The notes beneath the pieces are model-generated. The model saw nothing but the letters and a program-made list of their open reading frames with translations. It was not told where the DNA came from and made no database searches. From Candidatus Competibacter sp. (GTDB taxonomy: Bacteria > Pseudomonadota > Gammaproteobacteria > Competibacterales > Competibacteraceae), in contig JARSSH010000038.1 of assembly GCA_029624815.1 (NCBI GenBank), positions 1-64,000 on the forward strand: a stretch of DNA of 64,000 nucleotides. Reading direction: 5' to 3'. Shown one piece after another: positions 1 through 64,000 of the stretch. The position numbers and the translations under genes were made by a program. Positions within the stretch are counted from its first letter, which is position 1; each line of letters opens with the position of its first letter.

Positions 1-84
1 ATCACCCACCGCATCCCGTCTCCTTTTTTCCAGCAACAATAAGACTTGACCCGCAGCGGAATTGCCGTCCGGTGGAACACCTTG

Positions 85-819
85 TTAGCTGCTTTTCTTC
101 TTGAAGTGACTATGGAGTACATTTTTAACGTATTCAGGGGCTTCTTCTTGCAATTTTGCTGCTTCTTCAAGGAGAATTTCATAATCGGCCACTTCCTCAC
201 CAGACCAAAGTAGGTCAAGCCTTCGTATATCTCGCATGGCGATATGCCTGTACGATTCTGGATATGCCCAGTAACAAGTTTTGCAGATCAAAATCTCTTT
301 AAGTTTCCAGTTTTGGCAATTCTCACAGCTCCATGATTTAGCTCTGTTTGCTGATGCGCACAGCAGCATATACTCATCAATATCTTCTGAAAGATCGCCA
401 TTGTCGCCAGCGATTTCAAATGGAACCCTGTGGCCAATTTGCAACTCCCGAACCGGGAAAGGCTCAAGATAGATATTGCATCGTGCACTATGATTTTCTA
501 TTAGCATATCCTTGAGTCTCGATGAAAATGCTGTTCTACCGGATAGCTGTGTAGCTCGAACTTCCGCAGGATTGCCGAACTTATATGCGGCAATTTTTCT
601 TCCATCTGACCCCGTGACACGAAACATTTCGATAGGGATGCCTTGCTCACGAACGTCTCTAATTGCGCGAGGGGGATGGTTGTAGCCGTAAATACTTTTT
701 AACTCCTCTGTTGTAATCTGGCCGTTTTTCAGGATATGGTCAATAACGGTCTTTGGACGTTTGGCATCGACACTACTGAGGAGTTTCAAAAATTCTGGCG
801 GGTAAATTTGTTTCGTCAT
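85..819 (-). CDS. HNH-type restriction endonuclease (putative), partner of the adjacent Dam-type methylase
   Basis: A protein of about 244 aa. The central region has a His in an IGHRVPFE context, followed about 30 residues later by CASANRAKSW and two CxxC pairs (CENC, CKTC). This is the arrangement of an HNH nuclease with a structural zinc knuckle. I chose the ATG at 819 because GAGGG precedes it at a suitable distance. An in-frame ATG at 852 has no Shine-Dalgarno and overlaps the methylase end. The gene lies directly downstream of the methyltransferase in the same orientation, so it most likely cuts unmethylated copies of that enzyme's target. The DNA is clearly more AT-rich than the window, which suggests acquisition. 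The nuclease assignment is inference from motif plus context; recognition site unknown. Confidence 0.6.
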   Translation of the reverse strand: MTKQIYPPEFLKLLSSVDAKRPKTVIDHILKNGQITTEELKSIYGYNHPPRAIRDVREQGIPIEMFRVTGSDGRKIAAYKFGNPAEVRATQLSGRTAFSSRLKDMLIENHSARCNIYLEPFPVRELQIGHRVPFEIAGDNGDLSEDIDEYMLLCASANRAKSWSCENCQNWKLKEILICKTCYWAYPESYRHIAMRDIRRLDLLWSGEEVADYEILLEEAAKLQEEAPEYVKNVLHSHFKKKSS

Positions 820-841
820 ACAAACGCAAGCCCTCATTGTT

Positions 842-1747
842 TTAATGCACATGTTGCTTTATGGATGGCTTTTTGCTTTCCAAACGACATACTAAAGAGG
901 GAGACAAATACAGCGATTCTATCGTTTCATGATCGTTACCAAGTAATGTTGCTTGGCTAGACCTGCCAGCATGGATATATAGGTGTTTAAGATGAAGACT
1001 ATCTGGAAGCAGCTTTCCATGTGCTTTTTCACCAGTAATGCCATCGTAGCTAATGATGTACGAGAGGTTTAGCTCATTCATATAAGAAAGAGCGTCCACA
1101 AAATCTTCATAATATAACCCATTTAAATATCGATGATCTCTAGTAAATGAAGTTCCCTGATAGGGTGGATCCATATAAATAAGATCATTCTTATTGGCTT
1201 TTTTTACTACTTGGCGGAAATCAACTGCGGAAATAATTGTTTTCTTGCTTAAAAGTGCTGATACACCAAAAATGTTTTGTCGCATGGTATTTGGTTTCAT
1301 CCCAAAGCGCCGGTTGTCTGCGCTTTGATTGAACTGGCCATCAGAACTGTACCTTACAGAGCCTTTTACGATCCGCGCAAGCAAATAGAGTAATTGGTAT
1401 GGGTTATGAGTTTTATTAAACTCGTTACGGACCTTGAAAAAATATGTCTTTGGGTCTGGTTGTTGCTCTATCCACTGTTTTTCATACTCATCACAAAGCA
1501 CACTTGGTCGCTCAATAATTTCCGACCACAAATCCATCAGAGGCTTGTTCAAATCATTCAAGATAAACTGTTCTGCAAACCCATATGCCGCTGCCGCGAT
1601 TGATACCGCGCTGGCTCCACAAAATGGTTCCATAAGGCAGTGAACGTCAGATGGAAAATATGATAGGATAGATTTTGCAATACCACGTTTGCTCCCTTGA
1701 TATGGGAAGGGATGCGGAACATTGATGGCTTTGATTACTAGTTTCAT
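842..1747 (-). CDS. D12-class (Dam-like) N6-adenine DNA methyltransferase
   Basis: 301 aa. The N-terminal FPYQGSKRG is the SAM-binding motif typical of Dam/D12 enzymes. DPPYQG near residue 192 is the catalytic DPPY motif for adenine-N6 methylation, and MEPFCGASAVS near residue 40 is also typical. It should methylate adenine within the site protected from the adjacent HNH nuclease. It is the first gene of a two-gene unit: its stop (TAA, 842-844) overlaps the longest possible start of the nuclease frame, so the methylase is made first. Region visibly AT-rich compared with argH next door. Family assignment is secure; pairing with the nuclease is inferred from context. Confidence 0.85.
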   Translation of the reverse strand: MKLVIKAINVPHPFPYQGSKRGIAKSILSYFPSDVHCLMEPFCGASAVSIAAAAYGFAEQFILNDLNKPLMDLWSEIIERPSVLCDEYEKQWIEQQPDPKTYFFKVRNEFNKTHNPYQLLYLLARIVKGSVRYSSDGQFNQSADNRRFGMKPNTMRQNIFGVSALLSKKTIISAVDFRQVVKKANKNDLIYMDPPYQGTSFTRDHRYLNGLYYEDFVDALSYMNELNLSYIISYDGITGEKAHGKLLPDSLHLKHLYIHAGRSSQATLLGNDHETIESLYLSPSLVCRLESKKPSIKQHVH

Positions 1748-1883
1748 TGTTTTATTTCCGCGAACTAGACCAGATCATACGCCGGCAACCGTACTATCAA
1801 CGTACATGCCACTGATGCCATCCGTGCCAACCATTCCAGCCAATAGAATTCGGACATGCCCAGCCAGAAACCATGCACTCGCA

Positions 1884-3281
1884 TCAAACCAATTCCGCCA
1901 GCCAGGTCCGCGCCCGCGCCGCCGCCTCCCGCACCCGATTCGGCGCGGTGCCGCCCAACACATCGCGGGCCGCCACCGATCCCTCCAGCGACAGTACCGC
2001 GAACACATCGTCTTCGATCAATGGCGAGAACCGTTGCAGTTCCGCCAGCGCCATATCCGCCAAATCGCGATTCGTCTCAATGCCCAGGCGCACCGCCTTA
2101 CCAACGACTTCATGCGCATCGCGGAACGGCACCCCCTTGCGCACCAGATAGTCGGCCAGATCGGTGGCGGTAGCGAAACCGCGCCGGGCGGCCTGCAACA
2201 TATTCTCGCGCTTGGGACGCAAGGCCGGCGCCATGTCGGCGAAAGCGCGCAGACAACCTCCCAAGGTATCGACCGTGTCGAACAGCGGCTCCTTGTCTTC
2301 CTGGTTATCCTTGTTATAGGCCAAGGGCTGGCTCTTCATCAGCGTCAGCAACGCAATCAGATGACCGTTGACCCGCCCGACCTTGCCGCGTACCAGCTCC
2401 GGCACGTCGGGATTCTTCTTCTGCGGCATGATCGAGGAACCGGTGCAGAACCGATCCGGCAGATCGATAAAATCGAACTGCGCCGATGACCACAGCACCA
2501 GTTCCTCGGCCATCCGCGACAGATGGGTCAGCAGGATCGCGGCGGCGGCGGTCAACTCGATGGCGAAGTCGCGGTCGCTGACCGCGTCCAGGGAATTGGC
2601 GCAAGGCGCGGCGAAATCCAGCAGTTGCGCGGTGTAATGCCGATCCAGCGGATAACTGGTGCCCGCCAGCGCCGCCGCGCCCAGCGGCATGACGTTGACC
2701 CGCTTGCGACAATCCACCAGCCGCTCGTCATCCCGTTTGAGCATCTCGAACCAAGCCAGCAGGTGATGACCGAAAGTCACCGGCTGCGCGACTTGCAGAT
2801 GAGTGAAACCGGGCATGATGGTATCGGTCTCGCGCGCCGCCAGATCGACCAGACCCCCCAACAGACGCCGGAGTTCGACTCGGATCGCGTCGATGGCGTC
2901 GCGCAGATACAGCCGGATGTCGGTGGCAACCTGATCGTTGCGCGAGCGCCCGGTATGCAAGCGCTTGCCGGCGTCGCCGATTCGCTCGGTCAGCCGCGCC
3001 TCGATATTCATATGCACGTCTTCCAGCGCCAGCGACCATTCGAACTCGCCGCGTTCGATCTCGGCGCGAATCTCCTCCAAACCGCGCACGATGGCCTCGC
3101 AATCTTCCCGCGACAGCACCCCGATCCGCGCCAACATCCGGGCATGGGCCATCGAACCTTCGATATCCTGGCGGTACATCCGCCGATCGAACCCGACCGA
3201 GGCGGTAAACGCCGCCACGAACGCATCGGTGCTCTCGGTGAATCGTCCGCCCCAAGTCTGATTGGTCTGTGTGTCGTTCAT
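1884..3281 (-). CDS. argH: Argininosuccinate lyase
   Basis: 465 aa, the usual length. It cleaves argininosuccinate to arginine and fumarate, the last step of arginine synthesis, in the cytosol. The fumarase/lyase superfamily signature [12 protein letters not shown] is present near residues 280-291, with the [12 protein letters not shown] segment near residue 110. The start gives the typical TWGGRF N-terminus. It is divergent from hemC with 48 bp between the starts, so both promoters must share that short region. The argH/hemC arrangement is common in gammaproteobacteria. Confidence 0.97.
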
Positions 3282-3329
3282 GAGATATTCTGTAGGCTAA
3301 ATAAAGAGAAGCCATAGCTTAACAAAATC

Positions 3330-4253
3330 ATGCCTTCCGACATCTTGCGCATTGCTACCCGTAAAAGTCCGCTCGCTCTCTGGCAGGCCGAACACGTCGC
3401 CGCGCGCTTGCGCCAGCTTCATCCCGAGCTGCGGGTCGAACTGGTCGGCATGGTCACCCGCGGCGACCAAATTCTTGATAGCCCACTGGCCAAGATCGGC
3501 GGCAAGGGCCTGTTCGTCAAGGAACTGGAGCAGGGCTTGCTGGATGGTCGCGCCGATCTCGCCGTCCATTCCATGAAAGACGTGCCGGTGGAGCTTCCCG
3601 CCGGCTTGGGCCTACCGGCGATTCTGGCGCGCGAAGACCCGCGCGATGCCTTCGTTGCGAACGTCTATTCCCACCCTGACGCCCTGCCGACCAACGCTCG
3701 GATCGGCACCTCCAGCTTGCGCCGACAATGCCAGTTGGCGGCCCGTTATCCCGGCTGGCGGATTCGCGGCCTGCGCGGCAACGTCAACAGCCGGTTGGCG
3801 AAGCTGGACGCGGGCGAGTTCGACGCCATCATTCTGGCCGCCGCCGGCCTAAAGCGACTGGGATTGGAAGAACGCATCACCGTCGCCCTGGCGCCGGAAT
3901 TCAGCCTGCCCGCCATCGGCCAGGGGGCCATTGGAATCGAGTGCCGGCTGGATGACTCGCGGACCCGGACGCTGATCGCCCCGCTCGACGACGCCCCGAC
4001 CCATACCCGGATTGCGGCGGAACGGGCTTTCAACGCCCGCCTGCAAGGCGGCTGCCAAGTGCCGATCGCCGGTCATGCCCTACTGGAACGGGATCGGATC
4101 TGGCTGCGCGGCCTGGTCGGCGAACCTGACGGTAGCCAGATCGTGGCGGGCGAGATTCGGGGTCCGGCCACCGATGCCGGCACGCTCGGCGTGGCGCTGG
4201 CCGAGGAATTGCTCGGATGCGGCGCCGGCGAAATCCTGCGGCGACTACTATAA
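3330..4253 (+). CDS. hemC: Porphobilinogen deaminase (hydroxymethylbilane synthase)
   Basis: 307 aa. It polymerises four porphobilinogens to hydroxymethylbilane in tetrapyrrole synthesis. The N-terminal [14 protein letters not shown], the central GTSSLRRQ and the C-terminal GGCQVPIAG, whose Cys carries the dipyrromethane cofactor, are all present. It is the first gene of hemC-hemD-hemX-hemY. hemD follows after 6 bp, which suggests translational coupling. Confidence 0.97.
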
Positions 4254-4259
4254 AGACTC

Positions 4260-5057
4260 ATGGGCGTCGCTTCGACATTAAACGGTCTCGGCGTGCTGGT
4301 CACCCGACCGGAGCACCAGGCCGAAAACCTGTGCCGGATGATCGAACGCCACGGCGGCGTGGCCATCCGTTGGCCGGCGCTGATCATTGTCGAACCGCGC
4401 GACCCGGCGCCGGCCCTCGCCTTGTTCGAGCGCCTGGCCGATTACGATCTGGCCATCTTCACCAGCGCCAACGCCGTGGACCGGGCGCTGCCGGCTATTC
4501 GCAAGCGTGGCGGCATCCCCGATCGACTGGATATCGCCGCCGTCGGTCGGGCCAGCGGCCGGGCACTGGCCCGCCACGGTATCGACCGCTGCCTGCAACC
4601 CGGTGACGATTTCAGCAGCGAGGGATTGCTGGCATTGCCGCGATTACGGGACGTGACCGGCCAGCGCATCGTGATCGTCCGTGGCGAGGATGGCCGGGAA
4701 CTGCTGGCGGAAACCCTGAGCGCTCGCGGGGCGCGGGTGGACCGCGCTGAAGTCTACCGGCGCGAGCGACCGGCGGCCGGCGACATCGAAACACTGTTGG
4801 TACGCTGGAAGCGCGGCGAAATCGGTGCCGTAACGGTCACCAGCGGTGAAAATCTGCGGAATCTGTTTGATATGCTTGGCGTAGCCGGGCAAGATTATTT
4901 ACGTGATACACCCCTGATCGTGGTCAGTCCCCGCATCCGGCAGATCGCCGCAGAATACGGCTGCCGCCACCTCTTGCTCGCCCGGGACGCCGGCGACGAC
5001 GCCATCGCCGCCGCGCTGCTCGACCTAACGACGACCGCCCTCTCACCCGTTCGGTGA
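4260..5057 (+). CDS. hemD: Uroporphyrinogen-III synthase
   Basis: 265 aa. It closes hydroxymethylbilane to uroporphyrinogen III with inversion of ring D. The sequence shows the two-lobed alpha/beta HemD pattern, with VLVTRPEHQAENL at the start and a conserved VTVTSGENLRNL segment near residue 190. The family is poorly conserved, so the position directly after hemC and before hemX supports the call. hemX starts 7 bp after the stop. Confidence 0.93.
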   Translation: MGVASTLNGLGVLVTRPEHQAENLCRMIERHGGVAIRWPALIIVEPRDPAPALALFERLADYDLAIFTSANAVDRALPAIRKRGGIPDRLDIAAVGRASGRALARHGIDRCLQPGDDFSSEGLLALPRLRDVTGQRIVIVRGEDGRELLAETLSARGARVDRAEVYRRERPAAGDIETLLVRWKRGEIGAVTVTSGENLRNLFDMLGVAGQDYLRDTPLIVVSPRIRQIAAEYGCRHLLLARDAGDDAIAAALLDLTTTALSPVR

Positions 5058-5064
5058 ATACGAC

Positions 5065-6528
5065 ATGACAGATAAAGCCAACGATCCCGAAATCACCAAT
5101 GCGGCGACCGCCGCCGCGCCCGAAACCCCACCCGTTCCGCAGCTTGCCAAGACCACCCCACCCGTTCCGGCGCCCGCGCCCAAGAGCGGTCGTGGACTGG
5201 CGGCGTTCGCCTTGCTGGTCGCGCTAGGCGCCGGCGGCGGTAGCGGTTATCTCTGGTACCTGGGGCAGCAGGATCAAGCCGCCCAGACCACCCGGCTGGA
5301 CCAGGCGATCAAACAGGCCATCGCCCAGCGCGACCCCGAATTTCAGGCGCTGAAGAACCAGATCCAGCAACTGCAAACGCTCAAGGGCGGGCTCGATCAA
5401 TTGCGTGCCGACAATCAAGCGCTCAAGGAGCAACTGCTGGGCCTGACCGGCGATTTGCAGCCGCTGAAAAACGCCATGGAACTGAGCAAGGGCGAGGTCG
5501 AGATCGTCAAGGGCGAAATCAAGCTGCTGCGGGAAAGCCAGGACGCTCACAAGACCACCGTCCAGCAACAGAAAGAGCAACTCGACGCCGCGCTGCGGGA
5601 ACAGGAAACCCGCTTGGGCAAGCTGAGCGAACACCTGCAAAATCTGCAACTCAGCCATAACGGCCTGACGGAAAACCTGGAAACGGTCAAGACCGTGGCG
5701 GCTCAGGGCGGCGACGTCAACGCCTTCCCGCTGGCGGAGGCGAACTATCTGCTGCGGCTGGCCGATGCCAAGCTCAAGCTGGAACGCAACGTCCCCGCCG
5801 CCCGGTTGGCGCTGGAAGCGGCCCAGCAGCGGCTTAAGGCTGTCAACGAAAACGGGCTGGCCCCGCTGCGCACCATGCTCGGCGAGGCCATCGCCAGCCT
5901 GCGCGGCGTCAAACTACCCGATTTTTCCGGCCTGGCGCACAAGATTCTGGAACTGGAAAAAGACGCCGATGCACTGCCGCTGAAACTCGACTCGGGCGTC
6001 CCCGACATCAAGAGCCGGGTCAAGCCGGCCACCAGCGCCACCGTGAGCGACGACGCTAACCGCTCCTTGTGGGATCGCGCCACCGAAGCGGTTTGGAACC
6101 AGTTCAAGGATATCGTGGTGATCCGGCGCGAGCGCAGCGAAGCACCGCCGCTGATCGCCCGCGAAGAAGAGTATTTCCTGCGCCAGAACCTGCTTCTGGC
6201 ACTGGAAAGCATGCGAATGGCGCTGCTGGGCGACGATGCGCAAGCCTTTCAGGACTCCTACCAACAGATTCGCGACTGGGTCGAAAAGTATTTCGATACC
6301 CAGGATCCGCGGGTCGTCACATTCCTCGCCGAGCTGCAAGCTCTGCAGGCCGTGCAATTCAATCCCTACATTCCAGATCTGACCCGTTTGAACCAGGGAT
6401 TCGACGATTTCATGACCCAGCGGCAACCGATTCGCACCGTGAGGCGGGCTTCGGCAAGCTCGACGGTCGCGCCGGCGGCCCCGGCGACGGAAGTCTCGAC
6501 CGAACAGCCGGCGGCTGGGAGGGAATAA
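5065..6528 (+). CDS. hemX: HemX-family membrane protein of the haem operon
   Basis: 487 aa. After a Pro/Ala-rich N-terminal tail of about 45 residues there is one transmembrane segment (roughly residues 46-66, LAAFALLVALGAGGGSGYLW). A long Gln/Leu/Lys-rich coiled-coil follows (about 75-215), then a C-terminal helical domain. The coiled coil and soluble part should lie in the periplasm. The family is often labelled uroporphyrin-III C-methyltransferase, but no SAM-binding motif is visible here, so I would treat it as structural or accessory to HemY. hemY starts 2 bp after its stop. Confidence 0.9.
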   Translation: MTDKANDPEITNAATAAAPETPPVPQLAKTTPPVPAPAPKSGRGLAAFALLVALGAGGGSGYLWYLGQQDQAAQTTRLDQAIKQAIAQRDPEFQALKNQIQQLQTLKGGLDQLRADNQALKEQLLGLTGDLQPLKNAMELSKGEVEIVKGEIKLLRESQDAHKTTVQQQKEQLDAALREQETRLGKLSEHLQNLQLSHNGLTENLETVKTVAAQGGDVNAFPLAEANYLLRLADAKLKLERNVPAARLALEAAQQRLKAVNENGLAPLRTMLGEAIASLRGVKLPDFSGLAHKILELEKDADALPLKLDSGVPDIKSRVKPATSATVSDDANRSLWDRATEAVWNQFKDIVVIRRERSEAPPLIAREEEYFLRQNLLLALESMRMALLGDDAQAFQDSYQQIRDWVEKYFDTQDPRVVTFLAELQALQAVQFNPYIPDLTRLNQGFDDFMTQRQPIRTVRRASASSTVAPAAPATEVSTEQPAAGRE

Positions 6529-6530
6529 CC

Positions 6531-7823
6531 ATGAGGCTGCTGATCGGCATTATCGTTACTTTATTCGTCTCGGTCTGGATGGCGCTGTCGCTTCGGCAAG
6601 ATCCCGGCTATGCCATGTTCAGCATGGGCCAGTGGACCGTCGAGACCAGCCTGACTTTCTTCGCCATTTTCCTGACGATCTCCTTCTTCGTGTTTTATCT
6701 GCTGGTGCGGTTGGCGATCCGACTATGGCGGACGCCAAGACAAACCTTGCAGGCCAACCAGCGGCGGCTGAACAAAAAGGCGCGGCGTTTGCTGGATCTC
6801 GGCAACCGGCAACTGGCGGCCGGTCAGTGGCTGATGGCCGAGAAAACCCTGCTGAAAGGCGCGGAATACAGCGAAACCCCAGCCCTGCACTACCTGGGCG
6901 CGGCGCGCGCCGCTCACCATCTCAACGACGACGACATTAAGTGGCGACGCGACCTGCACTTGCGCCGGGCCGAAGATTCGCCCGACGCCGACAAACTGAC
7001 GGTGCAACTAACCCGCGCGGAGTTTCTGCTGGACGACAGGAACGCCGAACAGGCCCGTGTCATTCTGGAGTCGCTGCACAATCTCAACCCGCGCCATCCG
7101 GGCGTGCTGCAATGGCTGGCCAAAACCTACCAACAACTGCATGCCTGGGAACCGTTGCAAAAACTGCTGCCGGAAGTGCAGAAACAAAAAGCGGTGGGCG
7201 CCGAATTGTTCGCCGAGTTGCAGAGCCAGACCTACCGGGCGCTGCTGGAAAGCGCCGCCGCCAGCGGCTCACTGGACCGGCTGCGGGTTCTATGGAAACA
7301 GGCGCCGGCGATACTGCGCGAGGAAGACGAGGCTTTTCTGGTCGATTACGCCATCGCGCTGTGCGATTGCGAGGCGATTGACGATGCCGAGGCGCTGCTG
7401 CGCGAGGCGATCGACCGGCGCTGGAGCGCGAAGCTGGTGGTCGGTTACGGGATGCTGGGGCGCGGCAACGCCACCGCGCAACTGGCCGCCGCCGAGGGCT
7501 GGCTGGTCAAGCATGGCGACGATCCGTATTTGCTGTTGACGCTGGGCCGGCTGGCCAAGCGCTGCCAGCAGAACGGCAAAGCCCGCGACTACCTGGAGCG
7601 CAGCATTCGGTTGATGCCGACACCGGACGCCTATCAGGAACTGGGCGAATTGCTGCAATCCCTGCACGAGCTCACCTACGCCGGCCAGTGTTTTCACGCC
7701 GGCTTGCGGCTACTGGTTGGCAAACCGCAAGAGAAACAGGGTGCGATGCTGCCCGCCGGTGAATCGGTGCAGCAGCTTCAGGGACCGGTGGATCAGGCGA
7801 CGGCGACGGCGACGGCTGGCTAA
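6531..7823 (+). CDS. hemY: HemY, inner-membrane TPR protein of the haem operon
   Basis: 430 aa from the ATG at 6531, two bases after the hemX stop. Longer upstream starts would run inside hemX and are rejected. Two N-terminal membrane helices (about residues 2-22 and 40-62) are followed by helical TPR-like repeats up to the C-terminus. This is the enterobacterial-type HemY associated with late protoporphyrin synthesis, not the unrelated oxidase also called HemY in Gram-positives. Its molecular role is not established. Confidence 0.9.
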   Translation: MRLLIGIIVTLFVSVWMALSLRQDPGYAMFSMGQWTVETSLTFFAIFLTISFFVFYLLVRLAIRLWRTPRQTLQANQRRLNKKARRLLDLGNRQLAAGQWLMAEKTLLKGAEYSETPALHYLGAARAAHHLNDDDIKWRRDLHLRRAEDSPDADKLTVQLTRAEFLLDDRNAEQARVILESLHNLNPRHPGVLQWLAKTYQQLHAWEPLQKLLPEVQKQKAVGAELFAELQSQTYRALLESAAASGSLDRLRVLWKQAPAILREEDEAFLVDYAIALCDCEAIDDAEALLREAIDRRWSAKLVVGYGMLGRGNATAQLAAAEGWLVKHGDDPYLLLTLGRLAKRCQQNGKARDYLERSIRLMPTPDAYQELGELLQSLHELTYAGQCFHAGLRLLVGKPQEKQGAMLPAGESVQQLQGPVDQATATATAG

Positions 7824-7949
7824 ACCGAGCTAAACCTGGCTAAACCGGTGGGTGGTTGCGAAGACCGCCCGCCGGTATTTCCAAGGGTATCAGCTACTGC
7901 CAACCATGCTCTGCCATGGCCTAGCGTAAGAATCGCGAGGATAAACGAA

Positions 7950-9191
7950 GTGGCGCTGATCGAAGGGTTCCGTGTACAAAATTACCGCGCACTACGAGAC
8001 GTAACAATCGGCAAACTCTCCGGTCAACCAAAAATTGATTCGCTAACCCCTTTTACAGTGGTGATTGGAAAGAACGGCACAGGCAAAAGCACACTCTTCG
8101 ATGCCTTCGGTTTTGTCGCCGATTGTTTGACGCTGGATATAGAAACCGCTTGTGATCAAAAACAGCGTGGTGGTTTCGAACGCCTACGTTCGATGGGATC
8201 AAAAGAAGCGATCCGCTTCGAAATCCATTACCGTGAAGCAGCTAACGAACGGCCTATTACCTATGAACTAGCAATCGCGTTGGATAATTTTGGAAGGCCA
8301 TTTGTCGAGTCCGAGGTCTTGAAACAACGCCGCAAAGGGCAAAAGTACGGTCGACCTTATCCTTTTCTGCGCCTCCACCATGGCAGAGGCATGGTGTGGG
8401 CTGGCGAGGATGCAGTAGAGGACGATGCAAGAACCGAGAACGAGGAGGACCGTGCCCAAGAGACAGTTGAATTGACTGATCCACGCCAACTCGGCATCGC
8501 CACACTAGGGACACTCAGAGAACATCCTCGCATCAAGCGCTTCCGCGATTTCCTAAAAGGCTGGTACCTATCTTATTTCCATCCGGACGCTGCACGTAGT
8601 CTTCCCAGTGCGGGTCCGCAGAAACACTTAAACGTGCATGGAGACAATATCGGCAACGTCGTGCAATTTATGGAGCGGGAACATAAGGCACGATTCAAAA
8701 CTATTCTAGAACACATTGCAGCCAAAATCCCAGGGGTTACCAGTATCGACACTCATGTAACCGAGGATAAGCGGGTGCTGCTTCGTTTTAATGATGGCGC
8801 TTTCAAAGATCCTTTTTTTGCCCAACAAATGTCTGATGGCACATTAAAAATTTTCGCTTACTTGTTGCTACTCGAAGATCCAGATCCTCCACCATTCATT
8901 TGCATTGAAGAACCAGAAAATGGTTTATATCACAAGCTACTGGAAACATTAGCTGAGGAGTTCCGCTCCCACGCAACCGGAAAAAAGAATGCGTCACAGA
9001 TTTTCGTGACTACACATCAGCCGTATTTTGTCGACGCTCTAACACCAAAAGAGGTTTGGAGCTTGGAGAAAGAAAAAGATGGTTACTCTACCGTTCATCG
9101 TGCCTCCGACCTAGAAATCGTGAAAAATCTGGTTGCTGAAGGATTACCACTGGGAAGATTGTGGTACAGCGATTATCTCGATGTGAGGTGA
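7950..9191 (+). CDS. AAA_15/21-type ATPase (OLD/RecF-like), candidate defence ATPase
   Basis: About 413 aa from the GTG at 7950, which follows GCGAGG. An upstream start at 7848 would add a Pro-rich non-conserved leader. Walker A is GKNGTGKSTL (near residue 45). The signature/Walker B region is CIEEPENGL (near 315), followed by VTTHQPYFVDAL with the switch His. This is the SMC/ABC-like ATPase layout seen in OLD, RloC-like and PARIS AriA proteins. A DUF4276 gene follows after 2 bp, so the two must act together. The segment is AT-richer than hemY. The enzyme family is clear; a defence role is inference. Confidence 0.85.
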   Translation: MALIEGFRVQNYRALRDVTIGKLSGQPKIDSLTPFTVVIGKNGTGKSTLFDAFGFVADCLTLDIETACDQKQRGGFERLRSMGSKEAIRFEIHYREAANERPITYELAIALDNFGRPFVESEVLKQRRKGQKYGRPYPFLRLHHGRGMVWAGEDAVEDDARTENEEDRAQETVELTDPRQLGIATLGTLREHPRIKRFRDFLKGWYLSYFHPDAARSLPSAGPQKHLNVHGDNIGNVVQFMEREHKARFKTILEHIAAKIPGVTSIDTHVTEDKRVLLRFNDGAFKDPFFAQQMSDGTLKIFAYLLLLEDPDPPPFICIEEPENGLYHKLLETLAEEFRSHATGKKNASQIFVTTHQPYFVDALTPKEVWSLEKEKDGYSTVHRASDLEIVKNLVAEGLPLGRLWYSDYLDVR

Positions 9192-9193
9192 GT

Positions 9194-9850
9194 ATGCACA
9201 TCGAGATTCTGGTCGAAGATCAATCGGGGGAAAAATTGTTGGAAACGCTGCTGCCACAACTACTGGGATCACAGGGCGAACCTCATTCTTGGCGCTTATT
9301 CGCCTACAAAGGCATTGGCCGCATCCCTCAAGGCTTATCTACGAAAGGCGACCCTTCCAAACGGATTCTGCTCGATCAATTGCCGAAACTGTTCCGTGGC
9401 TATGGGAAAACGCCTGGAATTGATGCGGTTGTAGTGATATTGGATGTAGACAAACGCAACTGCGTTGAATTTTTACACGAGATGCAAGCAGTGACTGAAT
9501 CTTGTCGCCCTCATGCACCAAAAACCTTATTCCGACTAGCTATTGAAGAGATGGAAGCCTGGTATTTTGGTGACCAACAAGCCTTGATAGATGCTTATCC
9601 ACGCGCCAAGCGGAAAGTGCTGGACAATTATATACAAGATAGCGCCTGTGGGACTTGGGAGCTACTCGCAGACGCAATATATCCAGGAGGCTCGGCAGCC
9701 ATCAAAAAAGCCGGATGGCCATTGCCGGGACAGGTGAAGTACGGATGGGCTGAAAAAATCGGGCCGCTAATGGACCCCGAGCAAAATACGTCACCCAGTT
9801 TTTGCAAACTGCGTGACGGCTTACGTCGACTGGTCGGGAGCGCAAGCTAA
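9194..9850 (+). CDS. DUF4276 protein, TOPRIM-like partner of the ATPase
   Basis: 218 aa from the ATG at 9194, with a GAGGTGA Shine-Dalgarno embedded in the end of the ATPase gene. An upstream ATG at 9161 overlaps the ATPase. The N-terminal strand ILVEDQSGEK carries an acidic residue, and VVVILDVDKRN provides a DxD. Together these resemble the Glu and DxD metal-binding residues of TOPRIM nucleases. EEMEAWYFGD and a Tyr-Pro segment typical of DUF4276 follow. By analogy with OLD (ATPase fused to TOPRIM) and PARIS (AAA15 plus DUF4435), it is a plausible nuclease effector controlled by the ATPase. Confidence 0.75.
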   Translation: MHIEILVEDQSGEKLLETLLPQLLGSQGEPHSWRLFAYKGIGRIPQGLSTKGDPSKRILLDQLPKLFRGYGKTPGIDAVVVILDVDKRNCVEFLHEMQAVTESCRPHAPKTLFRLAIEEMEAWYFGDQQALIDAYPRAKRKVLDNYIQDSACGTWELLADAIYPGGSAAIKKAGWPLPGQVKYGWAEKIGPLMDPEQNTSPSFCKLRDGLRRLVGSAS

Positions 9851-9910
9851 AGTAAAATCAGGAGTCACTTTCACCCATTTGGGAGCATTTGCATCTCATG
9901 CATCCGGTTT

Positions 9911-10927
9911 TTATCGCGCTGAAAACTCGAAGGAATCGTAGAACAGATGTTCGACCGGAAGCCCTCGGGCGGCGAACACCGGTTTGGCGGCTTCGATCAT
10001 CGGCGGCGGGCCGCTCATGTAGACGTCGTGGCCGCTCAGATCGGGATAATCGGCCGCGACCGCCTCATGCACCCAACCGGTGCGTCCTTGCCAATCGTCT
10101 TCCGGGCGCGGCTCCGACAGCACCGGCGTATAGCGGAAGTTGGGATGTTCCGTCTCCCATCGGCGCGGCAGCGCGTCCAGATAAAGATCGATCTTCGCCC
10201 GCGCGCCCCAGTACAGGTGCAGCGACCGGTCCAGCCCGATGTGAATGGCGTGCTCCACCATGCCCTTCAGTGGCGCGAAGCCAGTGCCACCCCCCATCAG
10301 GATGATCGGTCGCGACGAATCCTCGCGCAGGAAAAACGTCCCCAGCGGTCCCTGAAAGCGCAGCAACGCCTTGTCCTTCATCCGCTCGAACACATATTCG
10401 GTGAAGAACCCATCAGGGACACGGCGCACATGCAACTCCAGCAGATCGTCGGCATGGGGCGGATTGGCCAGCGAAAACCCGCGCCGCCGGCCATCGGCCA
10501 GCAGGATGTCCACATACTGACCCGCCAGAAATTGCAGCCGCTCAATGCTCGGCGGCCGCAGATAAAGCCGCATCACATCCGGCGCCAGCAATTCTCGCCG
10601 TTCCATCCGGCAGGGCAGAGTCCGGACCACGATGTCGGCTCCGCCCCTGACCTCGCGCGCCTCGATCACCAAATCGGAACACGGCCGGGCCTGGCACAGC
10701 AGCGCCTTGCCGGCGTTTTGCTCGGCTTCGCTCAAGCCCGGCGGGCGCCCCTCGGGATAAGTAACCTCGCCGGACAGAATCGTACCCATGCAAGACCCGC
10801 AGGTACCGTTGCGGCATCCGTAGGGCAGCACACTGCCCTTCTCGCGCAGGGCGGCGTCCAAAACCGCTTCGTTTTCAGCAACCTGGAATTCATGGTCGCT
10901 CGGCTGGATGGTGACGCGATAAGGCAT
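9911..10927 (-). CDS. 2Fe-2S ferredoxin-NAD(P)H flavin reductase (AscD/UbiB-fre-like)
   Basis: 338 aa from the ATG at 10927; longer starts run into ubiD. The N-terminal ferredoxin domain (about residues 1-90) has the CRNGTCGSC cluster motif and a later LLCQARP Cys. It is followed by an FAD domain (RRGFSLANPP) and an NAD(P) domain (MGGGTGFAPLKG), ending in the typical FYDSFEFS-like C-terminus. The order resembles CDP-6-deoxy-glucoseen reductase and phenol hydroxylase reductase components. It lies 74 bp downstream of ubiD in the same direction. Neighbouring ubiD and flavin reductase genes are common in gammaproteobacteria, which suggests a link to quinone or prenyl-FMN chemistry. Exact electron acceptor unknown. 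Confidence 0.85.
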   Translation of the reverse strand: MPYRVTIQPSDHEFQVAENEAVLDAALREKGSVLPYGCRNGTCGSCMGTILSGEVTYPEGRPPGLSEAEQNAGKALLCQARPCSDLVIEAREVRGGADIVVRTLPCRMERRELLAPDVMRLYLRPPSIERLQFLAGQYVDILLADGRRRGFSLANPPHADDLLELHVRRVPDGFFTEYVFERMKDKALLRFQGPLGTFFLREDSSRPIILMGGGTGFAPLKGMVEHAIHIGLDRSLHLYWGARAKIDLYLDALPRRWETEHPNFRYTPVLSEPRPEDDWQGRTGWVHEAVAADYPDLSGHDVYMSGPPPMIEAAKPVFAARGLPVEHLFYDSFEFSAR

Positions 10928-11001
10928 AATCGATGTCGTCTCTCGTTTGTTATTGGGCATGGGCTGTTTAGAAACGGATTCCCCCGGTCGGTTCGCCCGC
11001 T

Positions 11002-12465
11002 TCACAGCCCCAACTCGCCCCACAGCCCATCCACCCGCTGTTTCACCACCGGACTCATCGCAATCGGCCGACCCCATTCCCGCGTGGTCTCGCCGGACCA
11101 TTTATTGGTGGCATCGAAGCCAATCTTCGAACCCAGGCCCGACACCGGCGAGGCGAAATCCAGATAGTCGATCGGCGTATTTTCGATCATGACCGTATCC
11201 CGCGCCGGGTCCATGCGGGTGGTCATCGCCCAGATCACATCCTTCCAGTCGCGGGCGTTCACCTCCTCGTCCACCACGATCACGAACTTGGTGTACATGA
11301 ACTGGCGCAGGAACGACCAGACCCCCAGCATCACCCGCTTGGCGTGCCCCGGATACTGTTTGCGCATCGCCACCACCGCCAACCGGTAGGAACAGCCCTC
11401 CGGCGGCAGGTAGAAATCAACGATTTCGGGAAACTGCTTTTGCAGGATCGGCACGAACACTTCGTTCAGCGCCACGCCGAGAATCGCCGGCTCGTCCGGC
11501 GGGCGGCCGGTGTAGGTGCTGTGATAAATCGGATTCTCGCGGTGAGTGACGCGCTCGATGGTGAACACCGGAAACCGGTCCACCTCGTTGTAGTAACCGG
11601 TATGATCGCCAAACGGTCCCTCCAGCGCGGTCTCGTCGGGGGCGATGTGCCCCTCCAGCACGAACTCGGCGCTGGCCGGCACCTGCAACTCGCTGCCCAA
11701 ACACTGCGCCAGTTCGGTGCGCGAGCCGCGCAGCAAGCCGGCGAAAGCATATTCCGACAAAGTGTCCGGCACCGGCGTCACGGCGGCCAGAATCGTCGCT
11801 GGGTCGGCGCCCAGCGCCACCGCGATGGGAAACGGCTCGCCGGGTCGGGCCTGTCGCCAGTCACGGAAATCCAGCGCTCCGCCGCGATGGGCCAGCCAGC
11901 GCATGATCGCCTTGTTCCGCCCGATCACCTGCTGGCGATAGATTCCCAAATTCTGCCGGGTTTTGTTCGGTCCCCGAGTCGTCACCAAACCCCAGGTAAT
12001 CAGCGGCCCGGCGTCCCCCGGCCAGCAGTGCTGCACCGGCAGCCGCGCCAGATCCACGTTGGCCGCTTCGATCACCCGCTCCTGACAGGGCGGCCGGCTG
12101 ACCTTTTTCGGCGCCATGTCCAGCACTTTCTTGAAAATCGGCAGCTTCTCCCAAGCGTCGCGCATCCCCTTGGGCGGGTCTGGCTCCTTGAGAAACGCCA
12201 GCAGCTTGCCGACCTCGCGCAAGGCTTCCACCTCGTCGGCGCCCATGCCCAGCGCCACCCGCTTTGGCGTGCCGAACAGGTTGCCCAGCACCGGAATCGC
12301 ATGGCCCTTGGGGCTCTCGAACAGAATCGCTGGCCCACCGGCGCGCAGTACCCGGTCGCAAATCTCGGTCATCTCCAGGCACGGATCGACGGCGACCCGA
12401 ACTCGTTTCAGCTCGCCGAGCCGTTCCAGTTGAGCGATAAAATCGCGCAGATCCTTGTAATGCAT
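11002..12465 (-). CDS. ubiD: 4-hydroxy-3-polyprenylbenzoate decarboxylase
   Basis: 487 aa from the ATG at 12465, which has a GGAGG Shine-Dalgarno six bases upstream; the ATG at 12483 lacks one. The N-terminus [20 protein letters not shown] and internal blocks ([16 protein letters not shown]-type [24 protein letters not shown]) are those of UbiD. It decarboxylates the ubiquinone precursor using prenylated FMN made by UbiX, which is not in this window. The flavin reductase downstream is probably co-transcribed. Confidence 0.96.
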
Positions 12466-12732
12466 CGCTGCCTCCAACGGCATCGGCCCACACGGGCCAG
12501 GAATGAATGGCTCCGATACTCAAACGCCATAAGGCAAGGCATTTTACCGTTGAACGCCTGAATAGCGCGCTCGAAGCGGACACAGGGAATCGCAACAAAT
12601 TGCCTTATTGGCCGCCGTGGCATCTTCAACCTCAACGGCTACACTTTTCATTTCGATCCAGGACGGATCGGAAACCGCGCCGCCGGCCAGCGCCGCTTTC
12701 CGCTATCCCGCGCCCGACCACGAGGAGAGCGC
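12466..12732. other. Intergenic region between divergent ubiD and dctQ
   Basis: 267 bp between two divergent genes, so it must hold promoters in both directions. I could not assign a convincing -35/-10 pair. No hairpin or open frame with a ribosome site stands out. A GAGGAGAG Shine-Dalgarno for dctQ is at its right end. Confidence 0.4.
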
Positions 12733-13266
12733 ATGAAATCCCTGCTTCGCATCGCGGCATCCATCGACGCCTTGAATACAGCGATCGGCCACTGGATGAC
12801 CTGGCTCATTCTGTTCTGCACTCTGATCAGCGCCACCGCCGCCACTCTGCGCTATGCCTTCGATTGGGGCTCGAACGCCCTGCTGGAGGCGCAATGGTTC
12901 ATGTTCGGCCTGGTGTTCCTGTTCTGCTCGGCCTGGACCCTGCGGGAAGGTGGCCATGTCCGCATCGACATCCTGTCTTCCCGGTTATCGCCGGTGATCC
13001 GGGTGTGGATCGATATTTTCGGAACGCTGCTGTTTCTGCTGCCGGTCTGTCTGCTGATCGTGGCCGATTCCTGGAATTTTTTCCTGCTCTCCTTCCACAC
13101 CCGCGAGGCCTCGCCCGATCCCGGCGGGCTGGCCTGGTGGCCGCTCAAGTTCGCCATTCCCGTGGCGTTCGCCCTGCTCAGCCTGCAAGGGCTGTCCGAG
13201 ATCATCAAGAACGTGGCGGCGCTGACCGGCGACCGGCCGATGCCCGAGTTCCGGGGAGGCCACTGA
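12733..13266 (+). CDS. dctQ: TRAP transporter small permease (DctQ family)
   Basis: 177 aa, with four predicted membrane helices (about residues 20-40, 52-70, 92-112 and 136-156), as expected for DctQ. It couples with the large permease and periplasmic binding protein to import an organic acid using a sodium gradient. GGAGAG precedes the ATG. The large permease begins one base after its stop. Confidence 0.93.
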   Translation: MKSLLRIAASIDALNTAIGHWMTWLILFCTLISATAATLRYAFDWGSNALLEAQWFMFGLVFLFCSAWTLREGGHVRIDILSSRLSPVIRVWIDIFGTLLFLLPVCLLIVADSWNFFLLSFHTREASPDPGGLAWWPLKFAIPVAFALLSLQGLSEIIKNVAALTGDRPMPEFRGGH

Positions 13267-13267
13267 C

Positions 13268-14719
13268 ATGGTCGAATTTTTGATCGCCTACATGGCGCCG
13301 ATCATGTTTACGGCGCTGATGGTGTTCCTGCTGATCGGCTATCCGGTGGCGTTCTCGTTGGCGGCGGTCGGCATGGCCTTCGGCCTGCTCGGCATCGAAC
13401 TCGGCCTGCTCACCCCCAACCTGTTGCAAGCCCTGCCGGACCGCGTGTTCGGAATCATGAAGAACGAGATTTTGCTCGCCATCCCGTTTTTCACCTTTAT
13501 GGGCCTGGTGCTGGAGCGCAGCGGCATGGCCGAGGATTTGCTGGACACCATCGGCCAGATGTTCGGCAGCATCCGCGGCGGGTTGGCGTTCGCGGTGATC
13601 TTCGTCGGCGCCCTGCTGGCGGCCACCACCGGCGTGGTCGCCGCCTCGGTGATCGCCATGGGATTGATCTCGCTGCCGATCATGCTGCGCTATGGCTACG
13701 ACAAACCGCTGGCCTGCGGGGTCATCGCCGCCTCCGGCACCTTGGCGCAGATCATCCCGCCCTCGCTGGTGCTGATCGTGATGGCCGACGTGCTGGGCCG
13801 CTCGGTGGGCGACATGTACAAGGGAGCGGTGCTGCCCGGCCTGATCCTCGGCGGGTTTTACGTCGGCTGGGTGCTGCTCAACACCTTGTTCCGCCCGCAT
13901 CTCACTCCGGCCCTGCCGCCGGAAGCCCGCACCCTGCGCGGCTGGGGGCTGGCCCGGCGGGTGGCGGTGGCGATGGTGCCGCCGTTGCTGCTGATTTTCC
14001 TGGTGCTGGGAACCATCTTCATCGGCTGGGCCACCCCGACCGAGGGCGGCGCGATGGGCGCGGTCGGGGCGCTGCTGCTGGCGTTTTCCAAGGGCAAACT
14101 GAACCGGAAGATGTTGACCGAATCCCTGCACTCCACCGCCAAGATCGCCAGCTTCGTGATCTTCATCCTGATCGGTTCCAGCGTGTTCAGCCTGGTGTTT
14201 CGCGGGGTCAACGGCGACCTGTGGGTGGAGCATTTGTTGCTCGATCTGCCCGGCGGGGCGATGGGGTTCCTGATCTTCGTCAATATCCTGGTCTTTCTGC
14301 TGGCCTTTTTTCTCGATTTCTTCGAAATCAGCTTCATCATCCTGCCACTGTTGGCGCCGGTGGCGGAAAAACTCGGCATCGACCTGGTCTGGTTCGGCAT
14401 CCTGATGGGCGTGAACATGCAGACCTCGTTCATGCATCCGCCGTTCGGGTTCGCGCTGTTCTATCTGCGCAGCGTGGCGCCGCCGGAGATCCGCACCAGC
14501 GACATCTACTGGGGGGCGGTGCCGTTCGTGGTGATTCAGGTCATTATGGTGGCGTTGATCATCGCCTTCCCCGCACTGGTGACCCTGGGCCTGGACCGGC
14601 CTACTCACACCGGCCAGCCGGCCCCGATCCAACTGTTGATGCCGCAGGATAACCGGGGCGGCGTCAACAGGAACGACGCCGCCGACCTGCTCCGGCAGCT
14701 CCAACCCTCGGGGCAGTGA
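13268..14719 (+). CDS. dctM: TRAP transporter large permease (DctM family)
   Basis: 483 aa, with about twelve hydrophobic helices and the family motifs AIPFFTFMG, ASGTLAQIIPPS and MQTSFMHPPFGFALFY. It is the ion-coupled transport subunit. The C-terminal tail of about 50 residues after the last helix (RPTHTG onwards) is long for the family. The substrate cannot be read from the sequence. Confidence 0.95.
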   Translation: MVEFLIAYMAPIMFTALMVFLLIGYPVAFSLAAVGMAFGLLGIELGLLTPNLLQALPDRVFGIMKNEILLAIPFFTFMGLVLERSGMAEDLLDTIGQMFGSIRGGLAFAVIFVGALLAATTGVVAASVIAMGLISLPIMLRYGYDKPLACGVIAASGTLAQIIPPSLVLIVMADVLGRSVGDMYKGAVLPGLILGGFYVGWVLLNTLFRPHLTPALPPEARTLRGWGLARRVAVAMVPPLLLIFLVLGTIFIGWATPTEGGAMGAVGALLLAFSKGKLNRKMLTESLHSTAKIASFVIFILIGSSVFSLVFRGVNGDLWVEHLLLDLPGGAMGFLIFVNILVFLLAFFLDFFEISFIILPLLAPVAEKLGIDLVWFGILMGVNMQTSFMHPPFGFALFYLRSVAPPEIRTSDIYWGAVPFVVIQVIMVALIIAFPALVTLGLDRPTHTGQPAPIQLLMPQDNRGGVNRNDAADLLRQLQPSGQ

Positions 14720-14739
14720 GCGCTTCCGCATCTCTACAA

Positions 14740-14763
14740 CCCCTCTCCCTTGGGAGAGAGGGG
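14740..14763. repeat. REP-like CCCTCTCCC palindrome
   Basis: An imperfect hairpin, CCCCTCTCCC then GGGAGAGAGGGG, in the 62-bp gap between convergent dctM and dctP. It belongs to the same palindrome family seen near 22.5, 26.8 and 47.6 kb. It could double as a bidirectional terminator, but it has no T-tract. Confidence 0.6.
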
Positions 14764-14781
14764 CGCATGACGGCCTGGCGA

Positions 14782-15891
14782 CTACTTGCCGCCGGAGCGC
14801 AACATGGCTTGCATGAAGTTGGCCAACGTGCCTTCCGGCAACCCGGACCAGATGTCGGACACCTGCTGGAAGGCGCGCATCGAATCATACAGTTTTTTGA
14901 AGTCGGGATTTTTCGCCGATTCCTCGGCGTAGATCTTCTGCGCCGTCGCGTAGGCCGCCTTCAGCACGTCGTCCGGATAGCGGCGCAATTGCGTGCCGCT
15001 CTGCACCAACCGCTGGATCGCCAGCGGGTTCTTGGTGTCGTAAGCCGCCAGCATGCCGACGTTGGCCTCGGCCGCCGCCGCCTCGAACGCCGCCTGATAG
15101 GGTTTGGGCAGCTTGTCCCACTGTTCCTTGTTGACGTAGAACGACAGCACCGGACCCGGTTCCCACCATCCGGGGTAATAATAAAACTTGGCGACCTTGT
15201 AGAAGCCGAGCTTTTCGTCGTCGTAAGGGCCGACCCATTCGGCGGCGTCGATGGCGCCCCGCTCCAGCGCCGGATAAATCTCGCCGCCCGGCAGCGACTG
15301 CGGCACCGCTCCCAGCGCCGAAAAGACTTCCGCGCCGAAGCCGGGAATCCGGATTTTCAGGCCCTTCAGATCCTCCAGCGAATTGATCTCCTTGCGGAAC
15401 CAACCGCCCATCTGCGTCCCGGTATCGCCGCCAAGAAAGTTGACGACGTTGTATTTGGCGAAAAATTCGCGCAACAAAGGGCCGCCCTCGCCATGATAAT
15501 TCCAGGCGAACATCTGCCGGGCGGTGAGGCCGAACGGCACCGAACAGTCGAGCGCGAACGCCTTGTTCTTGCCGTGGAAATAGTACGAAGCAGTGTGACA
15601 GAGTTCGACCGTGTTCTGCTGCACGGCGTCCAACACACCAAAGGGCGGCACGATCTCGCCGCCGGCAAACACCCGGATTTCGAACTTGCCTTCGGTGATT
15701 TCCGCCAGCCGCTTGGCCAGCACTTCACCCGCTCCATAGATCGTGTCCAGGCTCTTGGGAAAGCTCGATGCCATCCGCCACTTGATGGCGGGCAAACCCG
15801 CCGTCTGCGCCATCGCGGGGACGGCGGCCGTGCCGGCGGCGGCGGCGGCCAAACCCAGACCGGTCTTCTTGATAAAATCGCGACGCTCCAT
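14782..15891 (-). CDS. dctP: TRAP transporter periplasmic substrate-binding protein (DctP family)
   Basis: 369 aa from the ATG at 15891, seven bases after GGAGG. The N-terminus has a Tat-type signal (ERRDFIKK followed by an Ala-rich hydrophobic stretch, cleavage near AMAQ). The mature part has the FASSFPKSLDTIYG-like start and the GGDTGTQMGGWF and WVGPYDDEKLGFYK blocks typical of mannitol/C4-dicarboxylate/2-keto-acid binding TRAP proteins. It faces dctQM tail to tail, so it has its own promoter, unlike the usual dctPQM operon. Confidence 0.92.
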   Translation of the reverse strand: MERRDFIKKTGLGLAAAAAGTAAVPAMAQTAGLPAIKWRMASSFPKSLDTIYGAGEVLAKRLAEITEGKFEIRVFAGGEIVPPFGVLDAVQQNTVELCHTASYYFHGKNKAFALDCSVPFGLTARQMFAWNYHGEGGPLLREFFAKYNVVNFLGGDTGTQMGGWFRKEINSLEDLKGLKIRIPGFGAEVFSALGAVPQSLPGGEIYPALERGAIDAAEWVGPYDDEKLGFYKVAKFYYYPGWWEPGPVLSFYVNKEQWDKLPKPYQAAFEAAAAEANVGMLAAYDTKNPLAIQRLVQSGTQLRRYPDDVLKAAYATAQKIYAEESAKNPDFKKLYDSMRAFQQVSDIWSGLPEGTLANFMQAMLRSGGK

Positions 15892-16060
15892 CACTATCCT
15901 CCACATGTTTATTGGTATGAAATACTTTCCAGCGTCCCGGATACTGGACAAATCGCCAGTCCTGACATGGATAACTCTATCAGACCCAAACCGGATTGCA
16001 CCCCGCGCGCCACGACCGGTCTATCCTGTACGGCACCGCTTACCGCAAGCGCACGAATTT

Positions 16061-16089
16061 TTGACAGCTTTCCGGGACATGCTTATAAT
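16061..16089 (+). promoter_or_regulatory. Consensus sigma70 promoter upstream of rtcB
   Basis: TTGACA at 16061-16066 and TATAAT at 16084-16089 match the consensus exactly, with the optimal 17-bp spacing. Transcription should begin near 16096, about 245 bp before rtcB. No convincing gene starts at that point, so the transcript begins with a long untranslated region or is a separate small RNA. Confidence 0.85.
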
Positions 16090-16095
16090 TTGATT

Positions 16096-16297
16096 GTGGT
16101 TTTTGGTAGCACCCTGCAAATTTTTTCACGGGACGCCCCATACCGTCCCAACGCGCGGAAGGCGAACGACATGCTCGCACAAGAACACACCCTCATGTGA
16201 CGCCTTCCGGGCGGTCTTCGGAAGGCCGTGCTTGTCTTCCGAGTCTGCTTCCCCCGCGACTTTGGAAAACCCTGGATGACCCCATTGTCCAGGGTTT
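16096..16297 (+). ncRNA. Candidate structured small RNA or rtcB leader
   Basis: About 200 nt following the consensus promoter. It contains a hairpin GGGACG/CGTCCC (16130-16149). A long hairpin follows, pairing CGGAAGGCG (16156-16164) with CGCCTTCCG (16201-16209), with an inner ACATG/CATGT stem. The same CCTTCCG arm can alternatively pair with CGGAAGGC at 16219-16226, so two structures are mutually exclusive. The region ends in a 10-bp hairpin at 16267-16297. I do not recognise it as 6S, SRP, tmRNA or a named riboswitch. No open frame within it has a convincing Shine-Dalgarno. Either an sRNA or a switching leader of rtcB is possible. Confidence 0.5.
16267..16297 (+). terminator. Terminator-like hairpin before rtcB
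   Basis: AAACCCTGGA and TCCAGGGTTT form a perfect 10-bp stem with an 11-nt loop, followed by CTTGCTTG. The T-tract is poor, so it may be a weak or regulated terminator, or simply the 3' end structure of the upstream RNA. It lies 43 bp before the rtcB start. Confidence 0.5.
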
Positions 16298-16339
16298 CTT
16301 GCTTGGGGATCAGACCCCGCATCGCAATGAGAACCCATC

Positions 16340-17539
16340 ATGCCGATCCAGAAAATCCTGACCGATGGCAAGGTTCCGGTCAAAATCTATACCGACGACG
16401 TGGATCCCAAGGCGCTGATCCAACTGAACAACATCGCCCGGTTGCCGTTCGTCCACAGCCATGTCGCGGCGATGCCCGATGTCCATGTCGGCATCGGCGC
16501 GACCGTGGGCGCGGTCATCCCCACCAAGGGCGCGATCATCCCGGCGGCGGTGGGCGTGGATGTCGGCTGCGGGATGAACGCCGTCCGCCTCAGCCTCAAG
16601 GCCGGGCAGTTGCCGGACAACCTGCGGCCCCTGCGTCATGTCGTGGAAGCCGCCGTGCCGGTCGGCTTCGACATGCACCCTGAGGGGCGCGGCGCTCCGG
16701 CATCGACCGTGCGCGCGCTGTCCGGCGGGCTGGACCGCATCGCCAGGCGGCATCCCGGCATTCTGAAAATGCAAAAGAACATCGAACGGAGCTGGATGCG
16801 ACAACTCGCCACCCTGGGCGGCGGCAACCACTTCATCGAACTGTGCCTGGACGAAAACCAGGACGTGTGGGTAATGCTGCATTCCGGCAGCCGCGGCATC
16901 GGCAACATCATCGGTCGCTACTTCATCGAACTGGCCCGCAAGGATATGGGCAAGCACCTAGCCAGCCTGCCGGACCGCGACCTGGCTTATTTGCAAGAGG
17001 GCGCCGAACACTTCAACGATTACGTGGACGCCGTGCATTGGGCCCAGGATTACGCCATGACCAACCGCCGCGAAATGATGCGGCTGATCATGGAAGCGCT
17101 GGCCCGGCACCTGCCGCCGTTCGCCGCGACCAGGGAAGCGATCAACTGCCACCACAATTACGTGGCGGTGGAGCGCCATTTTGGCGAAGATCTGCTCGTT
17201 ACCCGCAAGGGCGCGATCCGCGCCGGCGAGGGCGATTTGGGCATCATCCCCGGCAGCATGGGCGCCAAGTCCTACATCGTGCGCGGCAAGGGCGAACCGC
17301 AGTCGTTCTGCTCCTGCTCGCACGGCGCCGGCCGGCGGATGAGCCGGGGCCAGGCCAAAAAGAAGTTCGACCCGCAAGACCTGATCGCCCAAACCGCCGG
17401 GGTGGAATGCCGCAAGGATGCCGGCGTTCTGGATGAAATTCCGGGCGCCTACAAGGATATCGACGCGGTGATGGCCAACCAGTCGGATCTGGTCGAGGTG
17501 GTGCATACCCTCAAGCAGGTCATGTGCGTCAAGGGCTGA
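16340..17539 (+). CDS. rtcB: RtcB-family RNA ligase
   Basis: 399 aa, shorter than the approximately 480-aa archaeal/human forms but usual for the short bacterial branch. RtcB joins 2',3'-cyclic phosphate or 3'-phosphate RNA ends to 5'-OH ends using GTP and Mn2+. DVGCGMNAVRL has the metal-binding Cys and Asp, GGGNHFIEL and CHHNYVAVE supply metal ligands, and SCSHGAGRRMSR contains the His that is guanylylated. No RtcR activator or RtcA cyclase gene is adjacent. Its unusual regulation is suggested by the consensus promoter and structured leader upstream. A 51-aa basic protein gene follows after 26 bp. Confidence 0.95.
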   Translation: MPIQKILTDGKVPVKIYTDDVDPKALIQLNNIARLPFVHSHVAAMPDVHVGIGATVGAVIPTKGAIIPAAVGVDVGCGMNAVRLSLKAGQLPDNLRPLRHVVEAAVPVGFDMHPEGRGAPASTVRALSGGLDRIARRHPGILKMQKNIERSWMRQLATLGGGNHFIELCLDENQDVWVMLHSGSRGIGNIIGRYFIELARKDMGKHLASLPDRDLAYLQEGAEHFNDYVDAVHWAQDYAMTNRREMMRLIMEALARHLPPFAATREAINCHHNYVAVERHFGEDLLVTRKGAIRAGEGDLGIIPGSMGAKSYIVRGKGEPQSFCSCSHGAGRRMSRGQAKKKFDPQDLIAQTAGVECRKDAGVLDEIPGAYKDIDAVMANQSDLVEVVHTLKQVMCVKG

Positions 17540-17565
17540 CCACCGGCCGGGATGGAGAATACGTC

Positions 17566-17721
17566 ATGGAACACAATCGCCAGCGGCGCCGCAACCCGGT
17601 CGCCGCCGCGCCGATCCTGCGCAAGGGCGGCGCGCACCTGAAGTCGAAAACGGCGGAACGCGCCAAAATCCGCTCTCAATTGAAACGGGATGCCAGCGAA
17701 TGGCGACAGTGGAGCGACTGA
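17566..17721 (+). CDS. Small basic protein downstream of rtcB
   Basis: 51 aa from the ATG at 17566, with GGAG about nine bases upstream. It is rich in Arg and Lys (RQRRRNPV near the start, ILRKGGAHLKSKTAERAK in the middle) and lacks hydrophobic helices, so it is probably nucleic-acid or ribosome binding. It follows rtcB closely in the same direction, so a role alongside the RNA ligase is possible. I do not recognise the family with certainty. Confidence 0.6.
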   Translation: MEHNRQRRRNPVAAAPILRKGGAHLKSKTAERAKIRSQLKRDASEWRQWSD

Positions 17722-17754
17722 GCGTCCGGCTTTCCTCGCCCCCCGCTAAACCCT

Positions 17755-18096
17755 CTACCAGCGCAACAACACCCAGGCCGGGATCGCCAAATTGCTTGCC
17801 AGGTCGTTGAAGCGGGTTTCCAGGCTACCGTCGCCGTCGCTGTCCACCAGATAGTAGGAAGCGCCCTTGGCGGGATTGACCTTGACCATGTACAGCACTC
17901 CGCCGGCCCGGTACTCCTCGATCGTTCCTTCGTCGCCGCGGCGACGAATGGTCACTTCCGGCGCCGGGACATTTTGCTCGGCGCTCCCGGTCGGCGAACC
18001 GTCGGGGATGGGTTCCAATCCGGCGGGCTGAGAAGCGTCCTGGGCCCAAACCAGGCCCGACACCAGCAACAACGGAAAAAACAAGCGCGCGCGCAT
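17755..18096 (-). CDS. DUF2782-family exported protein
   Basis: 113 aa from the ATG at 18096, preceded by AAAGGA. It has an N-terminal signal peptide (RLFFPLLLVSGLVWAQ, cleavage near AQD), a short Pro/Gly-rich linker and a C-terminal domain (VTIRRRGDEGTIEEYRAGG, YYLVDSDGDGSLE) that matches DUF2782. In other gammaproteobacteria the family is often encoded near polA; here polA is about 7 kb away, with the restriction operon in between. Function unknown. Confidence 0.7.
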   Translation of the reverse strand: MRARLFFPLLLVSGLVWAQDASQPAGLEPIPDGSPTGSAEQNVPAPEVTIRRRGDEGTIEEYRAGGVLYMVKVNPAKGASYYLVDSDGDGSLETRFNDLASNLAIPAWVLLRW

Positions 18097-18183
18097 GGCT
18101 GATCCTTTCAAGAACGGTTGGGTGAGTGAATGCGGGGCGGGTCCGTTCGAACCCGAAAAGCCCGCGCTTGGAAACCATTCGCA

Positions 18184-18957
18184 TCATTGACCAAGCCCGA
18201 AAACGGGGTTGGTTTCCGGCATGGCGTTTTCGGCGCGCGCCCGGAGGCTGTCGATGAAGCGTCGGATGTGCGGCATGTGGCTGCCCTCCCAATACAACTG
18301 GCCGCATTCGCCACATTCCCAGAACGCTTCGATACAGCGGCGGGTTTCCGGGAGCAGCCGTTCCCAGACACGTTGCTTGGACGCCGTCGCCAGCAAGCCA
18401 TTGCAGCGGGCGCAGCGCTGAAGCGGCTGGATCGCGCGGTACAGATCCAGGCGGGCCACCACCTCCTCGACCTGCCGGCGCGGTTCGACCGCGCGCACGT
18501 AGTACCCATGCGTCACCACGGCGCGTTTTAGCAAGTCGCGATCACGGGTCAGTAAAATCCGCCGTTCGGCGCTGGCCAAGTGCGCCAGTTCGGCGTCTTC
18601 GTAGTCGTTGCGATACAGGGTGTCGAAACCCAGCAGACGCAGGTAACGCGCCAGCTTGCCCAGATGCACGTCCAGCACGAAGCGGCTGACCCGCAGCGGA
18701 CGCGGGCGAACTCGAACCAGCGGCTGGATGTCGAGGGCCTCGAACAAGGGATAGACGCTGATCTGGTCGCCGTCCTGAACGATATGGGTAAAATCCACGG
18801 ATTGGCCGTTGACCAAAATCAGATCGATTTCCGTATGCGGCACGCCGAGCGCCTCGATCATATCCTTGATGGAAGCCCGTCGCTGAAATTCGTGAATGAA
18901 ACGAACCTTGCGTCGCGCGGGCGGCAGAAAGTCGTTCAGCTCCTCGTAAAACCGCAT
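18184..18957 (-). CDS. Mut7-C RNase-domain protein with N-terminal ubiquitin/ThiS-like domain
   Basis: 257 aa from the ATG at 18957. Residues 1-80 have a beta-grasp, ThiS/MoaD-like pattern (LILVNGQSVDFTHIVQDGDQISVYP). Residues about 90-165 form the PIN-like Mut7-C domain with acidic residues (VLDVHLGKLARYLRLLGFDT, YEDAEL, LTRDRDLLKR). The C-terminus has a zinc ribbon (CARCNG ... CGECGQLYW). It is probably an RNase or RNA-binding protein, with no proven substrate. It follows the res gene after 130 bp in the same orientation and could be read from that operon, but the family is also found alone. Confidence 0.8.
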   Translation of the reverse strand: MRFYEELNDFLPPARRKVRFIHEFQRRASIKDMIEALGVPHTEIDLILVNGQSVDFTHIVQDGDQISVYPLFEALDIQPLVRVRPRPLRVSRFVLDVHLGKLARYLRLLGFDTLYRNDYEDAELAHLASAERRILLTRDRDLLKRAVVTHGYYVRAVEPRRQVEEVVARLDLYRAIQPLQRCARCNGLLATASKQRVWERLLPETRRCIEAFWECGECGQLYWEGSHMPHIRRFIDSLRARAENAMPETNPVFGLGQ

Positions 18958-19087
18958 CTCGCACTTGTTTTTCAACAACGTCGAACCACCTCGAAAACCG
19001 GCGCGGCGCGGTCGTGGAAGCCAGGGATTCGCCGAACCTCTTTTCAAGAATAATAGTCGAGACTGGCGCGACTGCCGCATTCCGTCG

Positions 19088-21793
19088 TCACGCGATGAAA
19101 TGCGGCACTGACTCACCAAACCGCGCCACGAAGCCGGCCAGCGTGTGGTTCTCGGCAATCTCATCGTGGGGAATCAGCAGGTAACGCCACGGCTTGCCGC
19201 CATGGGTCGCCGCATGCGCCGAGGCGTTTGCGCACCACTGGAGCGCCGATGCTTTCTTCGCCAGAACGACCGGATCGTCCATCTGATTGCTGGCCTTGGG
19301 CTCCAGCATGAAAAGGGTGTTTTCCGTCTCCGCGACGAAATCCGGCTGATATTCCAGGCGATCCGCCGCGTGCCGGTAGAAAATCTGGAACTGGCCCTTG
19401 GCTGGCCGAAACCATTTGAGAGCGTCGCGTTCCAGAACGATCGCGAGTTTGCGCTCGGCGTCGGAATCGAATTTCTGCACCGGGTAGAGGCAACGCTTGA
19501 AGCCGCCGAACAGATATTTCGCCATGTTGCTCTTGTCCGCCGGCGCGACCCGGTAATCGGCGGGCGGCTCGTGTACGGCGCAGGTATAGGCGCTTTGCTT
19601 CAACGCGGTGAAGCCCTTGCTGATCTTCACTTCGTAGCCGGCCGTGTCTTCCCAATAATGAGCCTGCATCTGGGCATGAATGAATCGTGCGATCGGGCGC
19701 TGGTGGCAACGCAGCACTTTTCGAGTCTCGTCGACCGAGAGGTAGCCGCGAAAATGCCGTACCGTCTGCGCCGCCAAGTCGTAGAGCAGATCGGCGTGAT
19801 CGTCGTAATCGATGTCGTCGAACTCCACCAGTCCGCTGACGATGTAGTCTTCCAGCCGTGCTTGCTCGCCGTCGCCACGCCCCAGCGCCACAATCTCCAT
19901 CTGGCGAGTGTGCAAATGCTGAATCCACAGTTCGTCGGCAACCGCCGGATAGCGCAGCGTCTCCAGTTCGAGGGTGAAAGGCTTGAAGCCGGATTTCACT
20001 TCGCCTTTCGGCACGACCAGAATACGCGGGATGGCGATGGTCCGTTGCGTGACCAGTTCCACGGTCTTCGCCACGATGGCGGCAATATCCGGCTGCTCGG
20101 TCACGCCTTCCAGTTCCCCCTGCGCCGGCGCGCGTTGGGTCTCGATCGCCTTGACGATGGCGGCCTGGATTTCCGGTTTCCCGAGGTGCTCGATGGTCGG
20201 TACGGCTTGCGGCTGGTTTTCAAGCTGGCGGATGGCCTGATAGGCGATCCGCGCCACGCTTTGCTCTTCCGGCCGGTTAAAAGCCGGCGCTTCATCCTGT
20301 CCGGCCACCACGGTATTGCGGGTGACTTGCGCGGGCGTGATCCCCAGTTTGGTGGCGAGTTGCGATTGCGCCACCACGGTGGCCGTCTTTTGCCCGAGTT
20401 GGTCGACGTCCAGCACCACGGTCCGCAAGCGAATGACGGAATCCGGCCGGTTGGCTTCGTCGATGATTTCCTGAAACTTGTCGTGGGCGACGATGTTCAG
20501 CCGGTCCACAACCGTGACGCCGGTGCGTTTGCCATAGGGCAAGCGCAGGCCGCGACCGATGGATTGCTCGATGAGGGTGCGGGCATTGGCCGCGCGCAGC
20601 GGGACGATGGTGTAGAGGTTGGTCACATCCCAGCCTTCCTTGAGCATGTTGACGTGGATGACGATCTCGGTCGGTTCTTCGTTGTGCTCGACCTTGAGCA
20701 GACGCGCGATCATGGCCTCTTCTTCCGCGCCGGTCTTGCTGGAATCCACCTGGATGACCTTGTCCCGATAACGCGCCTCGAAAAAGCCGTCGGACTGGAT
20801 CAGCCTCAGAAGTTCCCCGGCATGAGTCGTGTCGCGTGCGATCACCAGCAGGAAGGGCTTGACGATGGGGTTGTCGCTTTCGCGGGCGTAGGTCTCCAAC
20901 TCCACTTTCACGCTTTCATGCAGGCGCAGGCCGTCTTCCAGCTTCAGTCGCTCGATTTCTTCCGGCGACATGCCGGCCGGGTTGAAATTCTGGCGAGTGA
21001 CCACCGCCGGTTCCTTGACGAAGCCGTCGGCCATTGCCTGGCCCAGCGGGTAGTCGTAAATGACGTTCTCGAACGCCACCGCGCCCTTGCTGGTTTCCAC
21101 GAACGGCGTGGCGGTCAGTTCCAATCCCAACACAGGTTTCAACTCGTTGATCGCCCGTACCCCGGCGCTGGCTCGGTAACGGTGCGATTCGTCCATCAAC
21201 AGCACCAGGTCGGGCAAACCGGCCAGATAGTCGAAATAGCTTTGGCCGATGTACTCCGACAGGCGCTTGATGCGCGGCGATTTGCCGCCCCGTACCTCGG
21301 AGTTGATTTTCGAGATGTTGAAGATGTTGACCTTGCAGCGGATCGTCTCGTCGAATAAGGTCCGCGCCCGCGCCTCGTAGGTGTCGCCGGTAATAATCTC
21401 CGGCGGGTCGGCGGCAAACTCAGCGATACCCCGGAATACGTACTTGGGCGTGTTGGGGGTGAAGTCGACGATCAGTTTGTTGTAGATGGTCAGATTGGGC
21501 GCCAGCACGAAGAAGTTGTTGATGCCATGCGCCAAATGCAGATAGCTGATAAAAGCGCCCATCAGCCGCGTCTTGCCCACGCCGGTGGCCAGTGCGAAGC
21601 ACAGCGAGGGAAATTCACGCTCGAAATCGATGACCGATGGAAATTCGCCGCGGATCGTTTCCAACACGGCGGCGGTATCGGCGGCCTTGCCGGGCGGCGC
21701 GATTTCCATGACGCGGTCGAGAATTTCCAGCGAGCGGCGCTGCGGCGGGCGCAGCGAGAGGCGGCCGGCGATGGCGTTGACGTGGCGGTTCAC
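19088..21793 (-). CDS. res: Type III restriction enzyme, Res (helicase-nuclease) subunit
   Basis: 901 aa, normal for Res. The N-terminal superfamily-2 helicase has Walker A ATGVGKTR (GKT at 73-75) and Walker B LLMDESH (DESH at 201-204). A later VNMLKEGWDV and SIGRGLRLPYG correspond to motifs V and VI. The C-terminus has a PD-(D/E)xK nuclease pattern, with PDF and then EPK about 15 residues later. It needs the Mod subunit to recognise DNA and ATP to communicate between sites. The start overlaps the end of hepT2 by 4 bp (ATGA). It is the last gene of a coupled operon. It is intact, with no frameshift or missing motif. Confidence 0.93.
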   Translation of the reverse strand: MNRHVNAIAGRLSLRPPQRRSLEILDRVMEIAPPGKAADTAAVLETIRGEFPSVIDFEREFPSLCFALATGVGKTRLMGAFISYLHLAHGINNFFVLAPNLTIYNKLIVDFTPNTPKYVFRGIAEFAADPPEIITGDTYEARARTLFDETIRCKVNIFNISKINSEVRGGKSPRIKRLSEYIGQSYFDYLAGLPDLVLLMDESHRYRASAGVRAINELKPVLGLELTATPFVETSKGAVAFENVIYDYPLGQAMADGFVKEPAVVTRQNFNPAGMSPEEIERLKLEDGLRLHESVKVELETYARESDNPIVKPFLLVIARDTTHAGELLRLIQSDGFFEARYRDKVIQVDSSKTGAEEEAMIARLLKVEHNEEPTEIVIHVNMLKEGWDVTNLYTIVPLRAANARTLIEQSIGRGLRLPYGKRTGVTVVDRLNIVAHDKFQEIIDEANRPDSVIRLRTVVLDVDQLGQKTATVVAQSQLATKLGITPAQVTRNTVVAGQDEAPAFNRPEEQSVARIAYQAIRQLENQPQAVPTIEHLGKPEIQAAIVKAIETQRAPAQGELEGVTEQPDIAAIVAKTVELVTQRTIAIPRILVVPKGEVKSGFKPFTLELETLRYPAVADELWIQHLHTRQMEIVALGRGDGEQARLEDYIVSGLVEFDDIDYDDHADLLYDLAAQTVRHFRGYLSVDETRKVLRCHQRPIARFIHAQMQAHYWEDTAGYEVKISKGFTALKQSAYTCAVHEPPADYRVAPADKSNMAKYLFGGFKRCLYPVQKFDSDAERKLAIVLERDALKWFRPAKGQFQIFYRHAADRLEYQPDFVAETENTLFMLEPKASNQMDDPVVLAKKASALQWCANASAHAATHGGKPWRYLLIPHDEIAENHTLAGFVARFGESVPHFIA

Positions 21794-22161
21794 CGTGGAT
21801 TGTCCGTGCGGCGATGGTCGTTCTGGGTCTTGTTCAGCAGCTCCCGCGCCTGAACCAGCATTCTCGGGATGTGCGTGGTCGCGACCTCCCAGATGATCTC
21901 GGCATCCAGCGCGAAGTAGTGATGCGCGATCAGGTCGCGTAGCCTCGCGGGCGCCGAACCGCCGGCTTCCGACAGCGTGGAACGCGCCTCGACGGGCATA
22001 TTTTTGGTCGCTTCACCAATGACTTGAAGGTTGAACAAGACCGCGTCGAAGATGGCTTCATCGGCGAGAAACGCTTCGAATGTTCGGTTGCGCACGAAGC
22101 GCTCGATCTTTTCCCCGCTTTCGATCAAATCGCCCAAATAGAGCAGCCAATCACGCGACAC
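21790..22161 (-). CDS. hepT: HEPN-domain toxin HepT, second module
   Basis: 123 aa, an all-helical DUF86/HepT protein. The catalytic RNase motif RX4HXY is present as RDLIAHHYF near residue 75, and VIGEATKNMP matches the conserved IGEA block. HepT cleaves RNA until its Tyr or active site is adenylylated by the partner MntA. It overlaps mntA2 by 11 bp and res by 4 bp, so it is locked between an antitoxin gene and the restriction subunit. The C-terminal tail (KTQNDHRRTDNPR) is longer than usual. Confidence 0.88.
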   Translation of the reverse strand: MSRDWLLYLGDLIESGEKIERFVRNRTFEAFLADEAIFDAVLFNLQVIGEATKNMPVEARSTLSEAGGSAPARLRDLIAHHYFALDAEIIWEVATTHIPRMLVQARELLNKTQNDHRRTDNPR

Positions 22162-22444
22162 GGATCAGATCCTTTTCGACATGCGGTCGGGCGCGGGGCT
22201 TCAAACCCTTTTCGGTCACCAAATCCACCGGCCGGCCGATCAGTTGTTCAAGGTAATCCTTGAGGCCAAAGTAGCCATCGAAAGTCGCGGAACCCTCGAA
22301 TTCCACCAGCACGTCCACATCGCTGTCTTCTCGTGCTTCATCCCGGGCCATCGAACCGAAAAGGGCAAGATGTTTGACGCTAAAGCGTCGCTCGATTTCC
22401 GCGTGTCGTTCTCGCAACACCGACAATACCTGATCGCGTTTCAT
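22151..22444 (-). CDS. mntA: MntA-type nucleotidyltransferase antitoxin, second module
   Basis: 97 aa with the minimal nucleotidyltransferase signature GSX10DXD (ALFGSMARDEAREDSDVDVLVEF), then the typical GYFGLKDYLEQLIGRPVDLVTEKGLKP end. It should AMPylate the adjacent HepT. It begins 3 bp after the stop of mod. It is only moderately similar to the first MntA of this operon, so the two modules are not a recent duplication. Confidence 0.88.
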   Translation of the reverse strand: MKRDQVLSVLRERHAEIERRFSVKHLALFGSMARDEAREDSDVDVLVEFEGSATFDGYFGLKDYLEQLIGRPVDLVTEKGLKPRARPHVEKDLIRVA

Positions 22445-22447
22445 GGG

Positions 22448-24265
22448 TTAATTCCCGCTGAAATCCAATCTCCGCTGCCCGGCACTCTCCCCTTTCGCGG
22501 CGAGAGAAGTGCATCCTTTTCTTGCTCCCTCTCCCTCTGGGAGAGGGCTGGAGTGAGGGGCTTTCGGCAGGTTCTCCACCCGCAGGCTGTAGTCGTCGTG
22601 GCCCCATTCGCAGCGGTTCAAGACCTGTTTGGGGATTTTCTTGACTGTGAGATTGGGATATTCGCCACATCCCCGGAAGGCGGGACACAACACCAGCAGC
22701 GTGCGCTCCGGCCCCACTTCGTCGGAGAGTTGCTGGAGTTGTTCGTGGTTCAACGCGGCGGTGGTGACGTAGAGGAAGTCGCGCTCGGTGGAATGGCCGT
22801 GCTGCCAGTAGACCGCGTCGGACGGTGCGTAGCGGAAGCCTTCCAGCTTGCACAGCGCCTCGGCCAGCATGGCGGCGTTGTAGTCCTTGTTGATGACCCA
22901 GTTGCCCCACTTGTCCTGCTCCAGCAACGAGGGCGCGAGTCGGTAGTAGCGGAAACCGCCGCCGCCTTTCCAGCCTACCGCCTTGGTGATGCCGCTGGGG
23001 TCTTCACCGTCGATGACTTTCTTCAGACGCGGGATGATGTGGGTGTGGCAGTGCTCGCCCAATTCGACCATGATCCAGCGCCGGCCCATCTTGTGGGCCA
23101 CCGCGCCGGTCGTGCCGGAACCGGCGAAAGAGTCGAGGACGAGGTCGCCGGGCTTGTCCGAAATCATTTGAATTATTCGACGAATCAATGTTTCTGGTTT
23201 CTTCCCAGCAGGAAAATCAACGCCACCTTCACCCTTTAGATTATTGGTCGGAATGTCTGTCCAGATATTTGAAATCGGTTGCGAAACAACTCTTTCACCA
23301 TCTACTTCTTTTACAGCTTTACCTAAGAAATACACTTGACGCCCTCGATAAAGGTAGATGCTTTCCATATTGTCTCGGACAAGTTCGATCACCTTCTCTT
23401 TATCAAGAGATCTCTTAATGTGATCGTGCAGCCATCTAGATGGCTTTTGCAATGTTTTCGTCTCGAAAACTCTATGGCTATTCTCTAGCACAAATTCTAT
23501 AGCGCGTTGTTTAACTTCTTCCTGTGCACGAGATGAACCGAGTGTTTTTTTGGCCATGGCCCATTTTGCATTTGACGTATCGCCTTTGAACCCCATTTGT
23601 GTAAGGACGTAATCGTTAATATTTTGAAAGCGCCATTGGCTGGCTGGTTCTTCAATGTTTTCTATAAAACGAGAGAAGTGTTGGAGATCAATTTCATAAA
23701 TTGGAATGTATTGTTGCAAGTATTTAAACCGCGTTTTATCCTTGGCAAAAAAAAGAAGGAATTGAGCTGTTTGCGTTGGTCCAACATTAACCGTTTTAAA
23801 ACTAGATGGTGTTGCTGCTTCCACCACAACTGTTGTTACGTAGTTCTGACGGCCAAAAACCTGATCCATTAGTACCTTGCAATATGCAGCCTCAGTATCA
23901 TCAAGGTTAACCACAATAGCACCATCAGGAGAAAGAAGGCGTTGCAGAATTTCAAGCCGATCTCGGAGCAAACTGAGCCATATAGAGTGTTCAAGATTAT
24001 CGTCGTAATGCTCAAACGCACCTCCAGTATTAAAAGGAGGGTCGATATATATACACTTAATTTTCCCAGTAAACTCCGCCTCCAGCGCCTTCAATGCCAG
24101 CAGGTTATCGCCGAAGATCAAACGGTTGTCGAAAACATCCCCATCCGTCACCTGATGCGCGGCATGATACGACCGCGCTGGATCTTCCAACAAAATGCGC
24201 GGTTCCAGTTTCGGCCGGTTCTCCTTGCCAATCCAGGTGAGTTCGAGTTTTTGGTTCTTGGTCAT
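22448..24265 (-). CDS. mod: Type III modification methyltransferase, Mod subunit
   Basis: 605 aa. Motif IV is IDPPFNTGG (DPPF at 75-78) and motif I is LDSFAGSGTTG near residue 377, the beta-class order typical of type III Mod and site-specific adenine methylases. The middle (about residues 68-366, genomic 23165-24060), where the target recognition domain should sit, is strikingly AT-rich while both ends are GC-rich. The last 38 or so residues come from a palindromic repeat (SSPLPEGEGARK). It provides sequence recognition for Res. It overlaps hepT1 by 4 bp upstream, and mntA2 follows after 3 bp. Confidence 0.93.
   Translation of the reverse strand: MTKNQKLELTWIGKENRPKLEPRILLEDPARSYHAAHQVTDGDVFDNRLIFGDNLLALKALEAEFTGKIKCIYIDPPFNTGGAFEHYDDNLEHSIWLSLLRDRLEILQRLLSPDGAIVVNLDDTEAAYCKVLMDQVFGRQNYVTTVVVEAATPSSFKTVNVGPTQTAQFLLFFAKDKTRFKYLQQYIPIYEIDLQHFSRFIENIEEPASQWRFQNINDYVLTQMGFKGDTSNAKWAMAKKTLGSSRAQEEVKQRAIEFVLENSHRVFETKTLQKPSRWLHDHIKRSLDKEKVIELVRDNMESIYLYRGRQVYFLGKAVKEVDGERVVSQPISNIWTDIPTNNLKGEGGVDFPAGKKPETLIRRIIQMISDKPGDLVLDSFAGSGTTGAVAHKMGRRWIMVELGEHCHTHIIPRLKKVIDGEDPSGITKAVGWKGGGGFRYYRLAPSLLEQDKWGNWVINKDYNAAMLAEALCKLEGFRYAPSDAVYWQHGHSTERDFLYVTTAALNHEQLQQLSDEVGPERTLLVLCPAFRGCGEYPNLTVKKIPKQVLNRCEWGHDDYSLRVENLPKAPHSSPLPEGEGARKGCTSLAAKGESAGQRRLDFSGN
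22482..22547. repeat. REP-like palindrome pair forming the 3' end of mod
   Basis: Two hairpins in tandem: GCACTCTC with GAGAAGTGC (22482-22512, one-base bulge) and a perfect 9-bp CCCTCTCCC/GGGAGAGGG with TCT loop (22527-22547). They are in frame within mod and encode its C-terminal tail. The second is the same palindrome type as at 14.7, 26.8 and 47.6 kb. Confidence 0.75.
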
Positions 24266-24615
24266 CGAGTGGCATCTCGTAACTGTCGCAGTTGGGACAG
24301 TAAAGACGGAATGTCAGTCTGGATGATGCTCCACAGAGTGTCGTTGTCAATGCCAAGGTAGCCGTGAATCAAGCGGTTGCGCGTAGCAATGATGAGCCGC
24401 CAGGGAATTTGCGGATTCGCTTGGCGAATTGCATCTGGAACGTGGGTGGCAGCCTCGCCGATTAACTCAAGATTGCGCGCCGTGGCATCGTAGTTCATGC
24501 TGCTGACCACGAATTCAGCCTGATTGAGACCATCGGTATAGGCGATAACCTTTTCAGCAAATCCGATCATGTCGTCCAGGTAAAAACGCCACTCGCGGAA
24601 GCCTGGATCAGACAT
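24262..24615 (-). CDS. hepT: HEPN-domain toxin HepT, first module
   Basis: 117 aa from the ATG at 24615; longer frames lie inside mntA1. It is all-helical, with ELIGEAATHVPDAIR and the catalytic RX4HXY as RNRLIHGYLGID near residue 80. It is a predicted RNase toxin neutralised by MntA-mediated adenylylation. It overlaps mntA1 by 8 bp and mod by 4 bp (ATGA), which implies coupled translation with the methylase. Confidence 0.9.
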   Translation of the reverse strand: MSDPGFREWRFYLDDMIGFAEKVIAYTDGLNQAEFVVSSMNYDATARNLELIGEAATHVPDAIRQANPQIPWRLIIATRNRLIHGYLGIDNDTLWSIIQTDIPSLLSQLRQLRDATR

Positions 24616-24898
24616 GGAGCGCTTCCTTTTCGATAAAAGGGCGCAACTCCGGGCGCAGGGCTTTTTCGGTAACCAGATCGACCGAGCAACCGAACAGATC
24701 TTCCAGATAAAACTGTACCCCGAAATAGCGTTCCGATGTTGCTGGGCCGTCGAAAGTGACCAATATATCGATATCGCTATTAACTCGCGCGGTGTCTCGC
24801 GCGGTTGAGCCGAACAAGGCAAGCCGGGTCACACCATAACGGGCGGCTAAAAGTGGTTTACTCTGGGTAAGCAATTCCAGAACGTGGGATCGATTCAT
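24608..24898 (-). CDS. mntA: MntA-type nucleotidyltransferase antitoxin, first module; first gene of the operon
   Basis: 96 aa from the ATG at 24898, preceded by GGAGA at six bases. The GSX10DXD signature is present (ALFGSTARDTARVNSDIDILVTF), followed by YFGVQFYLEDLFGCSVDLVTEKAL. It opens the six-gene operon, 56 bp after the end of polA, so the promoter must lie in that gap or transcription reads through from polA. I found no clear promoter there. Confidence 0.9.
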   Translation of the reverse strand: MNRSHVLELLTQSKPLLAARYGVTRLALFGSTARDTARVNSDIDILVTFDGPATSERYFGVQFYLEDLFGCSVDLVTEKALRPELRPFIEKEALHV

Positions 24899-24954
24899 GG
24901 CAGTCTCCATTCAACAGTCAGGCTCACTTTGCCGACGTACATACACCACTCTGC

Positions 24955-27717
24955 TCAATGCGCCTCGTCCCAATTCGCGCCCACGCCAACATCCACCTCC
25001 AACGACACCCGCAACTCCGCCGCCGCGATCATCGCCGCCCGAATACGCTCCCCGGCTTCCGTCACCGCATCCTCGGCCACTTCAAACACCAGTTCGTCGT
25101 GAACCTGCATCAGCATCCGCGCCGGAAAGCCGGACTCTTGCAGCCAGCGATCCACCGCCAACATCGCTCGCTTGATGATGTCGGCGGCGGTGCCCTGCAT
25201 CGGCGCGTTGATGGCGGCGCGTTCCGCCGCTTGCCGAAGCTGCGGGTTGCGGGCGCGGATGTCCGACAGATACAGCCGGCGGCCAAATACCGTTTCCACA
25301 TAACCCCGCTCGGCGGCTTGGCGGCGGGTGTCCTCCATATACGCCTTGACGCCCGGATAACGGGCGAAATAGCGGTCCACATAGTCCTGCGCCGCGCCGC
25401 GCTCGATGCCCAGTTGCCGGGCCAGCCCGAACGCCGACATGCCATAAATCAGCCCGAAATTGATGGCCTTGGCGCTACGGCGCTGCTCGGTACTGACCGC
25501 TTCCAACCCCACCCCGAACACTTCGGCGGCGGTGGCGCGATGCACGTCGGCACCGGTGGCGAAAGCACGCAGCAGGCCCTCATCGCCGGACAGGTGGGCC
25601 ATGATCCGTAGCTCGATTTGCGAATAGTCGGCCGCCAACATCACCCAACCCGGCTCCGGCACGAACGCCTGACGGATGCGCCGCCCTTCCGGCGTGCGGA
25701 TCGGGATGTTTTGCAAGTTGGGATCGGAGGACGACAGCCGGCCGGTGCTGGCCACGGCCTGATGATAGGACGTATGCACCCGGCCGGTGCGCGGATGAAC
25801 CTGCTGCGGCAAGCGGTCGGTGTAGGTGGATTTCAGCTTGCTCAGACCGCGATGCTCCAGGATCACGCGCGGCAGGGGATAATCCAATGCCAGTTCCTGC
25901 AACACGTCCTCGGCCGTGGAGGATTGACCGGTGGCGGTCTTCTTGCCGGCCGGCAGCCCCAGCCGTTCGAACAAAATCGCCTGTAATTGCTTGGGCGACC
26001 CCAGGTTAAACCGCTCGCCAGCCAAATCGTGAGCCTGCTGCTCCAGTTCCCACAGCCGCTTGGCCAGCTCGCCGCTGTGCTGGCGCAATGCCGCCGCGTC
26101 CACTCGCACCCCGATCCGCTCCATCCGCGCCAACACCTCGATCAACGGGATTTCCAGCTCCTCATACAACCGCCGCAAACCCGGTTCCGACTCCAATCGC
26201 GGCCACAGACAGCGATGCAGGCGCAGGGTCACGTCGGCATCCTCGGCGGCGTAGGGTCCGGCCTGTTCCAGCGCCACCTGATTGAAGGTCAACTGCTTGG
26301 CGCCCTTCCCCGCCACGTCTTCAAAACGGATGGTCCGTAGCTTGAGGTGTTGCTCCGCCAGCGAATCCATGTCGTGGCGGGCGGTGGAATCCAGCACGTA
26401 GGATTCCAGCAGCGTGTCGTGCTGGATGCCGCGCAACGCGATGCCGTGATTGGCCAGCACATGCGAATCGTACTTGAGGTGCTGGCCCAACTTGGGTCGC
26501 GCTGGGTCTTCCAGCAGCGGGCGCAACTGTTCCAGCACGGCTTCCCGGTTCAACTGATCGGGAGCGCCGGGATAATCGTGCGCCAGGGGGACGTAGGCCG
26601 CTTCGCACGGATTCACCGCGAAGGACACGCCGACGATTCGCGCATCCAGATAGTTTAGGCTGGTGGTCTCGGTGTCGAAGGCGAACAAGTCCGCCGCGCG
26701 CAACTGCGCTAACCAGGTATCAAGGGATGTTTGATCGAGGATTGACTCGTAGACGGGTGGCCGGGTCTGAATCTCGTCTCCTTCCGCCAAGGGCGAGAGG
26801 GCGAGAGGCTCGGTTGCTGAATTTTCAACCCTCACCCCCGATCCCTCTCCCGCTTGCGAGAGAGGGGAGGATAACTCGCGCAGCCAGGAGCGGAATTCAA
26901 AGCGTTCGTACAGTGCGCGCAGCGCGGCGCTATCGGGCGGGGCAGGCCGCAGATCGTCGAACGCCACGGGCAGCGGCACCCGACAATCCAGGGTCGCCAG
27001 TTGCCGGGACAATGGCAATTGCGCCAAGCCGGCCCGCAGCTTGTCGCCAATCTTGCCGGATACGGCGTCGGCATTGGCGACCAACGTGTCCAGCGAACCG
27101 TACTGGCGCAACCACTTGGCGGCGGTCACCGGTCCCACGCCGGGCACGCCGGGAATGTTGTCGGAACTGTCGCCGACCAGGGCCAGATAATCCACGATCA
27201 GCTTCGGCGGCACCCCGAATTTCCGTTCCACCCCGGCAATGTCTGTCACCGTGTTTTTCATGGTGTCCAGCATCCGCACCCGCTCGCCCACCAACTGCGC
27301 CAAATCCTTGTCGCCGCTGACGATCAGCACCGGCAAGCCTTTAGCGGTCGCTTGCTTGGTCAAGGTACCGATCACATCGTCCGCCTCGACGCCCGCCACT
27401 TGCAGCAGCGGCAATCCCAAGGCGCGGATGCAGGCGTGCAATGGCTCGATCTGCTGGACCAGTTGCGGGTCCAGCGGCGGGCGATGGGCCTTGTAATCGG
27501 CGAATTGCTCGTGCCGGAAGGTCTTGCCGGGCGCGTCGAACACCACCGCCAGGTACTCCGGCCGGTACTCGGCCAGCAAGCGGCGCAGCATGTTCAGCAC
27601 CCCGTACAAGGCGCCGGTCGGCTCACCCGCCTGGGTGCTCAACGCCGGCAGGGCGTTGAAAGCCCGGTGCAACCAGGACGAACCATCCACCAGCACGCAA
27701 GGATTGGATGCGGTCAT
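24955..27717 (-). CDS. polA: DNA polymerase I
   Basis: 920 aa. The 5'-3' exonuclease domain is residues 1-280 (LVDGSSWLHRAF, GDKDLAQLV). A linker follows at about 280-317. The 3'-5' proofreading domain keeps the exo-I DTETTS motif, and the polymerase domain has DYSQIELR (motif A), RRSAKAINFGLIYGMS (motif B) and VHDELVFEV (motif C). All catalytic residues are present. The linker is enlarged by a repeat-derived insertion listed separately. It functions in Okazaki fragment processing and repair. Confidence 0.97.
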   Translation of the reverse strand: MTASNPCVLVDGSSWLHRAFNALPALSTQAGEPTGALYGVLNMLRRLLAEYRPEYLAVVFDAPGKTFRHEQFADYKAHRPPLDPQLVQQIEPLHACIRALGLPLLQVAGVEADDVIGTLTKQATAKGLPVLIVSGDKDLAQLVGERVRMLDTMKNTVTDIAGVERKFGVPPKLIVDYLALVGDSSDNIPGVPGVGPVTAAKWLRQYGSLDTLVANADAVSGKIGDKLRAGLAQLPLSRQLATLDCRVPLPVAFDDLRPAPPDSAALRALYERFEFRSWLRELSSPLSQAGEGSGVRVENSATEPLALSPLAEGDEIQTRPPVYESILDQTSLDTWLAQLRAADLFAFDTETTSLNYLDARIVGVSFAVNPCEAAYVPLAHDYPGAPDQLNREAVLEQLRPLLEDPARPKLGQHLKYDSHVLANHGIALRGIQHDTLLESYVLDSTARHDMDSLAEQHLKLRTIRFEDVAGKGAKQLTFNQVALEQAGPYAAEDADVTLRLHRCLWPRLESEPGLRRLYEELEIPLIEVLARMERIGVRVDAAALRQHSGELAKRLWELEQQAHDLAGERFNLGSPKQLQAILFERLGLPAGKKTATGQSSTAEDVLQELALDYPLPRVILEHRGLSKLKSTYTDRLPQQVHPRTGRVHTSYHQAVASTGRLSSSDPNLQNIPIRTPEGRRIRQAFVPEPGWVMLAADYSQIELRIMAHLSGDEGLLRAFATGADVHRATAAEVFGVGLEAVSTEQRRSAKAINFGLIYGMSAFGLARQLGIERGAAQDYVDRYFARYPGVKAYMEDTRRQAAERGYVETVFGRRLYLSDIRARNPQLRQAAERAAINAPMQGTAADIIKRAMLAVDRWLQESGFPARMLMQVHDELVFEVAEDAVTEAGERIRAAMIAAAELRVSLEVDVGVGANWDEAH
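26765..26880. repeat. REP-like palindromic element inserted in frame in polA
   Basis: GC-rich palindromic segments (CTTCCGCCAAGGGCGAGAGG at the left, CCCTCTC/GAGAGGG at 26843-26866) encode about 38 residues, including SSPLSQAGEGSGVRV, between the two exonuclease domains. Neither PolA domain shows such residues in other organisms, and the frame is kept through the element. The encoded tail of mod contains a similar SSPLPEGEG peptide. Confidence 0.65.
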
Positions 27718-27733
27718 CGATACCCGTTCTCCG

Positions 27734-28159
27734 TTATTTGCTCGATCGCCGACCTTGGCGCCGTAGGTGGTCGATGGCGTGCAATTGCGCCGTGGCCTCC
27801 GCCAGCGTCCTTGCGCACTCCATATCGCTCAAACATTGCAGCAACGTGCATCGAGCCGCTTCGCGGGCGCGAACGGCGGCGGCTTCGTCGAGATTGGCGG
27901 CATTTTCGGCATAATCGGCCAACACCGTGACCACCCGCGGCTGCACTTCCAGCAGACCGCTGGACACGTAAAACACTTGCATCTCGTCGGCCGAGATCCG
28001 CACCCGTACCTGCCCCGCTTTCAGCCGGGCCAGAAACGGGCTATGACCGGGCAAAATACCGACCTCGCCCAACTCCGCCGTTGCCACCACCATTTCCGCC
28101 AGTCCGGAAAACAGTTCCTTTTCCGCGCTAACAACATCGACGTGTACCTTAAATGCCAT
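27734..28159 (-). CDS. atpC: F-type ATP synthase epsilon subunit (orphan)
   Basis: 141 aa, full length. The N-terminal beta-sandwich (HVDVVSAEKELFSGLAEMVV, GILPGHSPFLA, GLLEVQPRVVTVLAD) is clearly the proteobacterial epsilon subunit, and a C-terminal helical pair follows. It regulates ATP hydrolysis in the F1 head. No other atp gene is nearby; it sits alone 16 bp upstream of polA in the same direction and may be co-transcribed with it. It is either the sole relocated atpC or a second copy. Confidence 0.9.
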   Translation of the reverse strand: MAFKVHVDVVSAEKELFSGLAEMVVATAELGEVGILPGHSPFLARLKAGQVRVRISADEMQVFYVSSGLLEVQPRVVTVLADYAENAANLDEAAAVRAREAARCTLLQCLSDMECARTLAEATAQLHAIDHLRRQGRRSSK

Positions 28160-28324
28160 TCGCTCTCACCCGCTATTGACTCTTTACATCGACTAACCGT
28201 CCTATTGTGTTGCCGGCGACGCTTCATATACATTCGGGTTCATATACATTTGGGAATTACGTTAAGCGCTTGCGTCTCGCTTCCCATCCCTTCATCAAAC
28301 TCCACCCAGGTCCGATGCCTCTTC

Positions 28325-28525
28325 ATGCTCAAATCGCCTTCCCCTCTTGCCATTCTCGGCTTGGCGCTATTCATCGCGTCGGGCTGCGCCAACAATCCTG
28401 ACCCGCCGCCTTCCTGGACCCAGCCTCCCTATACAAGCGACGATTGCAGCGCTCAAAGCCAGTACGACGCAAAGTCCTGCATCCCGGCGCCTCCGCCTCC
28501 GCCCCCGTCGATCCTCGATGGTTGA
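28325..28525 (+). CDS. Small putative lipoprotein
   Basis: 66 aa. MLKSPSPLAILGLALFIASGC is a short positively charged start plus a hydrophobic stretch ending in a lipobox-like ASGC. The mature part is Pro-rich (PDPPPSWTQPP ... PAPPPPPPS) with three Cys including the lipid-anchored one. The Shine-Dalgarno is weak and the gene is small, so this is supported mainly by the lipobox. It is divergent from atpC. Function unknown. Confidence 0.5.
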   Translation: MLKSPSPLAILGLALFIASGCANNPDPPPSWTQPPYTSDDCSAQSQYDAKSCIPAPPPPPPSILDG

Positions 28526-28603
28526 AATACCGTCCGGTATCTCGGCGTTATGTCACGCTATTGCCCTGCAAATCCAAGAAGAGGCAGCGAAAATCGCAAC
28601 CGG

Positions 28604-29806
28604 TCACGGCAGCCGCTCCGCCGCTTCCGGCGGCAGACCCCGCGCCGCCAGCGCTGTCCGCGCGGCTTCGTAAATTCTGTGAATCGGCACGCCGTTCTCC
28701 AACGCCAGCCGCTTGCAATCTTCATACTCCGGTTTGCCATGCAACGGCCGACCCTGATGGTAGGCGACCTTGACCGCAACTTCGCCGTAACGGGTAGCGA
28801 CCCGCCAGGCTTCCCGCTTCGGGGCGGCATGGGTCGCCGCATGCTGGCGCACACCCAGCGTGGTGGTTTCGATCAGCAACACGTCGGTCAACGCCAGCGC
28901 CAGCATCGGGGTGCACAACACACCGAGCAGCGTGCCGGGCCGATTCTTCCTCATCAACACCGGCGTCAACCAAGCATCGTGGGCGCCGGCCGCGAACAGC
29001 CGTTCCAGCACATGGTCGTAGCATTCCGGATTCATGTCGTCGATATTGCATTCCAGCACGCACAATTCACCCTGTTCGTCCTCCTCGCCGGGCGCTTCGC
29101 CCAGCAAAACCCGCAGCACGTTGGGAATCGAACCGTCGCGATGACCGATGCCGTAGCCGATCCGCTGGACCCGCAGCGCGGGATGCGCCACGAACTCATC
29201 CACAAAGGTCGCCAGTAGCGCCGCGCCGGTCGGGGTGGTCGCCTCGAATGGCACCGCCCCCAGCTTGACCGGCGCACCCTTGAGCAGTTCCAGCGTGGCC
29301 GGCGTCGGCGCCGGCAGTACCCCGTGGGCGCAGTGCGTCACGCCACCGCCCAACTCCACCGGCGAACACAACACTCGGTCCACGTTCAATCGCTCCAGAG
29401 CAATAGCGCCGCTGACGATATCGACAATGGCCTCCAACGCGCCGATTTCGTGAAAATGAATTTGGTCCGGCGATGTGTCGTGGATATGGGCCTCGGCCTG
29501 GGCCATCCGGCGGAACACGGCCACCGCCCGCGCCTGCACGCGCCCCTTGAGCGAGCTGGCGCCGATGAGCGCCTCGATCTGCCGCAGGTTACGGTGGCCG
29601 GGCTGCTTGGGGTCGACCACCACCCGCACCTGAGTACCGGCAATCCCCTGGCGGGTGGCGCGGCTGGCCTGGACGCCGTAACCGTCCAGTCCCAACCCAG
29701 CCAGTTCCAACACCAATTCGTCGTAATCCAGCCCCAGATCGAGCAGCGCCGCCAGATGCATGTCGCCGCTGATGCCGGCAAAGCAGTCGTAATAGAGGAT
29801 GTTCAT
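28604..29806 (-). CDS. larC: LarC, nickel insertion protein for the nickel-pincer cofactor
   Basis: 400 aa starting NILYYDCFAGISGDMHLAALL, the LarC signature, with the HFHEIGALEAIVDIVSGA and ECNIDDMNPECYDHVLERLF blocks. LarC inserts nickel into the pyridinium bisthiocarboxylate mononucleotide cofactor used by lactate racemase-like enzymes. In lactobacilli larC needs a programmed frameshift; here it is one continuous frame. larA, larB and larE are not in the window. Confidence 0.92.
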   Translation of the reverse strand: MNILYYDCFAGISGDMHLAALLDLGLDYDELVLELAGLGLDGYGVQASRATRQGIAGTQVRVVVDPKQPGHRNLRQIEALIGASSLKGRVQARAVAVFRRMAQAEAHIHDTSPDQIHFHEIGALEAIVDIVSGAIALERLNVDRVLCSPVELGGGVTHCAHGVLPAPTPATLELLKGAPVKLGAVPFEATTPTGAALLATFVDEFVAHPALRVQRIGYGIGHRDGSIPNVLRVLLGEAPGEEDEQGELCVLECNIDDMNPECYDHVLERLFAAGAHDAWLTPVLMRKNRPGTLLGVLCTPMLALALTDVLLIETTTLGVRQHAATHAAPKREAWRVATRYGEVAVKVAYHQGRPLHGKPEYEDCKRLALENGVPIHRIYEAARTALAARGLPPEAAERLP

Positions 29807-30112
29807 CGCTCGGGCTAGTGTCGGTGGTCGGCGGTCGGAAGCGGCCGGGGCAAAACAAAACGGCCTGGGAGGATTTCGATGCTATCCGAACCGCCCGCGG
29901 GAAAACTTCCGGTGGCGGCGAGCGCCGCCATCACTTCGGAACGGAGATTCGCTGTGTAGCGGGTGTTGGATCGGCTTGGCCAACGGCCGGTGTGCCCGCG
30001 GATGCACTGGATGGCCGCCCACATGGATTACCCGCCGATGTCGCCAGAAAATATCCCCCGGCTCACGCGCCGTTCCTGCCCGCCGGGGAACGCCTCTCAT
30101 GTGTCTTGCGGT
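29807..30112. other. 306-bp intergenic region without an evident gene
   Basis: It lies upstream of larC and downstream of the CBS-domain gene, both on the minus strand. A small GGCGGC-GAGC-GCCGCC hairpin occurs near 29910-29930. Open frames here have no ribosome site and no protein-like composition. Confidence 0.4.
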
Positions 30113-30541
30113 TTAAAAGCGGAACCGCCGGAGAATGGTCAACGAAGACAGCGAACCGACCAGCTTGCGGTCCGGCCCGATCACCGGCAGGCGGATATAA
30201 CCCTCCGCCAGCAGCCTGAGCGCATCGGACAACGGCGCTTCCGGCTCGACCACCGGATGTGCCGCGGCGAAATCGCCCACTTTGCGGTGCAAATGCGGAA
30301 TGAGGCGGTTATCGACATCCTCGGCGGTCTCGGCTTCGGCGTCGTCCGGCAATTGCGGGTCCGGCGGCAGCAGCATCTTGGAGAACATGAACGAAGTGAT
30401 GGTGCCCACGAACTCCAGTTGCTCGTTGACCACCATCAGATCCTGCATGTGCTTGCGTTCCATGATCGCCAGCGCTTCCGACAACGGCGCGGTGTCGAAC
30501 ACATACGTAGGCGCGGACATCATGTAGTGTTTGCACTTCAT
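30113..30541 (-). CDS. CBS-domain-pair protein
   Basis: 142 aa from the ATG at 30541, preceded by GGGAG. It contains two CBS motifs (residues about 1-60, with [21 protein letters not shown], and 85-142, ending [20 protein letters not shown]) separated by an acidic linker. CBS pairs bind adenosine nucleotides and usually act as sensors. It is divergent from hppA with 181 bp between starts, so it may respond to the same energy status. Target unknown. Confidence 0.85.
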
Positions 30542-30722
30542 TTTAATTTCTCCCGCTGGGTTTGACCGGTGGTACCGGGCTTCGGTCGTCGCCCCGAACC
30601 GTGTCTGCAATCTGAACTTTATATTAGTCGGCTTGGCAACGCCGCATTCGGGTATTATTGCCCAGTCTCGGCCGCCGCGCATGCGGACCTTGCAAATACA
30701 AGCACATCGTGGAGGGAATAAT

Positions 30723-32759
30723 ATGATTGTCGGAATTCTATCGCTGGTGTTGGGCCTGGGCGGGCTCGTCTTTGCCATGAGGCTTTACAAGGGAATTGTC
30801 CGTCGGCCCACCGGCGATGAGTTGATGACTTCCATCGCCGCCGAAATCCAATTGGGCGCCATGACCTACCTGCGCGCCCAGTACGTGAAAATCGGCATGT
30901 TCGCGTTGGTGGTGGCCATCCTGTTGTCGGTGCAGCATGGCTTCGACACCAGTCTGGCTTTCCTGCTCGGCGCGCTGGCTTCGGCGGCGGCCGGCCTGGT
31001 CGGGATGTACGCGGCGACCAAGGCCAACGTCCGCGTTACCGCGGCGGCTCGGGAACACGGCGCCGGCGAAGCGCTGTTGGTGGGATTCGACGGCGGGGCG
31101 GTGATGGGTCTGGCCGTGGCCAGCTTCGGCCTGATCGGTCTGGGCCTGCTGTACAGCGGCTTGTCCTCCAAGCTCGCCGTCGATCCCCACTCGGTTTCGG
31201 TGATCTGGGGCTTTTCGATGGGCGCGTCCTCCATCGCCCTGTTCGCCCGGGTCGGCGGCGGCATCTTCACCAAGGCGGCCGACGTCGGTTCCGATTTGGT
31301 CGGCAAGGTCGAGGCCGGCATTCCCGAGGACGACCCGCGCAATCCAGGCGTGATCGCCGACAACGTGGGCGACAATGTCGGCGACATCGCCGGCATGGGC
31401 GCGGACATCTTCGAATCCTATGTCGGGGCGATGGTGGCGGCGATCACCCTGGCCGCCACCCTCACCGCCGCCGAACTGACCCAATACTTCGGCGGCGACA
31501 TCAGCCGTTCGATGCTGCTGGCGTTGCCGCTGACCCTGGCGCTGATCGGCTTGCTGTCCTCGCTGGTCGGCATCCACGGCATGAACGTCTTCAAGAAACA
31601 CGGACCGGAGCGGGCGCTGGCGATTTCCGAAACCAGCGCGGCCGCGGTCTTTTTGCTGCTGACACTACTGACCATGCTGGTATTCGGCTATAGCTGGTCG
31701 CTGTTCTTCGCCATCTTGGCCGGCAATTTGGCGGGCGTCGCCATCGGTCGGGCGGCCTGGTACTACACTTCGTCCAAGCCGGTGACCAGAATCACCCTGG
31801 CCTCGAAAACCGGTCCCGCCACCAACATCATCACCGGGCTGGCTGTGGGGCTGGAAAGCTGCGCGTTGCCGATGCTGATCATCGTGCTAACCATTTTCAT
31901 CGCCCACCAGACCGCCGGTCAGTACGGCATCGCCATCGCGGCGGTCGGAATGCTGGCCACCGCCGGCGTGACCATGACCATCGACGCGTCCGGCCCAATC
32001 TCCGATAACGCCGGCGGCATCGCCGAAATGTCCCATCAACCGCCTGAAGTGCGGGCGATCACCGACGAGCTTGACGCCATCGGCAACACCACCGCCGCCA
32101 CCGGTAAGGGCTTTGCCATCGGCTCGGCGGCGTTGACCGCGCTGGCGCTGTTCGTCTCCTACAAGCAGGCCGTCGAACTGGCCATGGGCAAACCGATGGC
32201 CATGGACATCACCGAACCCCGGGTCATCGTCGGCGTATTGCTGGGCGGCATGGTGATTCTGCTGGCCGCGGCCATGACCATGAGCTCGGTGGGCCGGGCC
32301 GCCATGGAAATGGTCACCGAGATTCGCCGCCAGTTTCGCGAAATCCCCGGCCTGTTGCAGGGCACCGCCAAGCCAGATACCGCCCGCTGCGTCACCATCT
32401 CGACCGACGCCGCGCTGCGCGAGATGATTCCACCGGGCGTGCTCGCCGTGCTCTCGCCGGTCATCGTCGGGTTCTTTTTCGGGCCGGTGGCGCTGGGCGG
32501 CATGCTGCTGGGCGCCCTGCTGACCGGCATGACCATGGCGCTGCTGATGTCCAACGCTGGCGGCGCCTGGGACAACGCCAAGAAAGCGATCGAGGCCGGC
32601 AAGCTGGAAGGCTCGCGCAAGGGCGGCGACGCGCACGCGGCGGCGGTGATCGGCGATACCGTGGGCGACCCCTTCAAGGACACCAGTGGGCCGGCCATGA
32701 ACATCCTGGTCAAGCTGCTCTCCATCGTTTCGCTGATCCTGGTGCCTTTCATCACCTGA
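30723..32759 (+). CDS. hppA: Membrane-bound ion-translocating pyrophosphatase
   Basis: 678 aa from the ATG at 30723, seven bases after GGAGGG. Longer starts overlap the CBS gene. It has about 15-16 transmembrane helices. The pyrophosphate-binding signature is [22 protein letters not shown], followed by [19 protein letters not shown]. It couples PPi hydrolysis to H+ (or Na+) export. The segment [10 protein letters not shown] has Ala where K+-independent enzymes have Lys, which points to the K+-dependent class; from this alone I cannot tell H+ from Na+ pumping. A strong hairpin terminator follows. Confidence 0.95.
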
Positions 32760-32801
32760 ACGGCGACGGGAACGCAACCACCGCGCCCGTTGGGCTCAAG
32801 G

Positions 32802-32845
32802 CAAAGCGACCGGCCGGAGCAGAACTGCTCCGGCCGGCCGCTTTG
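32802..32845 (+). terminator. Long-stem terminator after hppA
   Basis: A perfect 12-bp stem CCGGCCGGAGCA/TGCTCCGGCCGG with a GAAC loop (32810-32837), extended by CAAAGCG/CGCTTTG (32802-32808 and 32839-32845) across one mismatch. It sits between convergent hppA and the dehalogenase gene and could stop transcription from both sides, although the T-tract is only TTT. Confidence 0.75.
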
Positions 32846-32874
32846 GTCCGGATCCCCGGCAAACCGGGGAGATT

Positions 32875-33573
32875 TTATCCCGGATGGCCGGCGAACCACT
32901 CCGTCAGTTCATCCAGACGGCTGACCACCACGTCCGGTTCCACATCCCATGGATCGAATACTGCGTCCGGCTGTCGCCGCACCCAGGCGGCGCGCAGACC
33001 AGCGGCCTTGGCGCCGATGACATCCCAGGCGTTGCTGGACACCAACCAGGTTTCGTTCTGTGCCCGCCCGGTCCGCCGCCTCAGATAGGCGTAAACCGCC
33101 GGATCGGGCTTGAAGGTGCGCAGATCGTCTACGCTCACCACATCCTCCAGATGCGGCAACACCCCGGCATTGGTCAGCAGCGCCCGGATGCTGGCCTCCA
33201 CGCCGTTGGTAAAAGCCACCACCTGATGGCCCTGGGCCTTGAGGGTGGTCAGAGTGGTCACAACCTCGGGGAAAGCCGAGAGGTAAAGGTAGGCCTCCAG
33301 AAGGCGGCCCTGATCGGATTCCGGCAGGTCGCAGCGCAGCGCCTGCTGGGTATAAAGCAGCGCTTGCCGGGTGCAGGCGTCAAAATCCACGTAACGCTGC
33401 ATCAGGCCGCGCCGGAACGAATATTCCAGTTGTTTGACCCGCCACAACTCGGCGAAACGGACGGCCTGTTCGCCGACCAGTGCTTGCAAGGGTTCGGCCA
33501 GGGCCAGCGGGTCGACCAGCGTACCGTAGACATCGAATCCCAAGGCGTAAGTTCTTTCCACATTCAACTCCAT
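32875..33573 (-). CDS. HAD-superfamily type II haloacid dehalogenase
   Basis: 232 aa. The nucleophile motif FDVYGTLVD near the N-terminus, VVAFTNGVE (motif II Ser/Thr region), a Lys in TFKPDPAVY and SSNAWDVIGAKAAGL match the L-2-haloacid dehalogenase branch of the HAD superfamily. It would hydrolyse short 2-haloacids with inversion, but members of this branch are often of unknown physiological substrate. DUF423 gene upstream on the same strand, 74 bp away. Confidence 0.88.
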   Translation of the reverse strand: MELNVERTYALGFDVYGTLVDPLALAEPLQALVGEQAVRFAELWRVKQLEYSFRRGLMQRYVDFDACTRQALLYTQQALRCDLPESDQGRLLEAYLYLSAFPEVVTTLTTLKAQGHQVVAFTNGVEASIRALLTNAGVLPHLEDVVSVDDLRTFKPDPAVYAYLRRRTGRAQNETWLVSSNAWDVIGAKAAGLRAAWVRRQPDAVFDPWDVEPDVVVSRLDELTEWFAGHPG

Positions 33574-33647
33574 TTTCCTCGTCTGAAGGGTTTGCTGTCG
33601 TCATGTCCGCTCCGCTCTTTCCCGCTTCGGGTCGCTGTCCGGCTGAT

Positions 33648-34031
33648 CTAGCTGGCCCGGACGACCGCGATGACCCACAGCAACCAGGCCAGCAGAAAGC
33701 TCGCGCCACCAATCGGAGTGATCGCGCCCAACCAGCGGACGCCGCTCAGGGCGAGCGCATACAAGCTGCCCGAGAACAGCAATAAACCCATGATCATCAG
33801 GATGCCCGAACCGCGCAGGAGCATCGTCGGCGGCGCATGCAGCGCCAGCAGCCCGACCGCCAGCAACCCCAGGGCATGATAGAAATGATAGTTCACCGCG
33901 GTTTCGTAAACGGCCATGAGTTCCGGGGTCAGTGTCCTTTTCAGGGCGTGCGCGCCGAACGCGCCCATCGTCACCGCCAGCAGCATCCCACAGCCGCCCA
34001 GCGCCAAAAACGCTTTCGCCCATACTGACAT
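33648..34031 (-). CDS. DUF423-family membrane protein
   Basis: 127 aa from the ATG at 34031, eight bases after GGAG. Four hydrophobic helices, with GAFGAHALKRTL and YHFYHALGLL near the N-terminus and ITPIGGASFLLAWLLW near the C-terminus, are typical of the DUF423 (YgdD-like) family. Inner-membrane protein of unknown function. Confidence 0.9.
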   Translation of the reverse strand: MSVWAKAFLALGGCGMLLAVTMGAFGAHALKRTLTPELMAVYETAVNYHFYHALGLLAVGLLALHAPPTMLLRGSGILMIMGLLLFSGSLYALALSGVRWLGAITPIGGASFLLAWLLWVIAVVRAS

Positions 34032-34216
34032 CACGATTCTCCACGAAATTCGGTTGGATGGGCGGTCCGCCTCATGCTTCACGGGACGCGCGGATTTCCA
34101 TCGAGGCCCAGGATTCCCGCCCAACAGCGGCCAGATACATATTCGCAATCCTCCTTCACTTCAAGCCGAACTCATCCCTTGACAGTGCGGGGCGGATCAT
34201 ACATGGGTAATCGGAT

Positions 34217-34336
34217 GTGCTGAAAACCTTGCACGAGACGATGCGCGGCCTGTCCGCCGAGGAAAAAACCCACACCGGACACACCCGCCGCAATGCCCTG
34301 CTCGCCCACATCGCCGACGAGATCCGCGCCCTATGA
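34217..34336 (+). CDS. Small open frame coupled to fruK, possibly a remnant
   Basis: A GTG-started frame of about 39 aa (ETMRGLSAEEKTHTGHTRR in the middle, ADEIRAL at the end), closed by the TGA that overlaps the fruK ATG as ATGA. The overlap and amino-acid composition suggest real coding sequence, either a small protein or the 3' end of a gene lost upstream. A TAA lies two codons before the GTG. I do not recognise it. Confidence 0.35.
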   Translation: MLKTLHETMRGLSAEEKTHTGHTRRNALLAHIADEIRAL

Positions 34337-35319
34337 ACCGCCCCCCGAACCCATTTGCCGAACCCGCCCGTGTGGTCGCCGTCGCCCTCAATCCGGCGCT
34401 CGACCAAACGATTGAGATTGCCGGCCTGCAACCCGGCGTCGTCAACCGCGCCCTGCGGATGCAGGTCGATGCCGGCGGCAAGGCGGTCAATGTCGCCTCC
34501 TGCCTGTCCGATTTCGGCGTGAACGCCGCGGTCACCGGGCAATTGGGCCGCGACAACGCCGCGCTGTTCGAGGAACTGTTTCAGCGCAAGAAAATCGCCA
34601 ACCACTGCTGCTACCTTGACGGCCTGACCCGGACCAACGCCAAGCTGGTCGATACCCTTAGCGGCGAAACCACCGACCTCAACATGCCGGGACCGGAGTT
34701 TGATCCGGTCACCGCCGCCGATCTGCTCCAACAGGTGCTGGAGCGACTTGAGCGGCTGATGGAGCGGGTCGAATGGGTGGTGCTGTCCGGCAGCCTGCCG
34801 CCGGGGCTACCGGTCGACGTCTACGCCACCATCACCGCGTGGGTGCAAGCCGCTGGCGCGTCGGTGTTGCTGGACGCCAGCGGCGCACCCCTCAAGGCCG
34901 CACTGGCCGCCGGACCGAGGATCGTCAAGCCGAACCGGCACGAGCTGGCCGAACTGTTCGACCGACCGCTCGACAATCGGGAAGCACTGGTCGCCGCCGG
35001 CCGGGAACTGTTGCACAACTCGCCCGCCCCGGAGTGGGTCGTGGTCTCGCTGGGCGGCGATGGCGCCCTGTTCCTCACCCGCGAGCGCGCCTTGCAAGCC
35101 CAAGCGCCGCGGATGACGGTCGCCAGCACCGTCGGCGCCGGCGACGCCATGGTGGCCGGCCTGATCGCGGCCCGGCTGGAAAATCTCCCACTGGCGGAAA
35201 CCGCGCAACTGGCGACCGCCTTCGCCGCCGCCAAGCTGACCCGACGGGGACCGCATCTGCCGCGCCCGGCCGAAGTCCGCGTTTTGGCCGGACAAATTGT
35301 CGTGTCCACCATCGACTGA
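34333..35319 (+). CDS. fruK: 1-phosphofructokinase family sugar kinase (PfkB superfamily)
   Basis: 328 aa. The N-terminal VALNPALDQTIEI and VDAGGKAVNVASCLSDFG, and the C-terminal STVGAGDAMVAGL with catalytic Asp, are PfkB signatures of the FruK/LacC branch. It would phosphorylate fructose-1-phosphate (or a related sugar phosphate) at the 6- or 1-position. Only a fragment of the fructose PTS permease gene remains downstream, so the physiological substrate may no longer come from PTS uptake. Confidence 0.88.
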   Translation: MNRPPNPFAEPARVVAVALNPALDQTIEIAGLQPGVVNRALRMQVDAGGKAVNVASCLSDFGVNAAVTGQLGRDNAALFEELFQRKKIANHCCYLDGLTRTNAKLVDTLSGETTDLNMPGPEFDPVTAADLLQQVLERLERLMERVEWVVLSGSLPPGLPVDVYATITAWVQAAGASVLLDASGAPLKAALAAGPRIVKPNRHELAELFDRPLDNREALVAAGRELLHNSPAPEWVVVSLGGDGALFLTRERALQAQAPRMTVASTVGAGDAMVAGLIAARLENLPLAETAQLATAFAAAKLTRRGPHLPRPAEVRVLAGQIVVSTID

Positions 35320-35391
35320 GGCCATTCCCCGAATCCGTATCAAAAATAGAGCATAGGGAGCGCCTACAATCGTCGCCGTCGCCGCAGGACG

Positions 35392-35475
35392 ATTTTCCTC
35401 GGCCCACTGCTGGGTATGATGATAGCCTTCGATATGGGCGGGCCGGTTAACAAGTCGGCCTACACCCTCGACTGA
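35392..35475 (+). pseudogene. fruA: Remnant of fructose PTS EIIC (fruA) downstream of fruK
   Basis: An 84-bp stretch encodes [20 protein letters not shown] followed by KSAYTLD and a stop. [13 protein letters not shown] is a highly conserved motif of fructose-specific PTS EIIC proteins, which are encoded after fruK in fruBKA operons. Nothing else of the permease of more than 550 residues is present, so this is a deletion remnant. Confidence 0.7.
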
Positions 35476-35557
35476 ACCGCCCGCTCTCGTCGTTGAATGG
35501 CTCAACAAGCGGTTCGGAATCCGGTCGTCCCCGCCTCGCCGGTCCTTGGGACACCAG

Positions 35558-36754
35558 TCACCGGCCGGTAAGCCCCGGGTCTACAAAAAGACCGTTGAGG
35601 AAGGAGCGAGATCCAGGACAGCGGCGACCCGCCAGGAAAGCGCGCACCGCCTGTTCAACGGTGGCGGCCAGGTAATCGCCACCAGCCGCCATCGCTTGCT
35701 CCATGCTCACCGGACCCGGACACAGGCTAAACACCGCGTCGATGCCCCGCTCGTGCAGGGATTCCAACTTACCGCCGACGCTGCCGGCAATGGCGATGCA
35801 GGGCACGCCGAGTGCGCGGGCGTGTTCGGCCACGCCCGCCGGAGCCTTGCCGAACGCGGTTTGAAAATCGATTTGGCCCTCGGCGGTCAGCACCAGATCC
35901 GCATCGCGCAAGTGCTCGTCCAGATCGGTCAGATCCAGCACCAGATCGACGCCGCGCCGCAGATCGGCGTCGAGAAAAGCTTTCAAGCCCGCGCCCAGAC
36001 CACCGGCCGCGCCGGCGCCCGGCAGATCGCGCACGTCCAAGCCAAGATCGCGCTCGATCACCGTCGCTAGATGAGCCAGTCCGATTTCCAGCGCCCGTAC
36101 CTGTTCGGGCGTGGCGCCCTTCTGGGGACCGTAGACGTGGGCTGCGCCGCGCTCGCCCAACAACGGATTGTCCACATCGCAGATCGCTTCCACTCGTACC
36201 CCGGTCAGCCGTGGATCAAGGCCGCCGAGATCGATGCGTTCGATGGTCGCCAGCGCGCCACCGACCGGTTCGACCGGTGCGTCATCCCTGTCCAGGAAGC
36301 GTGCGCCCAGCGCCGCCGCCATACCGATGCCGCCGTCGTTGGTGGCGCTGCCGCCGATGCCGACCACCAGATGGGAAATCCCCAGATTTAGCGCCGCCGC
36401 AATCAGTTCTCCCGTACCGAGGGTGGTGGTGAGCATGGGGTCGAGCCGATCCTTGGGCAGCAACGCCAAGCCGCTGGCGGTGGCCATTTCGATAGCCGCC
36501 AGCCGGCGCGCGGGCACATGGCAGAACACGGCTGGCACGGGATCGCCGCGCGGGCCGGTGACGGTGACGGTGCATGCTTCGCCGTTCAGGGCATCGATCA
36601 GCACATCGGCCAGCCCATCGCCGCCGTCAGCGACCGGAACCCGTGCGATCTCGCAGTGCGGGCAGGCCCGCATGACGCCGCGCGCCATGGCCTCCGCCGC
36701 TTGGGTGGCGGTCAGGCAGCCTTTCAGCGCATTGGGAGCGAGTACGATTTTCAT
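35558..36754 (-). CDS. Glycerate kinase (GarK/GlxK type)
   Basis: 398 aa starting MKIVLAPNALKGCLTATQAAEAM. It has ARVPVADGGDGLADVL, GIGGSATNDGGIGMAAALG and the C-terminal ARALGVPCIAIAGSVG blocks of the GK-II glycerate kinase family, which phosphorylates glycerate to 2-phosphoglycerate. The C-terminus is extended by about 20 residues (RRCPGSRSFLNGLF). No glyoxylate or garL/garR genes are adjacent. Confidence 0.93.
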   Translation of the reverse strand: MKIVLAPNALKGCLTATQAAEAMARGVMRACPHCEIARVPVADGGDGLADVLIDALNGEACTVTVTGPRGDPVPAVFCHVPARRLAAIEMATASGLALLPKDRLDPMLTTTLGTGELIAAALNLGISHLVVGIGGSATNDGGIGMAAALGARFLDRDDAPVEPVGGALATIERIDLGGLDPRLTGVRVEAICDVDNPLLGERGAAHVYGPQKGATPEQVRALEIGLAHLATVIERDLGLDVRDLPGAGAAGGLGAGLKAFLDADLRRGVDLVLDLTDLDEHLRDADLVLTAEGQIDFQTAFGKAPAGVAEHARALGVPCIAIAGSVGGKLESLHERGIDAVFSLCPGPVSMEQAMAAGGDYLAATVEQAVRAFLAGRRCPGSRSFLNGLFVDPGLTGR

Positions 36755-36858
36755 ACGTTAACGCGATGCGCAACTCTAGCGGCTGGCTTTTGAAGCGACA
36801 CGGCTATCGCCTTAGGCTTTCGATGGGAATGATCAATATAACCTGGAGAGCGATAGCC

Positions 36859-36966
36859 ATGCCACTGATCGAGTGGATCGTTACGGTGTTTTGTCGGGTT
36901 AAAACGGCGTTTGACGACGTGATTGCAGGGATCGAACCGCGCTGCCGCGGGTTTGCCCCCGGTTGA
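36859..36966 (+). CDS. Possible 35-residue protein
   Basis: An ATG at 36859 with GGAGAG about nine bases upstream opens a 35-aa frame (MPLIEWIVTVFCRVKTAFDD at the start). The first half is amphipathic to hydrophobic. A 22-bp palindrome follows within 11 bp of the stop and could be its terminator. There is no homology I recognise, so the call rests on the ribosome site and layout. Confidence 0.3.
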   Translation: MPLIEWIVTVFCRVKTAFDDVIAGIEPRCRGFAPG

Positions 36967-36976
36967 GCGACAGAGA

Positions 36977-36998
36977 AACGATCGCCTTGGCGATCGTT
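36977..36998. repeat. 22-bp palindrome AACGATCGCC-TT-GGCGATCGTT
   Basis: Perfect 10-bp arms separated by TT, containing GCGATCG. It lies between the small open frame and the 3' end of tRNA-Ser, which is transcribed toward it, so it could terminate either transcript. No T-tract follows. Confidence 0.55.
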
Positions 36999-37037
36999 GG
37001 AGAAGTGCTGGGTTTACGATAACGCAACTGCTTGAAT

Positions 37038-37130
37038 TGGCGGAGAGGGCGGGATTCGAACCCGCGTGGGGCGGCTAAGCCCCCATCCGATTTCGAGTCG
37101 GCGCCGTTATGACCGCTTCGGTACCTCTCC
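37038..37130 (-). tRNA. tRNA-Ser (anticodon CGA)
   Basis: On the minus strand the sequence folds as a class II tRNA: acceptor GGAGAGG/CCTCTCC with discriminator G and an encoded CCA, D-arm, anticodon stem CCGA/TCGG with loop CTCGAAA giving anticodon CGA (UCG codons), a long variable arm (GGGGGC...GCCCCC type) and a GTTCGAATC T-loop. It is 93 nt with CCA, as expected for serine. Confidence 0.95.
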
Positions 37131-37168
37131 GGGAAGAATCGCTTGGAGCAAATGCGGAAGAGTTTTAT

Positions 37169-37196
37169 ATTCTACCGCATGGAGAAGTTTTTCCAA
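37169..37196 (-). promoter_or_regulatory. Probable promoter of tRNA-Ser
   Basis: On the minus strand TTGGAA (37196-37191) and TAGAAT (37174-37169) are spaced by 16 bp, about 38 bp upstream of the tRNA 5' end. A reasonable but not perfect sigma70 match. Confidence 0.45.
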
Positions 37197-37276
37197 TCCC
37201 CACATGCAATTCCCGCCGGCTCCCGGTCGCGTGAACCGTCCGGCCGGAAGATCGTTGACCCCGCCGTACCGACGTG

Positions 37277-38786
<1,510 letters not shown>

Positions 38787-40367
38787 TCACTCCCATTCGA
38801 TCGTGGCCGGCGGCTTGCCGGACACATCGTAGACCACCCGCGAGATGCCGCGCACCTCGTTGATGATGCGCCGCGATACCCGATCCAGAAACTCGTAGGG
38901 GAGGTGCGCCCAGCGGGCGGTCATGAAATCCACCGTCTCGACCGCGCGCAAGGCGATGACGTAATCGTAACGGCGACCGTCGCCCATCACGCCGACCGAC
39001 TTGACCGGCAGGAATACCGCGAACGCCTGGCTGACGCGGTCGTATAAATCGTGCTGGCGCAATTCCTCGATGAAAATATGATCGGCCCGGCGCAGCGGCT
39101 CGGCATATTCCCCGCGCACCTCGCCCAGAATGCGTACCCCAAGCCCTGGTCCCGGAAACGGATGGCGGTATACCATTTCGGACGGCAGCCCCAGCTCCAC
39201 CCCCATTCGGCGCACTTCGTCCTTGAACAGCTCCCGCAGCGGCTCGACCAGCTTCAGCCGCATCGCCGCTGGCAAGCCACCGACATTGTGATGGGATTTG
39301 ATGACGTGGGCCTTGCCGGTCTTGGCGCCGGCTGATTCGATCACGTCGGGATAGATGGTGCCTTGGGCCAGCCATTCGACATCGCGCAGCTTGGCCGCTT
39401 CCTCCTCGAAGATGGTCACGAACAAGCCGCCGATGATCTTGCGCTTCTGCTCGGGATCGACGATGCCGACCAAGGCTTCCAGAAAGCGCCGTTCCGCGTC
39501 CACTCGGATCACCCGCACCCCCAGATGCCGGCCAAAGGTCGCCATTACCTGATCGCCTTCACCCAGACGCAATAGGCCGGTATCCACGAACACGCAAGTC
39601 AATTGATCGCCGATGGCCCGATGCAACAGCGCCGCCACCACCGAGGAATCCACCCCGCCGGACAGCGCCAGCAGCACCTCGTCGCCGCCCACTTGCGCGC
39701 GGATGGCGGCGATGCTGTCCTCGATGATGTTGCCGGTGGTCCACAGCGGCGCGCAGCCGCAGATGTCCAGCACGAAGCGGCGCAGGATGCGCTCGCCCTG
39801 ACGGGTGTGCGTTACCTCGGGATGGAACTGCACCCCGTACCAGCGTCGATCCTCGTCGGCCATGCCAGCGATCGGACAGGTTGCGGTGCTGGCGATGCGG
39901 GTGAAACCGGGCGGCGGGGCGATCACCTGATCGCCGTGACTCATCCACACATCCAGCAGGCCGTAGCCTTCCGGGCTGGTGTGATCCTCGATGTCGCGCA
40001 GCAGGGCGGAATGGGCGTGGGCGCGCACCTGAGCGTAACCGAATTCCTGATGGTCGGCCGACTCCACCCGACCACCCAACTGTACCGCCATGGCCTGCAT
40101 GCCGTAGCAGATGCCCAGCAGTGGCGTGTCCAATTCAAGGACAGCCTGGGGAATGCGTGGTCCGTCGGCCACGGTGGTCGATTCCGGGCCGCCCGACAGG
40201 ATAACCCCCCGTGGGCGAAACTCGCGCAATGCCGCCGGGTCGGCGTCGTAGGGTTGAATTTCGCAGTAGACGCCAATCTCCCGCACCCGGCGGGCGATCA
40301 GTTGCGTGTACTGAGCACCGAAGTCGACGATCAGAATGCGGTCGAGGTGGATGTCGCGAGCAGTCAT
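38787..40367 (-). CDS. guaA: GMP synthase (glutamine-hydrolysing)
   Basis: 526 aa from the ATG at 40367, two bases after the guaB stop. A TTG at 40373 overlaps guaB and is less likely. The N-terminal class I amidotransferase has LGICYGMQA with the nucleophilic Cys and FHPEVTHT. The ATP-pyrophosphatase domain has [11 protein letters not shown], and the C-terminus ends [10 protein letters not shown]. It converts XMP to GMP after GuaB makes XMP. Confidence 0.97.
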
Positions 40368-40369
40368 GT

Positions 40370-41833
40370 TCAATCCACCCGGTAGTTCGGTGCTTCCTTG
40401 GTGATGCTCACGTCGTGGACGTGGCTTTCGCGCATCCCGGCGCTCGTCACTCGGGTAAACGCTGGCTTGACCCGCATCTCGGCGATATCCCGACAGCCGA
40501 CATAGCCCATGCTGGAGCGCAAGCCGCCCATCATTTGATTGATGATGGCCAGCACGCTGCCCTTATAGGGCACCCGGCCCTCGATGCCTTCCGGCACCAG
40601 TTTTTCCACCGCGCTGCCTTCCTGAAAATAACGGTCGCTGGAGCCATGCTGCTGGGTCATGGCGCCGATCGAACCCATGCCGCGATACGACTTGTAGGAT
40701 CGTCCCTGATAGAGTTCCACTTCGCCGGGCGCTTCCTCGGTGCCGGCGAACAAGCTGCCGATCATGACCGAATGCGCGCCCGCCGCAATCGCCTTGGCCA
40801 AATCGCCGGAATAGCGCACGCCGCCGTCGGCGATCACCGGCACGTCGCAATCGTGCAGCGCCTCGGCGACGTTGGCCACGGCGCTGATCTGCGGCACGCC
40901 GACCCCGGCGATGATGCGGGTGGTGCAGATCGAGCCGGGACCGATCCCGACCTTGACCGCATCGGCCCCGGCCTCCACCAGATCGCGGGCGGCGGCGGCG
41001 GTGGCGATGTTGCCACCGATCACCTGCACCTGGGGAAAATGTTGCTTGACCCAGCGCACCCGGTCCAGCACGTTGCGGGAATGACCGTGAGCGGTGTCCA
41101 CCACCAGCACGTCGGCGCCAGCGTTTACCAGCGCCGCCACGCGGTCGTCGGTGTCGCCGCCGGTGCCCACCGCCGCGCCGGCCCGCAAGCGTCCCCATTC
41201 ATCCTTGCAGGCCAGCGGGAAGTCACTGGATTTCTGAATGTCCTTCACCGTGATCATGCCGCGCAATTGGAAGCGGTCATTGACCACCAGTACTTTTTCG
41301 ATGCGATGCTTGTGCAGCAGGGCGATGATTTCCTGACGACTGGCGCCTTCCCGCACCGTCACCAGGCGCTCCCTGGGGGTCATGATGGTGCTGACCGGCG
41401 CGTCCATGTTGTACTCGAACCGCAGGTCGCGGCTGGTCACGATCCCGACCAAATCTTCACCATCGACCACCGGCACGCCGGAGATGTGGTGGGCGCGAGT
41501 CAGCGCCAGCACCTCGCGGATGCTTGCGTTCGGTCCGGTGACGATGGGATCGTTGATAATTCCGGTCTCGTACTTTTTCACCCGCCGCACTTCCTGCGCC
41601 TGTTTTTCAACCGGCATGTTCTTGTGGATAATACCGATACCGCCCTCCTGGGCTAGGGCGATGGCCAGCCGCGACTCCGTGACCGTATCCATCGCCGCCG
41701 ACACCAGCGGGATATTGAGGCTGATGGCGCGAGTCAACTGCGTCTTGAGGCCGACGTCATTGGGCAGCACCGTGGAATAGGCCGGCAGGAGCAGGACATC
41801 ATCGAAGGTCAGGGCTTCTTGAACGATTCGCAT
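40370..41833 (-). CDS. guaB: IMP dehydrogenase
   Basis: 487 aa. It oxidises IMP to XMP with NAD+. [12 protein letters not shown] has the catalytic Cys. A two-CBS Bateman module sits at about residues 95-210 ([33 protein letters not shown]), and the flap region [10 protein letters not shown] is present. It forms the usual guaB-guaA operon. Confidence 0.97.
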
Positions 41834-41975
41834 GGCGGGGCCTCAAGACTTAGCGAAAATAAACGGATCATTTTATGTCACGATACCCGACCGGTAAACA
41901 GAAAACAGACCAGACCGACCAGGGTCAGCGCACTATCGGTACGGCTGCCCTCGCAATTCTTCCGACCTCGGCAAG

Positions 41976-42683
41976 ATGCCTCGCACGATGACCACCAACG
42001 ATCAACCCTCTTCCAGCACAAGCGACATTCTGGCAATCGATCAACAACATCGCTTTAGTGACGCTGAAATCAGCGCGGTGTACAAAGCCATCGCCCTGCG
42101 CCGGGATATCCGCCATTTTCAGCGCGGTCACGTCTCCGAAGAACAACTCGCGCGCCTGCTGGCGGCGGCTCATCAAGCGCCGAGCGTGGGATTCATGCAA
42201 CCATGGCGTTTTATCCGCATTACTGATACAGCTTTGCGACGTGCCGTTCACGCCCAGATCGAAGAGGAACGCATCCGCACCGCTCGCGCCCTGGGCGAGC
42301 GCGAGAGTGATTTCATGCGCCTCAAGGTCGAGGGCGTGCTGGATTGCGCGGAAGTGCTGGTGGCGGCATTGATGGACGGACGGGAACGATATGTCTTCGG
42401 TCGGCGCACGCTGCCGGAAATGGATCTAGCATCGGTAGCTTGCGCCATTCAAAACCTGTGGTTGGCGGCACGCGCCGAGGGTCTGGGGATGGGATGGGTC
42501 TCGCTGTTCGACCCCGACGCGCTGGCCGAGCTGATGGGCATGCCGTCGGGGGCGCGACCCGTGGCGGTGCTCTGTCTGGGGCCGGTCGAGCGCTTCTACG
42601 AAAAACCCATGCTGGAACAGGAAGGCTGGGCGCAGCGCCAGCCACTGAGTGAATTAGTGAGCGAAAACGGCTGGCCGGGATAA
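41976..42683 (+). CDS. bluB: 5,6-dimethylbenzimidazole synthase (BluB family)
   Basis: 235 aa (the start could be 41976 or 41988). A nitroreductase fold with RRDIRHFQ, HQAPSVGFMQPWRF and MGWVSLFDP is characteristic of BluB, which fragments reduced FMN to make the lower ligand of cobalamin. No other cobalamin gene is present in the window. Downstream lies an IS200-like insertion. Confidence 0.9.
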   Translation: MPRTMTTNDQPSSSTSDILAIDQQHRFSDAEISAVYKAIALRRDIRHFQRGHVSEEQLARLLAAAHQAPSVGFMQPWRFIRITDTALRRAVHAQIEEERIRTARALGERESDFMRLKVEGVLDCAEVLVAALMDGRERYVFGRRTLPEMDLASVACAIQNLWLAARAEGLGMGWVSLFDPDALAELMGMPSGARPVAVLCLGPVERFYEKPMLEQEGWAQRQPLSELVSENGWPG

Positions 42684-42709
42684 TCGCAACATTGAATACC
42701 TGTAACAAT

Positions 42710-43345
42710 CCCCCGGCAAAGCCGGGGGCCTTCGTTTGTGAGCCGCTCAAAGCGGCTACAGGGTCGCTAACGCGGCCCTGCGATTCTTGGTCCACCTAAA
42801 GGTGGCGACTCAGCCCCAGAGGTTGATCTGCTCGAGTCGCCGGTCCTCCTGCTCTTGGTTTCGGATGTACTCACGAATCGTCGCCTCGTCCCGACCCACC
42901 GTCGAGACGAAATACCCCCGAGCCCAAAAACTCTGCCCAACGAAGTTGCGCCGGCGCTCACCATACACCCGGGCAAGGTGGATGGCACTCTTGCCCTTGA
43001 TGAAACCCACCACCTGCGATACTGCATACTTCGGCGGGATCGCGATCAACATGTGTACATGGTCGGGCATCAGGTGTCCCTCCAAGATGCGGCTCTCCTT
43101 CTGCTCCGCTAACTTGCGAAACACTTCCCCAAGGTGGCGTCGCAACTGCTCGTACAAGGTCTTGCGTCGGCACTTCGGGATAAATACCACATGATATTTG
43201 CACTCCCATCGGGAGTGACTTAGGCTTTCGGACTCGTCCATCGGGATTCTCCACGGTCGTGTGCTTGGCGGCTCACAACGCGGAGTCTCCTGGATGGACT
43301 CCCTGAATTGTCAAACTTCTACTGTCTCCCCGGCAAAGCCGGGGG
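42710..43345 (-). mobile_element. IS200/IS605-family insertion sequence
   Basis: A single Y1 transposase gene is flanked by subterminal hairpins with the same CCCCGGC-AAA-GCCGGGG sequence (42710-42728 and 43328-43345), and a second hairpin AGCCGCT/AGCGGCT lies at 42741-42757. No terminal inverted repeats or target duplication are expected for the family. Exact ends cannot be fixed without an empty site. Inserted between bluB and an AT-rich gene. Confidence 0.8.
42810..43241 (-). CDS. tnpA: IS200/IS605 Y1 transposase (TnpA/REP-associated type)
   Basis: 143 aa, full length. It has the KYHVVFIPKCRRKTLY start, the HUH motif as MPDHVHMLI and the catalytic Tyr in EYIRNQEQED near residue 127. The gene appears intact and potentially active. 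It cuts single-stranded DNA next to the flanking hairpins. No TnpB gene accompanies it. Confidence 0.93.
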   Translation of the reverse strand: MDESESLSHSRWECKYHVVFIPKCRRKTLYEQLRRHLGEVFRKLAEQKESRILEGHLMPDHVHMLIAIPPKYAVSQVVGFIKGKSAIHLARVYGERRRNFVGQSFWARGYFVSTVGRDEATIREYIRNQEQEDRRLEQINLWG

Positions 43346-43424
43346 ATTTCCCAGTTTGGTTAACATTTCACCTGTCTCGAACAAATCGTAATTAACAGGA
43401 TGTCGATTCAATGGGAGCCAACTC

Positions 43425-44783
43425 ATGCAAACTCGTTATGATTTACTTTTCCAAGGCCAAATAGCGTCCGATTGTTCTCCCGAAGACGCGAGGCGCAACC
43501 TGGCGCGGTTACTGCGGCGGGAACCGGCTGAAATCGAGCCGCTATTTTCCGGGAAATCGTATGTATTACACCACAGTCTGAATTCAGAAACTGCCCAGCA
43601 TTACTATGCTCTGCTTAAGCAAGCTGGTCTTATTTGCAGGCTCAGTCAAAGCAGTCATCAAGCGCCAAACAATGAAGCTTCACCTGCAACATCCAGCGAT
43701 CAGTTTCTGGATAAACAAACATCCAGAAGGCTGGAGCTTGCATCCACCGATGATCAATCGCCAACTAGTTCTCCCGCGTTGGAAAAAGTGCCTTCCAGAA
43801 AGTTGGAACTAAAGTTTACCGATGCTGGGTTGGATGCCCAGAAAAGCAATGTAAACCCCGATGGCACTACATCTACCGCACTTAATAAATGCCCTAAGTG
43901 TGGTTACAAAGCTTGCGATCATAACGATCCATTAATCGTTAAATATAACGGGTTGGGTGAGTGCCCCAAATGTGGCATCATTCCAAAAAATTACCTTAAG
44001 CAACAGATGGAACGGCAAGGCATAGCTAATCAATCAAGCAAAAGGGTCGATAACACAATAAAAGAAAATATCAAGAATAAAAGATCTGATAACCATAAAA
44101 ACTCGCCGATACAAACTAGCCAAGACGAACGGCGCAAGGTAGAAATACTATCAGCTCTTATTGGAGTAAATGTACTGATTTATTTTGGAATAATGATGGC
44201 CTACGGGGTTGGGGTAACCGACAAAGAGATCGCTTTCGTCATAAGTATATTTTTCGGTATGGCGGCAACAATGCAAGCAAGAAGGTTTCTGCTATCAGAG
44301 CGCGGCATTGACTGGCTTGATCACTTTGGAATTTTGGTAACCATTAATATAGCGCTTATTGTCTCACCAATGGTATGGCATTTATGGAACTCATTTGGCT
44401 CGGAAAATCTTAGTTGTACGCCCTCTAATTTCAGTGAACGCATGCTAGGTTGCGAACCGCTCGATCAGCAAAAGCTTGAAGCGACGTTAATGGCGCGTGC
44501 CGAATCACGGCTTTCACCCACCGAAACTCTTGGACAACTGGTGGAACGGCAACATCAATACCACACTCAACACCAACGCTATTCCGACGCCATTGAGGAG
44601 TTGTTCCTGGAGTCATCCCATCCTCAAACGCCGAAACTATTGGCCTTGTTGATGCGGCAGCAACAAATGGGACGACTGAAAATACAGTTGACAGCGCAAG
44701 GTTTCAAAATCGGTTTGCGCCGCGACGAAGGCTGGCACATCGCGACGGAACAAGGGTATGAGGGCGTACGATCTACTTTTTAG
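43425..44783 (+). CDS. Zinc-ribbon membrane protein of unknown function, AT-rich gene
   Basis: 452 aa. Residues 1-75 form a small domain (YDLLFQGQIASDCSPEDARR, then LFSGKSYVLHHSLN) that I know from N-termini of diverse membrane proteins but cannot assign a role. A Ser/Thr-rich linker follows, then a zinc ribbon (CPKCGYKAC, CPKCGII), two or three transmembrane helices (about residues 240-330) and a C-terminal soluble domain with MRQQQMGRLKIQL. Codon usage is much more AT-rich than in the flanking xseA and guaB. It may have been acquired; the IS200 element lies directly upstream. Confidence 0.7.
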   Translation: MQTRYDLLFQGQIASDCSPEDARRNLARLLRREPAEIEPLFSGKSYVLHHSLNSETAQHYYALLKQAGLICRLSQSSHQAPNNEASPATSSDQFLDKQTSRRLELASTDDQSPTSSPALEKVPSRKLELKFTDAGLDAQKSNVNPDGTTSTALNKCPKCGYKACDHNDPLIVKYNGLGECPKCGIIPKNYLKQQMERQGIANQSSKRVDNTIKENIKNKRSDNHKNSPIQTSQDERRKVEILSALIGVNVLIYFGIMMAYGVGVTDKEIAFVISIFFGMAATMQARRFLLSERGIDWLDHFGILVTINIALIVSPMVWHLWNSFGSENLSCTPSNFSERMLGCEPLDQQKLEATLMARAESRLSPTETLGQLVERQHQYHTQHQRYSDAIEELFLESSHPQTPKLLALLMRQQQMGRLKIQLTAQGFKIGLRRDEGWHIATEQGYEGVRSTF

Positions 44784-44795
44784 ATACACCCCTTG

Positions 44796-46049
44796 ATGCC
44801 ATTCAATCGCGACATCCACACCGTCTCCGAACTGTCACAAGCGGTTCGCCGGCTGCTGGAGCATCACTTTCTCGATGTCTGGGTACAGGGCGAGGTCTCC
44901 AACCTGTCGCGTCCGTCTTCGGGGCACCTCTACTTCTCGCTCAAGGACGCCCGGGCGCAAATCCGCTGCGCGCTGTTTCAAAACCGCACCCGGCTGTTCC
45001 GCGGTTGCCCGCGCAACGGCCAGCAGGTCGTGCTGCGGGGTCGGGTCAGCTTGTACGAACCGCGCGGCGATTTCCAGATCATCGTCGAATATATCGAGGA
45101 AGCCGGCGCGGGCGCGTTGCGGCGGGCTTACGACGAACTGCGTCTCAAGCTGGAACGGGAAGGATTGTTCGCGCCGGAACGCAAGCGGCCTTTGCTCCGC
45201 TTTCCGCGCCGGATCGGCGTCGTCACCTCCCCCACCGGCGCGGCGCTGCGCGACGTGCTGACCACGCTGCACCGCCGCTGTCCTCATCTGCCGGTTCGGC
45301 TTTATCCCGTGCCGGTACAGGGCGACGACGCGGCGGAGCGCATCGCGGAGGCGATCCGACTGGCGTCCGAACGTCAGGATTGCGAGGTGCTGCTGCTGGT
45401 GCGTGGGGGCGGTTCGCTGGAGGACTTGCAGCCGTTCAACACGGAGATCGTCGTCCGGGCGATGGTCGAATGCGCCGTTCCGCTGGTCACCGGCATCGGG
45501 CACGAAACCGACGTCACCCTCGCCGACTTCGCCGCCGACCTGCGCGCACCCACGCCCACCGCGGCGGCCGAATTGGCCAGCCCCGACCGCCGGGAACTCC
45601 TGCGCGCGCTCCACCTGCTGGCCGAACGACTGGAACGGGCCCAGCGACGCGCCCTGAACGAGCGACGCCAGCGACTGAACGCGCTCGTGGAGCGGTTGAC
45701 GCGGTTGCACCCGCAACGCCGCCTGCGGGATCGCGCCCAGCGACTGGACGAATTGGACCAGCGGCTGCGGCGGACGCTGCGCCGGCGCCTGGAGAACGCT
45801 TCCCAACGCCTGCAAACCCTGAGTGGCGCCCTGCACGCCCTGAGTCCCCTAGCGACCCTCCAGCGTGGTTATGCGATCATACGCCGGCATCCGGATGGAA
45901 CCCTCGTCCGGCGGGCCGACCAACTCCAGATCGGCGACCCGGTGGAGGCGGTGCTGGGAAGCGGTCGCCTGCGCTGCGAGGTCGTCGCCATCGATGCCGG
46001 GGAACGGACGCCGCCACCCGATCCTGAAATCCACCCCGAGAAGGAGTGA
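44796..46049 (+). CDS. xseA: Exodeoxyribonuclease VII large subunit
   Basis: 417 aa from the ATG at 44796. The OB-fold N-terminus (VWVQGEVSNLSRPSSGHLYFSLKD) and the catalytic core (VVTSPTGAALRD, GGGSLEDLQPFN, GIGHETDVTLADFAAD, TPTAAAELASP) are followed by a long Arg/Leu-rich coiled coil (about residues 265-350). It degrades single-stranded DNA with XseB, which is not adjacent. A small exported protein gene follows after 6 bp. Confidence 0.96.
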   Translation: MPFNRDIHTVSELSQAVRRLLEHHFLDVWVQGEVSNLSRPSSGHLYFSLKDARAQIRCALFQNRTRLFRGCPRNGQQVVLRGRVSLYEPRGDFQIIVEYIEEAGAGALRRAYDELRLKLEREGLFAPERKRPLLRFPRRIGVVTSPTGAALRDVLTTLHRRCPHLPVRLYPVPVQGDDAAERIAEAIRLASERQDCEVLLLVRGGGSLEDLQPFNTEIVVRAMVECAVPLVTGIGHETDVTLADFAADLRAPTPTAAAELASPDRRELLRALHLLAERLERAQRRALNERRQRLNALVERLTRLHPQRRLRDRAQRLDELDQRLRRTLRRRLENASQRLQTLSGALHALSPLATLQRGYAIIRRHPDGTLVRRADQLQIGDPVEAVLGSGRLRCEVVAIDAGERTPPPDPEIHPEKE

Positions 46050-46055
46050 TCGCCG

Positions 46056-46646
46056 ATGCGCCGCCTCGGACTACTGCTGCTGATCTGCGCGCTGGGCGCC
46101 TACTGGGCCTGGAGCGATCGCCCCATCGAACGCTCGCCCGGCGTGCTGGCGCCCGACCCACCCGCGCAGCGACCGCTCGACGCCGGAGCGCCGGTCTTTC
46201 AAAAAGACCGCTACCACCTCAAGGCGCTGGCGGAATTTAGCCTTGAGGCCCGGGTGCTGGGCCGGGAGGATTACCGCTTCGACGCCGGCGCCGATCTCTC
46301 GCCGATCGATCTGGCGCTGGGTTGGGGGCCGATGTCGGACAGCAGCGTGCTGGGGCGCATCGAGATCCGGCAGCGCAACCGCTTCTATTACTGGCGGGTC
46401 GATGATTTTTTCATCCCGCGCCGGGACATCGAAACCCACAGCGCCAACATGCACCTGATTCCCGCGACCGGCGACATCGCCGACCAGTTGAAATCGATCC
46501 GCCCCGGTCATATTGTCAGTCTGCACGGCTATTTGGTCGAAGTTCGCCGCGACGATGGCTGGCAATGGCGCAGCTCGCTGAGCCGCGAGGACACCGGCAA
46601 CGGCGCCTGCGAACTGATCTGGCTGGAAACCGTGGCGTGGCGCTGA
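46056..46646 (+). CDS. Conserved exported protein of unknown function
   Basis: 196 aa. An N-terminal signal anchor (LGLLLLICALGAYWAW) precedes a beta-rich domain with YHLKALAEFSLEARVLGREDY, DLALGWGPMSD, NMHLIPATGDI and VSLHGYLVEV. The pattern matches a widespread proteobacterial hypothetical protein that often follows xseA or lies near DNA metabolism genes. Probably periplasmic and attached to the inner membrane. Confidence 0.75.
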   Translation: MRRLGLLLLICALGAYWAWSDRPIERSPGVLAPDPPAQRPLDAGAPVFQKDRYHLKALAEFSLEARVLGREDYRFDAGADLSPIDLALGWGPMSDSSVLGRIEIRQRNRFYYWRVDDFFIPRRDIETHSANMHLIPATGDIADQLKSIRPGHIVSLHGYLVEVRRDDGWQWRSSLSREDTGNGACELIWLETVAWR

Positions 46647-46763
46647 GGGGGCCTTCTCCCAACCCCGGGCGGTGGTCGCTTCAGCCGTTTTCGGTCCGCA
46701 TGTCGCCGGTTCGGCCGCGCGCTTTCTCCACCCGTTCCCTTTCACTCACCAGGAATAATCGTC

Positions 46764-47585
46764 ATGAAGCTGGACCTGATCAGCCGCTATCCGGAAACCG
46801 CGCCCAAACCGACTCCGTTGCTGTTCGTGCATGGCTCGTTCACGGATGCCCGAGTCTGGGATGAAAATTTCCTGCCCTACTTCGCCCGGCGGGGTTATGC
46901 GGCGCACGCCGTCAGTTTGCGCGGCCACGGTCTCAGCGAGGGCCACCAGCACCTGCACACCTGGCGGCTGGCCGATTACGTCGCCGATCTGGCCCAGGCA
47001 GTGGCGAACCTGCCGGCTCCGCCGGTGCTGATCGGCCATTCGATGGGCGGCATGGTGCTTCAGAAATACCTGGAAACCCATTCCGAAGAAATACCGGGCG
47101 CGGCGCTGATGGCCTCGGTGCCGCCCCAGGGCCTTCTACCAAGCAATCTGCACATGGCCATGCGGCACCCCTTCCTGTTCCAGCAGATGACGCTGTTCTC
47201 GCTGCTCGGCCCCAGCTTCGGCTCGCCCGAAATGATGCGGCGCTTGTTGTTTTCCCAGGATATGCCCATCGTAAAGCTACGCGAGTATTTCGACTACATA
47301 CAGGCGGAATCGCAAGTCGTGTCGCTGGACATGATGGGCATCGACCCGTTGCGGCTGAAACCGGAGCAACTGCGGCTGCCGATTCTGGTGCAGGGGGCGC
47401 AAAACGATGTCTTCATTTCGCCGGCCATGGTGCGGGAAACCGCCCGCTTCTACCGCGCCGAGGCCCACATCGTCCCCAACATGGCCCATGCCATGATGTT
47501 GGAACTGAACTGGCAAGAAGCGGCGGACCCCCTGTTGGACTGGCTGGAACAGAGGGTCGCCACCCGCCGGGCGGTCGCGGCCTGA
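46764..47585 (+). CDS. Alpha/beta hydrolase
   Basis: 273 aa. HGSFTDARVWDENFLPYFARR carries the oxyanion region (broken here: HGSFTDARVW), the nucleophile elbow is GHSMGGMV (Ser near residue 95), an acid lies in the VQGAQNDVFI region, and the catalytic His is in NMAHAMML. It is an esterase or lipase-like enzyme of unknown substrate. It is convergent with fadD across a palindrome. Confidence 0.85.
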   Translation: MKLDLISRYPETAPKPTPLLFVHGSFTDARVWDENFLPYFARRGYAAHAVSLRGHGLSEGHQHLHTWRLADYVADLAQAVANLPAPPVLIGHSMGGMVLQKYLETHSEEIPGAALMASVPPQGLLPSNLHMAMRHPFLFQQMTLFSLLGPSFGSPEMMRRLLFSQDMPIVKLREYFDYIQAESQVVSLDMMGIDPLRLKPEQLRLPILVQGAQNDVFISPAMVRETARFYRAEAHIVPNMAHAMMLELNWQEAADPLLDWLEQRVATRRAVAA

Positions 47586-47603
47586 AATCCACCCTCGCTC
47601 CTA

Positions 47604-47623
47604 CCCTCTCCCGGAGGGAGAGG
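47604..47623. repeat. REP-like CCCTCTCCC palindrome
   Basis: CCTCTCCC-GGA-GGGAGAGG, an 8-bp perfect stem, in the 49-bp gap between convergent hydrolase and fadD. Same family as the elements at 14.7, 22.5 and 26.8 kb. It may also act as a terminator. Confidence 0.6.
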
Positions 47624-47634
47624 ATCGCTCGCGC

Positions 47635-49365
47635 TTATCCCTCCCGCAGCAGGCGTCGCAGGATTTTTCCCACGTTGCTTCTGGGCAGTTCGGTGCGGAA
47701 TTCGATCCGCCGCGGCACCTTATAGCTGGTCAGGTGCTGGCGGCAGTGTTCGATCAGCGCCTCGGCGGTCAGCGCGGCGTCCTTGGCCACTACCACGACC
47801 TTGACCGCCTCGCCCGACTTCTCGTCCGGAACGCCGACCGCGGCGACTTCCAACACGCCCGGATGCAGCACGACCACATCCTCGATCTCGTTGGGATAGA
47901 CGTTGAAACCGGACACCAGGATCATGTCCTTCTTGCGATCCACGATGCGGACGTAGCCGCGCTCGTCGATATACCCCACGTCGCCGGTGCGCAGATAGCC
48001 GTCGGCGGTCATGACCTTGGCGGTTTCCTCGGGCCGGTTCCAGTAGCCGCGCATCACCTGCGGCCCGCGGATGCAAATCTCGCCGATCTGGTCCGCGCCG
48101 ATGCCCAGTTCGCGGCCCTCGTCGTCGCGCACCGACAGATCGGTGGAGGGAATCGGCAGGCCAATGCTGCCGTTGTATTCCTGGAGAGTCAGCGGGTTGA
48201 TGCACGCCGCCGGCGAGGTTTCGGTCAGGCCATAAGCTTCGATCAGCGGCATACCAGTCACCCGCTTCCAGCTTTCCGCCACCGCCCGCTGCACCGCCAT
48301 GCCGCCGCCCAGGCTGATTTTGAGGGCGCTGAAATCGAGCCGCTCGAAACCGGGCGCGTGCAGCAAACCGTTGAACAGGGTGTTCACGCCCGTGATGATG
48401 GTGAAGCGGATCTTAGCCAGTTCCCTGACGAAGCCCGGCATGTCGCGGGGATTGGTAACGAGGATGTTGTGGCCCCCCACCTTCATGAAGGTCAGGCAGT
48501 TGGCGGTCAGCGAAAAGACGTGATACAGCGGCAGCGCGGTGACGATGGTCTCTTCGGCTGGCCTGGAAAAGGGGCTAAGCCAGGCCGATACCTGCTGCAG
48601 ATTCGCCACCAGGTTGCCATGCGTCAACATCGCACCCTTGGACACGCCGGTGGTGCCCCCGGTGTATTGCAGGAATGCCAGATCGCCCTGCTCCAGCGGC
48701 ACTTCCTTCAGAGTTTGCCCCGCACCCTCGGCCAGCGCCCTCCGGAACGGCACGGCGCCCGAAATGCTCCAGGCCGGCACCATTTTCTTGATGCGCTTGA
48801 CCGCGAAATTGACCAGCGGGCGCTTGGGGAACGGGAGCAGATCGCCCAACTGGGTGGTGACGACGATCTTGACCGAAGTCCTGTCCAGCACCCCCTGCAA
48901 GGTGCGGGCGAAATTCTCAACGATAACGATAGCGGCGGCGCCGGAATCCTTGAGCTGGTGCTCCAGTTCGCGCGGTGTGTATAGCGGGTTGACGTTGACC
49001 ACCGTCAGACCGGCCCGCAACGCGCCGAACAAGGCGACCGGATATTGCAAAACATTGGGCATCATGATGGCGACCCGCTCGCCCTTGCCCAACCCAAGTC
49101 CTTGCAGGTAGGCGCCAAAATCGCGGCTGAACCGGTCGATGTCCCGATAGCGCAAGGTCGCGCCCATGTTGGTATAGGCCGGCAAATCGGCGAAACGCCG
49201 GCAGCTTTTTTCCAATATGTCTTTCAGAGACGCAAACTCCTTCAAGTCGATTTCGGCCGGCACCCCTTCCGGATACTCCCGCAGCCAGATTTTTTCCACT
49301 TGGTTTTTCTCCCGATTTATATCCAACAGTTCGGAATGGGATTCAATGCGGCCCTCGATCGCCAT
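47635..49365 (-). CDS. fadD: Long-chain fatty acid-CoA ligase
   Basis: 576 aa. The AMP-binding motif [26 protein letters not shown] and [17 protein letters not shown] with IVDRKKDMI place it in the FadD family. It activates fatty acids to acyl-CoA at the inner membrane. It is divergent from a fatty acyl-CoA reductase, which would use its product. It fits the acyl-CoA theme of the following 12 kb. Confidence 0.93.
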
Positions 49366-49400
49366 CGGGGCAAACCCCTACCCACAGTCCGGAATCCATA

Positions 49401-49431
49401 TTGAGCCTTTCCGAATGCTCAACCCTATAAT
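49401..49431 (+). promoter_or_regulatory. Probable promoter and dyad operator in the fadD/acyl-CoA reductase gap
   Basis: TATAAT at 49426-49431 faces the reductase gene; the best -35 is TTGAGC at 49401-49406 with a long 19-bp spacer. TTGAGC-N10-GCTCAA (49401-49422) forms a dyad that overlaps this promoter, a possible binding site for a regulator of both divergent genes. Confidence 0.4.
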
Positions 49432-49477
49432 AGTGTTTTTGTGACAAAGACACCGTTGCGGCCAGGAATCGATCATT

Positions 49478-51460
49478 ATGAATTACTTTATAACCGGCGC
49501 TTCCGGCTTTATCGGCCGCCGCCTCGTCGAAAAGTTGCTACAGCGTCGAGACGGTCACGTTTATTACCTGATTCTGGAACGCGAACTGCCCATGGTGGAG
49601 CAGTTACACCAGCGGTGGGGCGCCGCCGCCCGCGCTTTCCCCATCGTCGGCGATCTGACAGAGCCGCGAATGGGCGTCTCCGACGCCGACCTCGCCCAAC
49701 TCAAGGGCAACATCCACCACCTGTTCCACTTGGCGGCGATCTACGACCTCAAGGCCAGCGCCGAGATTCAGGAAAGCGTCAATATCGAAGGCACCCGCAA
49801 CGTCGTCGCCTTCGCCGAGGCGATCGAGGCCGGTTGCTTCCACCTGACCAGTTCCATCGCCGCCGCCGGCCTGTACGAGGGCGTGTTCCGCGAGGACATG
49901 TTCGAAGAGGCCGAGGCGCTCGACCATCCCTATTACCGCACCAAACACGAGTCCGAAGGCATCGTCCGGCGCGAATGCTCTCGCCCCTGGCGGGTCTACC
50001 GGCCCGGCGCGGTGGTCGGCGATTCGCGCACCGGTGAGATGGACAAGATCGACGGTCCCTACTACTTCTTCAAGCTGATCCAAAAAATACGCAACCTGCT
50101 TCCGCCGTGGATGCCCATCATCGGCATCGAGGGCGGCCGGCTCAATCTGGTGCCGGTCAACTTCGTCGTCGACGCCATGGACCACATTGCCCACCAACCC
50201 GGACTGGACGGCCAATGCTTCCATCTGGTGGACCCCAACCCGCACCGGGTCGGCGATCTCCTCAACCTGTTCGCCCGCGCCGCTCATGCCCCGGAAATGA
50301 GCGTGCGTTTCAACGCGCTGATGTTTGCCTTCGTGCCCGACATCATCAAGGCCGGGCTGGCTCGCCTCAAGCCGGTGCGGCGCATCAAGGATCAGATCCT
50401 CAAGGATCTCGGCATTCCGCCGGACGCGATGGGCCTGATCAACTACCCCACCCGTTTCGACTGCCGCGAAACGCTCCGAGCGCTCAAGGACGCCGATATC
50501 GCCGTACCGCCGCTGGAAACCTACGCCTGGCGGTTGTGGGACTACTGGGAGCGCCACCTCGATCCCGACCTGTTCGTCGATCGTAGCCTGAGCGGCGCGG
50601 TCAAGGGCAAAGTGGTGATGATCACCGGCGCCTCCGCCGGCATCGGCAAGGCCGCCGCGCTCAAGATCGCCGAGGCCGGCGCCAAGACCCTCATCGTCGC
50701 CCGCACCGAGGAAAGGTTGCTGGACACCCAGCGGGAAATCGAGACGCGCGGTGGCCAAGCCTTCCTCTACGTCGCCGACATCGCCGACATCGCCGCCTGC
50801 GATGCGCTGCTGCAACGGGTGCTGGACGAGCACGGCGGGGTGGATATCCTGGTCAACAACGCCGGCCGTTCGATCCGTCGCGCCATCGAGAACTCGCTGG
50901 ATCGCTTCCACGACTACGAGCGCACCATGCAGCTCAATTACTTCGGCGCGCTGCGGCTGATCATGGGTTTTATCCCCAGTATGCTGCAAAAAAAGCGCGG
51001 CCACGTCATCAACATCTCTTCGATCGGCGTGCTCAGCAATGCGCCGCGCTTCTCGGCCTACGTCGCCTCCAAGGCGGCGCTGGACGCCTTTTCGCGTTGC
51101 GCGGCGGCCGAGTTCTCCGACAGCGGCATCGAGTTCACCACCATCAACATGCCGCTGGTGCGCACCGAAATGATCGCGCCGACCCGGCTCTATCAGCATG
51201 TGCCCACCCTCAGCCCGGAGGAGGCGGCGGATCTGATCGTGCAGGCGATCATCGACCGGCCGGAACGCATCGCCACCCGGGTTGGCATCTTCGCCCAAGT
51301 GCTGCATGCCATGGCGCCCAAGGTCTATGCCGTGATCATGAATACCGCGTTTCGCCTGTTCCCCGAATCGAGCGCGGCCAAGGGGCAACAACCCGACGCC
51401 CAGGAACCCTCGCCGGAGCAAATTTCCTTCGCGCAGTTTACCCGGGGCATTTATTGGTGA
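49478..51460 (+). CDS. Bifunctional fatty acyl-CoA reductase (fatty alcohol-forming), two fused SDR domains
   Basis: 660 aa. The N-terminal extended SDR (about 1-370) has TGASGFIGRRLVEKLL and YYRTKHESEGIV. The C-terminal classical SDR (about 380-620) has ITGASAGIGKAAA, NNAGRSIRR and the YVASKAAL catalytic Tyr-Lys. Length, domain order and many blocks (DKIDGPYYFFKLIQKIR, IGIEGGRLNLVPV, MPLVRTEMIAPT) agree with the Marinobacter enzyme that reduces acyl-CoA through aldehyde to fatty alcohol for wax esters. This is from memory of that protein, without alignment. No wax ester synthase (WS/DGAT) is in the window. Confidence 0.88.
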   Translation: MNYFITGASGFIGRRLVEKLLQRRDGHVYYLILERELPMVEQLHQRWGAAARAFPIVGDLTEPRMGVSDADLAQLKGNIHHLFHLAAIYDLKASAEIQESVNIEGTRNVVAFAEAIEAGCFHLTSSIAAAGLYEGVFREDMFEEAEALDHPYYRTKHESEGIVRRECSRPWRVYRPGAVVGDSRTGEMDKIDGPYYFFKLIQKIRNLLPPWMPIIGIEGGRLNLVPVNFVVDAMDHIAHQPGLDGQCFHLVDPNPHRVGDLLNLFARAAHAPEMSVRFNALMFAFVPDIIKAGLARLKPVRRIKDQILKDLGIPPDAMGLINYPTRFDCRETLRALKDADIAVPPLETYAWRLWDYWERHLDPDLFVDRSLSGAVKGKVVMITGASAGIGKAAALKIAEAGAKTLIVARTEERLLDTQREIETRGGQAFLYVADIADIAACDALLQRVLDEHGGVDILVNNAGRSIRRAIENSLDRFHDYERTMQLNYFGALRLIMGFIPSMLQKKRGHVINISSIGVLSNAPRFSAYVASKAALDAFSRCAAAEFSDSGIEFTTINMPLVRTEMIAPTRLYQHVPTLSPEEAADLIVQAIIDRPERIATRVGIFAQVLHAMAPKVYAVIMNTAFRLFPESSAAKGQQPDAQEPSPEQISFAQFTRGIYW

Positions 51461-51686
51461 TCGCTACCGATCGACTGCGATTGTCCCGATGATTGGCCAT
51501 ACTTACTTGAGGCGGCGTGCGGTCCGGAAGCTTTTCAAGCTCGACCGGTCAAAGATACCGGCGCGGATCGCACCGCCCACCCGGTCTCGAACGATCGCTT
51601 GTCCGCGCGCTTGCGGTCAAGTCCGTATTCCAAGATTGCGGTTCGAACCGACCCCTTTGTTGCAAACCATCCGTGAGAATACAACG

Positions 51687-52157
51687 ATGAAGTTGAAAAT
51701 CGGCGACCCCGCCCCCCAGTTCAGCGCTACCGGCACCGATGGCAGCACGGTCAAACTATCCGATTATTTCGGCAAAAAACTGGTGTTGTACTTTTATCCG
51801 ATGGACGATACGCCGGGCTGCACCAAGCAAGCCTGCTCCCTGCGCGACCATCACCAGGAAATCCAGGATAGAGACGCCGCCGTTCTAGGCGTCTCCACTC
51901 AGGATGTTGCCACCCACCAACGCTTCACCGAAAAATACAACCTCCCCTTCCCGCTGGTGGCCGACACCGACGGCGCCGTCGGCCGGGCCTATGGAGCAAT
52001 CGGCGGCGGCGGCGGCGGCCTGGTGGGAACGGCGATGAATCTATTCGGCGTCGCCAACCGCGTCACCTTTCTCATCGACGAGAGCGGCCACATCGCCCAC
52101 GTCATCGACCACCCCGACACCGCCCATCACGCCGAGGAAATCCTCAAGCTGCTGTAG
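51687..52157 (+). CDS. bcp: Thioredoxin-dependent peroxiredoxin (PrxQ/BCP)
   Basis: 156 aa from the ATG at 51687; the upstream frame extension is not protein-like. The peroxidatic Cys45 lies in DTPGCTKQAC, with a resolving Cys50 in the same helix, the classic BCP arrangement. It reduces hydroperoxides in the cytosol. GVSTQDVATHQRF and VTFLIDESGHIAHV are conserved family blocks. A Gly-rich loop (IGGGGGGLVG) is longer than usual. Confidence 0.93.
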   Translation: MKLKIGDPAPQFSATGTDGSTVKLSDYFGKKLVLYFYPMDDTPGCTKQACSLRDHHQEIQDRDAAVLGVSTQDVATHQRFTEKYNLPFPLVADTDGAVGRAYGAIGGGGGGLVGTAMNLFGVANRVTFLIDESGHIAHVIDHPDTAHHAEEILKLL

Positions 52158-52506
52158 ATCCACCGATTGACGGCTTTTCCTCGGCGATCTCCGACCCGGA
52201 TGACGATGACACTGGAATTTTGGAGTGTTTGTCCCCGATGCCCGGTAAGATAATTGCACGGTCGTCGGGGCGAAGGATGCGGCTCGAACCCGGCGCCCGC
52301 GCGGCGCCGGAAACGACTCCGCAAGCACCCGTCGGAATTGTCCAGAGTACTGCCGAGGAGATTCGCATGCCCGGGCGATATGCTCGCACCATCCATCGTT
52401 CCGCCCGCCGGGTTCCGGCCCGGGCAACAATCCCTTTCCTCCCAAGCGCGGCCCCCGTTCCGGCGGCTGCCGTCACCGGCCTCGCCCGGCCGCCGGAGAT
52501 CCTGCC
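52158..52506. other. 349-bp region between bcp and the PP2C gene
   Basis: It contains an open frame of 96 codons (52220-52510) without a ribosome site and with the composition of chance high-GC sequence. I see no promoter or hairpin that I can defend. A GGAG precedes the GTG start of the phosphatase at its end. Confidence 0.4.
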
Positions 52507-53328
52507 GTGAGCCCGACCCAATCCAGTCCGATTCCCCAATGGGAGCCCGGCACCGCCAGTCAGCAAGGCGGTCGCCACGAACAGCAGGATCGTTGGGGGA
52601 TCTTTCAACGGCCCAGCCACCATGCCGTGCTGGTCGTGGTGGCCGACGGGATGGGCGGCCACCTCGATGGCGCTCTGGGCGCCCAGATCGTCATCGATGT
52701 AGCCCGCGATTTCATCCAGAACTCGCCGATCCCACTGCTCGATGACCCCACCGTCGCGCTCGACCATCTGTGTCAACAGATGCACGACACCATCAACCGT
52801 CGGTCGGAAACAGCCCGCAGCACCGTAGTGGTGGCCTGGCTCGACCATGACAGCGCCTATTGGCTGAACATCGGCGACAGCCGCCTCTATCACTTCCGCC
52901 GCGGTCGACGTCTGATGCGCACCCGCGATCACTCCGCCGTGCAACTCTTGATGGATATGGGGGAAATCGACGAATCGCAGATGGCGACCCACCCGGCGCA
53001 GAACCGGATCTACCGCTGTCTGGGCGGCGACGAGCACCCCAGGCCCGACAAGGGCCGGCTTGCCGTCCAACCCGGCGATCTGCTGGCGCTGTGCTCGGAC
53101 GGCGTCTGGGAACACGTCGCCGAAACCGAATTCTGGAGCGCCGCCACCGAGCACGGTCCAGCCGCGGCCGCTCAGTTGCTGGCCGAACAGGCGGTGCTGC
53201 GCGGCGGGGCGATGGCGGATAACGCCACCCTGGTTCTACTGCGCGCGGGCAACGCGGGCTCCGCCCGCGCGCCCTGGCTGCGACGGCTGTCGGCGAGTCT
53301 GAGATCCTGGTTCGACCGCGATCGCTAA
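52507..53328 (+). CDS. PP2C-family protein serine/threonine phosphatase
   Basis: 273 aa, GTG start with GGAG eight bases upstream. Metal-binding motifs are present: RHEQQDRWGI (Asp near residue 28), VVADGMGGH, NIGDSRLYHF, LCSDGVWEHV and a final DNATLVLL. It should dephosphorylate Ser/Thr residues. The kinase gene follows after 61 bp, so the two form an antagonistic pair, perhaps controlling secretion or cell-envelope processes. The C-terminal Arg-rich tail (about 30 residues) follows the catalytic domain. Confidence 0.92.
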   Translation: MSPTQSSPIPQWEPGTASQQGGRHEQQDRWGIFQRPSHHAVLVVVADGMGGHLDGALGAQIVIDVARDFIQNSPIPLLDDPTVALDHLCQQMHDTINRRSETARSTVVVAWLDHDSAYWLNIGDSRLYHFRRGRRLMRTRDHSAVQLLMDMGEIDESQMATHPAQNRIYRCLGGDEHPRPDKGRLAVQPGDLLALCSDGVWEHVAETEFWSAATEHGPAAAAQLLAEQAVLRGGAMADNATLVLLRAGNAGSARAPWLRRLSASLRSWFDRDR

Positions 53329-53389
53329 CACCGCGACTACCACCCGCGCCTTTCCAACCCGCCGCGCTCATCCACCAAACGGAACCCCG

Positions 53390-56065
53390 ATGACCGAAGA
53401 AACCAACGCGCTGCCTAAGGGTTACAGCCTGCATCGCTACCAGATCGAGGGCGTGCTGGGCGCCGGCGGCTTCGGCATTACGTACCGGGCAATGCACGAG
53501 GCGTTGGAAAACGAGGTTGCCATCAAGGAATACTTCCCGGCCGAATGGGCGTACCGCGACCGAAACGGCACCACCGTCCGCCCCAACGCCCAGGGCCAGG
53601 TTCCGGCCAAAAACGGTGAGCCGCCCTCCTACGATTGGGGTCTGCAGCGCTTCTTGGACGAAGCCAAGATCCTGGTCCAGATCAACCACCCCTGCGTGGT
53701 GCGCGTGCGCGACTACTTTACGGCCAACGGCAGCGCCTACATCGTCATGGAGTTCGAAGAAGGGGAGTCAATGAGCGCTCTGCTGCAGCGGGGCGGCATC
53801 CTGCCCGAGCGCGAACTGCGCCGCTTGCTGGCCGACGTGCTGCCGGCGCTGGAAGCCGTCCACGGTCAGGGCTACCTGCACCGCGACCTCAAACCCAGCA
53901 ACCTCTATATGCGCAAGGTCGACGGCCGTGTCATGCTCATCGACTTCGGCGCCGCACGCCAGGCGCTGGGCCGGCGCAGCCGCAGCGTCACCAGCGTGGT
54001 GACGCCGGGCTATTCGCCGATCGAGCAATATGTCACGGTCGGCGAGGATTACGGCCCATGGACCGATATTTACGCACTCGGCGCCGTGCTGTACCGCTGT
54101 ATCACCGGCGCACCGCCGGTCGAAGCGCCGGGCCGGGTGCTCAAGGATCCGGTGCAGCCGGCGATCGAAGCGGGGGCCGGACTGTACTCGCACGGTCTGC
54201 TCCAGGTGGTCGACCAAGCCTTGGCCGTGCGCCCGGAGGATCGCTTTCAGAGTGTGGTTGCCTTGCAGGACGCCTTATCGGAAGCCGACCACGCCGACAA
54301 GCAGGCGGATTTTTCCCAAGTACCGCCGATCAAGCCCGAACTGCTCAACTTGTCCCAACGGGTCGACGCCCTGCGGCTGGAACCGCAAGCGGACAGCGCG
54401 CCATCCGTCCGCCTGGAGTCATCCGAGAACGACGTTTGGTCGGGCCGCACCCGAATCTCGCATTCGCTCTCCCCCCAGCCGCCGGCCGGCTCGCGCCCCT
54501 CCGAACGTATCGACCTGGCGGCTTTCGGCACCAACGACAAACTGAGCTGGACGCTCACCGATCCGGCATCGAGCAGCCCACCATCGACACCGCTACAGCC
54601 CGCCAACACCGACGCGCAATCGATGAGTTTGCTGGAAGACATCTGGGATCATCTGGAAGAGCCGGCATCCGAGCCGGAGCCAGCGCCTCCGGCCGACATC
54701 GCCGAGACCGAATCACCCTCTCCCCTACCCGAACTGGCGTCGCCCCTGCTTAAACGCACGCCGGGTTCCGCGATCGAGCACCTGCGGAAAGCCACGGCGA
54801 CCCGCCTTCAGGAAACGCCAGGCCCCCGCCTGTCGCAGCCGGAATCGCTCTCGCCGGCCGGGACGCCGACCGCCTCTCCAGTGGTGGAATCGGCCGTCTC
54901 GCAACGGCCGAGCGTTACCGAGACTTCCTCCCATCCACCATCGCAACCTCTTTCCGGTTCAAGCTCGGTCAACTGGACATACCTGCTATTGGGAGCATTC
55001 GCTGTTTTGGGTCTCTTGGGCGCTGGATTGTTCGCTTACGAGTACTATCAGAATGTCCAGGAACAGCAGCGGCTGGCGGACGCGGCGCAACGGCAACGGG
55101 AGCAGGAGGAAACCGCCCGCCTCGCCCAGGCAGCCGCCCAGCAGCGCGAGGACGAAATCGCGCGCTACCTCGAACAGGCCCGCCAAGCGATCGCCGGACG
55201 CAACTGGTCCTTGGCCGACAGTTTTCTGAATCGGGCGGCCGCCGTCGATCCGAACCATCCCGCGATCGCCGCCACCCACTCCGAACTGCTGGCCGCCCGC
55301 CAACCGAACGCCAAGCTCAAAACCCGGACCGACCGCGCCACGGGCATGGAACTGCGCTGGGTCGAGGGGGGTTGCGTCAACATGGGCAGCCCCGCCAACG
55401 AGCGGGATCGGGGCGGCGACGAATCCTCCCACCAAGTCTGCGTGCGGGGGTTCTGGATCGGCAATACCGAGGTCACCAACGGCCAGTACCGGCGCTTCAA
55501 ACCGGGCCACGACAGCGGCTCCTTTCAGGGCCGCCCCCTGAACGCGGAGCAACAGCCCGCCGTGCAGGTGAACTGGGGCGACGCCGAGGCCTTCGCCGAA
55601 TGGCTGTCCTGGGAAGCGGGCGCCGGCCAGCGCTTCCGGCTGCCCACCGAGGCCGAATGGGAGTACGCCGCCCGGGCCGGCGCCGCCACCCGTTACCCCT
55701 GGGGCAACGACATCGACCCCCGCCACGCCAACTTTTCCGACCGCAACGATCCGACCGGCGCTTCCATCGGCAGCCTGGACGACGGTCAGGCGGTCACCGC
55801 GCCGGTCGGCGCCTACCAGCCGAACGCGCTGGGCCTGCGCGACATGATCGGCAACGTCTGGGAATGGACCTGCTCCGATTACGATCCGAGCTACGCCGGT
55901 CAGGAGTCGCGCTGCTCCGAGCAACGGCCCGCCGACGGCTTGCGGGTTGTTCGGGGCGGTTCCTGGAACAGCGGCGCCGGGGATCTGCGCTCGGCCAAGC
56001 GTATGCCCCGGAAAGCCGGCCAGCGCGACGCGACGACCGGCTTTCGGGTCGTCATGGAAGAGTGA
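53390..56065 (+). CDS. Ser/Thr protein kinase with transmembrane segment and C-terminal FGE-sulfatase domain
   Basis: 891 aa. Residues about 16-285 are a Hanks-type kinase with GAGGFGITY (Gly loop), AIKEYFP (catalytic Lys), HRDLKPSN and DFGAA. A Ser/Pro-rich linker (about 300-520) leads to a transmembrane helix near 525-548. A coiled coil (about 555-600) and an FGE/SUMF-like domain (about 645-891; GGCVNMGSPANERDR, NVWEWTC, VVRGGSWNSG) lie outside. The two Cys residues of true formylglycine-generating enzymes are not visible in the SAKRMPRKAG region, so this domain is likely a binding module. It acts with the PP2C phosphatase upstream. Confidence 0.92.
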   Translation: MTEETNALPKGYSLHRYQIEGVLGAGGFGITYRAMHEALENEVAIKEYFPAEWAYRDRNGTTVRPNAQGQVPAKNGEPPSYDWGLQRFLDEAKILVQINHPCVVRVRDYFTANGSAYIVMEFEEGESMSALLQRGGILPERELRRLLADVLPALEAVHGQGYLHRDLKPSNLYMRKVDGRVMLIDFGAARQALGRRSRSVTSVVTPGYSPIEQYVTVGEDYGPWTDIYALGAVLYRCITGAPPVEAPGRVLKDPVQPAIEAGAGLYSHGLLQVVDQALAVRPEDRFQSVVALQDALSEADHADKQADFSQVPPIKPELLNLSQRVDALRLEPQADSAPSVRLESSENDVWSGRTRISHSLSPQPPAGSRPSERIDLAAFGTNDKLSWTLTDPASSSPPSTPLQPANTDAQSMSLLEDIWDHLEEPASEPEPAPPADIAETESPSPLPELASPLLKRTPGSAIEHLRKATATRLQETPGPRLSQPESLSPAGTPTASPVVESAVSQRPSVTETSSHPPSQPLSGSSSVNWTYLLLGAFAVLGLLGAGLFAYEYYQNVQEQQRLADAAQRQREQEETARLAQAAAQQREDEIARYLEQARQAIAGRNWSLADSFLNRAAAVDPNHPAIAATHSELLAARQPNAKLKTRTDRATGMELRWVEGGCVNMGSPANERDRGGDESSHQVCVRGFWIGNTEVTNGQYRRFKPGHDSGSFQGRPLNAEQQPAVQVNWGDAEAFAEWLSWEAGAGQRFRLPTEAEWEYAARAGAATRYPWGNDIDPRHANFSDRNDPTGASIGSLDDGQAVTAPVGAYQPNALGLRDMIGNVWEWTCSDYDPSYAGQESRCSEQRPADGLRVVRGGSWNSGAGDLRSAKRMPRKAGQRDATTGFRVVMEE

Positions 56066-56079
56066 ACCGCCACCGCCCC

Positions 56080-56535
56080 CTAGGAACCGCGGCGATTCAC
56101 CACGAAGGTGGCGCTTCCCTCCACCACCACCTTATCCTGCACGGTGCAGGTCGTGCGCATGATGACCCGCCGACGCTCCGGAACGATTTCCTGGATGGCG
56201 CAAACCGCGGTGACGGTATCGCCGATCCGCACCGGCGCCTTGAAGCGCAATTGCTGCTCGACGTACACGCAACCGGGTCCGGGCAGACGGGTGCCAGCCA
56301 CGCAGGAAATCAGCCCGGCGCAAAACATACCGTGGACGATGCGGCTTTTGAACGGCGTCTGAGTGGCGAACACATCGTTGCAATGGATCGGATTGTTGTC
56401 GCCGGTCAGCCCCGCGAACAGCACCACGTCGGTCTCGGTGACGGTCTTGGCGTGGGAAGCGCTCATGCCGACCCGGAGATCCTCCAGGTAGTAGCCGTGC
56501 AGGGTGTCGTTATAGCCTTCGTGGGTCGGGTACAT
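56080..56535 (-). CDS. MaoC-type (R)-enoyl-CoA hydratase (PhaJ-like)
   Basis: 151 aa from the ATG at 56535, eight bases after GGAG. The hot-dog-fold signature FAGLTGDNNPIHCND carries the catalytic Asp and His, followed by RIVHGMFCAGLIS. Such enzymes hydrate trans-2-enoyl-CoA to (R)-3-hydroxyacyl-CoA, feeding polyhydroxyalkanoate synthesis from beta-oxidation. Its position beside the ETF and acyl-CoA dehydrogenase genes fits. No PHA synthase is in the window. Confidence 0.88.
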   Translation of the reverse strand: MYPTHEGYNDTLHGYYLEDLRVGMSASHAKTVTETDVVLFAGLTGDNNPIHCNDVFATQTPFKSRIVHGMFCAGLISCVAGTRLPGPGCVYVEQQLRFKAPVRIGDTVTAVCAIQEIVPERRRVIMRTTCTVQDKVVVEGSATFVVNRRGS

Positions 56536-56962
56536 GGGTTTCTCCGGTAGAGGTGAGAATTCCAGCGGACAGCATCGCCGCCATTTGCGGCGCATAGCCT
56601 ACACGACCGAGCGGAATAGTGGGAAATTCCCGACCGGGTTCCAAACGTTCGAACCGCCCGGCGCCCAACGAACCCGCTTGCCCGGCGCGTCCGACACGCC
56701 GGAGGCCACTTTCAACCATGGCCAATAAATCCATTGCATCGCCGGGAACGAATAAATACCATAACTTAACACGCATTAACCCGGACGGATTTATGGTTTC
56801 GAACGCCACCGGCGCGGCCCTGCCATCGATCCGGTCACTCCGTATGCACCATCCAACCAACCCACAAGCCGCGTGGTCTCGAAGGGTCGGGTTTGCGCCA
56901 CACCCCGGCCGAGCGCCCGCGCCGCAACTTAAAACTTGAGCAATCCCAAGCGAAGGTAAACG
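56536..56962. other. 427-bp intergenic region before etfB
   Basis: It lies between the divergent hydratase and etfB genes and must hold both promoters. The segment 56740-56790 is AT-richer (AATAAATACCATAACTTAACACG), the best place for the etfB promoter, but I could not fix -35/-10 boxes. Open frames here lack ribosome sites. Confidence 0.4.
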
Positions 56963-57712
56963 ATGAAGATTCTAGTCGCCGTAAAACGGGTCGTTGACTA
57001 CAACGTCAAGGTACGGGCGAAAGCGGACGGCACCGGCGTCGAAACCGCCAACGTCAAAATGTCCATGAACCCGTTCGATGAAATCGCCGTGGAAGAGGCG
57101 GTCCGCATGCAGGAGGCTGGTAAAGCCCAGGAAATCGTGGCGATCTCGCTGGGCGTCGCCGCCTGTCAGGACACCATCCGCACCGCGCTGGCGATGGGCG
57201 CCGACCGCGGCATCCTGGTGGAAACCGACGCCGAACTGCAACCGCTGGCGGTGGCCAAACTGCTCAAGGCGGTGGTCGAGAAGGAAAACCCGGATTTGGT
57301 CATTCTCGGCAAACAGGCCATCGACGACGACGCCAACCAGACCGGCCAGATGCTGGCGGCGCTGCTTGGCTGGCCGCAAGGAACCTTCGCCTCCAAGGTC
57401 GAACTCGGCGACGGGACCGTCAACGTCACCCGCGAGATCGACGGCGGCCTGGAAACCGTGGCGCTGAAGCTGCCCGCCCTGGTCACCACCGACCTGCGCC
57501 TGAACGAACCGCGCTTCGTCAAACTGCCCAATATCATGAAAGCCAAGAAAAAGCCGCTGGAGGTGCTCAAACCGGCCGATCTGGGCGTGGACGTCGCCCC
57601 GCGACTGGTCACCCTGAAAGTGCAGGAACCGCCCAAGCGCCAGGCCGGCATCAAGGTCGGCAGCGTCGCCGAACTGGTGGACAAGCTGCGCAACGAAGCC
57701 CACGTCATCTAA
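56963..57712 (+). CDS. etfB: Electron transfer flavoprotein beta subunit
   Basis: 249 aa starting [18 protein letters not shown], with [16 protein letters not shown] and [14 protein letters not shown], the family signatures that bind AMP and interact with dehydrogenases. It accepts electrons from acyl-CoA dehydrogenase. etfA follows after 18 bp. Confidence 0.97.
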
Positions 57713-57730
57713 GCCCGCGGGAACCGAAAC

Positions 57731-58681
57731 ATGAGCATCCTGGTCATTGCCGAACACGACAACGCCGCCCTCAAGGCGGCGACCCTGAACACCGTCACCG
57801 CCGCCGCGCAACTGGGCGAGGATATCGCCATCCTGGTGGCCGGCCACAACTGCGGCGCGGTCGCCGAGGCCGCCGCCCAAGTTGCGGGCGTCAGGAAAGT
57901 GCTGGTCGCCGACGCTCCGCACTACGCCCACCAGCTTGCCGAAAACACGGCGCCGCTGGTGGTCGGTCTGGCGGGTGGCTACACCCACATTCTGGCCCCG
58001 GCCACCGCCGCCGGCAAAAATTTACTGCCGAGGGTCGCGGCGCTGCTGGACGTGGCGCAAATCACCGATGTCATCCAGATCGATGGCGCCGACACTTTCG
58101 TCCGCCCGATCTACGCCGGCAACGTGCTGGCCACCGTCCAGTCGAAGGATGCGGTCAAGGCGATGACCGTGCGCGGCACCGCCTTCCCGGCCGCCGCCGC
58201 CAGCGGCGGCTCCGCCAGCATCGAAGCGGTCGCCCCGGCCGCCGACGCCGGCGTCTCCAGTTTCGTCGGCCAGCAATTGACCCAGTCCGACCGACCCGAA
58301 CTGACCGCCGCCCGCATCATCGTGTCCGGCGGGCGCGGCATGGGCAACGGCGACAACTTCAAGCTGCTGGAAGACGTCGCCGACAAGCTGGGCGCGGCGG
58401 TGGGCGCCTCGCGCGCGGCGGTGGACGCCGGCTTCGTGCCCAACGATTACCAGGTCGGCCAAACCGGCAAGGTGGTCGCGCCCGAACTGTACGTCGCCGT
58501 CGGCATTTCCGGCGCCATTCAACATCTGGCCGGCATGAAGGACAGTAAGGTCATCGTCGCCATCAACAAGGACGAGGAAGCGCCGATCTTTCAGGTGGCC
58601 GATTATGGGCTGGTCGCCGATCTGTTCGCCGCGGTGCCCGAACTGTCCAAGGAACTGGATACGCTGAAAGCCGCCGGCTAA
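57731..58681 (+). CDS. etfA: Electron transfer flavoprotein alpha subunit
   Basis: 316 aa. The FAD-binding C-terminal domain has [39 protein letters not shown] and the conserved [11 protein letters not shown] stretch. It passes electrons to ETF-ubiquinone oxidoreductase. A strong terminator follows, yet the acyl-CoA dehydrogenase next to it is probably functionally linked. Confidence 0.97.
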
Positions 58682-58701
58682 GCCGCCGGCCGTCCCCGCT
58701 T

Positions 58702-58753
58702 CCCCGTCCCGACCCTATCCTCCAACGCGGGGCGAGGGCGGGACGGGGTTTTT
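58702..58753 (+). terminator. Intrinsic terminator after etfA
   Basis: CCCCGTCCC (58702-58710) pairs with GGGACGGGG (58740-58748), with an inner CCCT/AGGG extension, and is followed by TTTTT (58749-58753). A typical Rho-independent terminator, so etfBA and the next gene are probably separate transcripts or partly attenuated. Confidence 0.88.
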
Positions 58754-58786
58754 CATCGCCGTTCCCCGAACGTTCAAGGAGGCGTC

Positions 58787-60577
58787 ATGACCGCCTATTT
58801 CGCCCCGATCCGCGACATGCAGTTTGTCATCAACGAGCTGGCCGACCTCTCCGAAGTCGCCGCCCTCCCCGCTTTCGCCGAGCAGGAAGTCGGCCCGGAG
58901 CTGGTGGAAGCCGTATTGGAGGAAGCGGCCAAGCTGGCCACCGAGGTGCTGGCGCCGCTGAACAAGCCGGGCGACGTGCAGGGCGCCCGGATCGGTCCCG
59001 ATGGCGTCGTTCCCGCCGCCGGCTTCGGCGAAGCCTACCGAAGTTTCATCGATGGCGGCTGGAACGGCATCGGCAGCCCGGTGGAGCACGGTGGCCAGGG
59101 TCTGCCGGAGCTGTTCAACACGGCCACTCAGGAGATGTGGAATTCGGCCAATATGTCCTTCGCGCTGTGCCCGATGCTCAATGCCGGCGCGATCGAGGCG
59201 ATCAGCCGCGCCGGGTCCGCCGAACAGCGGGCGTTGTACCTGCCGAACATGGTCAGCGGCGAGTGGACCGGCACCATGAACCTGACCGAACCGCAGGCCG
59301 GCTCCGACCTGTCGGCGGTGCGAACCCGCGCCGTTCCCCATGGCGATCATTACCGGATCTTCGGGCAGAAGATCTTCATCACCTGGGGCGAGCATGACAT
59401 GACCGGGAATACCATCCATCTGGTGCTCGCCCGCACCCCGGACGCGCCGGAAGGCGTCAAGGGCATCTCGTTGTTCCTCGTGCCCAAGTTCCTGGTCAAT
59501 CCGGACGGTTCGCTGGGCGTGCGCAACGATGTTCACGCCGTGTCGATCGAACACAAGCTGGGCATTCACGCCAGCCCGACCTGCGTGATGGCTTTCGGCG
59601 ATAAGGATGGCGCGGTCGGCTATCTGGTCGGCGAGGAAAACAAAGGCCTGGCCTACATGTTCATCATGATGAACGAGGCCCGCTTCAAGGTCGGCCTCCA
59701 GGGGCTGGCCATCGCCGAGCGCGCCTATCAAGCGGCTCGCGAATACGCCAAGGACCGGGTGCAGGGCCGCCCGACCGGCGCCAAGAGCGGCGATCGGGTC
59801 GCTATCATCCACCACCCCGACGTGCGGCGGATGCTGATGACCATGAAGGCGCAGAACGAGGCGATGCGCGCCCTGGCCTACGTGGTCGCCATGCACATGG
59901 ATCTGGCCCGCCACCACCCCGACCCCGCGATCCGTCAAACCCATCAGGCCCGGGTGGATCTGCTGATTCCGGTGGTCAAGGGCTGGTGCACCGAGACCGG
60001 CATCGAAATCGCCTCGCTCGGGCTACAGGTCCACGGCGGCATGGGTTATGTCGAGGAAAGCGGCGCCTGCCAGCACCTGCGCGATGCTCGCATCACCACT
60101 ATTTACGAGGGCACCACCGGCATTCAGGCCGCCGACCTGGCTGGCCGCAAACTGAACATGGATCAGGGCGCCGCGATGCGGGCCTTGATCGCCGAAATCG
60201 AAGCGACCGCCGAGACACTGGACCCGATCCCCGGCGACGACATGGCGGTGATCCGCGACGGGCTGCGCGACGGCGTGCGGGCGCTGAGCAAAGCCACCGA
60301 ATGGATGCTGGCCGGCGGCGACCCCGGCGAGGCGATGGCGGTGTCGGTGGATTACCTGATGCTGACCGGCACCGTCTGTGGCGGCTGGCAGATGGCTCGC
60401 GCCGCGCGGGCAGCCCAAAACAAGCTGATGACCGGCGAGGATTCGGTGTTCCACGAAGCCAAGTTGGTCACCACCCGCTTCTACGTCGAACACCTGCTGC
60501 CCAAGGCGGACGCATTGCTGCGCTCGATCCGGAACGGCGGCATTTCCATCATGGCGCTGACCGAAGAACAGTTCTGA
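58787..60577 (+). CDS. Acyl-CoA dehydrogenase (long form, DmdC/FadE-like)
   Basis: 596 aa, with AAGGAGG eight bases before the ATG. N-terminal helices (YFAPIRDMQFVINEL), the FAD/substrate region MNLTEPQAGSDLSAV, QKIFITWGEHD, QVHGGMGYVEE and YEGTTGIQA with catalytic Glu are all present. A C-terminal extra domain gives the length typical of the DmdC-like branch. It oxidises acyl-CoA to enoyl-CoA and passes electrons to the ETF encoded just upstream. Confidence 0.95.
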   Translation: MTAYFAPIRDMQFVINELADLSEVAALPAFAEQEVGPELVEAVLEEAAKLATEVLAPLNKPGDVQGARIGPDGVVPAAGFGEAYRSFIDGGWNGIGSPVEHGGQGLPELFNTATQEMWNSANMSFALCPMLNAGAIEAISRAGSAEQRALYLPNMVSGEWTGTMNLTEPQAGSDLSAVRTRAVPHGDHYRIFGQKIFITWGEHDMTGNTIHLVLARTPDAPEGVKGISLFLVPKFLVNPDGSLGVRNDVHAVSIEHKLGIHASPTCVMAFGDKDGAVGYLVGEENKGLAYMFIMMNEARFKVGLQGLAIAERAYQAAREYAKDRVQGRPTGAKSGDRVAIIHHPDVRRMLMTMKAQNEAMRALAYVVAMHMDLARHHPDPAIRQTHQARVDLLIPVVKGWCTETGIEIASLGLQVHGGMGYVEESGACQHLRDARITTIYEGTTGIQAADLAGRKLNMDQGAAMRALIAEIEATAETLDPIPGDDMAVIRDGLRDGVRALSKATEWMLAGGDPGEAMAVSVDYLMLTGTVCGGWQMARAARAAQNKLMTGEDSVFHEAKLVTTRFYVEHLLPKADALLRSIRNGGISIMALTEEQF

Positions 60578-60605
60578 CCGCCGCTTTCCGGTTCGATGCC
60601 CGGCA

Positions 60606-60643
60606 ATCCCGCCAGATCCGTTTGGAATGGCGGGATCGTTTTT
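60606..60643 (+). terminator. Intrinsic terminator after acyl-CoA dehydrogenase
   Basis: ATCCCGCCA (60606-60614) pairs with TGGCGGGAT (60628-60636), loop 13 nt, followed by CGTTTTT (T-run 60639-60643). It lies 28 bp after the stop codon. Confidence 0.88.
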
Positions 60644-60840
60644 CGCCCGACCTCAACCAGCCACCCGGCAGGCACAGGGACTCCACCGTCTCATCAAGCC
60701 TTACAACCCCCTGCTTTGACTAAGGTTAACACCTATACTTTGGCAAACCGACGACGTCCACGCGATCTCCACGACGCCAGCGGCGCGCGGCGGCACGCCA
60801 CTCCATACGGCAACCCCTTGCAAAATCAGGTAATTCCGTC

Positions 60841-62292
60841 ATGTCCGAACTGACCACTCGCGAGCCTGAAGTTACCCGCGCCAGCCTGTTGAACCGCACC
60901 ATGACCAACCTCCGCGAGGCGTGGCGGGAAATGGCCGACTGGCGGGAGGGGTTGTTCGCGGCGCCCAGCCCCAACCTGCCCGAAAAGGACATGGAGGCAT
61001 TGAAGGAGCAAATGCGCGACTGCCTGGAGGCGCGCGGCGGCGAAGTGTCCGCCCGCGCCCGAGCCGCCAACCTGGGGCGGATTTACCTCTCGCTCAACGC
61101 CCAGGGCCGCAAGCGCTTCCTGCAAATTCTCGCTCGGGAGTTCGATATCGACCGCCAAGCGGTGAACAAGGCGGTGGCGACGCTGCAAAAGGCGGGGGAC
61201 AACCACGATGAGCGCGCCAAGGCCGAGCGGACGCTGCGCCAAGCCTTGCAGCCACCGCGACTGCGGCTGTTGACCCAGCTCAACGCCTTGCCCGAGGGCT
61301 TTCACTTCCTGGTGGATCTGCGCGCCGAACTGTTGATGTGGCGCAAGGGCGACCCGGCGCTGGCGGCGCTGGAACGGGATCTGCTGTCGCTGCTGACATC
61401 CTGGTTCGACGTCGGCTTTCTGGAACTGCGGCGCATCAGTTGGGAATCGCCGGCGGTGCTGTTGGAAAAAGTGATCGCCTACGAGGCCGTGCATCCGATC
61501 AAGAGCTGGGACGACTTGAAGAACCGGCTTAGCGCCGACCGACGCTGTTTCGCCTTCTTCCACCCGCGCATGGCCGACGAACCGCTGATCATCGTTCAGG
61601 TGGCGCTGGTCCATGGCATCGCCGACAACGTTCATACGCTGCTGGACGAATCGGCGCCGGTGATCGATCCGGCCGAGGCCGACACCGCGATTTTTTACTC
61701 GATTTCCAACGCTCACGAAGGGCTGGGCGGCATCAGTTTCGGCAACTTCCTGATCAAGCGGGTGGTGGACGAACTGACCCAGGAATTCAAGAATCTCAAG
61801 ACCTTCGCCACCCTCTCGCCGATCCCCGACTTCCGCCACTGGCTGGACGGCAAGCTGAACGAATCCGGCAGGGACGCGGAGGCCGAGCTGCTGACCGCGT
61901 CCGAACGAAAAATGCTGGCCACCGCCGGCGCCGGCAAGGAACCGGCCTCGCTGTCGAGCCTACTGCAAATGCCGGACTGGCCCCGGAATCAGGAACTGGC
62001 CAAGACGCTAAAGAAGCCGCTGCTGCGGCTGTGCGCCTGCTTTCTGGCCAAGGAAAAACGCGCGGGCGGGTCGGCGTTCGACCGCGTCGCTCATTTTCAT
62101 CTGTCGAACGGCGCACGCATCGAGCGGCTGAACTGGCTGGCCAACACCTCGCCTCAGGGCATCGCCCAGTCGGCCGGGCTGATGGTGAACTACCTCTACA
62201 AGCTCAGCGACATCGAAACCAATCACGAAGCCTACCGTGGCGAAGGCAAGGTGACGAATTCGTCGGCGATCCGCTCGCTGCTGAAAGGTTGA
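60841..62292 (+). CDS. Malonyl-CoA decarboxylase
   Basis: 483 aa. The helical N-terminal domain (about 1-180) and the GNAT-like catalytic domain (about 190-470) with RCFAFFHPRMADEPLI, FYSISNAHEGLGGISFGNFLIK, FATLSPIPDFRHWL and DRVAHFHLSNGARIERLNW are characteristic. It converts malonyl-CoA to acetyl-CoA, relieving inhibition of fatty-acid oxidation or using malonate. Its 3' end overlaps the convergent PP2C remnant by 61 bp. Confidence 0.95.
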   Translation: MSELTTREPEVTRASLLNRTMTNLREAWREMADWREGLFAAPSPNLPEKDMEALKEQMRDCLEARGGEVSARARAANLGRIYLSLNAQGRKRFLQILAREFDIDRQAVNKAVATLQKAGDNHDERAKAERTLRQALQPPRLRLLTQLNALPEGFHFLVDLRAELLMWRKGDPALAALERDLLSLLTSWFDVGFLELRRISWESPAVLLEKVIAYEAVHPIKSWDDLKNRLSADRRCFAFFHPRMADEPLIIVQVALVHGIADNVHTLLDESAPVIDPAEADTAIFYSISNAHEGLGGISFGNFLIKRVVDELTQEFKNLKTFATLSPIPDFRHWLDGKLNESGRDAEAELLTASERKMLATAGAGKEPASLSSLLQMPDWPRNQELAKTLKKPLLRLCACFLAKEKRAGGSAFDRVAHFHLSNGARIERLNWLANTSPQGIAQSAGLMVNYLYKLSDIETNHEAYRGEGKVTNSSAIRSLLKG

Positions 62293-62639
62293 TCGTCCGG
62301 TTTCGAGTGGATCGCCGCCACCGGTCGCCAGAGAATGCCCGCAGTGATGTCGTCGCCGCTGCCCCGTTGCGAGGCCTCGCTCAACCACTCCCGCAAATGC
62401 GGTCTGACCGCCTCCTCGCCCTCGTCGCGCAGCATCGCCCAAAAGTCCCGCGCCACTTGCTGGAAACCGGCCTCGTCGCGGTAGGCATGGATGCGCAGTT
62501 GCTCCGCCACCATCGCCAGCGCCCGGCCCAGGGCGGTGACGCCCTCGGTCTGCAAGTCGGTCCACTTGAAATCCGCCACCGGGGTCGGCTGCGAGACGTG
62601 CCATTGCGCACCGCTGGAAAACTTGAGCGCCCGCACCAG
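62232..62639 (-). pseudogene. C-terminal remnant of a PP2C-type phosphatase
   Basis: An open stretch of about 135 codons preceded by an in-frame stop (62640-62642). It ends with RGSGDDITAGILWR, resembling the last strand of PP2C_2 phosphatases, and a helical VAEQLRIHAYRDEAGFQQVA segment. The N-terminal metal-binding motifs are missing and no gene continues upstream, where a MITE-like element begins nine bases further on. Probably a truncated gene; a GTG at 62634-62636 could still start translation. Confidence 0.5.
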
Positions 62640-62648
62640 TCATAACCG

Positions 62649-62752
62649 AATCTAATGGAATGGTCGCCTCTTTCGTGAAGGGAATAGCTTGGCTATCTCC
62701 ACCTTGGCACATCGATGTCGTTTCGGGAAAGGGGCGACCATTCCATTAGATT
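62649..62752. mobile_element. MITE-like inverted-repeat element, about 104 bp
   Basis: A perfect 20-bp terminal inverted repeat, starting AATCTAATGGAATGGTCGCC (62649-62668) with its complement at 62733-62752, extended imperfectly inward by about ten bases. The interior has no open frame. I cannot identify a clear target-site duplication. The element abuts the PP2C remnant and likely marks the break. Confidence 0.75.
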
Positions 62753-62755
62753 TGA

Positions 62756-63061
62756 CTATTGCTCTCGGGGTTGCAGCCCTTGCCGCACCGGCAGGGGAGG
62801 GGTGGGTGTTCGCCCGCACTTGAGATTCCAGTAGGCCCATGAACGCGGGTCAAAGACGCCCGGCGGGGCGTGGTCGAGTACTTCCCGAAACTCATTGATC
62901 CCGACCACACCTTGCAGTGCCCACAGGTCTTCGGGTGTGCCATAAGTCATAACGTGCGCTAAGAAATGCACCGGCTCCGCCAGCGCCTCGGACGGCGGCT
63001 TGAACCACACCACCCGTTCGGCCACAGCCAGCAATGCCGGCGTTGTTGGCAACGGCTTCAC
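62756..63061 (-). CDS. Partner protein of the AbiEii-like nucleotidyltransferase
   Basis: 101 aa. It contains EPVHFLAHVMTYGTPEDLWALQ and FDPRSWAYWNLKCGR, a small helical family that I recognise as commonly encoded next to AbiEii-type toxins. It overlaps the nucleotidyltransferase gene by 4 bp (ATGA). It could be the antitoxin or a structural partner. The C-terminal tail runs into the MITE flank. Confidence 0.65.
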   Translation of the reverse strand: MKPLPTTPALLAVAERVVWFKPPSEALAEPVHFLAHVMTYGTPEDLWALQGVVGINEFREVLDHAPPGVFDPRSWAYWNLKCGRTPTPPLPVRQGLQPREQ

Positions 63062-63726
63062 GGCGTCAATCCATTATCGGGCCGCTTTGCGTAAGGGATT
63101 AAAGACGGCAGTGTCGTCACATCAACTGCCACGACCGCCGTGCTGAGCCGCGCTTGCACATCGGCAGGCAGAGTTGGCACATCGTCGAAGTAGTTGAGCG
63201 CCTTGAGCGTAATGAGCGGATTGAAGCTGCGCCCATAAACGACCTTTCCCGCCGCGAGCGCCGTTGGCAAATCAATCCCGTGCCGTAGCAGCGCATCCAG
63301 ATCAAGATAATCCTTCACTTCCGCCCGTTTCTGCACCACGGCGGCTTTCGTGCCGGCAAGGTCAAGCAGCGAAGCCACCCGCAGCCCCATCCCTTGCACT
63401 TCATCGTGGGCCGCGACTTGCCCCAAACCTAGCCCACCGAAAAACGAGACCAACACCGGCCCGTCGCGTTGTATGCGACAGGTTAGCGTGTTGGGCGCAA
63501 CCTGCACACGTTCGGCATTCTTGAGATAAGGCAGCGTGTTCGCCAGTTGGTCGGGGTCGAACGTGGCGTTCGAGAAAAAGTCGAAATCGACGGACGCGCG
63601 GTGTCCCAAGCGAAGCGCGAGGGCGGTACCACCGTAGAGGGTGAACGCCGCAGGTGTGGCCGTGAGTTCCGGCCACAGGTTGTGTTGCGGCTGGGGCAAC
63701 GTCGTCAGATCGGGAGTGAAAACCAT
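63058..63726 (-). CDS. AbiEii/AbiGii-type nucleotidyltransferase (putative toxin)
   Basis: 222 aa. FTLYGGTALALRLGHRASVD followed by FDFF is the nucleotidyltransferase signature of the AbiEii (DUF1814) family, with TKAAVVQKRAEVKDYLDLDAL as the second conserved block. Related toxins transfer nucleotides to tRNA or other targets and cause abortive infection. The usual AbiEi-type HTH antitoxin gene is not upstream; instead a 101-aa partner follows, overlapped by 4 bp. Confidence 0.85.
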   Translation of the reverse strand: MVFTPDLTTLPQPQHNLWPELTATPAAFTLYGGTALALRLGHRASVDFDFFSNATFDPDQLANTLPYLKNAERVQVAPNTLTCRIQRDGPVLVSFFGGLGLGQVAAHDEVQGMGLRVASLLDLAGTKAAVVQKRAEVKDYLDLDALLRHGIDLPTALAAGKVVYGRSFNPLITLKALNYFDDVPTLPADVQARLSTAVVAVDVTTLPSLIPYAKRPDNGLTP

Positions 63727-63895
63727 TGCGTGAATCTAGCCGTTGCCGGTTAATCTGTCCATGTCGGGAAGCGCGGAAGAAGATGTAACGTAATGGCGCT
63801 TATCCGGCTTCCGGGAGTTACAACCGAATCTGGTGTACGGGTGGGTTGAAGAAGGGCGGCGTACCCTGCTGAAATGAGGTTGACGAGACCGGCAT

Positions 63896-64000
63896 TCAGC
63901 GCGGAAAGAAGAGGTACGCCATGAGTGAAGATAGCGCAAGCGGGTTGGGGACGGGATAGCGGTTGGCGATCAACCCGATGAAGCACAGACAGAGCAGCAG
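63896..64000 (-). other. Open frame running off the right edge
   Basis: On the minus strand a frame enters from position 64000 and ends at the TGA at 63896-63898; it reads LCFIGLIANRYPVPNPLALS near the start. It could be the 3' end of a membrane protein beyond the window. Low certainty. GGCGTACC at 63858-63865 and GGTACGCC at 63913-63920 form an inverted repeat across its end. Confidence 0.25.

Follow-up and report, generated by a model that had tools for sequence, protein, structure and literature searches.

In Escherichia coli, rtcB is under the control of RtcR and sigma-54. The attenuators of trp and his operons possess a short upstream open reading frame (uORF) and mutually exclusive helices that end in either a terminator or an antiterminator. 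Among the described systems, the closest analog of the locus studied here is probably PA5471.1-armZ of Pseudomonas aeruginosa. There, the RtcB-like gene armZ (PA5471) is located beside prfH, and its transcription is controlled by the leader peptide PA5471.1 and alternative stem-loops; ribosome stalling on PA5471.1 switches armZ on, and the codons for Gln3 and Phe4 are of importance in a tRNA-processing mutant (cca), according to the accessible portions of two reports (PMC12057347, PMC13041342). Leaders of the ermC type, as portrayed in the accessible portion of the source, sense a general slowdown of translation without amino-acid specificity and exert their control at the translational level (PMC2965389). 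A search by title in one open-licence library revealed no paper on attenuation of rtcB itself.

We analyzed a stretch of 64,000 nucleotides (referred to as the window) from Candidatus Competibacter sp., in which a leader is located between the divergent TRAP-transporter gene dctP and rtcB. This locus shares with PA5471.1-armZ a short leader peptide, alternative stem-loops and a gene of the RtcB family, the peptide being compared by its description in the accessible text. It differs in its partner genes, in its occurrence in other gammaproteobacterial groups and in its RtcB protein, which falls outside the PrfH-linked subfamily (139.2 bits against TIGR03073, with a cut-off of 271.8); furthermore, covariation of the rtcB leaders supports a longer relay of helices. 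The likeness to the trp and his attenuators resides in the uORF and the exclusive helices, but the rtcB uORFs lack a run of codons for one amino acid (Gln at codon 3 or 4 is no run) and the operon serves RNA repair instead of amino-acid synthesis. As in ermC-type leaders, no amino-acid specificity is apparent, whereas a predicted terminator is present ahead of rtcB and control of ermC is translational in the text at hand. With the E. coli system the locus has the target gene in common. However, RtcR (PF06956) found no match in the window genome, with a positive E. coli control, the promoter is of the sigma-70 type, and an RNA switch is predicted. Consistent with the original prediction of a mode of control other than RtcR and sigma-54, sigma-54-like sites scoring at least 9/10 were found in none of 34 leaders. 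Our in silico analysis indicates that the leader probably (about three chances in four) regulates the rtcB operon by ribosome-mediated attenuation of transcription, operating through a relay of mutually exclusive helices.

Elements of the rtcB leader

Table 1. Features of the leader and of the genes downstream of it (positions refer to the window).
Feature	Sequence	Position	Strand	Remarks
Sigma-70 promoter	TTGACA-17-TATAAT	16061-16089	+	TTGACA 16061-16066, 17-nt spacer, TATAAT 16084-16089
5′ hairpin	GGGACG/CGTCCC	16130-16149	+	Ahead of arm A; by eye also in the same-genus copies L002, L003 and L004
Arm A	CGGAAGGCG	16156-16164	+	Holds the Shine-Dalgarno sequence of the uORF; pairs with B
uORF, 9 codons	MLAQEHTLM*	16171-16200	+	ATG 16171, TGA 16198-16200
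Arm B	CGCCTTCCG	16201-16209	+	Pairs with A or C
Arm C	CTTCGGAAGGC	16216-16226	+	Pairs with B or D
Arm D/E	GTCTTCCGAG	16234-16243	+	Partner either C or, as antiterminator, the terminator 5′ arm
Variant competitor	GACTTTGGAA	16258-16267	+	Predicted partner of D in the window, L036 and L037; adjoins the terminator
Terminator hairpin	CCCTGGATGA-CCCCA-TTGTCCAGGG	16270-16294	+	Tail TTTCTTGCTT to 16304
rtcB, 399 aa		16340-17539	+	Sole PF01139 match in the genome, E 1.7e-128
Small basic ORF, 51 aa	RRNPVA..ILRKGG	17566-17721	+	Partner gene of rtcB

The original prediction envisaged a promoter-driven leader with alternative folds, and this picture was borne out (Table 1). The perfect promoter that it had claimed scores 12/12 against the sigma-70 consensus and is the sole site of at least 9/12 between positions 15500 and 18200, where shuffled sequences contain 0.6 on average. 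Sigma-70-like sites scoring at least 9 are also present ahead of the uORF in 32 of the 34 leaders, with a mean of 10.3 compared to 7.9 in shuffles. Judged from the promoter, transcription is predicted to start at about position 16096. The RNA from 16096 to 16305 folds with −79.5 kcal/mol (z −3.97), and none of 200 shuffles was equally stable.

The claimed switching arm, B, pairs exactly with either of its two proposed partners: positions 16201-16209 form a perfect 9-bp helix with A (16156-16164), and positions 16202-16209 form 8 bp with the part of C that reads CGGAAGGC (16219-16226). A further pairing, between C (16217-16224) and D (16236-16243), is possible and had been overlooked, as had the uORF; arm A provides the start signal of this uORF, and arm B begins on the base right after its TGA. 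The terminator-like hairpin that was expected to end the leader just ahead of rtcB is present as well. It has a stability of −13.3 kcal/mol and a tail, TTTCTTGC, that represents an interrupted U-tract; a simple terminator scan made no call at this hairpin. Copies outside the genus possess longer T tails, mostly TTTTTT.

Occurrence among relatives and neighboring genes

A DNA similarity search detected the region in 9 of 40 genomes, that of the window included, as ten copies, nine of which lie ahead of rtcB. The congener G004 carries one copy ahead of rtcB and a second ahead of a homolog of the 51-aa ORF; in G046 and G048, the leader is found directly ahead of such a homolog. From the ten copies we built a covariance model, R1. 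Within the order, 16 of 40 genomes had matches (15 accepted); the figures were 9 of 369 for the class (6 accepted, own genome included), 9 of 63 for the order of G341 (8 accepted) and 19 of 42 for the order of G071 (18 accepted). These genome sets overlap, and acceptance was judged by eye. The matches L026, L118, L120, L121, L132, L133 and L151, all without the leader architecture, were dropped. Records of rtcB relatives possessing the leader bear the labels Thioploca, Thiomargarita, Thiothrix, Thiofilum, Leucothrix, Parabeggiatoa and Contendobacter, and locus L037 stems from Candidatus Competibacter phosphatis. The leader also precedes partner genes of rtcB, namely the 51-aa ORF (L019, L020, L021) and the gene for a 300-aa protein (L122, L128); the leader L117 precedes a gene with a PcfJ match, and L125 is located at a contig end. 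Rfam contained no gathering-score match for the window leader or in 15 loci that we judged to bear the leader; matches of the leader to His_leader (24 bits versus a cut-off of 49), DicF and SNORD10 were rejected as chance.

Within the 450 bases ahead of rtcB, a strict scan demanded a uORF with a Shine-Dalgarno sequence, a stop located −4 to +3 nt from the B:C hairpin, a terminator, and pairing of D with the 5′ arm of the terminator (T5′), all with thresholds that were fixed after leaders had been seen. The full architecture was found at 23 of 79 rtcB loci (for the 80th, L061, the match does not include the start of rtcB) and on none of the 79 reverse strands; at the remaining 56 loci, it was absent or a threshold was missed, the hand-curated near misses being L038, L071, L072, L077 and L088. 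Terminators and hairpins are common in intergenic DNA, and a plain intergenic promoter and terminator might therefore show chance pairings; yet none of 790 dinucleotide shuffles and none of 71 next-upstream segments passed the scan, and the helices covary (see below), so that we consider the probability of this explanation to be negligible.

The leaders contain a short uORF with its own ribosome-binding site, as looked for in an attenuator. In 31 curated leaders, which were picked for having a uORF and partly by eye, its length is 8-14 codons with two exceptions (2 and 26). Measured from the base at which pairing of B begins, the uORF stop of these leaders lies at −4 to +2 bases, values below −4 being impossible by construction; shuffles predict a stop within 3 bases of the start of B in 3.2 of 31. 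Among 20 further R1 matches, all 20 have a uORF, counted after matches without the architecture had been dropped. The encoded peptides show no sequence conservation. Compared with shuffles, they are rich in Gln (38, with 17 expected), Phe (19, with 8 expected) and Asn (40, with 27 expected). Of 33 uORFs, 15 have Gln at codon 3 or 4, compared to 3.7 expected; since this excess is weaker when the Beggiatoa-like set is left out (7 of 18, with 2.2 expected and a shuffle maximum of 8), we regard Gln at these codons as a lead.

The original prediction had also considered an independent small RNA. Such an RNA, about 205 nt long and acting in trans, could equally well possess a strong promoter of its own, a terminator hairpin and a stable fold, and its adjacency to rtcB would then be incidental. 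The copies of relatives, however, precede rtcB or rtcB partner genes, the uORF with its Shine-Dalgarno sequence ends at a fixed place suited to control by a ribosome, and the covarying antiterminator pairing would have no obvious use in such an RNA. This makes a trans-acting RNA improbable.

With regard to the rtcB module, homologs of the 51-aa ORF (motif RRNPVA..ILRKGG..H.KS) are found near 41 of 80 rtcB loci, and the 300-aa protein is encoded near 33 of 80. Neither protein had an NCBIfam or PADLOC match, and the 300-aa protein had one Pfam match, which was below threshold. An ORF that we take to be RbfA-like ends directly ahead of rtcB in L051, L053, L056, L064, L065, L081 and L099, among others; ORFs in L054, L057, L059, L087 and L094 are presumably slipin-like. 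A different leader, with the uORF MFD...SLAFV.LR, precedes rtcB in L062 and L063 (Methylococcales records). In L135, L139, L147, L148 and L150, the rtcB match breaks off at residue 89 and continues only after about 350-900 nt, which looks like an insert, perhaps an intein. At PrfH-linked RtcB2 loci, a short leader uORF was seen by eye in two of five cases, L156 (MKNTLLPFADLFS) and L160 (MQQLHLQYLFGI); the end of the L156 uORF is complementary, again by eye, to a stretch just ahead of the gene.

In each of the six copies examined (L049, about 2740-2960; L067, about 2180-2420; L084, about 2700-2960; and L186, L187 and L188, near 1500 on the reverse strand), three successive frames together encode a small SEC-C protein of about 85 aa. 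Its ORF displays an apparent +1 shift at UUU/U or UUU/C roughly 13 codons from the start and a second one within the SEC-C motif. Three copies lie directly upstream of rtcB; the three others were matched with E < 1e-17, and of these, one is located roughly 0.5 kb from an RtcB2 gene. From its sequence, this gene looks like a case of double programmed +1 frameshifting, a subject on which a search by title in open-licence literature returned nothing relevant.

Covariation of four helices

Covariation was assessed by comparing the pairing energy of the arms of each leader with that of arms swapped between leaders in 20,000 permutations. The set comprised 34 leaders that are at most 80% identical, drawn from 49; L145, in which the terminator had been mis-called, was excluded. 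For each of the four helices of the model, A:B (z −6.2), B:C (z −9.0), C:D (z −7.8) and D/E:T5′ (z −7.3), the result of the own arms was reached in 0 of 20,000 permutations. The own partner was better than the median swapped partner in 22 (A:B), 31 (B:C), 27 (C:D) and 29 (D/E:T5′) of the 34 leaders. Loss of the pairings in relatives had been set beforehand as a possible refutation of the original prediction; these data demonstrate instead that the pairings are kept. The arms B and C change together, for instance GCCTTCC/GGAAGGC, GTCTCCC/GGGAGAC and TGTCCTCT/AGAGGACA, with 30 distinct pairs in the 34 leaders. The covariance-model alignment A3, in which antisense rows were mixed in, was excluded from the pair counts; antisense R1 matches lie on the terminator palindrome.

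Shared base composition could favor own partners, but it does not by itself account for the covariation, since pairings outside the model have z values near +1 (A:T5′, +1.2; B:T5′, +0.9). The control pairing A:D was significant too (z −5.9); this is expected from the resemblance of A to C and of D to B, and we do not count it as evidence. The D/E:T5′ helix was also recovered (z −5.7, 0 of 20,000) in the 20 further R1 matches, which we chose ourselves after the drops, some having been viewed previously and several sharing descent with the curated set; the 20 include two repeats (L127 of L076, L131 of L098), which the later set no longer contains, and L145 with its mis-called terminator. Taken singly, the pairing of D with T5′ reached p ≤ 0.05 in only 17 of the 31 curated leaders.

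The alternative helices and the terminator would be equally suitable for an attenuator that operates independently of translation and is controlled by a bound protein or ligand, e.g., through autoregulation by RtcB or through sensing of RNA with 2′,3′-cyclic-phosphate ends, and RtcB does handle RNA ends of this type. Inspection by eye, however, revealed no conserved unpaired motif: the arm sequences vary while their pairing is kept. Furthermore, the uORF is kept and no Rfam family is matched, and we therefore give little credence to binding-controlled attenuation. RNA-end sensing or cleavage by RtcB-related pathways, which had been suggested initially, found no supporting observation.

Folding of the nascent RNA and a proposed relay

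The attenuator that we favor would work through a relay in the order A:B, B:C, C:D, D/E:T5′ and T5′:T3′, in which each helix blocks the next. Transcription of the leader would be driven by the housekeeping promoter. Without a ribosome, A:B and C:D would form, the terminator could fold, and rtcB would be off. During normal translation, the leading edge of a ribosome at the uORF stop would cover B, C:D would form, and the terminator would again keep rtcB off. A ribosome that initiates and then stalls within the first codons, possibly as a consequence of ribosome damage, a cleaved or uncharged tRNA or a drug, would cover A and leave B free to pair with C. D/E would thus be released and could pair with the first half of the terminator hairpin (5′ arm plus loop), so that RNA polymerase would proceed into rtcB.

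We calculated partition-function folds for nascent RNA ending at the terminator loop, with ribosomes represented by assumed footprints, an approach that ignores kinetics and pseudoknots. The upstream pairing of the terminator, taken over its 5′ arm and loop, amounted to 0.94 for a ribosome in the first codons of the uORF, 0.62 for no ribosome, and 0.57 for a ribosome at the stop. These values agree with a relay that early stalling would switch to the on state. Upstream pairing was higher for the early ribosome than for the ribosome at the stop in 31 of 34 leaders, and higher than without a ribosome in 32 of 34; in 14 of 34 leaders it was at least 0.8 without a ribosome, and the contrast is small there. 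L125 and L116 disagree with the model in one or more of the folding comparisons. The elements themselves, their conservation, the covariation of the four helices and the location of the uORF are observations, whereas the direction of the switch, its signal and its operation in vivo are inferred.

The window copy is the clearest exception, with upstream pairing of 0.28 (early), 0.74 (none) and 0.95 (stop). L036 (0.71, 0.96 and 1.00) and L037 (0.53, 0.98 and 0.91) likewise run opposite to the model. In the window RNA from 16190 onward, the terminator forms together with B:C, and the D/E:T5′ pairing is weak (−8.1 kcal/mol, no better than shuffles, p 0.17). Since its predicted folding runs against the switch and D prefers positions 16258-16267, we hold the attenuator reading less firmly for the window copy than for the family, for which we hold it firmly.

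The clade of the window may have decayed or changed, such that A:B, B:C and C:D stay and pairing of D with 16258-16267 replaces that with the terminator, leaving control that is weak, inverted or only translational. Folding of L012, L036 and L037 yields precisely this pairing of D and a weak antiterminator. The remaining elements are nevertheless kept in these three leaders, both copies of the congener G004 follow the standard pattern (early, none and stop: 0.84, 0.69 and 0.54 for L019; 1.00, 0.49 and 0.53 for L027), and the limits of the folding approach noted above apply here as well; decay or change of the switch in this clade thus appears unlikely, with a somewhat better standing than the trans-acting RNA or binding-controlled attenuation.

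Ahead of rtcB in bacteria without RtcR, a switch of this kind would bear both on how the gene is controlled and on which damage RtcB normally answers. Ribosome-mediated attenuation predicts a stalled ribosome, not a free RNA end, as the signal for rtcB, and would place rtcB and armZ under one regulatory logic. It would also nominate the two unnamed partner genes, encoding the 51-aa basic ORF and the 300-aa protein, as parts of the repair response. More tentatively, and at somewhat less than even odds, the leader may represent a widespread gammaproteobacterial attenuator that uses the first codons of its uORF as a test of the ribosome, with Gln at codons 3-4 as a favored tripwire, and that switches on the ligase and its partners when tRNA (notably tRNA-Gln) or rRNA is cleaved. 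If this is true, RNA repair in these bacteria would be self-adjusting, with damage inducing the very proteins that mend it.
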